In this document: in pieces, positions 1 through 38,015 of the stretch | Numbering within the stretch: position 1 is the first letter of the stretch | Layout of the letters: the number at the start of each line of letters is the position of its first letter | Assembly: GCA_005881595.1 (NCBI GenBank) | Contig: VBBY01000007.1 | Span: 1-38,015 of the forward strand | Direction: 5' to 3' | DNA length: 38,015 bases | DNA from: Betaproteobacteria bacterium | GTDB taxonomy: Bacteria; Pseudomonadota; Gammaproteobacteria; Burkholderiales; SG8-39 | The notes under the pieces: model-generated | What the model was told of the DNA's origin: nothing | Databases searched by the model: none | What the model saw: the letters and a program-made list of their open reading frames with translations, nothing else | Made by a program: the position numbers and the translations under genes

Positions 1-1
1 G

Positions 2-3760
<3,759 letters not shown>

Positions 3761-3868
3761 AAGCCCCGCGCCGGCGCGGCGTGATCCCGTCCATCCAGCT
3801 CGCCCGCAATTCGTACCGCGAAGCCTGCAGTCCGTCGCAGGGCGCTCGCGGGCGACGGGCGGCTTCCC

Positions 3869-3874
3869 TAGAGT
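3869..3874 (+). promoter_or_regulatory. Candidate -10 box (TAGAGT) 7 nt before ATG
   Basis: TAGAGT is followed by 7 nt and the ATG at 3882. There is no well-spaced Shine-Dalgarno and no clear -35. The spacing fits transcription starting at the ATG. Weak alone; the same arrangement recurs at 13263, 18363, 32180 and 33726. Confidence 0.3.
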
Positions 3875-3881
3875 GCGGAGC

Positions 3882-4910
3882 ATGAGCCGTTTCGCAGCCG
3901 CGATCGCTCGCGCCTTCCGCCGCTACGCGGCATGGCTCGTGGCGATCAGCTGGAAGCGCTTCATCCTGCTTTCGGTCCTCCTGCTGATCATCGCCGGAGT
4001 GGCATCGGAGATCCCGCCTTTCACGTGGCGGATCATGGAAACGGCCCCGAAGGTTTCAACTCTGCACGAGCCCTCGGGGGAAAGCGCCGATGCCGCCGGT
4101 TCGCTTGCCGCGGATATCAAGCGTGAGGTCATCGACGAGATCCGCGCCGGGCGCAAGGCGAGTCGCCGCGTGCGCCTGGGCGACTACCTGCCGAACCTCG
4201 CGTTTCTCTTCATCATCGTTTCGGCGGCGATCAAGATCGCGTACGCCGGGCGGGTGAAGGCCGAAGCCAAGGCCGCCGAGGCGCAGGAAATGGCCGAGGC
4301 GGAGAGCCTCAAGCGCCAGGTGGTGGAAGCGAGGATGGCGGCGATGCAGGCGCAGGTCGAGCCGCACTTCCTGTTCAACACCCTGGCGAGCATCGATCAC
4401 CTGATCGAGGTCGACCCACCGCGCGCGAGCAGGATGCAGAAAAACCTCATCGCGTTGTTGCGCGCCTCGATGCCCGCGATGCGCGAGAGCGCCGCGACAC
4501 TGGGGCGGGAGCTGCAGGTGGTGCGCCCCTACCTCGAGATCCTGAAGGTGCGCATGGAAGACCGCCTGCGGGCAGAAATCAACGTCGCGGAGGGCCTGTA
4601 TTCGGCCGACTTTCCGCCGATGGTGCTGCAATCGCTGGTCGAGAACGCGATCAAGCACGGCCTGGAGCCGAAGCCGGAAGGCGGCGCGCTGAGGGTGGAA
4701 GCCGAAGTGGCACACGGCAAGCTGGTGGTGAGTGTGGCCGACACCGGCGTGGGGTTCGGCCGCGCCGCGACCGCGGGAACGGGGACCGGCCTCAACAGCA
4801 TCCGCGAGCGCCTCAAGCTCATTTACGGCCCGCAAGCCGAGCTGCGCATTGCCCCGAATTCGCCGAGTGGTACCCGGGTCAGCGTCGTCGTACCCTACAA
4901 GACTGCATGA
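3882..4910 (+). CDS. LytS/AlgZ-type sensor histidine kinase
   Basis: Membrane sensor kinase of the His_kinase (PF06580) class, which phosphorylates a LytTR-type response regulator. From ATG 3882 it has one transmembrane segment near residues 27-41, an extracytoplasmic stretch, a second segment near 104-120, a coiled coil rich in Ala/Glu, then QVEPHFLFNTL with phospho-acceptor His162, followed by an HATPase_c domain with the N-box LVENAIKHGL and the DTGVGFG glycine motif. A GTG at 3873 is a possible earlier start in the same frame; ATG 3882 is preferred because of the -10-like box just upstream. Its stop overlaps the start of the next gene by 4 bp (ATGA), so the two form a two-component pair. 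Resembles AlgZ with AlgR; the signal sensed is unknown. Confidence 0.93.
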   Translation: MSRFAAAIARAFRRYAAWLVAISWKRFILLSVLLLIIAGVASEIPPFTWRIMETAPKVSTLHEPSGESADAAGSLAADIKREVIDEIRAGRKASRRVRLGDYLPNLAFLFIIVSAAIKIAYAGRVKAEAKAAEAQEMAEAESLKRQVVEARMAAMQAQVEPHFLFNTLASIDHLIEVDPPRASRMQKNLIALLRASMPAMRESAATLGRELQVVRPYLEILKVRMEDRLRAEINVAEGLYSADFPPMVLQSLVENAIKHGLEPKPEGGALRVEAEVAHGKLVVSVADTGVGFGRAATAGTGTGLNSIRERLKLIYGPQAELRIAPNSPSGTRVSVVVPYKTA

Positions 4911-5683
4911 CCCCGAAGGCGGTGATCGCGGACGACGAGGCGCTGATGCGCGAGCAGCTGCGCGCCCGCCTCGCCGAGGTCTGGCCCGAGCTCGAGATCG
5001 CTGCCGAGGCGCGCAACGGCGCCGAGGCGGTCGAGCTGGTCGCCGCCGAGCGCCCCGATATCGTGTTTCTCGACATCCGCATGCCAGGCAAGAGCGGCAT
5101 CGAGGCCGCCCGCGAGATCGCGGCACTCCAGACGGGCGCCCGCGTCCCGGAAATCGTGTTCGTCACCGCCTACGACCAGTACGCGATCGACGCATTCGAG
5201 CAAGGGGTGATCGACTACGTGCTCAAGCCCGCGGAGCGGGAGCGGCTCGCCCTCACCGTCGAGCGCATCCGCAAACGCCTCGCCGCGCCGACGGACAACG
5301 CGCAAAGCGCGCTGCAGCAGGCCCTCGAGCGCCTGGCCGGCAAGCTCGAGGCTCCTTCGCACCTGAGATGGATCCAGGCCTCGGTCGGCCAGCAGATCCA
5401 GATGATCCCGGTCGAGGAGGTGCTGTTCTTCATCTCCGATGAGAAATACACCCGCGTGCAGACCGCGCAGCAGGAAGCGCTGATCCGCACGCCGATCAGG
5501 GAGCTCATTGCCGCGCTCGACCCGGCGCAGTTCTGGCAGATCCACCGCTCCACGCTGATCAACGCGCGCGCCATTGCCGGCATCAGCCGCGACGAGCGCG
5601 GGCGCCAGCTGGTGAGCATCAAGGGCCGGCCGGAGAAGCTCGAGGTGAGCCGCAGCTATGCGCACCTGTTCAAGGGCATGTAA
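4907..5683 (+). CDS. LytTR-family response regulator (AlgR-like)
   Basis: Cytoplasmic response regulator of 258 residues that should bind DNA after phosphorylation by the kinase encoded immediately upstream (4-bp ATGA overlap). Residues 1-120 form a receiver domain with acidic residues Asp9/Asp10, phospho-acceptor Asp56 in FLDIRMPG, the VTAYD Thr switch and the DYVLKP lysine. Residues about 150-257 are a LytTR DNA-binding domain (VEEVLFFISDEKYTRV, FWQIHRSTLINARAI). The length fits AlgR/LytR. The paired kinase and the domain layout make the assignment strong; the targets are unknown. Confidence 0.94.
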   Translation: MTPKAVIADDEALMREQLRARLAEVWPELEIAAEARNGAEAVELVAAERPDIVFLDIRMPGKSGIEAAREIAALQTGARVPEIVFVTAYDQYAIDAFEQGVIDYVLKPAERERLALTVERIRKRLAAPTDNAQSALQQALERLAGKLEAPSHLRWIQASVGQQIQMIPVEEVLFFISDEKYTRVQTAQQEALIRTPIRELIAALDPAQFWQIHRSTLINARAIAGISRDERGRQLVSIKGRPEKLEVSRSYAHLFKGM

Positions 5684-5689
5684 TGCTCG

Positions 5690-6565
5690 TTAGGTGTTCC
5701 TCCGGCCCAGCACCAACACGTTGCCCACGAGCGAAACCGTGACGCCAGCTGCGGTCAGCGGATGCCAGATAAAACCCTCCAATAGCGTGGACACCAGGAG
5801 CGCAACCACTGGCGCCATGACGCCGACGTAGGAGGCGCGCGCCACGCCGATCCGGCCGACGAGCGTTAGCCAGCCGGCGAAGGCGATCACCGAACCGAGC
5901 AACGACAGGTAAAGGAGCGACAGGAGATAAGACGCGCTTGGCTCCACCGTGTATGGCCGGCCGAGCGCCAGCGCCACGGTAAGCGAAGCCACACCGCCGT
6001 AGCCCATGCTCCAGGCCATGGTCGGCCAGCCATGAAGCTTGCGCTGGTGGTTACGCTGCGCGAGCAGGCCGCCCGCGGTGGAGATCAGCACCGCAAGCAG
6101 AGTGAATGCCGCGCCGAGCGCCACGCTGTGGCTCCGCGCCAGGCGGGCGAACTCGGGCCAATACACGAGCGCGATACCCGCGATACCGAACAGGGAACCA
6201 AGCGCCATGCGAGCCGTAACCGGCTGCTTGAAAAAGAGCCGCGTGCCGAGCGTGGAGAGCAGCGGGCTCGCCGAATACCCGATCGCCACCAGGCCGGAGG
6301 CGACATGCTGCTCCGCGTGATAAACGAAGACATAGCTCAGGCCGTACATCGCGACGCCCATCAGCGCGAGCGCGGCGTGCTCCGAGCGCGTGAATAGCAG
6401 AGACAGCCCGCGCCATTTGCACCAGGCGGCGACGATCAGCGCCGCGAAGAGGAACCGGTGGCTCACGCTCACTTCCGGTGCCACCGATCCGAGCTGATAG
6501 GTGATCGCGAGCCAAGTGGTGCCCCAGATGAGGACACATCCGGCAAATATCGAAACGTTGCTCAA
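5690..6565 (-). CDS. EamA/DMT-family transporter
   Basis: Inner-membrane transporter of the drug/metabolite superfamily, about 291 residues with ten predicted hydrophobic segments arranged as two EamA repeats (roughly 1-135 and 145-288). It opens with the typical SIFAGCVLIWGTTWLAITYQ and carries the second-repeat landmark LGSVIAFAGW. The only start giving this N-terminus is a TTG at 6565; no clear Shine-Dalgarno precedes it, so the start is uncertain by a few codons. It converges on the regulator gene with a 6-bp gap and no visible terminator. Substrate unknown; members export amino acids or other metabolites. Confidence 0.88.
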   Translation of the reverse strand: MSNVSIFAGCVLIWGTTWLAITYQLGSVAPEVSVSHRFLFAALIVAAWCKWRGLSLLFTRSEHAALALMGVAMYGLSYVFVYHAEQHVASGLVAIGYSASPLLSTLGTRLFFKQPVTARMALGSLFGIAGIALVYWPEFARLARSHSVALGAAFTLLAVLISTAGGLLAQRNHQRKLHGWPTMAWSMGYGGVASLTVALALGRPYTVEPSASYLLSLLYLSLLGSVIAFAGWLTLVGRIGVARASYVGVMAPVVALLVSTLLEGFIWHPLTAAGVTVSLVGNVLVLGRRNT

Positions 6566-6696
6566 GGTTCGGTAAACGCTTCACATGAGCGGCAGACACG
6601 CGCCTGCTGTGTAATCACGTCTAAGGTCCCGGTTTTGGCGCGCTGAAGGGGGCGCTCCTTAGCGCCGATTCGCAAGCATCGCGCAAGTACCGGCTG

Positions 6697-7359
6697 TTAG
6701 ACCACACCCTTTGATCCTCCGCGAAAGACCAGCGGCAAGGTCGGCCTGAGATCGAATTCCGCCGATCCTTCGCTTGCGAAAATGAGCTCCAGCATGTGTT
6801 CGCGCCCCTCCTTGAACGTTATCAGCCCTCGGTCATGCACTACCTTTGCCGCTTTTGAGAGAGTCGTCATCGAAGGAAGACGCACAACCATCTTCAAGAT
6901 CTCGCGTATCGGCACGCGATGGTCAACCGGCTCTTTTGGACGGATGCCCAAGTTCTCGACGTTGAGAAACGCTAATTCAGGCTCCGTCATGGGAACACCC
7001 TGAGCGAATCGAATCGAGGCTCCGGTCGGCAAATAGCGCGGCTTATAGGACCACGTTGCAAAAGGCAAGGCCGATTCCACCGTGCGAAAAAGGATGCCGA
7101 ACGGGCAGACGCCCTCGCTACGCGACGAACAGCGCTCCCATAAGCGAGTGCCTTTGCTTTCAGAGCTACGAGCTTCATCCTCATTGCTGACCCACAGAAG
7201 CTCGACATACGCATTGTTGAAGAAGAATCGCCGATTGGATGTCCCCTGGCCTGGGTGCCGATTGCCCGAACCCTCGACTAAGCCCAGTGCCACGAGCGCG
7301 TCCGCTTCTGGGGCACCTTTAGAACAACAGATGAAGGCGTGGTCTACGGTCGCGAGCAT
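6697..7359 (-). CDS. Glyoxalase-like (VOC superfamily) protein
   Basis: A 220-residue cytoplasmic protein starting LATVDHAFICCSKGAPEADALV, with GSGNRHPGQGTSNRRFFFNNAYVELLWV. This is the pattern of the Glyoxalase_3-like branch of the vicinal-oxygen-chelate fold: a histidine near the N-terminus followed by an F-x-N-x-Y-x-E-L-L-W strand carrying a Glu. Known VOC enzymes bind a divalent metal through such residues; the reaction here cannot be read from sequence. It starts at ATG 7359 with only a weak purine stretch upstream. An inverted repeat lies 49-74 bp upstream of the start (7408-7433) and could be its operator. Transcribed towards the EamA gene across a 131-bp gap. Confidence 0.85.
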   Translation of the reverse strand: MLATVDHAFICCSKGAPEADALVALGLVEGSGNRHPGQGTSNRRFFFNNAYVELLWVSNEDEARSSESKGTRLWERCSSRSEGVCPFGILFRTVESALPFATWSYKPRYLPTGASIRFAQGVPMTEPELAFLNVENLGIRPKEPVDHRVPIREILKMVVRLPSMTTLSKAAKVVHDRGLITFKEGREHMLELIFASEGSAEFDLRPTLPLVFRGGSKGVV

Positions 7360-7407
7360 TCCGTGGCCGGTAACAGTGTGGTCTAACGTAATGTGAACTT
7401 CCTAAAT

Positions 7408-7433
7408 GGTGGTCAATTAGATACCTGACCACC
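7408..7433. promoter_or_regulatory. Inverted repeat upstream of the VOC gene
   Basis: GGTGGTCA (7408-7415) and TGACCACC (7426-7433) are perfect 8-bp inverted arms separated by 10 bp. No T-run follows on either strand, so a terminator is unlikely. Position 49-74 bp upstream of the divergent VOC gene suits an operator for a dimeric regulator. The cognate regulator is not in the window. Confidence 0.4.
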
Positions 7434-7812
7434 TCAGCCTGTCATCCGCCCCTCTGTCCATGGAATCAAGCGGGTCGGGCCAGTAATCGGATTCCAAGAT
7501 AGGGGGTGCGCGCTTGGTGGTGTTTTTTTGCGTCTCGCGAGTGTCTGCTGTGGGGCCCAGCAGCGGTCACTCGCCCGATCAGCGCATCGCAAGCAATTCC
7601 AATTGATCGCACTCGAAACAGCCTCGGCGCTTTTCGTGACAATTCTGCAAACGCGATCGCGTCGCGCACCACGCGCACTAAGTCACCGCGGCGACGCGAC
7701 CTAAATCACCCGTTCATTCGCATCCGCGAGAAAGATCTCCGGCAGATGTGGCGGATTGCGCGCGGCGCGTCAAATAATGTTATTGAAAAATGACAACGTG
7801 CTAACTTGAAGA

Positions 7813-7828
7813 CGCTTTCGCGAAAGCG
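7813..7828. promoter_or_regulatory. 16-bp perfect palindrome before the secreted-protein gene
   Basis: CGCTTTCGCGAAAGCG is a gapless palindrome ending 30 bp before the ATG at 7859 and upstream of its AGGGAGGA Shine-Dalgarno. It could be an operator or, if transcribed, a leader hairpin. No function is proven. Confidence 0.45.
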
Positions 7829-7858
7829 ACGACCCAGACACTTTCAAGGGAGGATTCA

Positions 7859-8533
7859 ATGAAGCGCCTTTCGGTACTCACCGCAGTCTTCGTCGCCACG
7901 GGTTTCGCGGCGCCCGCCTTGGCAGACGGCATCAACCTCAAAGGGCCGCATTACAACCTCAATATCATCGGCGTCGAGAATCCGAAGACCGCCCCGATGA
8001 CCGACAGCGAGCGGCACACGATCTTCGTGGGCCTTGGCAGGAAGTCGTCGGTCACCAGCAACATCTACCTGGCCCCGGGGCCGTTTGACGTCTGCGACGG
8101 TAATGCCTTTGATGCTGCTCATTCCTGCACTGGGGACGTCATCGCGAACCAGGGCGCTGTCTTCCAGCTCCCCTGCAACAGCGCCGTCCCGACAGACACG
8201 GGCTGCCCCAGCGGCACTTTCTCCGCGGACTATCAAATCTGGGGGCGCGCGCTCGGCAAACCGGGCGGCAGCGTCACCATGAAGACCTGCGGGACCGACG
8301 ACACCGGCGCACTCGTCTGCTCCACCGGCAGCGCGCTGTTCACACGCGGGAAGGGCAAGTCCGGCTTCTTCGACGTCACGACTTCGCTCACCACAATCAA
8401 CGCCTGCTTCGATGTCGCCGGAGTGGTGACTTGCGAGACGGTCAGCCTTTTTGACCCTGTGCTGCACGACTTCTTCTGGCAGTACGCCAACAGTGGGCTT
8501 CGCCTGCTGCAGCTGCGCTTCTATCCGCTATAA
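7859..8533 (+). CDS. Secreted protein of unknown function
   Basis: I do not recognise a named family. The 224-residue product has a clear signal peptide (MKRLSVLTAVFVATGFAAPALA, cleavage near residue 22), so it is exported. The mature part begins DGINLKGPHYNLNIIGV and has eight cysteines, mostly spaced as likely disulfide pairs (FDVCDG, HSCTG, LPCNS, TGCPSG, KTCGT, LVCSTG, NACFD, VTCET), and an aromatic C-terminus. The start is well supported by AGGGAGGA 5-8 nt before ATG. The gene stands alone between a palindrome (7813-7828) and a strong terminator (8551-8577), so it is probably monocistronic. Confidence 0.85.
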   Translation: MKRLSVLTAVFVATGFAAPALADGINLKGPHYNLNIIGVENPKTAPMTDSERHTIFVGLGRKSSVTSNIYLAPGPFDVCDGNAFDAAHSCTGDVIANQGAVFQLPCNSAVPTDTGCPSGTFSADYQIWGRALGKPGGSVTMKTCGTDDTGALVCSTGSALFTRGKGKSGFFDVTTSLTTINACFDVAGVVTCETVSLFDPVLHDFFWQYANSGLRLLQLRFYPL

Positions 8534-8550
8534 GCGTTGACTGCCTCATC

Positions 8551-8577
8551 ACGGGGCTGCACGGCAGCCCCGTTTTC
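8551..8577 (+). terminator. Rho-independent terminator
   Basis: ACGGGGCTGC (8551-8560) pairs perfectly with GCAGCCCCGT (8564-8573) around a 3-nt ACG loop, followed by a T-rich tail (TTTTCT). It lies 18 bp after the stop of the secreted-protein gene. Confidence 0.9.
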
Positions 8578-8593
8578 TATGCACCGTTCAGAT

Positions 8594-9604
8594 ATGCGCG
8601 ATCGCTCCTGCACATTGCTGCTGTTGATCGTGGCGGCGTCGTTCAGCCCTCTGATCCACGCCAAGCCGCCACTGCCACGCGGTACCGTCGCTAACGACAC
8701 CTACGATTTCGGGTCCGTCAGACAAGGTGCCCCCGTCAGCCACGCCTTTATCATCAAGAACGCCGGCGAGGGGCCGCTGCGGATCACAGGCGCAGAGCTA
8801 TGGATGCCCGGGCTGACCGTGCGCGTCGCGCCAGTGGAAGTACCCGCCCAGGGCGAAGCCGCAGTGACGGTGGAGTTAAACACCGAGCGGGTGGCCGGTG
8901 CGATCGAGGGCAAGGTGCAGATTCAATGGAACGATCCGACCCGCTCGGGGGCTTCGCTGACGCTCAAAGGTTACGTCGTTCCACGGATCGCAATTGAGCC
9001 CATGCCTGCGGTCTTCCTAAGCGCGTTTACCGCCGAGCCCGCCGAGCGCACCTTAACGATCAGGAATAACGAACCGCGGCCCCTTAGGATCACAAGCGTG
9101 GAGCACTCGGCTCGCCTGAGCGTTTCCGTCGCGGACGTTGAGCCCGGCAAGGTCTTCATCCTGACCGCGCGTTCTGTCAATGGTGTGCCCGCAGGGCGCT
9201 ACGAGGAGTCCCTCACGCTCGTGACCGATAAGCCGGGGGGCGATCGGATCGACCTTCCCGTGCATCTATGGGTCAAGCCGGACCTATATGCAAATCCCGA
9301 GAACGTCGACTTTGGCACGCTGCGCGTGGAGGACGTGCAGCGCAGCGATGTAACGGCGTCCCTCACACAGACCTTCTTTCTCAAGCGCCGCGGTGACGCT
9401 TTCAGGATTACGGCCATTGTCTGCGATTCGAGCGCGGTGGATGTCACACAGTCGCCCGCGGGACCAAGCAATAGCTTCCAAATCGATGTGCGGCTACGAG
9501 CCGAAGCCCTGCGCCGAGGAAGCCTCGACGCAAAGATTCGGGTCATGACCACGGATCCAGCGTTCCCGGAGGTAGTGATTCCGTTGAGCGGCACCCTGAT
9601 CTAG
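8594..9604 (+). CDS. Exported protein with DUF1573/ASH-type Ig-like repeats
   Basis: From ATG 8594 the product is 336 residues with a signal peptide (MRDRSCTLLLLIVAASFSPLIHA, then KPPLPR). Three beta-rich units follow: NDTYDFGSVRQGAPVSHAFIIKN, then AVFLSAFTAEPAERTLTIRNN, then VDFGTLRVEDVQRSDVTASL. The first matches the DUF1573/ASH pattern (aromatic-FG-x-V-x-x-G...F-x-I-x-N). Such domains are usually periplasmic binding or scaffold modules; no partner is evident. ATG 8579 is a possible earlier start. A TTG at 8537 is rejected because translation from it would run through the terminator stem at 8551-8573. No Shine-Dalgarno and no promoter were identified. This gene begins directly after the upstream terminator, which is unusual. 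Confidence 0.8.
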   Translation: MRDRSCTLLLLIVAASFSPLIHAKPPLPRGTVANDTYDFGSVRQGAPVSHAFIIKNAGEGPLRITGAELWMPGLTVRVAPVEVPAQGEAAVTVELNTERVAGAIEGKVQIQWNDPTRSGASLTLKGYVVPRIAIEPMPAVFLSAFTAEPAERTLTIRNNEPRPLRITSVEHSARLSVSVADVEPGKVFILTARSVNGVPAGRYEESLTLVTDKPGGDRIDLPVHLWVKPDLYANPENVDFGTLRVEDVQRSDVTASLTQTFFLKRRGDAFRITAIVCDSSAVDVTQSPAGPSNSFQIDVRLRAEALRRGSLDAKIRVMTTDPAFPEVVIPLSGTLI

Positions 9605-9639
9605 GTGTGAAGTTTCGTGGCGTGGCCCATGACATGCTG

Positions 9640-9645
9640 TATAAT
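9640..9645 (+). promoter_or_regulatory. -10 box TATAAT of the helicase promoter
   Basis: A consensus TATAAT preceded by ATGCTG; no good -35 hexamer is seen at 16-18 bp. A start near 9652 would give a leader of about 140 nt before the helicase start at 9793. The leader contains a hairpin (9700-9716). Confidence 0.6.
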
Positions 9646-9699
9646 TCCCTCCCAGGTTTCTGTGTCGCGCATTTCCGGTTAGCGTCTCAGTCCGTTTAG

Positions 9700-9716
9700 C
9701 GGCCCGTCCCGGGCCG
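9700..9716 (+). promoter_or_regulatory. Hairpin in the helicase 5' leader
   Basis: CGGCCC (9700-9705) pairs with GGGCCG (9711-9716) over a GTCCC loop. No T-run follows immediately, so this is not a standard terminator. Long structured leaders are typical of cold-induced RNA helicase genes; that link is inference. Confidence 0.4.
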
Positions 9717-9792
9717 TCAATAACAAGCCTAAAAGCATCTGCCTGAACCGGTCGAAGGTTGATCCTTCCCAGGCCGATCTCAGGAGAAAGTC

Positions 9793-11082
9793 ATTACTAC
9801 GTCGTTTGAACAACTCGGCCTGTTGCCCGCGCTGCTGCGCGCCGTCGCCGAGCAAGGCTATACACAACCCACCCCCATCCAGGCGCAGGCGATCCCGGTC
9901 GTGCTTGCCGGGCGCGATCTGCTCGGCGCCGCCCAGACCGGCACCGGCAAGACCGCCGGCTTTACGCTGCCTCTTCTACAAAAACTGGTTGAAAAAGCCA
10001 ATACAAGCCACTCGCCAGCACGGCATCCGGTTCGCGCCCTGATCATCACTCCCACCCGCGAGCTCGCGGCGCAGGTCGAAGAAAGCGTGCGCACCTACGG
10101 GAAATACACCAGTCTCAAGTCGGCCCTGGTCTACGGCGGTGTCGGCATGCAGCCGCAGGTCGATGCGCTGCGCCGCGGCGTGGACATCCTGGTCGCCACG
10201 CCGGGCCGGCTGCTCGACCATGTGCAGCAGAAGACGGCCGACCTGCGCCAGGTGCAGATCCTGGTGCTCGACGAAGCCGACCGGATGCTCGACATGGGAT
10301 TCATCCACGACATCCGGCGCATCCTCGCGCTGCTTCCGGCGCAGCGCCAGAACCTGCTCTTCTCGGCGACGTTCCCTGAGGAGATCCGCAAGCTCGCCGC
10401 GTCGTTCATGCGTAACCCCGCGACCGTCGAGGTCGCGCGCCGCAACACGCCCGCCGAGCTGGTGGCGCAGGTGGCGTACCCGGTGCAGGCCGACCAGAAG
10501 CGCTCGCTGCTCGCGCATCTCGTGAAATCGAACGACTGGCGCCAGGTGCTGGTGTTCGTCCGGACCAAGCACGGCGCGAACCGGCTCGCCCAGCAGCTCC
10601 TGCGCGAAGGGATCGAAGCCGACGCCATCCACGGCAACAAGGCGCAGAGCGCCCGCACCCGCACGCTGGCGCAGTTCAAGGCCGGCTCGCTGCGGGTGCT
10701 GGTCGCCACCGACATCGCGGCGCGCGGGTTGGATATCGAGGCGTTGCCGCACGTCGTGAACTACGACATGCCGCACGTGGCCGAGGATTACGTGCACCGC
10801 ATCGGCCGCACTGGCCGCGCCGGCGTCGAGGGCGAGGCAGTCTCGCTCGTCAGCCCCGAGGAACGACCGCTGCTCGCCGCCATCGAGCGGCTGATGAACC
10901 GCAAGGTCGAGAGCCGCGCGGTGACTGGCTTCCAGGCCGCCGGCCCGAGGACCGCGCCGCCTCATAGGCCGCATTCGCGGCCGGCGCACCAGCCGGCGCA
11001 GCAGCCGCAGCCCCGCCCTGCGTCGCGGCGCTCGCGCGCGCACGAGCCGCGCCTAGGCGCGCTCCTCGGGAAACGAATCTAG
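9793..11082 (+). CDS. rhlE: DEAD-box RNA helicase, RhlE type, apparent ATT start
   Basis: ATP-dependent RNA helicase for RNA unwinding in ribosome assembly or mRNA decay. Motifs in order: aromatic Phe5 17 residues before GYTQPTPIQ (Q motif), [34 protein letters not shown] and HRIGRTGR, then a basic, Pro/Gln/Arg-rich tail of about 60 residues. The family N-terminus needs T-T-S-F-E-Q-L-G-L, which is in frame only from ATT at 9793. AGGAG at 9782-9786 sits 6 nt upstream. An in-frame TGA at 9760-9762 and the absence of ATG/GTG/TTG between it and 9793 exclude an ordinary earlier start. A TTG at 9823 would remove the conserved Phe and lacks a Shine-Dalgarno. Full length is 429 residues. Confidence 0.95.
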
Positions 11083-11303
11083 TCGAGCGATGCAATGAAT
11101 GTCCGCTGTGAATCTAAATGAAAGCCCCGATATGCCGGAGGCGCTGAACCGGCGAGACTGAAATCCCCAAGCAGCCCTCGCATCCTTCGCGGATTCTGCG
11201 GGGCAGCAAATCGGGCCTGAAACCCTTTTAGGGCGCTGCGTGCAGCTATTGCCGGGCAACTAAACTCGATGATTGTCTGATCGTCGTCCGGTAAAACACG
11301 GGA
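11083..11303 (+). other. Long structured 3' region after the helicase gene
   Basis: A 221-bp stretch lies between the helicase stop and its terminator. It has no convincing ORF but several hairpins. The largest, about 11171-11216, stacks GCAGCCC, CGC and ATCC against GGAT, GCG and GGGCAGC with one mismatch and a TCT bulge. A second pairs CGATGAT with ATCGTCG near 11266-11286. It could be a structured 3' UTR or a processed small RNA. No internal promoter was recognised. Confidence 0.35.
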
Positions 11304-11333
11304 CCGGGCGGGTGTCACCCGCCCCGTTTTTTT
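11304..11333 (+). terminator. Rho-independent terminator
   Basis: GGGCGGGT (11306-11313) pairs with ACCCGCCC (11317-11324) over GTC, with an outer AC/GT pair, followed by seven T. It ends the helicase transcription unit or any small RNA downstream of it. Confidence 0.92.
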
Positions 11334-11364
11334 GCGCCTCAAATTCGACTATGTGCCTGATTCA

Positions 11365-11444
11365 TTATCGGAAAGTCCGATTGAGGGATATCGGGTTGGG
11401 TTATCCGAGAGTCCGATAAAAGTCCGATTGGAGGATATCAGGTT
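11365..11444. repeat. Pair of imperfect direct repeats, about 36-bp period
   Basis: Unit 1 (11365-11397) begins TTATCGGA and ends GGATATCGGGTT. Unit 2 (11401-11444) begins TTATCCGA and ends GGATATCAGGTT, and contains a short extra copy of its core. AGTCCGAT occurs three times (11374, 11410, 11421), and TTATCGGA is the reverse complement of TCCGATAA at 11412-11419. The area is clearly AT-richer than the genes around it. It lies about 200 bp upstream of a two-component operon and could hold regulator sites. Confidence 0.6.
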
Positions 11445-11520
11445 AATAACGGAGCCAACCTCCCGCGACGAAGATGCCTCATTTCAAACGTTCAGCGCTG
11501 CTGAGCAAGGGGCGCTCGCC

Positions 11521-11652
11521 ATGAAGAAGGCCGAGAAAAATCCGCCGCCACAGGAGTTCTATCCGACGACAACCTACCTCGACAACAAAAGCTCAAGAGC
11601 GGGCGCAACTAACCCATCTGCGCCCCGGTGGATTTACGGCCATGAACGCTGA
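11521..11652 (+). CDS. Possible 43-residue ORF overlapping the kinase start
   Basis: ATG at 11521 opens MKKAEKNPPPQEFYPTTTYL and continues to a TGA at 11650-11652, overlapping the kinase ATG (11642) by 11 bp in another frame. AAGGGG lies about 10 nt upstream, a weak fit. The frame is open further upstream to GTG 11353, through the direct repeats. It may be a translated leader coupled to the kinase, or chance; no homologue is known to me. Confidence 0.25.
   Translation: MKKAEKNPPPQEFYPTTTYLDNKSSRAGATNPSAPRWIYGHER
11601..11625 (+). promoter_or_regulatory. Hairpin just before the kinase ribosome-binding site
   Basis: GGGCGCA (11601-11607) pairs with TGCGCCC (11619-11625) over an 11-nt loop. 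GGTGGA and then the ATG at 11642 follow within 16 nt. The hairpin could influence translation of the kinase; no T-run follows. Confidence 0.35.
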
Positions 11653-12556
11653 ACAGTTCGCCGAGCACTACTGGGCGAGCCTGCACAAATACCTCGATGA
11701 CCCCAACGAGGTGCAGCGCAGCACGGCATACGAGCTGGGACGGCACGCTCTGGCCGATGGCCTGGGTGTGCTCGACATCGCTGCCGCTCACTACGGCGCC
11801 TTGCAGCGCGTGCTTTCGGCCCGGGCGCGCCGCGCCATTCCGGGGGCGGTGATCAAGGCCGCCAACGAGTTCTTTGCCGAGTGCCTGTCGCCGTTCGAGA
11901 TAAGCTATCGCGGCGCACGCGAGGGCGCCCGCGCCTGGCAGCATCTGAACGAGGCGCTGGAAAACGAGGCGAAGCGGATCGCACACGCGCTGCACGACGA
12001 GGCGGGGCAGCTTCTTGCCTCGGTGCACTTCGCTGTCGCCGACATGGCGGGTGAGCTGCCGCCGCAAAGCCGCGCCCGGCTGCAGGAGGTCAAGTCGCTG
12101 CTGAACAGGATCGAGACGGAGCTGCGCGACCTCTCGCACGAATTGCATCCAACCGTCCTCGATCGGCTGGGCCTGCTGCCCGCGCTGCAGTTCCTCGCCG
12201 AAAGCGTGACCAAGCGCGCCGGTATCCCGATTACCCTAAAAGGCGGAGAACCGGGCCGCCTGCCCCCCGTAGTTGAGATCACTTTGTATCGGATCGTCCA
12301 AGAGGCGCTGAACAACGTGCTCAAGCACGCACAGGCGAGCAGCGCGAGCATCGAGCTCAAGGTCGGGCCGCAGCGCGTCTCGTGCACCATCCGCGACAAT
12401 GGCGTCGGCTTCGCCGCGGAGCGCATCCAGCATACCGACGGGCTCGGGCTGGCCGGAATTCGCGAACGACTGAACGCGCTCGGGGGCTCCCTGCATTTCG
12501 TCTCGAAGCCGAAGCGCGGCACCGCGCTTCGCGCCGAAGTTCCGAAAGGACGCTGA
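11642..12556 (+). CDS. Cytoplasmic histidine kinase with RsbU-N-like domain
   Basis: A 304-residue soluble sensor kinase without membrane segments. Residues about 5-85 (ASLHKYLDD..AYELGRHALADGLGVLDIAAAHYGAL) look like the N-terminal domain of RsbU phosphatases, a helical module known to bind the activator kinase RsbT. Residues about 105-180 are HisKA_3-type with RIAHALHDEAGQ (phospho-acceptor probably His118). An HATPase_c domain follows, with EALNNVLKHA, DNGVGF and GLGLAGIRER. Two nucleotides separate it from the NarL-type regulator gene, its presumed target. The RsbU-N assignment is from pattern memory and is less sure than the kinase core. Confidence 0.92.
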   Translation: MNAEQFAEHYWASLHKYLDDPNEVQRSTAYELGRHALADGLGVLDIAAAHYGALQRVLSARARRAIPGAVIKAANEFFAECLSPFEISYRGAREGARAWQHLNEALENEAKRIAHALHDEAGQLLASVHFAVADMAGELPPQSRARLQEVKSLLNRIETELRDLSHELHPTVLDRLGLLPALQFLAESVTKRAGIPITLKGGEPGRLPPVVEITLYRIVQEALNNVLKHAQASSASIELKVGPQRVSCTIRDNGVGFAAERIQHTDGLGLAGIRERLNALGGSLHFVSKPKRGTALRAEVPKGR

Positions 12557-12557
12557 G

Positions 12558-13190
12558 ATGCCTTGCCGCGTGCTGCTCGCCGACGATCACCAAATCGTGC
12601 GCCAGGGCTTGCGCGCATTGCTGGAGAAGGCCGGGCACACCGTGGTGGGCGAAGCCGCGGACGGGCGCGAGGCATGCGTGCTCGCGCACAAGCTCCAGCC
12701 GGACATCGCGGTGCTGGATCTCGCCATGCCCTTGTTGAATGGAATGGACGCGATACACGAGATCCGGCGCGTGTCGCCCAACACCGTGGCGATCCTCCTC
12801 ACGATGTACACCGACCGGGCTTATGTGCTGCAGGCCTTGCAGGCCGGCGCCAAGGGCTACGTGCTGAAGACGCAAGCGGCGGACGACCTGTTCCGCGCCA
12901 TCGAGGAAGTCTGGCGGGGCGCCGTGTATCTCAGCCCAGGCGCGGCGGTGGGACTGGTGGATGCCTACCTGAGCAAGGAAGAAAAGCCGAAGGAGCCGCT
13001 GACGGCGCGCGAACGCCAGATCCTGCAGCTGGTCGCCGAGGGCAAGACCACGAAGGCGATCAGCGTGCTGACCGGCATTACCTTCAAGACTGCCGAGTCG
13101 CATCGCAATCGCATCATGAAGAAGCTCGACATTCACCAGACCGCCGGGCTGGTGCGCTACGCCATCCGGCACGGCCTGGTCCGCCCCTGA
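12558..13190 (+). CDS. NarL/FixJ-family response regulator
   Basis: DNA-binding response regulator of 210 residues. The receiver domain (1-120) has Asp9/Asp10, phospho-acceptor Asp54 in VLDLAMP, the Thr of LLTMYTD and the GYVLK lysine. The C-terminal LuxR-type helix-turn-helix (about 145-205) reads LTARERQILQLVAEGKTTKAIS...TAESHRNRIMKKL. It starts at ATG 12558, one base after the kinase stop codon, so it is co-transcribed. The target genes are not evident; the direct repeats at 11365-11444 upstream of the operon are candidates for autoregulatory sites. Confidence 0.95.
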   Translation: MPCRVLLADDHQIVRQGLRALLEKAGHTVVGEAADGREACVLAHKLQPDIAVLDLAMPLLNGMDAIHEIRRVSPNTVAILLTMYTDRAYVLQALQAGAKGYVLKTQAADDLFRAIEEVWRGAVYLSPGAAVGLVDAYLSKEEKPKEPLTARERQILQLVAEGKTTKAISVLTGITFKTAESHRNRIMKKLDIHQTAGLVRYAIRHGLVRP

Positions 13191-13262
13191 CGGCGCGAAC
13201 GCGCTCGACGCCGATCACTTCGACGGGGTGGCGCGGAGCGCCGGAGAGCGCTCATGCGCCAC

Positions 13263-13268
13263 TAGAAT
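13263..13268 (+). promoter_or_regulatory. Candidate -10 box (TAGAAT) 6 nt before pepN ATG
   Basis: TAGAAT is followed by ACGCAG and the ATG at 13275, with no Shine-Dalgarno. The spacing places +1 at or beside the ATG, as for a leaderless mRNA. No good -35 was found. Confidence 0.4.
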
Positions 13269-13274
13269 ACGCAG

Positions 13275-15761
13275 ATGAGAGAACCCCAGCCGAGAGCGAT
13301 TCACCTCAAGGATTACTCGCCGCCTGAGTTCCGGATCGACTCGCTCGATCTCGATGTCGACCTGCGCGACGACCACGCGCGAGTGCGCGCGAAGCTGCAA
13401 GTGCGGCGCAATGGCGGCCCGGGTCCGCTCGTGCTCGACGGAGAGGAGCTGCAGCTGATTTCCGTCTCGCTCGACGGAAAACAGCCGCAATACGAGGTCG
13501 CGGCGCAGAAGCTCACGCTGCGTGACGTGCCGGATGCCTTCACGCTGGAAACCGTGTCGCGCATCGTGCCGCAGAAGAACACCCAGCTCGAAGGCCTGTA
13601 CGCGACGAAGAACGGTTTCGTCACGCAATGCGAGGCCGAGGGCTTCCGGCGCATCACCTGGTTCATCGACCGGCCCGACGTGATGGCGCGCTATACCACC
13701 ACGATCCATGCGGACCGGAAGAAATACCCGGTTCTGCTTTCCAACGGCAACGAAACAGGAACAGGGGAAGAACCCGGCGGGCGCCACTGGGCGCGCTTCG
13801 TGGACCCCTTCCCGAAACCCTCGTATCTCTTCGCCATGGTGGCAGCCGACCTGGAGGTGCTCGAGGACGCCTACCAGGGGAAGAAGCTCTTCGTCTACGT
13901 GGAGCCGGGCAAGCTCGACCAGGCCGGCTGGGCGATGGACTGCCTCAAGCGCGCCATCCAGTGGGACGAGAAGCGCTTCGGCCTGCGGCTCGATCTCGAC
14001 CAGTACAAGATCGTCGCGGTCGGCGACTTCAACTCCGGCGCGATGGAGAACAAGGGCCTCAACATCTTCAACACCAGGTACGTGCTCGCGCGCTCCGATG
14101 TCGCCACCGACACCGACTACCTGAGCATCGACCGCGTGGTGGCGCACGAGTACTTTCACAACTGGACCGGCAACCGCGTCACCTGCCGCGACTGGTTCCA
14201 GCTGTCGCTGAAGGAGGGCCTGACGGTATTCCGCGACCAGGAGTACGGCGCCGACACCTACTCGCGCGCCGTGACGAGGATCCAGGAAGTGCGCGCGCTG
14301 CGCGCGGGCCAGTTCCCGGAGGACGCCGGCCCGATGAAGCACCCGGTGCGGCCGCAGTCGTACATGGAGATCCGCAACTTCTACACCATGACGGTATACG
14401 AGAAAGGCGCCGAAGTCGTGCGCATGCAGCACAGCCTGCTCGGCGAGGAGAAATTCCAGGCGGGGATGCGCCTGTACTTCAAGCGGCACGACGGCCAGGC
14501 GGTCACCTGCAACGACTTCGTGCAGGCGATGCAGGACGCCTCCGGCATCGACCTGTCGCAGTTCAAGCTCTGGTACGACGTCGCCGGCACGCCGGTGCTC
14601 GACTGCAGGGGTGCCTATGAAAATGGAAGCTTCACCCTGACGGTGAAGCAGTCGATGAACCCGCCGTTCCACATTCCCTTTGCCGTCAAGATCGGCGACG
14701 AGGAACAGGTGCTGTCGATCAAGCGGCCGGAAGAGGAATTTGTCTTCAGGAATCTGAAAAGCAAACCGGTCCCTTCCCTCCTGCGCCGCTTCTCCGCCCC
14801 GGTGATCCTCAACTATCCGTTCACCGACGATGAGCTGGTGCACCTGATGGGACGCGACGACGATGCCTTTAATCGCTGGGAGGCGGGTCAGCGGCTCGCC
14901 GCATCGATCATCCTCGGCCGGAAAGGCGCACCTTCGCGGGCATTCCTCGACGCCAGCCGGAGCATTCTTTCGGACCGCGACCCTGCGTTCGCCGCCGAAG
15001 CGCTCACGCTGCCGCCGGAGGCGTTCCTCGCCGAGCAGATGCAGGTGGTCGATCCGGACCTCCTGCATTCAGCCAGGAATGAATTGCGCCTAGCCCTCGC
15101 GCAAGGACTGAAAGATGAGCTGCTCTCGAAATACGAAAAGCTCCGGGTCGCCGGCGCGTACTCCCCGGACGCCGTTTCGGCGGGCAAGCGGGCATTGAGA
15201 AACCTCTGCCTCGGTTTACTTTCCGAATTGGGCATGTCCGGGCTGGCTCACGCGCAGCTCCAGCAGGCGGACAACATGACCGACGCCATGGCCGCGCTAT
15301 CCTGCCTCGCGAACCTCGACTGCCCGGAGCGGCAGCCGGCGCTCGACGCGTTCTACGCGAAGTGGCAGCACGAGCCCCTGGTGGTGGACAAGTGGCTCGC
15401 CGTGCAATCGACCTCGCGGCTGCCCGACACGCTGCGGCGCGTGAAGCGGCTGCTCTCTCACCCGGCGTTCGACATCAAGGTGCCGAACAAGGTGTATGCG
15501 CTGATTCGCGGCTTCGCGTCGAACCACGTGCGCTTCCATGCCGCCGACGGCTCGGGCTACGCCTTCCTCGCCGACCAGGTGATCGCGCTGAACGCCCTCA
15601 ACCCGCAGGTCGCCGCGCGCATGGCGCGCGGCTTCGACCGCTGGAAGAGGTTCGACGCGGCAAGGCAGGCCAAGGCCAGGGCGCAGCTCGAGCGCATCCG
15701 CGACACCGCGGGGCTTTCCAGGGACGTGGCCGAGATCGTCAGCAAGGCGCTCGCCGGATGA
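13275..15761 (+). CDS. pepN: Aminopeptidase N (M1 family)
   Basis: Cytoplasmic zinc exopeptidase that removes N-terminal residues from peptides. The GAMEN substrate-binding motif is at residues 255-259 and the zinc site H291-E-Y-F-H295 with third ligand Glu314 (LKEGLTVF). The overall order matches PepN: N-terminal beta-sandwich, catalytic domain, DUF3458-like Ig domain (about 450-540) and a helical C-terminal arch. At 828 residues it is slightly shorter than E. coli PepN (870). ATG 13275 gives the expected N-terminus (MREPQPRAIHLKDYSPPEFRI) and has no Shine-Dalgarno, but a -10-like box lies 6 nt upstream. Its stop overlaps the next start by 4 bp (ATGA), coupling it to the permease. Confidence 0.97.
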   Translation: MREPQPRAIHLKDYSPPEFRIDSLDLDVDLRDDHARVRAKLQVRRNGGPGPLVLDGEELQLISVSLDGKQPQYEVAAQKLTLRDVPDAFTLETVSRIVPQKNTQLEGLYATKNGFVTQCEAEGFRRITWFIDRPDVMARYTTTIHADRKKYPVLLSNGNETGTGEEPGGRHWARFVDPFPKPSYLFAMVAADLEVLEDAYQGKKLFVYVEPGKLDQAGWAMDCLKRAIQWDEKRFGLRLDLDQYKIVAVGDFNSGAMENKGLNIFNTRYVLARSDVATDTDYLSIDRVVAHEYFHNWTGNRVTCRDWFQLSLKEGLTVFRDQEYGADTYSRAVTRIQEVRALRAGQFPEDAGPMKHPVRPQSYMEIRNFYTMTVYEKGAEVVRMQHSLLGEEKFQAGMRLYFKRHDGQAVTCNDFVQAMQDASGIDLSQFKLWYDVAGTPVLDCRGAYENGSFTLTVKQSMNPPFHIPFAVKIGDEEQVLSIKRPEEEFVFRNLKSKPVPSLLRRFSAPVILNYPFTDDELVHLMGRDDDAFNRWEAGQRLAASIILGRKGAPSRAFLDASRSILSDRDPAFAAEALTLPPEAFLAEQMQVVDPDLLHSARNELRLALAQGLKDELLSKYEKLRVAGAYSPDAVSAGKRALRNLCLGLLSELGMSGLAHAQLQQADNMTDAMAALSCLANLDCPERQPALDAFYAKWQHEPLVVDKWLAVQSTSRLPDTLRRVKRLLSHPAFDIKVPNKVYALIRGFASNHVRFHAADGSGYAFLADQVIALNALNPQVAARMARGFDRWKRFDAARQAKARAQLERIRDTAGLSRDVAEIVSKALAG

Positions 15762-16978
15762 CCGCGACGGTCGCGACCGTCTTCGCGATCGTCTATGTCG
15801 GCATGATCCTCGGCGGGCTGCCGTTCCTGCAGCTCGACCGCACCGGCGTGGCGCTGCTAGGCGCGATCGCCATCGTCGGCCTGGAAGTGCTCACGCCGGA
15901 GCAGGCGGCGCTTTCGATCCATCTGCCGACGCTGCTGCTGCTGTTCTCCTTCATGGTGCTCTCGGCGCAGATGCGGCTCGGCGGCTTCTACACCTGGGTG
16001 ACGCTGCGCATCGCCGCGCTGCCGCTCGCGCCGCCCATGCTGCTGGCGGCGACCATGGCCGCGGTGGCGGCGCTGTCGGCGGTGTTCAGCAACGATGTCG
16101 TGTGTCTCGCGGTCGCGCCGGTGCTCGCCGATGCCTGCGCGCGGCGGCGTCTGGACCCGGTGCCTTACCTCATCGGCCTCGCGTGCGCGGCGAACATCGG
16201 CTCGGCGGCGACGCTGATCGGCAATCCGCAGAACATGCTGATCGGCCAGGTGCTCGGGATGCATTTCGCCGCTTACCTGCGCGCAGCTTTCCTGCCGGCG
16301 CTGCTCGGGCTGGCGGCAGCGTGGGGGATCATTGCCTGGCGTCTTTCTGCCGCTACAGAAACTCTGCTTGCAGTCACCGAGAGGCGTGAAGGCGAATACA
16401 CGGGGCTCGATCCCTGGCAGACCACCAAGGGGTTGGCGGTGGCCGGCGCGCTGCTGCTGGTGTTTCTGTTCACCGACTGGCCGCGCGAGGTCGCCGCGCT
16501 CGCCGGAGCGGGCATCCTGATGACCAGCCGGCGGCTGCATTCGCACAAGATGCTCGGCCTGGTGGACTGGGAGCTGCTGATCCTGTTCATCGGCCTGTTC
16601 GTCGTGAACCACGCGTTCGAGCGCACCGGCCTTGCCGCGCAGGCGATCCGCAGCCTCGCCGCCGCCGGGCTGCCGCTGTCCGAGCCGGCGCCGCTGTTTG
16701 CGACGACCTTCGTGCTCTCGAACGTGCTGTCCAACGTTCCCGCCGTGATGCTGCTGCTCCCTGCAGCCACCGAGCCGTTCTCGGGCCCGATGCTGGCGCT
16801 CGTCAGCACCCTGGCCGGCAACCTGCTGATCGTCGGCTCGATCGCCAACATCATCGTGGTCGACGCGGCACGCCGCCGCGGCATCGCGATAGACTGGCGG
16901 CGTCACGCGCTGACCGGGATTCCCGTCACGATTGCCACGCTCGCCATCACCGCGGGATGGTTCGCCTTGAGGTCCTGA
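15758..16978 (+). CDS. ArsB/NhaD-like (SLC13/CitMHS-type) permease
   Basis: Inner-membrane transporter of 406 residues with about eleven hydrophobic segments. The ion-transporter landmark appears as ANIGSAATLIGNPQNMLIG (about residues 145-163), and LSNVLSNVPAVMLLLP in the second half resembles the matching helix-break of ArsB/NhaD and SLC13 proteins. Known members move arsenite, Na+/H+ or dicarboxylates; the substrate here cannot be told, and no arsenic genes are nearby. The start ATG at 15758 overlaps the pepN stop (ATGA), so translation is coupled. Confidence 0.9.
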   Translation: MTATVATVFAIVYVGMILGGLPFLQLDRTGVALLGAIAIVGLEVLTPEQAALSIHLPTLLLLFSFMVLSAQMRLGGFYTWVTLRIAALPLAPPMLLAATMAAVAALSAVFSNDVVCLAVAPVLADACARRRLDPVPYLIGLACAANIGSAATLIGNPQNMLIGQVLGMHFAAYLRAAFLPALLGLAAAWGIIAWRLSAATETLLAVTERREGEYTGLDPWQTTKGLAVAGALLLVFLFTDWPREVAALAGAGILMTSRRLHSHKMLGLVDWELLILFIGLFVVNHAFERTGLAAQAIRSLAAAGLPLSEPAPLFATTFVLSNVLSNVPAVMLLLPAATEPFSGPMLALVSTLAGNLLIVGSIANIIVVDAARRRGIAIDWRRHALTGIPVTIATLAITAGWFALRS

Positions 16979-17062
16979 TCAGCCCGCACTGGCGGCGCGG
17001 GCCAAACTGGCGCATCATCCTGGCGCGCCCAAGTGAGGGCCAGAAGAAGAAGAGGACGGTAA

Positions 17063-17260
17063 ATGACGGCCATGCATAAAGGTTTTAGGCGGAATCCCGA
17101 TGGCTCTTGGACGTGTGTCGCGGAATCCACCATTGAGGGCCCCAAGGGACGTATGAGGGTCACGCCGGGGACGACGTTCGCTCCCGGCCTCAAGCTCATG
17201 GGCGTGGACTTGGCAGCCCTGCTCGACGCTCTTACGAGGACAAAAAGCGTGGAGTACTGA
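17063..17260 (+). CDS. Small conserved-looking hypothetical protein
   Basis: A 65-residue soluble protein (MTAMHKGFRRNPDGSWTCVA..) with an extended, polar N-terminal half and a hydrophobic C-terminal helix (GVDLAALLDALTR). The start is supported by AGAGGA 6-7 nt upstream of ATG 17063; a second in-frame ATG at 17072 is possible. I have an impression of similar short proteins in Burkholderiales, without a function. It lies alone between the permease and the convergent thioesterase, separated by 84 and 11 bp. Confidence 0.65.
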   Translation: MTAMHKGFRRNPDGSWTCVAESTIEGPKGRMRVTPGTTFAPGLKLMGVDLAALLDALTRTKSVEY

Positions 17261-17271
17261 CGATCCGCCCA

Positions 17272-17676
17272 TCAAGGCGGATCGAGCTTGTGCTGCACGC
17301 GGGCATCGAACTTGGCGACGTTCACGACCACGCGCTCGTGCGTGCCGTCGCCAATGAGCTCTCGTTCATCATGCGCTGCCACGCGGAAGAACACGGTGCG
17401 GCCTTCGACCTTCGTTACCGTGGCGCGAGCGCGTACACGCATGCCGACGGGTGTTGCGGCGATGTGACGTACTTGTAGCACTGTACCGAGGCTTTGATAG
17501 CCCGGGGGCAGCAGGCGCTCGACAGCGTCGAGCGCCGCCGCCTCGATGAGGTTGATCATCACCGGCGTGGCCAGCACGTGCACTTTGCCGCTTCCCACGC
17601 GCGGCGCGGTGTGCTCTTCGCCGACGCGCAGCTCGGCGCTGCCCGTCATTCCCGCTTTGAGCCTTCCGAGTTCCAC
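17272..17676 (-). CDS. Hotdog-fold thioesterase (FlK-like)
   Basis: A 134-residue single-domain hotdog protein resembling the fluoroacetyl-CoA thioesterase/FlK-like family, whose members hydrolyse acyl-CoA thioesters. Family landmarks: LKAGMTGSAELRVGEEHTAP at the N-terminus, VHVLATPVMINLIEAAALDAV (central helix with the conserved Glu), LGTVLQVRHIAATPVG and FRVAAHDERELIGDGTHERVVV. GTG 17676 is preferred; a TTG immediately before it (17679) would add one residue. TACCAT lies 7 nt upstream of the GTG, so this may be another leaderless gene. The acyl-CoA substrate is unknown. Confidence 0.87.
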   Translation of the reverse strand: MELGRLKAGMTGSAELRVGEEHTAPRVGSGKVHVLATPVMINLIEAAALDAVERLLPPGYQSLGTVLQVRHIAATPVGMRVRARATVTKVEGRTVFFRVAAHDERELIGDGTHERVVVNVAKFDARVQHKLDPP

Positions 17677-17694
17677 CAATACAATGGTAGCTGG

Positions 17695-18270
17695 CTACGG
17701 CCTTTGCTGGGCGTCGTGCTTCTCGCGGTAGATACGCCGGCTCTGGCGGTTTTCCTGGCGCTGGAGACGCCGCTGCTCGTTGGGCCCGACCTTCCCGTCT
17801 GCGCCGGCGCGCGCCTGCGCTGCATTGTCGCGTGCCTGGCCGCGCTCGAGCCTGGCCGCTTCCCGGTTTGTCAGCTCGCCCGACGCCACGCCCTGCTCGA
17901 TGCGCCGCTGCTGGTTGACGTCGCGCTGCACGTCCGCCTGCATGCGCTGCGACGAGGGCGACTTCGGATCGCCGGTCTGCGCGTCGTGCTTCTCGCGATA
18001 GATATCGCGGCTGACCTTGTTCTGCTCGCGCGCGAGGCGGGCCTTCTCCGCCGGGCTGAGAGTGCCGTCGCGAAGCGCTCTGGCTTGATCGCGTTCGACC
18101 TTCGCTTCCTCGCGCTCGAGGCGCGCGGCTTCGCGGGTGGTGAGCTGGCCGGACTTGAGGCCCTGCTCGATGCGCTCCTGCTGGTTGACGTCGCGCTGGA
18201 CGGTGCCGGTCTGGGCAAAGGCGCTGCCGCAGAAGAGGGCTGCGGCGATGGCAGTCAATTTGAGTTTCAT
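17695..18270 (-). CDS. Secreted protein with an internal duplication
   Basis: A 191-residue exported protein with signal peptide MKLKLTAIAAALFCGSAFAQ. The mature part is two copies of a unit of about 75-80 residues, each starting VQRDVNQQ(E/R)RIEQG, passing (T/N)REAARLER and ending (D/R)IYREKHDAQ. Both are highly charged and helical, and each holds a short acidic loop (ALRDGTLSPAE, GADGKVGPNE) reminiscent of a degenerate EF-hand. ATG 18270 is chosen because AAAGGA stands 7 nt upstream and the signal peptide starts there. Similar proteins occur in Burkholderiales without known function, to my recollection. A 24-bp gap links it to the thioesterase on the same strand. Confidence 0.8.
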   Translation of the reverse strand: MKLKLTAIAAALFCGSAFAQTGTVQRDVNQQERIEQGLKSGQLTTREAARLEREEAKVERDQARALRDGTLSPAEKARLAREQNKVSRDIYREKHDAQTGDPKSPSSQRMQADVQRDVNQQRRIEQGVASGELTNREAARLERGQARDNAAQARAGADGKVGPNEQRRLQRQENRQSRRIYREKHDAQQRP

Positions 18271-18362
18271 CTCGATGTCCTTTGAGGTGGAGTGCCAGGC
18301 CATTTAACGCCGCGGCCCGCGAAACGGAATACCGTACCCCCCGTAAATTCGGTAACAACTTG

Positions 18363-18368
18363 TATCAT
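18363..18368 (+). promoter_or_regulatory. Candidate -10 box (TATCAT) 6 nt before ndh ATG
   Basis: TATCAT preceded by TG and followed by CGCCGC and the ATG at 18375. No Shine-Dalgarno. Fits a leaderless transcript; no strong -35. Confidence 0.35.
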
Positions 18369-18374
18369 CGCCGC

Positions 18375-19619
18375 ATGGCGACCCCGCGCGTGGTCATCCT
18401 GGGCTGCGGTTTCGGCGGGCTGTGGGCCGCCCAGGCGCTGCGCAAGGCGCCGGTCGAGCTGACGGTGGTCGATCGCACCAATCACCACCTGTTCACCCCG
18501 CTGCTCTACCAGGTCGCGACCGCCGGGCTTGCCGCCCCCGAGATCTCGGGGCCCATCCGGCACATCCTCGCCGGGCAGCGCAACGTCACCGTCCTGATGG
18601 GCGAGGCGCGAAGCGTGGACGCGGCGAGGCGCGCGGTGTCCCTGGAGGACGGCAGCGAGCTTCCCTACGACAAGCTGATCGTCGCCACCGGCTCGATCAA
18701 CAACTACTTCGGTAACGACCGATGGGCGCCGTTTGCGCCGGCCCTGAAGACCCTGGACGACGCGCTGGAGATCCGCAGCCGCATCCTGCTCGCGTTCGAG
18801 CGCGCCGAGCGCGAGCCCGACGCGGCGCGCCGCCTGCCGTGGCTCACCTTCGTGGTGATCGGCGCTGGCGCCACCGGCGTCGAGCTTGCCGGCACGCTGG
18901 CGGAGATCGCGCGGCACACCCTGCGCGGCGAGTTCAGGCACTTCGATCCTCGCAATGCGCGGGTGGTGCTCGTGGAGGGCACCGACCGCGTGCTGCCGCT
19001 GTATCCGCCGGAGCTGTCGGAAAAGGCGCGGCTGCAGCTGGAGCGCCTGGGCGTGACCGTCTGGCTTGGCCGGCGCGTCACCGAGGTCGATGCCGGCGGC
19101 GTGACGCTGGGGAACGACCGCATCGGCGCGAAGACCGTCCTCTGGGCGGCGGGAGTGGCCAGCTCGCCGCTCGCGCGCGCTCTCGGTGCGCCGCTCGAGC
19201 GCAGCGGGCGGGTGAAAGTCGAGCCGGATCTCTCCGTGCCCGGTCTGCCGGAAGTCTTCGTCGTCGGCGATCTTGCCGCCGTGGATGCAGTTCCCGGCAT
19301 CGCGCCGGCAGCCAAGCAGATGGGACGCCATGCCGCCCGCAACGTCCTCGCTCAGCTGAAGGGCAAACCCACCAGGCCCTTCCGTTACCGCGACTACGGC
19401 CAGCTCGCGACCATCGGCCGAAATGCCGCCGTAGCGATGATCGGCGGGCTGCACCTGTCGGGCTTCCCTGCCTGGCTGGTCTGGCTGGTCGCGCACATCT
19501 ATTTCCTCATCAACTTCCGCAACCGCATCATGGTGATGTTCGACCTGACCTGGGCCTACTGGACCTCCCAGCGCTACGCGCGCATCGTCTTCCTCAAGCA
19601 GCCTGCCTCACCGCGTTGA
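18375..19619 (+). CDS. ndh: Type II NADH dehydrogenase (NDH-2)
   Basis: Non-proton-pumping NADH:quinone oxidoreductase on the inner face of the membrane. The 414-residue protein has two Rossmann motifs: GCGFGG (10-15) for FAD and GAGATG (163-168) for NADH. It also has HHLFTPLLYQVATAGL, the ATGS of the FAD domain, VFVVGDLAAV and AAKQMGRHAA. The C-terminal LVWLVAHIYFLINFRNRI is the usual membrane-binding stretch. ATG 18375 is preferred over an upstream in-frame start (18282) because the glycine motif then lies at the normal distance from the N-terminus and a -10-like box precedes it. The 3' end overlaps the convergent ROK gene by 12 bp. Confidence 0.95.
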   Translation: MATPRVVILGCGFGGLWAAQALRKAPVELTVVDRTNHHLFTPLLYQVATAGLAAPEISGPIRHILAGQRNVTVLMGEARSVDAARRAVSLEDGSELPYDKLIVATGSINNYFGNDRWAPFAPALKTLDDALEIRSRILLAFERAEREPDAARRLPWLTFVVIGAGATGVELAGTLAEIARHTLRGEFRHFDPRNARVVLVEGTDRVLPLYPPELSEKARLQLERLGVTVWLGRRVTEVDAGGVTLGNDRIGAKTVLWAAGVASSPLARALGAPLERSGRVKVEPDLSVPGLPEVFVVGDLAAVDAVPGIAPAAKQMGRHAARNVLAQLKGKPTRPFRYRDYGQLATIGRNAAVAMIGGLHLSGFPAWLVWLVAHIYFLINFRNRIMVMFDLTWAYWTSQRYARIVFLKQPASPR

Positions 19620-20483
19620 CGGCCACAGCCAGGCCGCGCCGCGCACGCCGCTCGAGTCCCCGTGGGCGTGCCGCGCCAGGCGGGTCGTCACCCGGTCCGA
19701 GAACACGTGCGGTCCCCAGAGCCGCGGCACTTCGCCGTACAGCCGCTCGACGTTGGACATTCCCCCGCCGAGCACGATGACGTCCGGGTCGAGCAGGTTG
19801 ATCACCGTAGCCAGTGCCCGCGCGAGGCGCTCCTCATACCGCCTCAAGCTTTCTCCTCCGAGAGCAACAATTTCCTCAGGCGTGAGGCGCGCTCCCGTGA
19901 TCTGTTGATGGTCGCGCGCGAGGCCCGGTCCCGACAGGTAGGTCTCGATGCAGCCAAGGCGGCCGCAATAGCAGGGCGGCAGCGGCAGGTCCGCCTCACT
20001 GGGCAGCGGCAGCGGGTTGTGCCCCCATTCCCCCGCGATCGCGTTCGGCCCGGTGAGCACGCGGCCATCGACCACGATGCCGCCGCCGACACCGGTGCCG
20101 AGGATCGCGCCGAACACGACCCGCGCGCCCTGCCCCGCCCCGTCGACCGCCTCGGAGAGCGCGAAGCAGTTGGCGTCGTTCTCGAGCCTGATTTCCCTCT
20201 TCAGCGCTCTTTCCAGATCCTCCTTTAGAGATCGCCCGATGAGCCAGGTCGAGTTGGCGTTCTTCACTCGCCCGGTCGCGCGCGACAGCGCTCCAGGAAT
20301 GCCCACTCCCACAGTTCCCGCGCCGGCTTCGGCGACCAGCGATACAACGGCAGCTACGGTTGCTTCGTAGTCGCCGCGCGGGGTCGGAATTCTCTTGCGA
20401 AACACCTCACGCCCGGCTGCATCCAGCGCGAGCGCTTCGATCTTCGTGCCGCCGATGTCAACGCCTATCCTCAACAACGTCAT
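19608..20483 (-). CDS. ROK-family sugar kinase
   Basis: Cytoplasmic hexose kinase, probably glucokinase or fructokinase, 291 residues. VDIGGTK (8-14) is the ATP-phosphate loop; ENDANCF holds catalytic Asp103; GEWGH (His155) and CYCGRLGCIETYLSGPGL (Cys171, Cys173, Cys178) form the ROK zinc site; the C-terminus has the ATVINLLDPDVIVLGGG adenosine motif. No DNA-binding domain precedes the kinase, so it is an enzyme rather than a NagC/Mlc repressor. ATG 20483 is chosen because it directly precedes the RIGVDIGGTK motif; a longer frame exists upstream but runs antisense through the kinase gene. Only 18 bp separate it from the divergent gene's start. Confidence 0.93.
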   Translation of the reverse strand: MTLLRIGVDIGGTKIEALALDAAGREVFRKRIPTPRGDYEATVAAVVSLVAEAGAGTVGVGIPGALSRATGRVKNANSTWLIGRSLKEDLERALKREIRLENDANCFALSEAVDGAGQGARVVFGAILGTGVGGGIVVDGRVLTGPNAIAGEWGHNPLPLPSEADLPLPPCYCGRLGCIETYLSGPGLARDHQQITGARLTPEEIVALGGESLRRYEERLARALATVINLLDPDVIVLGGGMSNVERLYGEVPRLWGPHVFSDRVTTRLARHAHGDSSGVRGAAWLWPSTR

Positions 20484-20501
20484 GCTAACCTGCGCGCGGC
20501 C

Positions 20502-21791
20502 GTGACCTTCGAGCCACAGAAGCAGATCGGAAAATATGCAATCGTGCGCGAGATCGGCGCGGGCGCGACCAGCCGCGTCTATCTCGCGCGCGATCCATTC
20601 GCCGAGCGCGACCTCGCCATCAAGGTGTTCCTCTTCGAAGAGCACGCCGATCCGGTAGCCGAGCGCATGGCGCACAAGGCGTTCCTCACGGAATCGTCGC
20701 TTGCCGGGAAGCTCAATCATCCGCACATCGTCGACATCTACGACGCGGTGATCGAGCCCCATTACAGCTATCTGGTGATGGAGTACGTTCCCGGGGTTAC
20801 CCTGGAAGCGCACTCCGACGTCACCAGCCTGCTGCCTCCGAAGAAGGTCGTCGAGATCATCTTCAAGTGCATCCGGGCGCTGGAGTACGCCTTCCAGCAC
20901 GGCGTCATCCATCGCGACATGAAGCCGGGGAACATCCTGCTCTCCGAGCGCGGCGAGGCAAAGGTCGCCGACTTTGGCGCTTCCTTCCAGCACCGCAAGG
21001 ATTTCGAGACCACGCAGCTCAGCGGCGTCGGCTCCCCTGCGTACATGTCGCCGGAGCAGATCCGCATGGAAGACCTCACCCAGCAGACCGACATCTATTC
21101 CCTGGGGGTGGTCATGTACCGGCTGCTCACGGGACGGCTGCCTTTCCAGGGGTCGAGCCATGCCGGGCTGGCCTATGCCATTCTGAATGCCGAGGCGCCG
21201 CGCCCCGCCACGCTGCGGCCGGAGCTGCCCGCGCTGCTCGACGACATCGTCATGCGGGCGATGCGCAAGGACCTCTCCGAGCGCTACCGGTCGTGGCTCG
21301 ATTTCGGCAAGGACCTCGGCCAGGCGTTCATGAACCTGCGCCTCGCCGGGGAATCAGTCTCGGATTCCGAGAAGTTCAACAAGCTGCGCGACATGCGCTT
21401 CTTCGAGGACTTTGGCGACGTCGCCCTCTGGGAAGTGCTGCGCATCGCCAGCTGGAAGACCATCGAGGCCGGCACCAGCATAGTGAAGGAGGGCGAGCGC
21501 GCCGACAGCTTCTATCTCCTTGTCGATGGCGAGGCCAGCGTCACGCTCCAGGGCAATGCCTTGAATACCCTCAAGCCCGGCGATTGCTTCGGAGACCTGC
21601 TGTATTTCACCGGGCGCGCCGAGCCCCGCACGACGACCGTCGCGGCGGTCGGGCAGATCAGCGCCATCGAAATCAACGCGCAGGCATTGCGCACCGCGAC
21701 CGATGCGGTCCAGGCGGCGTTCAACAAGGCGTCCGTGCGCGTGCTGGTGCACCGCCTGGACCAGACGAACCTGCGACTGGCCAAGCGGTAG
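20502..21791 (+). CDS. Ser/Thr protein kinase fused to a cyclic-nucleotide-binding domain
   Basis: A 429-residue soluble Hanks-type kinase. Kinase domain about 11-275: glycine loop IGAGATSRVYLA, Lys41 in AIKVF, HRDMKPGN (catalytic Asp139), DFG (157-159) and SPAYMSPEQ; all key residues are present, so it should be active. Residues about 305-405 are a cNMP/Crp-like beta-roll (FFEDFGDVALWEVLRIA..IVKEGERADSFYLLVDGEASV..GDCFGDLLYFTGRAEPRTTTV). The FGDLLYFTG..R segment resembles the phosphate-binding cassette FGE-(x)n-R-(T/A) but has Asp instead of Glu, so nucleotide binding is uncertain. No membrane segment. It starts at GTG 20502; substrates are unknown. The convergent protease gene ends 13 bp beyond its stop. 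Confidence 0.93.
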   Translation: MTFEPQKQIGKYAIVREIGAGATSRVYLARDPFAERDLAIKVFLFEEHADPVAERMAHKAFLTESSLAGKLNHPHIVDIYDAVIEPHYSYLVMEYVPGVTLEAHSDVTSLLPPKKVVEIIFKCIRALEYAFQHGVIHRDMKPGNILLSERGEAKVADFGASFQHRKDFETTQLSGVGSPAYMSPEQIRMEDLTQQTDIYSLGVVMYRLLTGRLPFQGSSHAGLAYAILNAEAPRPATLRPELPALLDDIVMRAMRKDLSERYRSWLDFGKDLGQAFMNLRLAGESVSDSEKFNKLRDMRFFEDFGDVALWEVLRIASWKTIEAGTSIVKEGERADSFYLLVDGEASVTLQGNALNTLKPGDCFGDLLYFTGRAEPRTTTVAAVGQISAIEINAQALRTATDAVQAAFNKASVRVLVHRLDQTNLRLAKR

Positions 21792-21804
21792 CGGCCCCGC
21801 GTCC

Positions 21805-24800
21805 CTACTTCACGTCGACCTTGATGAGCTGCGCCTCGTCGGCGCCGCTCTTGTTGTCGAACGTGACCACCATCAGGCCCAATGCCGGCGTGAGCTTCGC
21901 TTCGGCCGAGTCGACCGAGACAGTGCTCGTCTTGGTCGCGGCTGGCGCGACAGTGACAAAATCGCCCTGGCTGATCGAGCTCGACCAGGGGTTGTACTTC
22001 GCCGAGCGGGCGACCGCCTTGCTGCCGCCTTTCACGAGGTCGTGGCCCGCAACATGGTAGGTCAGGCGCGGATTGTGCGGAACCCCCGCCGGACACACCG
22101 ACTTGCAAAGGCACGGCTCGCCGGTCCGGCAAAGCTGCGATGAGAGCACCGGCAGCAGCGCCGTCGAGCTGTCCGTCGGAGCGGTAGCCAAGAAGTTGAT
22201 GCTCGCTCCCGCGGAGCGCCTGCTGAACACGAAGCTTCCCATCACGCCGTTGAAACTCCCTGCCTGCACCGCGCCCTGGTCGGCGCCGACGATGATGTAG
22301 TCGTCGAAACCGTCGCCGTCCACATCGACAAAGATGTCGAATTCGTTCGTCGATGCGTTCGACCAGCGGTTGTACGTGTTGACGGCGAAGACCAGAAGCT
22401 GCCTTTCCGAATTGGTGCCGCTCGGAGAGGAGAACGACTGGACGCCGATCGCGCGGATGTCGTTGGACGGGCTCTCCTGGTCCTGGTCGTCTCCGTCACC
22501 GTCCGAATCGGCGCCGCGGCTCCTCGTGTCAAAAATTCCCCAGGCATAGAAGTCCGCATCGCCGGAGATCCCTCCGCGCCTGTTGGTCACGGTCGCGATC
22601 GTCGACGGGTTGGTTCCGCTAAGCGCGCCGATGGATGTTGAAACGTTGGACAGCGCCCTGGGCACCAGGTAATAAGGCACGCTCAGCGCGACGCCGGCGT
22701 TGTCCGACGCGCCCGCCGGCGTGATCTCGACAAGGCCCGCCACCTCCCGGAAGGCATCCGAGCCGCCTGCCGTCGCGGCGGGGACATCGAGCGTCACCCT
22801 GACCTCGGTTTCGCCGTGGGCCGGGACCCGCACCGAGGTTCTGCCCAAGTGCAAAGTGTGCGGGCTGCCGGACGCCGCGGCCTGCGCGAGCCTGAAGATC
22901 GCATCCGACGAGCCGTGGTTGCGAAGAGAAATCTCCTTCGTCCTGCGGAACCTGTCCCTGAACTCCGCGAAGCCGAAGTTGAGGGACGTGCCGAACCTCT
23001 TGCCCTCCGTGCTCGCGACCACCCGGGTCGCGGCCGAGCCCGCCGGCTGGACTAAGCCCGTTCCGCCGAGGCTGGTGCTGTAGCCAGCCACGCTCGAAGG
23101 ACGCCCGGTATTGACGATCGCCGCCTTGATGTCCTCGACTTTCCACGCCGGATGGGCCTGGCGCGTGAGCGCCGCGACGCCGGCGACGTGCGGCGAGGAC
23201 ATCGACGTGCCCGAGAGCGCCTCGCCTGCGTTGCCGGTGCCCATGGCCGTCGAAATGATGCTGACGCCCGGCGCGGTGACGTCCGGCTTGAGACCGCTGT
23301 CCCCGCCGCGCGGCCCACCCGAGGTAAAGCTGGCGAATCCGGTGAAATTGGGATTCGCAAGCTGGGCAGCGACAACGGACGTTGCTGTGTTGTCTGCGAC
23401 GGCTCGCAGCTTGGCGCCATCGGTCGTGCCGCTCGCTGGACCCTTAACCCCGAGGAAAGGAATCGTCACGATGAAAGCTTCGCCGGTGTCCGGGTTGGAG
23501 GTAATCGGTCCCTCGAAAGGCGGAAAGCTGGTCGCATTGTTCACCATCACCACTGCAGCCGCACCGGCATTCTGACCGTAGATCGCCTTCGCGACTCGCG
23601 CACATGTGCCGCGGTTCACTACGACGATGGTGCCCGACGGCAGGGAGTTCGGACCGCCGAAAGCGGCGACGCTGCAACCGAGCACGTTGATGCCGGTAAG
23701 AACCTTGATCTTGTAGGCTGCAGTCCCGGATAGCGCAAAGCCGTTGGCGTTGATCGCCGGGACCGTAAGGCTCCCTGCGGTGATGTTTGCCCCCGGGAGA
23801 GTCTCCCAAGGATCATTCGCCGCAACAGAGATCGCGCCGTCGGCGGTTGACGGCGAGCCGACGACGTACGGGCTCGGGCCGGCATTGCCGGCCGATGCGA
23901 CGACGATGACCCCGGCCTTGGCGGCGTTGGTCGACGCCACGGCGGACGGCTCGTCCTTCGAGCCGAACGTCGAGCCGAGCGACATGTTGATGACGTCCAT
24001 GTCGTTGTCGACCGCCCACTCGATCGCGTCGACCGTAACGTCAGTGGGACCCTCGCAGCCGAACACGCGGACCGCGTAGAGATCGGCTTTCGGCGCCACG
24101 CCCGGGCCGACGCTGAAGCTGTCCGGCGCAGCGAGAGTCGCGGCGTTGTAGGGACCGGTGTAGGTCGTCCCGGCCGAGGTCACGCCGGAGCCGGCAGCGG
24201 TGCCGGCGACGTGCGAGCCGTGCCCGTTGCAGTCGAGCGGATTCGGATCCGGGTGCGGAATCGGCTGGTAAGTCAGCGGGTTGCTCGGGTCGGGGTTATA
24301 GCTGTCGCCCACCAAATCCTTGCCGCCCTTGATGCGCGGCGCCGACGGGCCGAACAACCTCGGATCGGCGGGCAGCGTCTCCTTCGCGTGGGCCGCCGTG
24401 TACGCTGCGGCCGTGCCCGGGCCGCCGAAATTGGCGTGGGTGTAGTCGATGCCGGAGTCGATGATCGCGATCTTCATGCCCTCGCCGTGCAGCCCGAGGC
24501 TTTGCCAGACGGCCGGTGTGCCGATGAGCGGAATGCCGCGGACGTTGTCAGGCTTCATGAGCTGCAGCGGTCGGACCGCCACCACGCCGGGCAGCGCAGC
24601 GAGCTCTTTCACCCGGTCGTGCGCGATGCGAACCTTGATGCCGTTGTAAGCCGCCTGGTAACTGGCCACGACGGTGCCGCCGAGGCTCTCGATGCTGCCG
24701 CGCAGGCCGTCCTGCTGGCTCCTCAACTGGCCCTTGATCCGGTCCTTCTCGCCCCGCTCGAGCTTGCGGCCGGCGTAGCCTTGCTGCTCTGCAACGGAAT

Positions 24801-24984
24801 CCCCGGCGAGCTGCACGACGACCGTGACGGGCGCTTTGCTTACGCCCAGCGGCATCCATACCGGTGTGACGAGGCCGGCGTCTTCGGCCACAGGCTCGGG
24901 GCGCACCGCGCCCAGGTCGGAGCTTCCCAGAACGCCGAAAACCAGCGCCAAGGCGGCGACAGCGCGATTTGATCCGAGCCGCAT
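21805..24984 (-). CDS. Secreted subtilisin-like serine protease (S8) with PA insert
   Basis: An exported protease of 1059 residues. It has a signal peptide (about 1-27), an inhibitor-I9-like propeptide (about 52-140) and a subtilase domain with triad Asp176 (AIIDSGIDYTH), His255 (GHGSHVAGTAAG) and Ser594 (LSGTSMSSPHVAG). A PA domain is inserted between His and Ser (SGTIVVVNRGTCARVAKAIYGQNAGAAAVVMVNN). The large C-terminal region has Ig/fibronectin-like beta modules and an acidic, possibly calcium-binding stretch (ADSDGDGDDQDQ). ATG 24984 is preferred: GGAGGAG stands just upstream and the signal peptide begins there. It is probably autoprocessed and extracellular, acting in protein scavenging. 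The promoter is unidentified; a 66-nt stem-loop lies 87-152 bp upstream. Confidence 0.94.
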   Translation of the reverse strand: MRLGSNRAVAALALVFGVLGSSDLGAVRPEPVAEDAGLVTPVWMPLGVSKAPVTVVVQLAGDSVAEQQGYAGRKLERGEKDRIKGQLRSQQDGLRGSIESLGGTVVASYQAAYNGIKVRIAHDRVKELAALPGVVAVRPLQLMKPDNVRGIPLIGTPAVWQSLGLHGEGMKIAIIDSGIDYTHANFGGPGTAAAYTAAHAKETLPADPRLFGPSAPRIKGGKDLVGDSYNPDPSNPLTYQPIPHPDPNPLDCNGHGSHVAGTAAGSGVTSAGTTYTGPYNAATLAAPDSFSVGPGVAPKADLYAVRVFGCEGPTDVTVDAIEWAVDNDMDVINMSLGSTFGSKDEPSAVASTNAAKAGVIVVASAGNAGPSPYVVGSPSTADGAISVAANDPWETLPGANITAGSLTVPAINANGFALSGTAAYKIKVLTGINVLGCSVAAFGGPNSLPSGTIVVVNRGTCARVAKAIYGQNAGAAAVVMVNNATSFPPFEGPITSNPDTGEAFIVTIPFLGVKGPASGTTDGAKLRAVADNTATSVVAAQLANPNFTGFASFTSGGPRGGDSGLKPDVTAPGVSIISTAMGTGNAGEALSGTSMSSPHVAGVAALTRQAHPAWKVEDIKAAIVNTGRPSSVAGYSTSLGGTGLVQPAGSAATRVVASTEGKRFGTSLNFGFAEFRDRFRRTKEISLRNHGSSDAIFRLAQAAASGSPHTLHLGRTSVRVPAHGETEVRVTLDVPAATAGGSDAFREVAGLVEITPAGASDNAGVALSVPYYLVPRALSNVSTSIGALSGTNPSTIATVTNRRGGISGDADFYAWGIFDTRSRGADSDGDGDDQDQESPSNDIRAIGVQSFSSPSGTNSERQLLVFAVNTYNRWSNASTNEFDIFVDVDGDGFDDYIIVGADQGAVQAGSFNGVMGSFVFSRRSAGASINFLATAPTDSSTALLPVLSSQLCRTGEPCLCKSVCPAGVPHNPRLTYHVAGHDLVKGGSKAVARSAKYNPWSSSISQGDFVTVAPAATKTSTVSVDSAEAKLTPALGLMVVTFDNKSGADEAQLIKVDVK

Positions 24985-25070
24985 ATCTCCTCCTAAATCG
25001 GTCGAGATGCCGCGCTCGATCATCGGGGTCGCCACGTCCGATTTGAAGGGATCAATGTGATGAGGCGGCC

Positions 25071-25136
25071 TGCATGCTCCTAGTCCATTTGGGCCAGGAT
25101 CGAACCCCGGTTACCGCCGTGAGAGGAGCACATGCA
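25071..25136 (-). repeat. Long stem-loop containing a T-arm-like hairpin
   Basis: TGCATGCTCCT (25071-25081) is complementary to AGGAGC-AC-ATGCA (25124-25136), an 11-bp stem with a 2-nt bulge, closing a 42-nt loop. Read on the minus strand, the loop holds CCGGG-GTTCGAT-CCTGG, a tRNA T-arm look-alike. No D-arm or anticodon arm can be folded and no T-run follows. It lies between the small ORF stop and the protease start and may be a leader structure, a processing site or a tRNA remnant. Confidence 0.45.
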
Positions 25137-25157
25137 TCAAGACAAACGGGCGAAACG

Positions 25158-25331
25158 CTATTTTATTCCGGCCCGGTAGGCCCTCCCGCGCCGCTTGCCT
25201 CGCGTGACGGATCCCTTGCGCGAAATGGACCCGAAATTGTGGCGGTTATTCCCGGCCGCCTTGGCGGCCTCCCGCATGCCCTTTTCGGCAATGGTTTCGC
25301 GCGCCAGCGCGGCGCCGTATTTTCGCTTCAT
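25158..25331 (-). CDS. Small basic 57-residue protein
   Basis: ATG at 25331 opens MKRKYGAALARETIAEKGMR and ends at TAG (25158-25160). AAGGA lies 5 nt upstream of the ATG, overlapping the end of the cupin gene region; the gap to the cupin stop is 15 bp, so it should be co-transcribed with DUF547 and cupin. The product is rich in Lys, Arg, Gly and Ala (second half KGSVTRGKRRGRAYRAGIK), as in nucleic-acid-binding small proteins. I do not recognise a family. The good ribosome-binding site and operon position support it. Confidence 0.55.
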   Translation of the reverse strand: MKRKYGAALARETIAEKGMREAAKAAGNNRHNFGSISRKGSVTRGKRRGRAYRAGIK

Positions 25332-25346
25332 TGCTGTCCTTGAAGG

Positions 25347-25853
25347 TCAACCACGATCGGTTTCATACCGCAGCCGCTTGATCCTGTCCATGTTCATGCC
25401 CTCGATGCGGATCAGCTGGGTCGGCGCCCTGCGGCGGGGCGAATGCAGATCGCCCTCGTTATAGAGCCAGGCCATGCCCGGCGTCAGCTGGTACGTGCGA
25501 ACCGGGCGCGCCTTGCCCGGCTTCTCCCTGCTGGCCGGCGCGACAAGCTCGTAGTCGGTCATCTCGGTTTCGCCCTTCGCCTGGCCGTAGATCGCCCACG
25601 ACGGGCCATGATCGTGCGGCGGCGTGTCCTTCGCGCCGTGGTAGGCGTGCGCGAGGATGCAGAAGCCGAGCTCGGGGTCCTCGTAAAGGACGTGGCGCTC
25701 GGGCGTGTTGTCGTTCAGGCATGCCTCGACGAAGCTTTCATTCAGCAAGGCAGCCTCGAGATGCGCGCAGAGCTTGCGCCGCCCGGCCGGCCCGGCATCC
25801 TGCCTGAGGATGTCGTGGCACTCGCGTGCGAACTGCTCAAGAGCGGTTGCCAT
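25347..25853 (-). CDS. Cupin-fold metalloprotein (cysteine-dioxygenase-like)
   Basis: A 168-residue cytoplasmic cupin. The metal site is visible as PPHDHGPSWAIYGQAKGETEM (His80, His82, with a Glu in the following strand) and GDLHSP (His137) in the second cupin motif. The layout resembles the cysteine dioxygenase/COG5553 group of double-stranded beta-helix proteins, which use Fe(II) to oxidise small thiols or related substrates; the substrate is not predictable. The start ATG 25853 lies inside the end of the DUF547 gene (17-bp overlap), so the two are translationally linked. Confidence 0.85.
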   Translation of the reverse strand: MATALEQFARECHDILRQDAGPAGRRKLCAHLEAALLNESFVEACLNDNTPERHVLYEDPELGFCILAHAYHGAKDTPPHDHGPSWAIYGQAKGETEMTDYELVAPASREKPGKARPVRTYQLTPGMAWLYNEGDLHSPRRRAPTQLIRIEGMNMDRIKRLRYETDRG

Positions 25854-26616
25854 CGCTTGCCTCTCTGCGGTTGAGCGCCCAGTCGAATGCGGCGTACTGC
25901 AGTTTAACCCGGCCGCGCCGGCGATCGACCAGGTCGACCGCCGCCTCGTCTTCGAGCCGCGTGAGCACGAATTCCAGCACCCCGCGCTCGCCGCCGAAAT
26001 CCGCGGCGTACCAGCGCAGCAGCCGGGGAATGACGACCACGGCGCCGCCGGCTTCGATGCGCACCGAGCGGCGCACGTATCCGGTCGCGGCGTCCTCGAA
26101 CTGGACGTCGAGCTGCCCGCCGTCGAACACGCGCAGCGTGGGCGACGAGCGGCACGCCGAGTGCATCGCGAAGTGGATCCGCTCGTCGTAGGCGATCGGC
26201 ATGTAGGCGAGGCGCGGGTCGTCGCGCAGCATCGGCGCTCTCAGGCGCCCGTTCTTGGGAAGGTTGCCGCGCAGCAGGCCGTGCTGGACATCGTCGAGCG
26301 AGTAGAGCCGGCCGCCGATCCTGAGGCGAGGACGCTCGAAGAACGCCTGTACTTCGTCCGGGCTGGCGGCGAGCTCCAGCTCGGGAATGTCGCGCAGGAC
26401 GCCGGCGTTGAAGACGTTCACCCAGAACGCGGTCTGCGCCGGAATGCGGACCCGCTTCGGGTCGAACTTCTCGAGGTCGGCGAGGCACGCGGCAAGCCGC
26501 CCGCGCTCCCTTGAAGCCGCCAGCCCGGCGTAATCGCACGCCGCGCCGTCGGCGTCGAAATGCGCAGCCTTCGCGGCCTGCAGCGATTCCGCCAGCTGCC
26601 TGTCCTCGCCGGTCAT
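25837..26616 (-). CDS. DUF547 domain protein
   Basis: A 259-residue protein dominated by a DUF547 domain: RIPAQTAFWVNVFNAGVLRDI, then YSLDDVQHGLLRGN, DPRLAYMPIAYDERIHFAMHSACRSSPTLRVF and a C-terminal VVIPRLLRWYAADFG. DUF547 is often compared to papain-like folds, and the Cys in HSACRSSP and upstream His residues would suit that, but no activity is established. No signal peptide is seen. ATG 26616 has GAGAGG 5-6 nt upstream; an in-frame start 39 bp earlier (26655) is less likely because it would run into the leader of the divergent gene. First gene of the DUF547-cupin-small ORF operon. Confidence 0.85.
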   Translation of the reverse strand: MTGEDRQLAESLQAAKAAHFDADGAACDYAGLAASRERGRLAACLADLEKFDPKRVRIPAQTAFWVNVFNAGVLRDIPELELAASPDEVQAFFERPRLRIGGRLYSLDDVQHGLLRGNLPKNGRLRAPMLRDDPRLAYMPIAYDERIHFAMHSACRSSPTLRVFDGGQLDVQFEDAATGYVRRSVRIEAGGAVVVIPRLLRWYAADFGGERGVLEFVLTRLEDEAAVDLVDRRRGRVKLQYAAFDWALNRREASDGNRS

Positions 26617-26631
26617 GTGTTCCTCTCTCAG

Positions 26632-26637
26632 TACAAT
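26632..26637 (+). promoter_or_regulatory. Candidate -10 box (TACAAT) for the GMC gene
   Basis: TACAAT in the 40-bp gap between divergent starts. A start near 26644 would leave a short leader containing AGGGGAGG before GTG 26657. No clear -35; low confidence. Confidence 0.3.
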
Positions 26638-26656
26638 ACCTTCAAGGGGAGGCAAG

Positions 26657-28273
26657 GTGCAGCACTTCGGCAGCTTTGACTACGTGATCGCCGGCGCCGG
26701 AAGCGCCGGCTGCCTGCTCGCCAACCGCCTGTCCCGCGACCCGGACAGCCGCGTGCTGCTGCTCGAGGCGGGCGGGAGCGACGACTGGTTCTGGATCGAC
26801 GTGCCGGTCGGCTACCTCTACACCATCGCCAATCCGCGCACCGACTGGTGCTACCGGACCGAGCCCGACCCCTACCTCGCCGGCCGCTCGATCCATTACG
26901 CGCGCGGCCGGGTGCTGGGCGGCTCGTCCTCGATCAACGCCATGATCTACATGCGCGGCCAGCGGGAGGACTGGGACCACTGGGCCGCGCTCGGCAACCG
27001 CGGCTGGTCGTGGGACGACGTGCTGCCGGTCTTCAGGTCGCTGGAGGACTACCAGCGCGGCACCGCGGAGGGCTACGGCGCGGGCGGCGAGGTGCGCATC
27101 GAGGACCCGCGCGTGCGCTGGGATATCATCGATGCCTGGCGCGAGGCGGCCGCCGAGTGCGGCATCCCGCCGGTGAAAATGTTCAACGGCGGCGACAATT
27201 TCGGCTGCGCCTATTTCCAGATGAACCAGCGCCGCGGGCGGCGCTGGAGCGCGAGCCACGCTTTCCTGCGGCCGGCGCTGCAGCGCAAGAATCTCAGCGT
27301 GCTGACCGGGGCGCTGGTTTCCAGGGTGCGCACGCTGAACCGGCAGGCGCTAGGCATCGAGTTTTCCCGGGACGGACAGCCGCTCTACGCCGAAGCCAGG
27401 CGCGAGACGATCCTCGCCGCAGGCGCCATAGGCTCGCCGCAGCTGCTGCAGCTGTCCGGCATAGGAAAGGGAGATCTGCTCGACAGGCTTCAGATCCCGG
27501 TCGTCCACGATCTTCCCGGCGTGGGAGAGAATCTCCACGACCACCTGCAGATCCGCATGCAGTACAAGGTGAGGAACGTCAAGACGCTGAACGGCATGGC
27601 CAACAGCGTCTTCGGCAAGGCGGCGATGGCGCTCGAGTACCTGGCGTTCCGCACCGGGCCGCTCACCATGCCGCCGTCGCAGGCGGGCGCCTTCGCGAAG
27701 AGCGACCCGGGCCAGGCGACGCCGAACATCGAATGGCACGTGCAGCCGCTGTCTCTCGACAAGTTCGGCGAGCCGCTGCACGCGTTCCCGGCGATCACGC
27801 CGAGCGTGTGCAATCTGCGGCCGGCCTCGCGCGGCTGGGTGCGCGTCAAGTCGGCGGACCCGGCGGCGCACCCGGAAATCAGATTGAATTATCTCGAGAA
27901 GGAGGAAGACCGCAGGGTGGCGGTCGACGCGATGCGCTTCACCCGCCGCATCATGGCGGCGAAGGCCCTGGAAAAATATCTGCCCGAAGAATACCGGCCC
28001 GGACGCGGGGCCGAGTCGGACGCGGAGCTGCAGCAAGCCGCCGGCGAGCTAGGCACCACCATCTTCCATCCCGTCGGCACGTGCAAGATGGGCAGCGACG
28101 CGATGGCGGTGGTCGACGACGAGCTGCGCGTGCACGGCATCGCGCGTCTGCGCGTGATCGACGCGTCGATCTTCCCGCGCATCACCTCGGGAAACACCAA
28201 CGCGCCGACCTACGTGATCGCGGAGAAGGGCGCCAGGGCAATCTTGAAACCAACCGGGCGCTGCCCCATCTAA
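26657..28273 (+). CDS. GMC-family FAD oxidoreductase (choline-dehydrogenase-like)
   Basis: A 538-residue flavoenzyme oxidising an alcohol substrate. Features: FAD Rossmann motif VIAGAGSAGCLLANRLS (10-26), LLLEAGG, GRVLGGSSSINAMIYMRG (GMC signature 1), GAIGSPQLLQLSGIG (signature 2), and the C-terminal HPVGTCKMG and GNTNAPTYVIAEKGA containing the catalytic His and the conserved Asn. The start is GTG 26657, with AGGGGAGG at the right distance; an earlier in-frame ATG is less suitable since the Rossmann fold would sit too far in. Choline is only one possibility; there is no betaine aldehyde dehydrogenase or betI nearby. Only 40 bp separate it from the divergent DUF547 gene. Confidence 0.93.
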   Translation: MQHFGSFDYVIAGAGSAGCLLANRLSRDPDSRVLLLEAGGSDDWFWIDVPVGYLYTIANPRTDWCYRTEPDPYLAGRSIHYARGRVLGGSSSINAMIYMRGQREDWDHWAALGNRGWSWDDVLPVFRSLEDYQRGTAEGYGAGGEVRIEDPRVRWDIIDAWREAAAECGIPPVKMFNGGDNFGCAYFQMNQRRGRRWSASHAFLRPALQRKNLSVLTGALVSRVRTLNRQALGIEFSRDGQPLYAEARRETILAAGAIGSPQLLQLSGIGKGDLLDRLQIPVVHDLPGVGENLHDHLQIRMQYKVRNVKTLNGMANSVFGKAAMALEYLAFRTGPLTMPPSQAGAFAKSDPGQATPNIEWHVQPLSLDKFGEPLHAFPAITPSVCNLRPASRGWVRVKSADPAAHPEIRLNYLEKEEDRRVAVDAMRFTRRIMAAKALEKYLPEEYRPGRGAESDAELQQAAGELGTTIFHPVGTCKMGSDAMAVVDDELRVHGIARLRVIDASIFPRITSGNTNAPTYVIAEKGARAILKPTGRCPI

Positions 28274-28297
28274 CCGGGCACCAAGGAGAACGAACTC

Positions 28298-29170
28298 ATG
28301 AAGCGGATCATCCTGTTTCTCGCCACCAACATCGCGGTTCTGCTGGTGCTTTCCGTCGTCGTGAGCGTGCTTGGGCTCGACCGCTGGCTGATGGCCGACG
28401 GAATCGACTACACCACGCTGCTCGTGTTTTCGGCCGTGATGGGATTCGGCGGCTCGCTCCTGTCGCTGCTGATGTCGAAGACCATCGCCAAGTGGTCGAC
28501 CGGGGCGCAGGTGGTCGACGGCTCGGAAGGCACGACCCAGTACTGGCTGGTGCAGACGGTCAGGAAGCTCGCCGACAAGGCCGGCGTCGGCATGCCCGAG
28601 GTCGCCGTCTACGAGGGCCCGGCCAACGCGTTTGCCACCGGCGCGTTCAGGGACTCGGCGCTGGTCGCGGTCTCGAGCGGCCTGCTCGAGTCGATGAGCC
28701 GCGAGGAAGTCGAAGCCGTGCTGGGGCACGAGCTGTCGCACGTCGCCAACGGCGACATGGTGACGCTCACGCTGATCCAGGGGGTGCTGAACACCTTCGT
28801 GGTGTTCCTGTCGCGCGTCGTCGGCTATCTCGTCGACAAGGCGGTGTTTCGCACCGAGCGCGGCATCGGCCCCGGCTTCTACATCACCGTGATCGTGTGC
28901 CAGATCCTGTTCGGCATCCTGGCCTCGATGATCGTCGCCTGGTTCTCGCGCTACCGCGAGTTCCGCGCCGACGCGGGCTCGGCGCGGCTGCTCGGCTCGC
29001 CGCAGCCGATGATCGCCGCGCTGTCGCGCCTGGGCGGGATCCAGACCAACGGGCTGCCCGAGTCGGTGAAGGCCTTCGGCATCGCCAGCCGCTCGGGCCT
29101 GTTCAACCTCTTCGCCACCCATCCCCCGATCGAGGTGCGCATCGCCGCGCTCCAGGCGCGCAGCAGCTGA
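28298..29170 (+). CDS. htpX: Membrane zinc protease HtpX
   Basis: An inner-membrane M48 metalloprotease for membrane-protein quality control, 290 residues. Two N-terminal membrane segments (about 4-26 and 40-60), then the cytoplasmic catalytic site GHELSH (His144, Glu145, His148) with third ligand Glu221 in [12 protein letters not shown], and two further hydrophobic segments between 155 and 215. Length and layout equal E. coli HtpX. AAGGAG stands 9 nt before ATG 28298. It lies 24 bp after the GMC stop and its own stop overlaps the next gene, forming a run of co-oriented genes. No heat-shock promoter was recognised. Confidence 0.96.
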
Positions 29171-30042
29171 AAGCCCTGCTCGCCTGGTATTTCGTAGCCG
29201 TCTGGGGCGCCGGCTACGTCGCGACGAAGCTGGGGCTGCAGTACGCCCCGCCGTTTACCTTTCTCAGCCTTCGCTTCTTCTTCGGTCTCGCGGTTCTGCT
29301 TCCCATCGTTTTCATCTGGAAGGCGGCGTGGCCGAGGAGCCGCGCCGAGCTCGGCCATCTCGCGGTCGCCGGGCTGCTGATGCACGCAGTACAGCTCGGC
29401 GGCAGCCACTACGCGCAATACCTCGGCATGTCGGCGGGCGTCGCCGCGCTGATCATCTCCTGCCAGCCGCTGCTGACCGCGGGGGTTGCCTCCAGGTTCC
29501 TGAACGAGAGGCTGGCGCCGGGGCAGTGGGCCGGGGTGTTCATCGGCCTCGCCGGCGTCGCGCTGGTGGTCTGGCACAAGATCGACATCCGTGAAGTCAC
29601 GCTCGGCAGCCTGGCCGGCACTCTGGTGGCCCTTGCCGGGGTCACCTCCGCCACCCTCTACCAGAAGGTTTTTTCGCCGCGGTCCGATCTGAAAGCCGCC
29701 GCGGTGATCCAGTTCGCAGCCTCGCTCGCGGTCCTCGCGCCGCTCGCTCTTGCGGTGGAGGGCTTCAAGTTCACCTGGGCGTGGGAAATGGCGGCGGCGA
29801 TCGCGTTTCTCGTGATCTTCGCCTCGATCCTCGGGGTGATGGTCCTGTACTGGCTGCTGCGCCACGGCGGCGCGGCCCGCGTCACGAGCATGATGTATCT
29901 TCCGCCGGTGTTCGCGGTGGCGCTCGAGCTGGCGCTGTTCGGGGTCGCGCCGGGCTGGCTGACGGTCCTCGGCATGGCCGTGGCGTGCGGCGGCGTCGCG
30001 ATGACCCTCTGGAGTCCGCGCTGGCGATCGTCTACTTCGTAA
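29167..30042 (+). CDS. EamA/DMT-family transporter, probable CTG start
   Basis: An inner-membrane transporter of 291 residues with ten hydrophobic segments in two EamA repeats ([20 protein letters not shown] at the N-terminus; [20 protein letters not shown] in the second). The expected start M-K-A-L-L-A-W corresponds to CTG at 29167, overlapping the htpX stop as CTGA, the same geometry as the ATGA/TTGA couplings elsewhere in the window. The first in-frame ATG lies near 29378 and would remove about two membrane helices; no in-frame ATG, GTG or TTG is found close upstream. Substrate unknown. Confidence 0.88.
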
Positions 30043-31148
30043 CGCTCAACGCCCTCGGCCACCTGGCGTTCGTCGGCAGCCGCATGACCACCGCGCTGTT
30101 CGCGCTGCAGCTCGGTGCCTCGCCGCTCACCGTCGGCGCGCTGATGTCCCTGTTCGCGCTCCTGCCGATGCTGCTGTCGGTGGCGAGCGGCCGGCTAATC
30201 GACCGCGCCGGCCCGCGTCGGCCGCTCGCGGCCGCCTTCGCCGCGCTCGCCTGCGGCACCGCGCTGCCGTTTTTATTTCCTTCCCTGCAGATTCTGTTTC
30301 TTTCCAGCACGCTCCTCGGCCTGGCTTTCATGTGCGTGCACATCGGCATGAACAGCGTCATCGGCGCGCACGGCGCGCCCGAGCAGCGCGCGCTCAATTT
30401 CTCGTGGCTGGCCCTCGGCTTCTCGTTCTCCGGCTCGCTCGGCCCGCTGGTCGCCGGCTACGCGATCGAAGGCTTCGGCCATGCGGGCGCGTTCCTCGTG
30501 CTCTCGTTCTTTCCGCTGCTCGCGCTGGGCCTGCTGCTAGCGCGCAGGCGAGCGCTGCCGCGGCCCGATCGCTCATCGGGACCCCGCCACCTGCTCGATC
30601 TGTTCCGCGTGCCCGGGCTGCGGCGCACGTTCATCGTCAGCGCGATGCTGGCGATGGGCTGGGACCTGTACTCGTTCCTGATGCCGCTCTACGGGGCGCG
30701 CCTCGGCCTCGCGGCCGCCACCATCGGCAGCATCATGGCCAGCTTCGCCCTGGCGACTTTCGTGGTGCGGCTGGCGATGCCGGTGCTGATCCGGCGCGTG
30801 CGCCAATGGCGGGTCCTGGTCGCCTCGATGGCGATCGCCGGCGCGAGCTACGTGCTGTTTCCCTTCGTCACCAGCGTGCCGCTGCTGATGGCCGATTCCT
30901 TCGCGCTCGGCCTCGGGCTCGGCTGCGCGCAGCCGGTCATCATGTCCCTGCTCTATGAGGCGTCGCCGCCCGGCCGCCAGGGCGAGGCGGTCGGCGTGCG
31001 CACCACCATGATCAATGCGAGCTCTACGTTCATCCCGCTCGCCTCGGGCGCGCTCTCGGTCGCCGCCGGCAGCATGGCGCCGGCGTTCTGGCTGCTCGCG
31101 GCCTGCCTTCTCGCCGGCGCCTGGTTCGCGCGCCGGCGGGTCAGGTAA
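29985..31148 (+). CDS. MFS transporter, start uncertain
   Basis: A twelve-helix major facilitator, about 375-387 residues: SRMTTALFALQLGASPLTVGALMSLFALLPMLLSVASGRLIDRAGPRR in the first half contains the loop 2-3 motif (G-x-L-x-D-R-x-G-R-R-type). GTG 29985 is the nearest conventional start and overlaps the EamA gene by 58 bp. Alternatively CTG 30021, with GGAG at 30011-30014 and a 6-nt spacer, begins just before the first helix ([20 protein letters not shown]) and overlaps by only 22 bp. I cannot decide between them. Substrate unknown; likely efflux or small-metabolite transport. Confidence 0.85.
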   Translation: MRRRRDDPLESALAIVYFVTLNALGHLAFVGSRMTTALFALQLGASPLTVGALMSLFALLPMLLSVASGRLIDRAGPRRPLAAAFAALACGTALPFLFPSLQILFLSSTLLGLAFMCVHIGMNSVIGAHGAPEQRALNFSWLALGFSFSGSLGPLVAGYAIEGFGHAGAFLVLSFFPLLALGLLLARRRALPRPDRSSGPRHLLDLFRVPGLRRTFIVSAMLAMGWDLYSFLMPLYGARLGLAAATIGSIMASFALATFVVRLAMPVLIRRVRQWRVLVASMAIAGASYVLFPFVTSVPLLMADSFALGLGLGCAQPVIMSLLYEASPPGRQGEAVGVRTTMINASSTFIPLASGALSVAAGSMAPAFWLLAACLLAGAWFARRRVR

Positions 31149-31154
31149 CCGCTG

Positions 31155-32126
31155 TCAGTCGTCGTCCCGCGGCACCAGGGCCAGGACACGCAGCGCCGAG
31201 CCAGTCCCGCCCAGGATCCTGAGCGGCGGCACCACGACCACGAACTCATAGGCCTTGGCCTTCGCCAGCTCCTCGAGATTGAGGTTCTCGATGATGAAAA
31301 TGCCGGAATCCGCAATTACCCGCATGTGGACCGGAAACACCTGCGTCTTCCCGTCTGCGACAGCGATGGGCGGTCGCTTCTCGAACGTCAAGGTGTCGTC
31401 GCCGACCACGCGCGCGCCGTTGCCGATGAGGTAGTTCGCGGCATCGAGGCTGGGCCCCGGGGAGAACGCGCCGTTATAGGTTGCCTCGCCACCCTTGAAG
31501 TACTGCCCCCAGCCGGTTCGAATGAATACCGTGTCGCCCTTTTTGAGCCTTACTCCCTGCTGCCTGGCCGCCTGGCGCAGGTGCTCGGAGGTGATCTCGA
31601 AATCCGCCGGCAGCGGGCTGGAGTTGCCGCGCACCATGGCCGCGACGTCGAGCAGCACGCCGCGGTTGATCAGCAGGTCGCTCGGGAACTTGTCGATCGC
31701 GAGGTTGGCTCCGACACCGCTGGCGCCGATGCCGTCCGGATTGCTGGTCGCCGCCGCGGCATCGACACCGCCGAAAAGCTTTCCGTCGCGGCCGATGTGC
31801 CCGATCGCATCGATGCTGGGCGCGCCGTGCTGACCGCTGAAATGCTGCACCTCGGCGGTAAAGGACAGCTGCCCCACCGGGTTTTCGCCGAATGGGCCGA
31901 ACGCGCCTCTCGTATTTGCGTGGGTCGCGCTGAGGGCGAACGAGTAGAACGGGTTCACCGCGGCGACGGGTGAAGTAATCTCCCAGTTATGCGACAGATC
32001 GATGAGCCGGGCTTTCTTGACGGTGCGCAACAGGTCGCCGACCCGGTCGGAGTCTTCGGCGTAGGCGGCAGTGAATGACGCGAGCGACAGCAGGACTGCC
32101 GCGCCCGCCAATTTTACGAAACGCAT
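31155..32126 (-). CDS. Exported cyclase-family (kynurenine-formamidase-like) hydrolase
   Basis: A 323-residue protein with a signal peptide ([23 protein letters not shown]), hence periplasmic. The remainder fits the cyclase family PF04199: [14 protein letters not shown] at the start, [19 protein letters not shown] as the metal-binding H-G-x-x-x-D-x-x-x-H segment, [15 protein letters not shown], and a C-terminal [23 protein letters not shown]. The usual HxGTHxDxPxH has diverged (Ala-Pro-Ser for Thr-His). Known members hydrolyse amides or lactones such as N-formylkynurenine; the substrate is unknown. AAGGAGGGG precedes the ATG at 32126. It converges with the MFS gene across 6 bp. Confidence 0.88.
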
Positions 32127-32179
32127 GGCTCCCCTCCTTCCCTGAAAGGACTTCGATCATACGCCCGAAGCGGCTCGCG

Positions 32180-32185
32180 TAAAAT
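32180..32185 (+). promoter_or_regulatory. Candidate -10 box (TAAAAT) 7 nt before fbp ATG
   Basis: TAAAAT is followed by GCCCACA and the ATG at 32193, with no Shine-Dalgarno. An upstream in-frame ATG (32184) lies inside the box itself, supporting 32193 as the real start of a leaderless mRNA. Confidence 0.4.
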
Positions 32186-32192
32186 GCCCACA

Positions 32193-33197
32193 ATGCGGCG
32201 CGTCCACCTGACGCAGTTCCTGATCGAGCGGCAGCGCGACAAGAAGCTGATCAACGCCGACCTGCGCCTGCTGATCGAGACCATCGCCCGCGCCTGCAAG
32301 GCGATCAGCACGCGCGTCAACAAGGGCGCGCTCGGCGACGGCCTGGGCGGCGCGGCGACCCGCAACGTGCACGGCGAGGTGCAGAAGAAGCTCGACGTGC
32401 TGTCCAACGAGATCCTGCTCGAGGCCAACGAATGGGGCGGCAACCTGGCCGCCCTCGCCTCCGAGGAGATGGAGAACCCGCGGCCGATCCCGACCCGCTA
32501 TCCGCGCGGCGAGTACCTGCTGCTGTTCGATCCGCTGGACGGCTCCTCCAACATCGACGTCAACATCTCGGTTGGCACCATCTTCTCGGTGCTGCGCTGC
32601 CCGAAGCTGGCCGACGGCAGGGACTGCGACCCGGACGAGAAGGCGTTCCTGCAGCCGGGACGCTCGCAGGTGGCGGCGGGGTTCGCGGTCTACGGGCCGA
32701 CCACCGTCCTGGTGCTCACCGTCGGCGACGGGACGCATGCCTTCACGCTCGACCGCGAGTCCTTTACCTTCGTGCTGACCCACGGCGACATCCGCATTCC
32801 GCAGGACACCGAAGAGTTCGCGATCAACACCTCGAACATGCGCCGCTGGGAGCCGCCGGTGAAGCGCTACATCGACGAATGCCTCGCCGGGAGCGACGGG
32901 CCGCGCGGCAAGGATTTCAACATGCGCTGGGTCGCCTCGATGGTGGCGGACGTGTTCCGGGTGCTCTCGCGCGGCGGCATCTTCATGTACCCGCGCGACT
33001 CCAAGAACAAGGACGGCCGTTTGCGTCTCATGTACGAGGCGAACCCGATGGCGCTGATCGTCGAGCAGGCGGGCGGCGCGGCGACCGACGGGCGCGCGCC
33101 GATCCTCGACCTCCAGCCGAAAGGGCTGCATCAGCGGGTCGCGGTGATCCTCGGGTCCAGGAACGAGGTCGAGCGCGTGACCTCGTACCACAAATGA
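32193..33197 (+). CDS. fbp: Fructose-1,6-bisphosphatase, class I
   Basis: Gluconeogenic enzyme converting fructose 1,6-bisphosphate to fructose 6-phosphate. The 334-residue protein has the metal-binding ASEEME (about 89-94), [12 protein letters not shown] (113-124), the sugar-phosphate region [23 protein letters not shown] and the C-terminal [24 protein letters not shown]. Length and order match class I Fbp. ATG 32193 is preferred over 32184 on protein pattern (M-R-R-x-x-L-T-x-F-L-I-E) and because the latter overlaps a -10-like box. It is followed by a strong terminator, so it is probably monocistronic. It is divergent from the exported cyclase gene with a 66-bp gap. Confidence 0.97.
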
Positions 33198-33198
33198 A

Positions 33199-33230
33199 AA
33201 GGCCGCAGGCGCAGCCCTGCGGCCTTCTTC
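33199..33230. terminator. Bidirectional hairpin terminator between fbp and the SWIB gene
   Basis: AAGGCCGCAGG (33199-33209) pairs perfectly with CCTGCGGCCTT (33216-33226) over a 6-nt loop. On the plus strand CTTCTCCC follows, only partly T-rich; on the minus strand the stem ends in TTTT. It probably serves both converging genes. Confidence 0.85.
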
Positions 33231-33246
33231 TCCCTTTGAATGTGGT

Positions 33247-33534
33247 CTACTTGAGGTGGCGGCTGACCAGCTTGGTCATCTCGAACATCGACACCTGGTT
33301 CTTGCCGCCGAAGACGGACTTGAGCTTGTCGTCCGCGTTGATCATGCGGCGGTTTTTCTTGTCCTGCAGGCTATTACGCTTGATATAGCCCCAGATCTTC
33401 TTGGTCACTTCGGTGCGCGGCATTGAGCCGGAGCCGACCACGGCGGCGAGCACTGCGCTCGGGCTCATCGGCTTCATGAATGCTGCATTTGGCTTGCGCT
33501 TCTTGCCACTCTTCTTCGCCTTCTTCTTCGCCAT
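33247..33534 (-). CDS. SWIB/MDM2-domain protein
   Basis: A 95-residue basic protein: a Lys-rich N-terminus (MAKKKAKKSGKKRKPNAAFMKPM) followed by a complete SWIB fold (SAVLAAVVGSGSMPRTEVTKKIWGYIKRNSLQDKKNRRMINADDKLKSVFGGKNQVSMFEMTKLVSRHL). Stand-alone SWIB proteins occur in Chlamydiae and many Betaproteobacteria and may be nucleoid- or topoisomerase-associated; the function is not settled. AGAGGAG precedes ATG 33534 at a good distance. Monocistronic, ending at the shared terminator. Confidence 0.93.
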   Translation of the reverse strand: MAKKKAKKSGKKRKPNAAFMKPMSPSAVLAAVVGSGSMPRTEVTKKIWGYIKRNSLQDKKNRRMINADDKLKSVFGGKNQVSMFEMTKLVSRHLK

Positions 33535-33697
33535 CTCGATTCTCCTCTGAACGATACGGTTCGCTAGTCGATCCAGGATCTGCTCCGCTGGCGGGCAGCG
33601 GTGGCGACACGATGCCGAATCCTGCGATGCATGTCAACGATTTTCACTGGAGGAGCGCGGCGTTTTCCCTCGGCAGTCTGAATTCAGCCACGTTCGG

Positions 33698-33722
33698 AGG
33701 CACCTAAATGCGCCAGGTGCCT
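33698..33722. promoter_or_regulatory. Inverted repeat overlapping the pdxH promoter
   Basis: AGGCACCT (33698-33705) and AGGTGCCT (33715-33722) are perfect 8-bp inverted arms around a 9-nt spacer, ending 4 bp before the TAAAAT box. If that box is the -10, the palindrome covers the spacer and -35 zone, a classical operator position. As RNA it would form a hairpin, but no T-run follows. Confidence 0.45.
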
Positions 33723-33725
33723 GGG

Positions 33726-33731
33726 TAAAAT
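33726..33731 (+). promoter_or_regulatory. Candidate -10 box (TAAAAT) 6 nt before pdxH ATG
   Basis: TAAAAT is followed by GACACG and the ATG at 33738; no Shine-Dalgarno. It fits a leaderless transcript for pdxH. Confidence 0.4.
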
Positions 33732-33737
33732 GACACG

Positions 33738-34370
33738 ATGAACGTCGCCAAGCTGCGACAAGAGTACATGCGGGCGGGCCTCTCCGAGGTAGACGCCGAC
33801 CGCGATCCGCTGCGCCAGTTCGAGCATTGGCTCGAGGACGCGCTGCGCGCGCGCCTGCCGCTGCCCAACGCGGCAACGCTTGCCACTGTATCGGAAGCGG
33901 GCACGCCCGCCGCCCGGGCGGTGCTCCTGAAAGGCATCGAGCGCGGCGGCTTCGTCTTCTACACCAACTACCGCAGCCGCAAGGGCCGCGAGCTGGACGC
34001 GCGCGCCGCCGCGTGCCTGGTGGTCCTGTGGTCGGACCTGGAGCGGCAAGTCCGCATCGAGGGCAGCGTCGAGAAGCTGAGCGCCGAGGAATCGGACGCG
34101 TACTTTGCGACCCGGCCGCTGGGCGCCCGGCTCTCCGCCTGGGCCTCGGCGCAGAGCGAGCGCGTGCCGGACCGCGCCGCGCTGGAGGCCGCCATGGAGG
34201 AAGCCCGTAAACGCCATGGCGAGCGCCCCCTTCGGCCCCCTCACTGGGGCGGCTACCGCGTGATTCCGCAGAGCATCGAGTTCTGGCAGGGCCGCGCCGA
34301 CCGGCTGCACGACCGCCTGCTTTATACGCGAGGCGGAGGCGGCTGGAGAATCGAGCGGCTTGCGCCCTAG
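33738..34370 (+). CDS. pdxH: Pyridoxamine/pyridoxine 5'-phosphate oxidase
   Basis: An FMN enzyme forming pyridoxal 5'-phosphate, 210 residues. Family landmarks: LRQEYMRAGLSEVDADRDPLRQFEHWLEDAL, then AATLATVSEAGTPAARAVLLKGIERGGFVFYTNYRSRKGREL (FMN site), LVVLWSDLERQVRIEGSVEKL, TRPLGARLSAWASAQS, and the C-terminal PPHWGGYRVIPQSIEFWQGRADRLHDRL containing the conserved R-x-H. Length equals the family norm. The start has a -10-like box and palindrome upstream but no Shine-Dalgarno. The 3' end overlaps the MFS start by 11 bp. Confidence 0.97.
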   Translation: MNVAKLRQEYMRAGLSEVDADRDPLRQFEHWLEDALRARLPLPNAATLATVSEAGTPAARAVLLKGIERGGFVFYTNYRSRKGRELDARAAACLVVLWSDLERQVRIEGSVEKLSAEESDAYFATRPLGARLSAWASAQSERVPDRAALEAAMEEARKRHGERPLRPPHWGGYRVIPQSIEFWQGRADRLHDRLLYTRGGGGWRIERLAP

Positions 34371-35535
34371 CGACGCTTCGCGGAGCCGCGAGGCGATCCT
34401 GCTCCTTGCGCTGGCGGGGTTCAATGCGGGCATCTCGCTGCGCTGCGTCGAGCCGATGCTGCCCAGGCTGGCCGTCGAATTCGACAGCAGCGTGTCGGCG
34501 GCTGCGTCGGTCATGACCGCGTTCGCCTTCGCCTACGCGGGGGCGGTCCTGGTGCAGGGCCCGCTCGGCGATCGCTTCGGCAAGCTGCGGGTCGTCACCC
34601 TCGCCATGGCGCTCTCCGGCGCGGCATGCATCGGCTGCGCGTTCGCCTGGAGCCTCGGCTCGCTCGCCGCGCTGCGCTTCGTCACCGCGATTTTCGCCTC
34701 GGCCTCGGTCGCGCTCGGCATGGCCTACATCGGCGACGTCGTGCCGCTGGAGCAGCGCCAGCCGACCATCGCGCACTTCATCGCCGGCTCGCTGCTCGGA
34801 CAGACCCTGGGGCCGCTCTTCGGCGGCGTCTTCACGGACTGGGCCGGGTGGCGCGCCTCGTTCGTCGTCCTCGGCGCGGTGTTCCTCCTGGTATCGCTGA
34901 TCCTCTTCGTGCGCACGGCGCAGAGCTGGCCTCGCCCGGCGCCCGGGCGCTTCTCGCCGCTCGCCATCCACCGTACGCTGCTCTCGCGCCCGTCAGTGCG
35001 CTGGCTGGTCGGCACCGGGGTGGCGGAAACGTTCTTCTTTTTCGGCGCCTATGCCTTCCTCGGCGCCTTCTTCAAGCTGCGCTACGACCTGTCGTTCACC
35101 GTCATCGGCCTGCTTCTCGCCGGCTACGGGCTGGGCGGCCTGCTCTATAGCGCGCTGGTCGGCTGGCTGATCCGCGCTCTCGGCGAGCGCGGCCTGGTGC
35201 TGGCGGGGGGCGCGCTCGGCTGCCTGCTGTTCGCGGCCGTCGCCGTCGCGCCGCATTGGGCGTATACCATTCCCTGCACCCTCGGCCTGGGCCTCGCCTT
35301 CTATATGATCCATAACACCGTGCAGCTCAAGGCGACGGAGGTTGCGCCCGACGCGCGCGGCGCGGCCGTAGCGCTCTACGCCTCGGCATGGGCAAGCGGC
35401 CAGGCGACCGGGGTGGCGGCCATGGGCGTGGCGGTTGCCTGGTTCGACTACGCGCCGATGATTGCGGCCTTCGGCCTGGGCTTCGGGTTGCTCGGCGTGT
35501 GGCTGCGCTCCAATCTGCAGCGCTTCAGGCCTTGA
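34360..35535 (+). CDS. MFS transporter (DHA1-like)
   Basis: A twelve-helix major facilitator of 391 residues. The first half has AGFNAGISLRCVEPMLPRLAVEF, the loop motif GPLGDRFGKLRVV and the helix-4/5 region SLLGQTLGPLFGGVFTDWAGWR, the antiporter-like G-x(8)-G-P-x-x-G-G pattern. It is probably a drug or metabolite exporter. It starts at TTG 34360, overlapping pdxH by 11 bp, with GGAG about 11 nt upstream; no better start is near. Its stop overlaps the phosphotransferase start as TTGA, so transport and phosphotransferase may be functionally tied. Confidence 0.9.
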   Translation: MRPSDASRSREAILLLALAGFNAGISLRCVEPMLPRLAVEFDSSVSAAASVMTAFAFAYAGAVLVQGPLGDRFGKLRVVTLAMALSGAACIGCAFAWSLGSLAALRFVTAIFASASVALGMAYIGDVVPLEQRQPTIAHFIAGSLLGQTLGPLFGGVFTDWAGWRASFVVLGAVFLLVSLILFVRTAQSWPRPAPGRFSPLAIHRTLLSRPSVRWLVGTGVAETFFFFGAYAFLGAFFKLRYDLSFTVIGLLLAGYGLGGLLYSALVGWLIRALGERGLVLAGGALGCLLFAAVAVAPHWAYTIPCTLGLGLAFYMIHNTVQLKATEVAPDARGAAVALYASAWASGQATGVAAMGVAVAWFDYAPMIAAFGLGFGLLGVWLRSNLQRFRP

Positions 35536-36512
35536 ACGAATCCATCCTGCGGCTGCTGCGCCGCGCCGGCATCGCCGGGCCCGCCGAGGTGCCGCATGTC
35601 GAGCCGCTCGGCGGCGGCGTCTCGTCCGATATCTGGCGGGTCGACCTGGCAAGCGGGCCGGTGTGCGTGAAGTGCGCGCTTCCGCGCCTGCGCGTGGCGC
35701 AGGTCTGGGAAGCGCCGGTCGAGCGCAGCCGCTATGAATACGAATGGTTCCGCATCGCCGCGGCCGCCGTGCCGGGCGCCGTGCCGCAGGTGATCGCGCA
35801 GGAAGGCGGCGTGCTCGCCATGCAGTACCTCGACCCGGCCCGCCACCCGGTATGGAAAGACCTGCTGCGCAAAGGTCAAGCCGATGCGGGCTTCGCCTCG
35901 AAAGTCGGCCGCTCGCTCGCGGCGATCCACAGCGCGACCGCCAACCAGAAAGAGGTGGAGCGGCGCTTCGCGAGCGACGACATCTTCTACGCCATCCGCC
36001 TCGAGCCCTATCTGGTCGCCACCGCGGCCGTGCATCCGGACCTCGAGGCGAATCTGCTTGGCTTGCTGGCGCGCACCGCGATCACCAAGCTGTGCCTGGT
36101 GCACGGCGACGTCAGCCCGAAGAACATCCTCGTCGGGCCGCGCGGGCCGGTGTTTCTCGATGCCGAATGCGCGTGGTACGGCGACCCGGCCTTCGACCTG
36201 GCCTTCTGCCTCAACCACCTGCTTCTCAAATGCCTGTGGGTGCCGCAGGCAAAAAGCGCGTTCCTGAACTGTTTTGCCGCCCTGCGGGGCGGCTACCTCG
36301 AGCGCATGTCGTACGAAGATCCCAAGACGCTCGAGGCGCGCACCGCGGCGTTGCTGCCGGCCCTGCTGCTCGCCAGGGTCGACGGCAAGTCCCCGGTGGA
36401 ATATCTCACCGACGGCAAGGACCTGGTCCGCCGGGTGGCGCGAGCGCTGCTCGCGCGGCCGCCTGCCACTCTGGCGGAGATTCAGAAGGCATGGCAAGAA
36501 TCATTGAGGTAA
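35532..36512 (+). CDS. APH-family phosphotransferase (small-molecule kinase)
   Basis: A 326-residue kinase of the aminoglycoside phosphotransferase/choline kinase fold. Visible: nucleotide-loop region LGGGVSSDIWRVD, probable ATP lysine Lys47 in VCVKCAL, the Brenner motif LVHGDVSPKNILV with catalytic Asp193 and Asn198, and the metal site FLDAECAWYGDPAFDLAF (Asp210). All catalytic residues are intact. It starts at TTG 35532, overlapping the MFS stop (TTGA), and its end overlaps the enolase-like gene by 22 bp. The family covers antibiotic, choline, methylthioribose and sugar kinases; tight coupling to an enolase paralogue suggests a hydroxy-acid substrate, which is inference only. Confidence 0.9.
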   Translation: MNESILRLLRRAGIAGPAEVPHVEPLGGGVSSDIWRVDLASGPVCVKCALPRLRVAQVWEAPVERSRYEYEWFRIAAAAVPGAVPQVIAQEGGVLAMQYLDPARHPVWKDLLRKGQADAGFASKVGRSLAAIHSATANQKEVERRFASDDIFYAIRLEPYLVATAAVHPDLEANLLGLLARTAITKLCLVHGDVSPKNILVGPRGPVFLDAECAWYGDPAFDLAFCLNHLLLKCLWVPQAKSAFLNCFAALRGGYLERMSYEDPKTLEARTAALLPALLLARVDGKSPVEYLTDGKDLVRRVARALLARPPATLAEIQKAWQESLR

Positions 36513-37738
36513 GAGGCCGGCGGGTCTGGGACTCGCGCGGCCGGCCCACGGTCGAGGCCGAGGTGATCGTCGGCCGCGGCACCACGCCGCTCGCCTCGGG
36601 GCGCGCCATCGCGCCAGCCGGCGCGTCCACCGGCTCGGGCGAAGCGAAGAGCGTCGATGTGCCGAGGGCAGTGCAGAACATCAACACCCGCATCCGCGAC
36701 GCGCTGCGCGCCCTCAGCGTCTCCGACCAGGCGGCGCTGGACCGACGGCTGATCGAGCTCGACGGCACCGCTGACAAGAGCCGCCTCGGCGCGAACGCCA
36801 TCGTCGCGGTGTCGCTCGCCTGCGCGCACGCCGCGGCGGCGGCGGCGAAAATGCCGCTCTGGCGGCATCTGGCCGGCGAGCGCCGCGTCGCGCTGCCGGT
36901 GCCGCAGATCCAGATCTTCGGCGGCGGCGCGCACGCCCGCGGGCGGGTCGACGTGCAGGACTACATGGTGATCTGCATCGGCGCCGGCAGCTTCGCCGAG
37001 GCGCTCGAATGGACCGCGCAGGTGTACGCCGCCGCCGGCGCGCGGCTGGCGAAGAAGGGAGCGCTGCAGGGGGTCGCGGACGAAGGCGGCTACTGGCCGG
37101 CGTTCAAGTCGAACGAGGAAGCCCTCGCCGAGCTGGTCGGCGCGATCGCCGACGCCGGGCTCGAGCCGGGCGTCGACGTGTCGATCGCCCTCGACCTGGC
37201 GGCGACCCAGCTCTACCGCGGCGGCAGCTACCATTTCGCGCTCGACGGCCGCGCGCTTTCCGCGGAGCAGCTGCACGCCATGCTGCTGCGCTGGATCGAG
37301 AGCTATCCCATCGTCTCGATCGAGGATCCCTTCGCCGAGCACGACGCCGAGGCCATGCGGGCGTTCACCGAAGCTGCTCCCATCCAGGTCGTCGGTGACG
37401 ATTTTTTTGTCACTCGCGCGGCGAAACTGAGAAATGCTCAAGGCGCGTGCAATGCAGTTCTTCTGAAACCGAACCAGGTCGGCACCGTCACTGAAACCCT
37501 GGCCTGCTGGGAGGCCGCCCGTGCGATGGGCTACGGGGCGATCATCTCGGCGCGCTCGGGCGAGACCGAGGACGTGTCGATCGTCCACCTCGCCGTCGGC
37601 TGGGGCGTGCCGCAGCTCAAGGTGGGCGGCTTCTCGCGCTCCGAGCGCATGGCGAAATGGAACGAGGGCCTGCGCATCGAGGGCGCGCTCGGCGGCAAGG
37701 CGCTCCCCTACCCCGCGAGAAAGCTGTTCCGCCGCTGA
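36491..37738 (+). CDS. Divergent enolase paralogue
   Basis: A 415-residue enolase-superfamily protein closest to true enolase (2-phosphoglycerate dehydratase). Retained: WDSRGRPTVE, GASTGSGEA loop, His148, Glu198 in DEGGY, metal ligands Asp235, Glu278 and Asp303, Lys326 (LLKPNQ), Arg355-Ser356 and Lys377 (QLKVG). Changed: the SHRSGETED loop reads SARSGETED, so the position of yeast His373 is Ala354; the QEFM Glu (yeast Glu168) is Asp157; and the usual ELRDGD-type segment after the first loop is missing. ATG 36491 gives the standard N-terminus. It overlaps the phosphotransferase gene by 22 bp. It is likely a specialised paralogue; whether a canonical eno exists elsewhere cannot be seen. Confidence 0.9.
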   Translation: MARIIEVRGRRVWDSRGRPTVEAEVIVGRGTTPLASGRAIAPAGASTGSGEAKSVDVPRAVQNINTRIRDALRALSVSDQAALDRRLIELDGTADKSRLGANAIVAVSLACAHAAAAAAKMPLWRHLAGERRVALPVPQIQIFGGGAHARGRVDVQDYMVICIGAGSFAEALEWTAQVYAAAGARLAKKGALQGVADEGGYWPAFKSNEEALAELVGAIADAGLEPGVDVSIALDLAATQLYRGGSYHFALDGRALSAEQLHAMLLRWIESYPIVSIEDPFAEHDAEAMRAFTEAAPIQVVGDDFFVTRAAKLRNAQGACNAVLLKPNQVGTVTETLACWEAARAMGYGAIISARSGETEDVSIVHLAVGWGVPQLKVGGFSRSERMAKWNEGLRIEGALGGKALPYPARKLFRR

Positions 37739-37739
37739 T

Positions 37740-38015
37740 TCAGCCCAGCGGCGCGAGGCCCTCGGCGCTCAGCCGGTAGCGCCGGTCGCAGCCGGCGGCG
37801 GCCGCTTCCGAATGGGTCGCCAGGATCGCGGCCGCGCCCCGTTCGTTCACCTGAGCGCGCAGCAGCGCCAGCACCTGGCGCGCGTTCTCCGGATCGAGGT
37901 TGCCGGTCGGCTCGTCGGCGAGGACCAGCTTCGGCTCCCCCACCAGGGCGCGCGCGATCGCCACCCGCTGCAGCTCGCCGCCCGAGAGCTCGCGCGGCAG
38001 GCTTTGCTCGCGCCC
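37740..38015 (-). CDS. ABC transporter ATPase, C-terminal part (LolD/MacB type)
   Basis: The end of an ABC ATPase; its start lies beyond the right edge. Visible: [19 protein letters not shown] (signature), [18 protein letters not shown] (Walker B with the DEPTGNLD form typical of LolD, MacB and FtsE) and the H-loop ILATHSE, then a short C-terminal tail ending in [10 protein letters not shown]. In lipoprotein or macrolide exporters this subunit energises a FtsX-like permease. The permease gene would be expected further right. It converges with the enolase gene with 1 bp between the stop codons. Confidence 0.92.

Follow-up and report, generated by a model that had tools for sequence, protein, structure and literature searches.

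A probable AUU start codon behind a conserved two-hairpin leader in an rhlE-type RNA helicase gene of Burkholderiales

To our knowledge, few bacterial genes keep an AUU, AUC or AUA start codon on purpose; an arXiv survey reportedly deals with genes that prefer non-AUG starts. In E. coli, pcnB (poly(A) polymerase I) starts with AUU, and we know of no conserved kissing leader at this gene. The E. coli gene for IF3, infC, has an AUU start and is autoregulated, being repressed by IF3, and Streptomyces sigR has a conserved GTC start that is also repressed by IF3 (both from the accessible part of PMC5472188). Conserved starts with an extended SD sequence are described for cvfC1 (AUU) and ccpN (AUA) of S. 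aureus in the accessible part of PMC13009471. A DEAD-box protein, SrmB, acts on the rplM leader, with premature transcription termination (accessible part of PMC6736130).

Here we describe an rhlE-type gene that very probably has a real AUH start (AUH denotes the start codons ATT, ATC and ATA). It resembles infC in its conserved AUH start and in a product tied to translation, and its relatives' own infC genes start with ATC or ATA. Unlike infC, it encodes a DEAD-box helicase and not the discriminating factor, so that any control by IF3 would act in trans. Like E. coli pcnB, it would be an RNA-metabolism enzyme limited by an AUU start, whereas the pcnB of the window genome itself has an ATG available. 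With sigR it shares a non-canonical start with a strong ribosome-binding site; as far as the accessible text of PMC5472188 goes, sigR starts with GTC or GTT in one genus, its conservation is genus-wide and its repression by IF3 is demonstrated, whereas the rhlE start is AUU, AUC or AUA across eight families of its order plus one family from a different order, behind a covarying leader. The conserved AUH start with an extended SD is also common to cvfC1 and ccpN, but these are staphylococcal, and the accessible part of PMC13009471 mentions no structured leader for them. SrmB offers a parallel as a DEAD-box protein on an mRNA leader, but according to the accessible part of PMC6736130 it targets another gene and works via transcription termination; for rhlE, feedback on its own leader is a step that we infer. 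A literature search found no paper on rhlE with an AUU start codon or on non-AUG starts together with IF3 and an RNA helicase, and the word rhlE was absent from the main texts of PMC8632094, PMC2864571, PMC11109978 and PMC2965389.

The window (the whole stretch of DNA that was analysed, 38,015 nt) is the entire contig C9 of a draft assembly (3.79 Mb, 96.6% complete). The features of the locus are as follows.

9640 to 9645, + strand: TATAAT, a likely -10 box (sequence; it recurs, with near matches, upstream of the leader in many relatives)
9667 to 9685, + strand: upstream hairpin H0, stem GCGC/GCGT, with CCGGTT (9675 to 9680) in its loop (comparison of relatives)
9700 to 9716, + strand: putative middle GC-rich hairpin, CGGCCCG-TCC-CGGGCCG (comparison with genus relatives)
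9738 to 9777, + strand: SD-proximal hairpin H1 (covariation among relatives)
9738 to 9745 with 9770 to 9777, + strand: stem P1 of H1, TCTGCCTG with CAGGCCGA
9746 to 9751, + strand: bulge AACCGG of H1, the complement of CCGGTT 9675 to 9680 in H0, for a predicted kissing or pseudoknot helix
9754 to 9758 with 9764 to 9768, + strand: variable stem P2 of H1, GAAGG/CCTTC
9760 to 9762, + strand: in-frame TGA, which shuts the frame on the upstream side (sequence)
9780 to 9787, + strand: TCAGGAGA, with the SD AGGAG (9782 to 9786), within a CAGG able to pair with CCTG 9742 to 9745 in place of P1
9793 to 9795, + strand: ATT, the proposed start codon (sequence and conservation in relatives)
9793 to 11082, + strand: rhlE-type DEAD-box RNA helicase gene, 429 aa counted from ATT (domain and model matches)

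A domain search found both DEAD and Helicase_C in the product. The best of 35 NCBIfam models was RhlE (PRK10590), matched from residue 4 with 596.5 bits; the equivalog cut-off of 743 is not reached, and 'RhlE-type' is therefore the safe name. Upstream of the leader (8537 to 9604) lies a gene for a DUF1573/HYDIN-like Ig-domain protein, and a histidine kinase (HisKA_3) gene with a LuxR-type response regulator gene is found downstream (11642 to 13190).

Around the proposed start, 9781 to 9807 reads CAGGAGAAAGTC-ATT-ACT-ACG-TCG-TTT: C9781 is followed by AGGAG, AAAGTC and ATT, placing the SD 6 nt before ATT. Between the TGA and ATT the codons are TCC TTC CCA GGC CGA TCT CAG GAG AAA GTC, with no ATG, GTG or TTG among them. 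These findings bear out the original prediction that the conserved RhlE N-terminus is in frame only from ATT 9793, with TGA at 9760, AGGAG 6 nt before the codon and no earlier canonical codon. The first canonical codon of the frame is TTG 9823 (codon 11), which an ORF caller restricted to ATG, GTG and TTG takes as the earliest start of a 419-aa protein. Starting there would drop residues 1 to 10, conserved Phe5 included, and no SD was found at this TTG in the gene models of the 430-kb sample of the genome. From its sequence context, ATT 9793 is the sole plausible start of the RhlE-type helicase.

We searched 61 genomes for relatives, together with 98 of the family, 399 of the order and 369 of the class, and compared the 5' ends. 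ATT or ATC behind CAGGAGA is the start in the genus, and equally in many genera of its family. The first set of 51 distinct leaders gave ATT 24 times, ATC 17, ATA once, TTG eight times and ATG once. With no rule favouring 6 or 7 nt, the gap from GGAG to the codon was 6 or 7 nt in 46 of the 51; for two loci of this set (L017, L141) the script scored a nearer ATC at 3 nt, the conserved ATC being at 6 nt. A wider set comprised 108 distinct rhlE genes with the same leader hairpin, scored by a rule that favours codons 6 to 7 nt behind the SD; nine loci were left out of it (six without a candidate codon, three too short). The rule returned ATC 33, ATT 30, ATA 2, TTG 21 and ATG 22. One gene (L062) was re-scored by hand from ATC to ATG, since the ATG of its relatives is present in it, giving 64 AUH, 21 TTG, 23 ATG and no GTG. 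The SD core is 6 nt from the codon in 48 of the 64 AUH genes and 7 nt in the other 16, figures tightened by the preference in the scoring rule.

The 64 AUH genes come from seven families of the order (f1, f12, f18, f22, f23, f211, f220) and, in one case (L294), from f119 of another order, with one record lacking a family code; an eighth family of the order, f7 (L358), has an AUH start outside the 108. More than 20 genera are covered, including three single-contig genomes (G057, G610, G705). That a sequencing or assembly error in one base of an ATG produced the ATT is a notion that the draft state of the contig would allow, but 64 distinct AUH genes, single-contig genomes among them, refute it, and we give it practically no weight.

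The AUH start is not universal. In 20 genes, from f6, f210, f227, f229 and some genera of f1, the AUH place is occupied by TTG, while one further gene counted as TTG (L362) has its TTG at the later, ATG-type position. ATG lies two codons later in f14, one of two genes of f20, f207, genus g14 of f1 and other gammaproteobacteria, and 10 of 22 ATG-type genes have the SD core 6 nt away. Counted from the conserved Phe, the AUH place itself holds ATG or GTG in none of the 108 genes. The expectation that orthologues keep ATT and AGGAG came out positive within the lineage, with AUC and a few AUA beside AUU; other relatives carry TTG in that position or have their ATG two codons downstream. As judged from these gene sequences, the AUH start characterises particular lineages, not the protein family at large.

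Where the 5' end of the gene differs, the codon still keeps its 6 to 7 nt from the SD core. Four loci (L008, L011, L014, L020) encode a protein shorter by one residue, and their AUH is shifted together with the SD. In genus g5 (L025, L141, L149, L150, L152) an N-terminal extension of about 27 to 40 residues lies between the AUU or AUC start and the conserved N-terminus, and the new 5' end still has GGAG-N6-ATT/ATC. On a protein tree from a quick search, with many weak nodes, the three start classes (AUH, TTG, ATG) need five changes and AUH three; one clade of 53 rows with support 95 is AUH throughout. Within AUH, ATT, ATC and ATA must have replaced one another 15 times or more on this tree, with no change to ATG. 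Transition bias accounts for part of the missing G at the third base, T-C exchanges being transitions. ATG is the strongest start, yet it is absent at the AUH place, which points to selection for a weak start.

Could translation begin elsewhere, at TTG 9823, at a near-cognate ACG at codon 3 or at an upstream codon? TTG 9823 is present in the window, and codon 3 is often ACG, aligned with the ATG of other families. However, codon 11 is the first canonical codon in just 2 of the 64 AUH genes, and in 38 of the 64 the first downstream ATG, GTG or TTG is past the Q motif. Codon 3 is also ACC, ACA, AAA, CAG, TCG or AAT, and it lies 12 to 13 nt from the SD. Upstream, TGA 9760 excludes a start in the window gene; in 41 of the 64 AUH genes the stretch up to the upstream stop, or of 30 codons, is free of canonical codons, and among the 23 genes that do have one an SD accompanies it once (L327). 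We regard such an alternative start as highly improbable.

A lineage-wide habit of AUH starts, through an altered IF3 or initiator tRNA, is scarcely more probable. It would fit the AUH codons of both rhlE paralogues (see below) and of infC, which starts with ATC at 22 and ATA at 4 of 26 loci (29 genomes; L218 has an extra ATG two codons earlier). Against it, a 430-kb sample of the genome, which contains the window and was annotated with 388 crude gene models, had AUH behind an SD at or near chance frequency (ATT 5 against 8.2 expected, ATC 18 against 23.3, ATA 4 against 3.1), while ATG was found 63 times against 25.4 expected. The 64 AUH starts among 108 leader-bearing rhlE genes stand out from this background. 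General AUH use is not supported in this sample, and the ATG of pcnB argues the same way. A CAU initiator tRNA was found in 15 of the 29 genomes, including two from the window's genus, giving no sign of an altered initiator tRNA in the lineage. None was recognised in the window's own assembly (96.6% complete), which is probably an assembly gap.

As to the leader, the consensus scanner found no full -35/-10 promoter ahead of rhlE and no consensus -35. From the TATAAT at 9640 to 9645 we infer transcription to start near 9652. The original prediction of a leader of about 140 nt with a hairpin is supported: the length is plausible from this box, and the hairpin turns out to be the 3' part of a larger conserved leader. 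In folding energy the window leader does not stand out (z -0.99 and -1.53). H1 showed both-side changes in 8 of its 12 pairs, and none of 500 shuffles was as high on any of five measures. In 40 of 45 sequences P2 forms at least four pairs, a number that 29% of shuffles reach, and GGAGA of the SD is invariant in this 45-leader alignment. H0 stems vary by lineage and stay paired (GGGTGGC/GCCACCC, GAGGCGCT/AGCGCCTC, GGTGCA/TGCACC), these examples having been picked at complementary sites. The stems of the middle hairpin differ among genus members and seem still paired (GGCCCG/CGGGCC, GGTCC/GGACC, GATCC/GGATC).

The complement of the H1 bulge in the window, CCGGTT, lies 67 nt upstream of H1, within the H0 loop. 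We counted such complements at 103 loci. Loci with ACCGG have CCGGT upstream in 69 of 71 cases (14 expected from shuffles); those with ACTGG have CCAGT in 15 of 16 (2.1 expected) and CCGGT in 4. Rarer bulges gave TCAGT at 2 of 2 ACTGA loci, GCAGT at the single ACTGC locus and TCGGT at 3 of 5 ACCGA loci; the eight ACCGT loci have ACGGT once and TCGGT in all eight, that is, CGGT facing ACCG. Fisher tests for the ACCGG and ACTGG classes gave 8e-10 and 4e-9, kinship not corrected. Nine of the 16 ACTGG loci are from one genus, and the other seven are from Burkholderiales and cyanobacteria.

In a wide alignment of 43 stretches hand-picked from 73, mainly leaving out odd hairpin spacings, 82.6% of cells are paired in the whole structure; sliding it lowers this to 44.4% at most. 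The loop-bulge helix is 91% paired, a value partly built in, as the H0 site was chosen by its complement, and H0 pairs 55% of cells in a fixed register. Two of five measures were no better than shuffles in this alignment (further pair types 362/500, covariation score 54/500). Comparison of the relatives shows a leader with two predicted hairpins, the second of them reaching nearly to the SD, and a covarying loop-bulge complement (CCGGU/ACCGG, CCAGU/ACUGG).

At the gathering score, Rfam 15 gave no match in the window; across seven loci, at E up to 1, it returned only a tRNA and one match far under its cut-off. Model R1 had 12 matches below 25 bits in the class sample, of which only L301 precedes rhlE; L297 in the same sample (28.5 bits) is not before rhlE, and L369 and L371 in the order sample (25 to 27 bits) have no rhlE match. 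The hairpin with a matching upstream complement does precede ATG-start rhlE genes in cyanobacteria (L093, L095, L096), Burkholderiales (L066, L081, L091) and Rahnella (L109), well beyond the family of the window. Since the leader also accompanies ATG starts (23 of 108), leader and AUH are separable, and the leader is the wider device. It probably acts in cis on translation.

The SD offers a second pairing partner for P1. In 97 of 105 genes the SD tetramer is able to pair with CCUG. The base ahead of the SD RGG is a C or a T in 97 of 105 genes, compared with 20 of 49 SDs from the genome itself, and the minimum-energy fold of the window leader contains the CCUG-SD masking pair. These data fit two exclusive states, one with the SD free (P1 and the H0-H1 contact) and one with it masked, through nearly invariant bases and not through covariation.

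The genome has another rhlE-type gene (G000:C141:12683; L183, L002), 63% identical to the first. Forty loci of this paralogue were fetched (including L184 to L197 and L374 to L390); L391 and L392 were first-type genes, leaving 38. The start place is AUH in 23 of them (ATC 12, ATT 10, ATA 1), and the remaining loci mostly have TTG, GTG or ATG. Only 3 of the 23 have an SD core at 4 to 9 nt; 9 have an in-frame canonical codon at -3 to -15 codons and 14 have none. The paralogue of the window genome is one of these 14, and its ATT overlaps the stop of the preceding gene (AATTAG). At three loci (L187, L387, L388) TATAAT ends 7 to 8 nt ahead of the AUH codon, which would make their messages nearly leaderless; L387 also has a TTG three codons ahead of the AUH codon. 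The case for a predicted AUH start is weaker in this second paralogue. The occurrence of AUH in two paralogues with unlike 5' ends suggests that the codon was selected for itself.

A structured translational switch combined with a weak start discriminated by IF3 is the best reading of these findings, one that we hold with some, not strong, confidence. Initiation would use the ordinary initiator tRNA and insert formyl-Met, as at infC. IF3 would reject the AUH codon and keep rhlE at low output. A lower ratio of IF3 to 30S subunits, or 30S subunits that IF3 can hardly police, would raise that output. The leader would be an on/off switch of translation, with CCUG either in P1 (SD free) or on the CAGG of the SD (SD masked), and the H0-H1 contact would favour the free state. 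RNA-remodelling capacity, most likely RhlE itself, would move the switch, giving negative feedback.

In a simpler account AUH is a plain weak start, fixed to lower RhlE output and sensing nothing, and the leader serves independently (mRNA stability, an RNase or Hfq site). In sister families the place of AUH is taken by TTG, also a weak start, and leader and start codon occur apart, as this account would have it. A weaker SD could equally have cut output, yet GGAGA is invariant in 45 leaders; furthermore, the second paralogue, with a different 5' end, is often AUH too. We consider the plain weak start a credible but minority explanation.

Within the preferred reading of a leader switch and an IF3-discriminated start, the parts differ in strength. 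Our analysis leans slightly towards IF3 sensitivity mattering in vivo. The AUC or AUA start of infC in the same genomes makes the originally suggested link to IF3 level or cold shock more plausible, though that link is still a proposal. Feedback of RhlE on its own leader is conceivable but on balance doubtful. E. coli RhlE is said to act in ribosome assembly. The accessible part of PMC10783127 places its role at the ribosome with 50S intermediates and did not find such a role in Pseudomonas syringae. With such a role at the 50S subunit, a link to 30S and IF3 is not obvious. Initiation at non-AUG codons comes more easily to immature 30S subunits. RhlE synthesis might even be a sensor of ribosome state with two coupled gates, a kissing leader, remodelled by RhlE, in which CCUG alternates between freeing and covering the SD, and an AUH codon read well only by IF3-poor or immature 30S subunits; this is a speculative extension that we think unlikely to be correct. 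If it were true, small-subunit trouble would directly call up the helicase, and the second paralogue would have the same AUH gate without that leader.

Taken from sequence comparison, the conserved start and the conserved RNA fold directly ahead of it suggest that the cell may throttle rhlE at the first step of translation. The kissing-hairpin leader of beta- and gammaproteobacteria and cyanobacteria, having no Rfam 15 match, is a candidate for a new cis-regulatory RNA. In practice, gene callers limited to ATG, GTG and TTG place the start of rhlE too late. The genes with a conserved AUH start would gain a deeply conserved RNA helicase, probably represented by two paralogues. This makes a case for asking whether IF3, by discriminating among start codons, controls RNA metabolism through genes other than its own.
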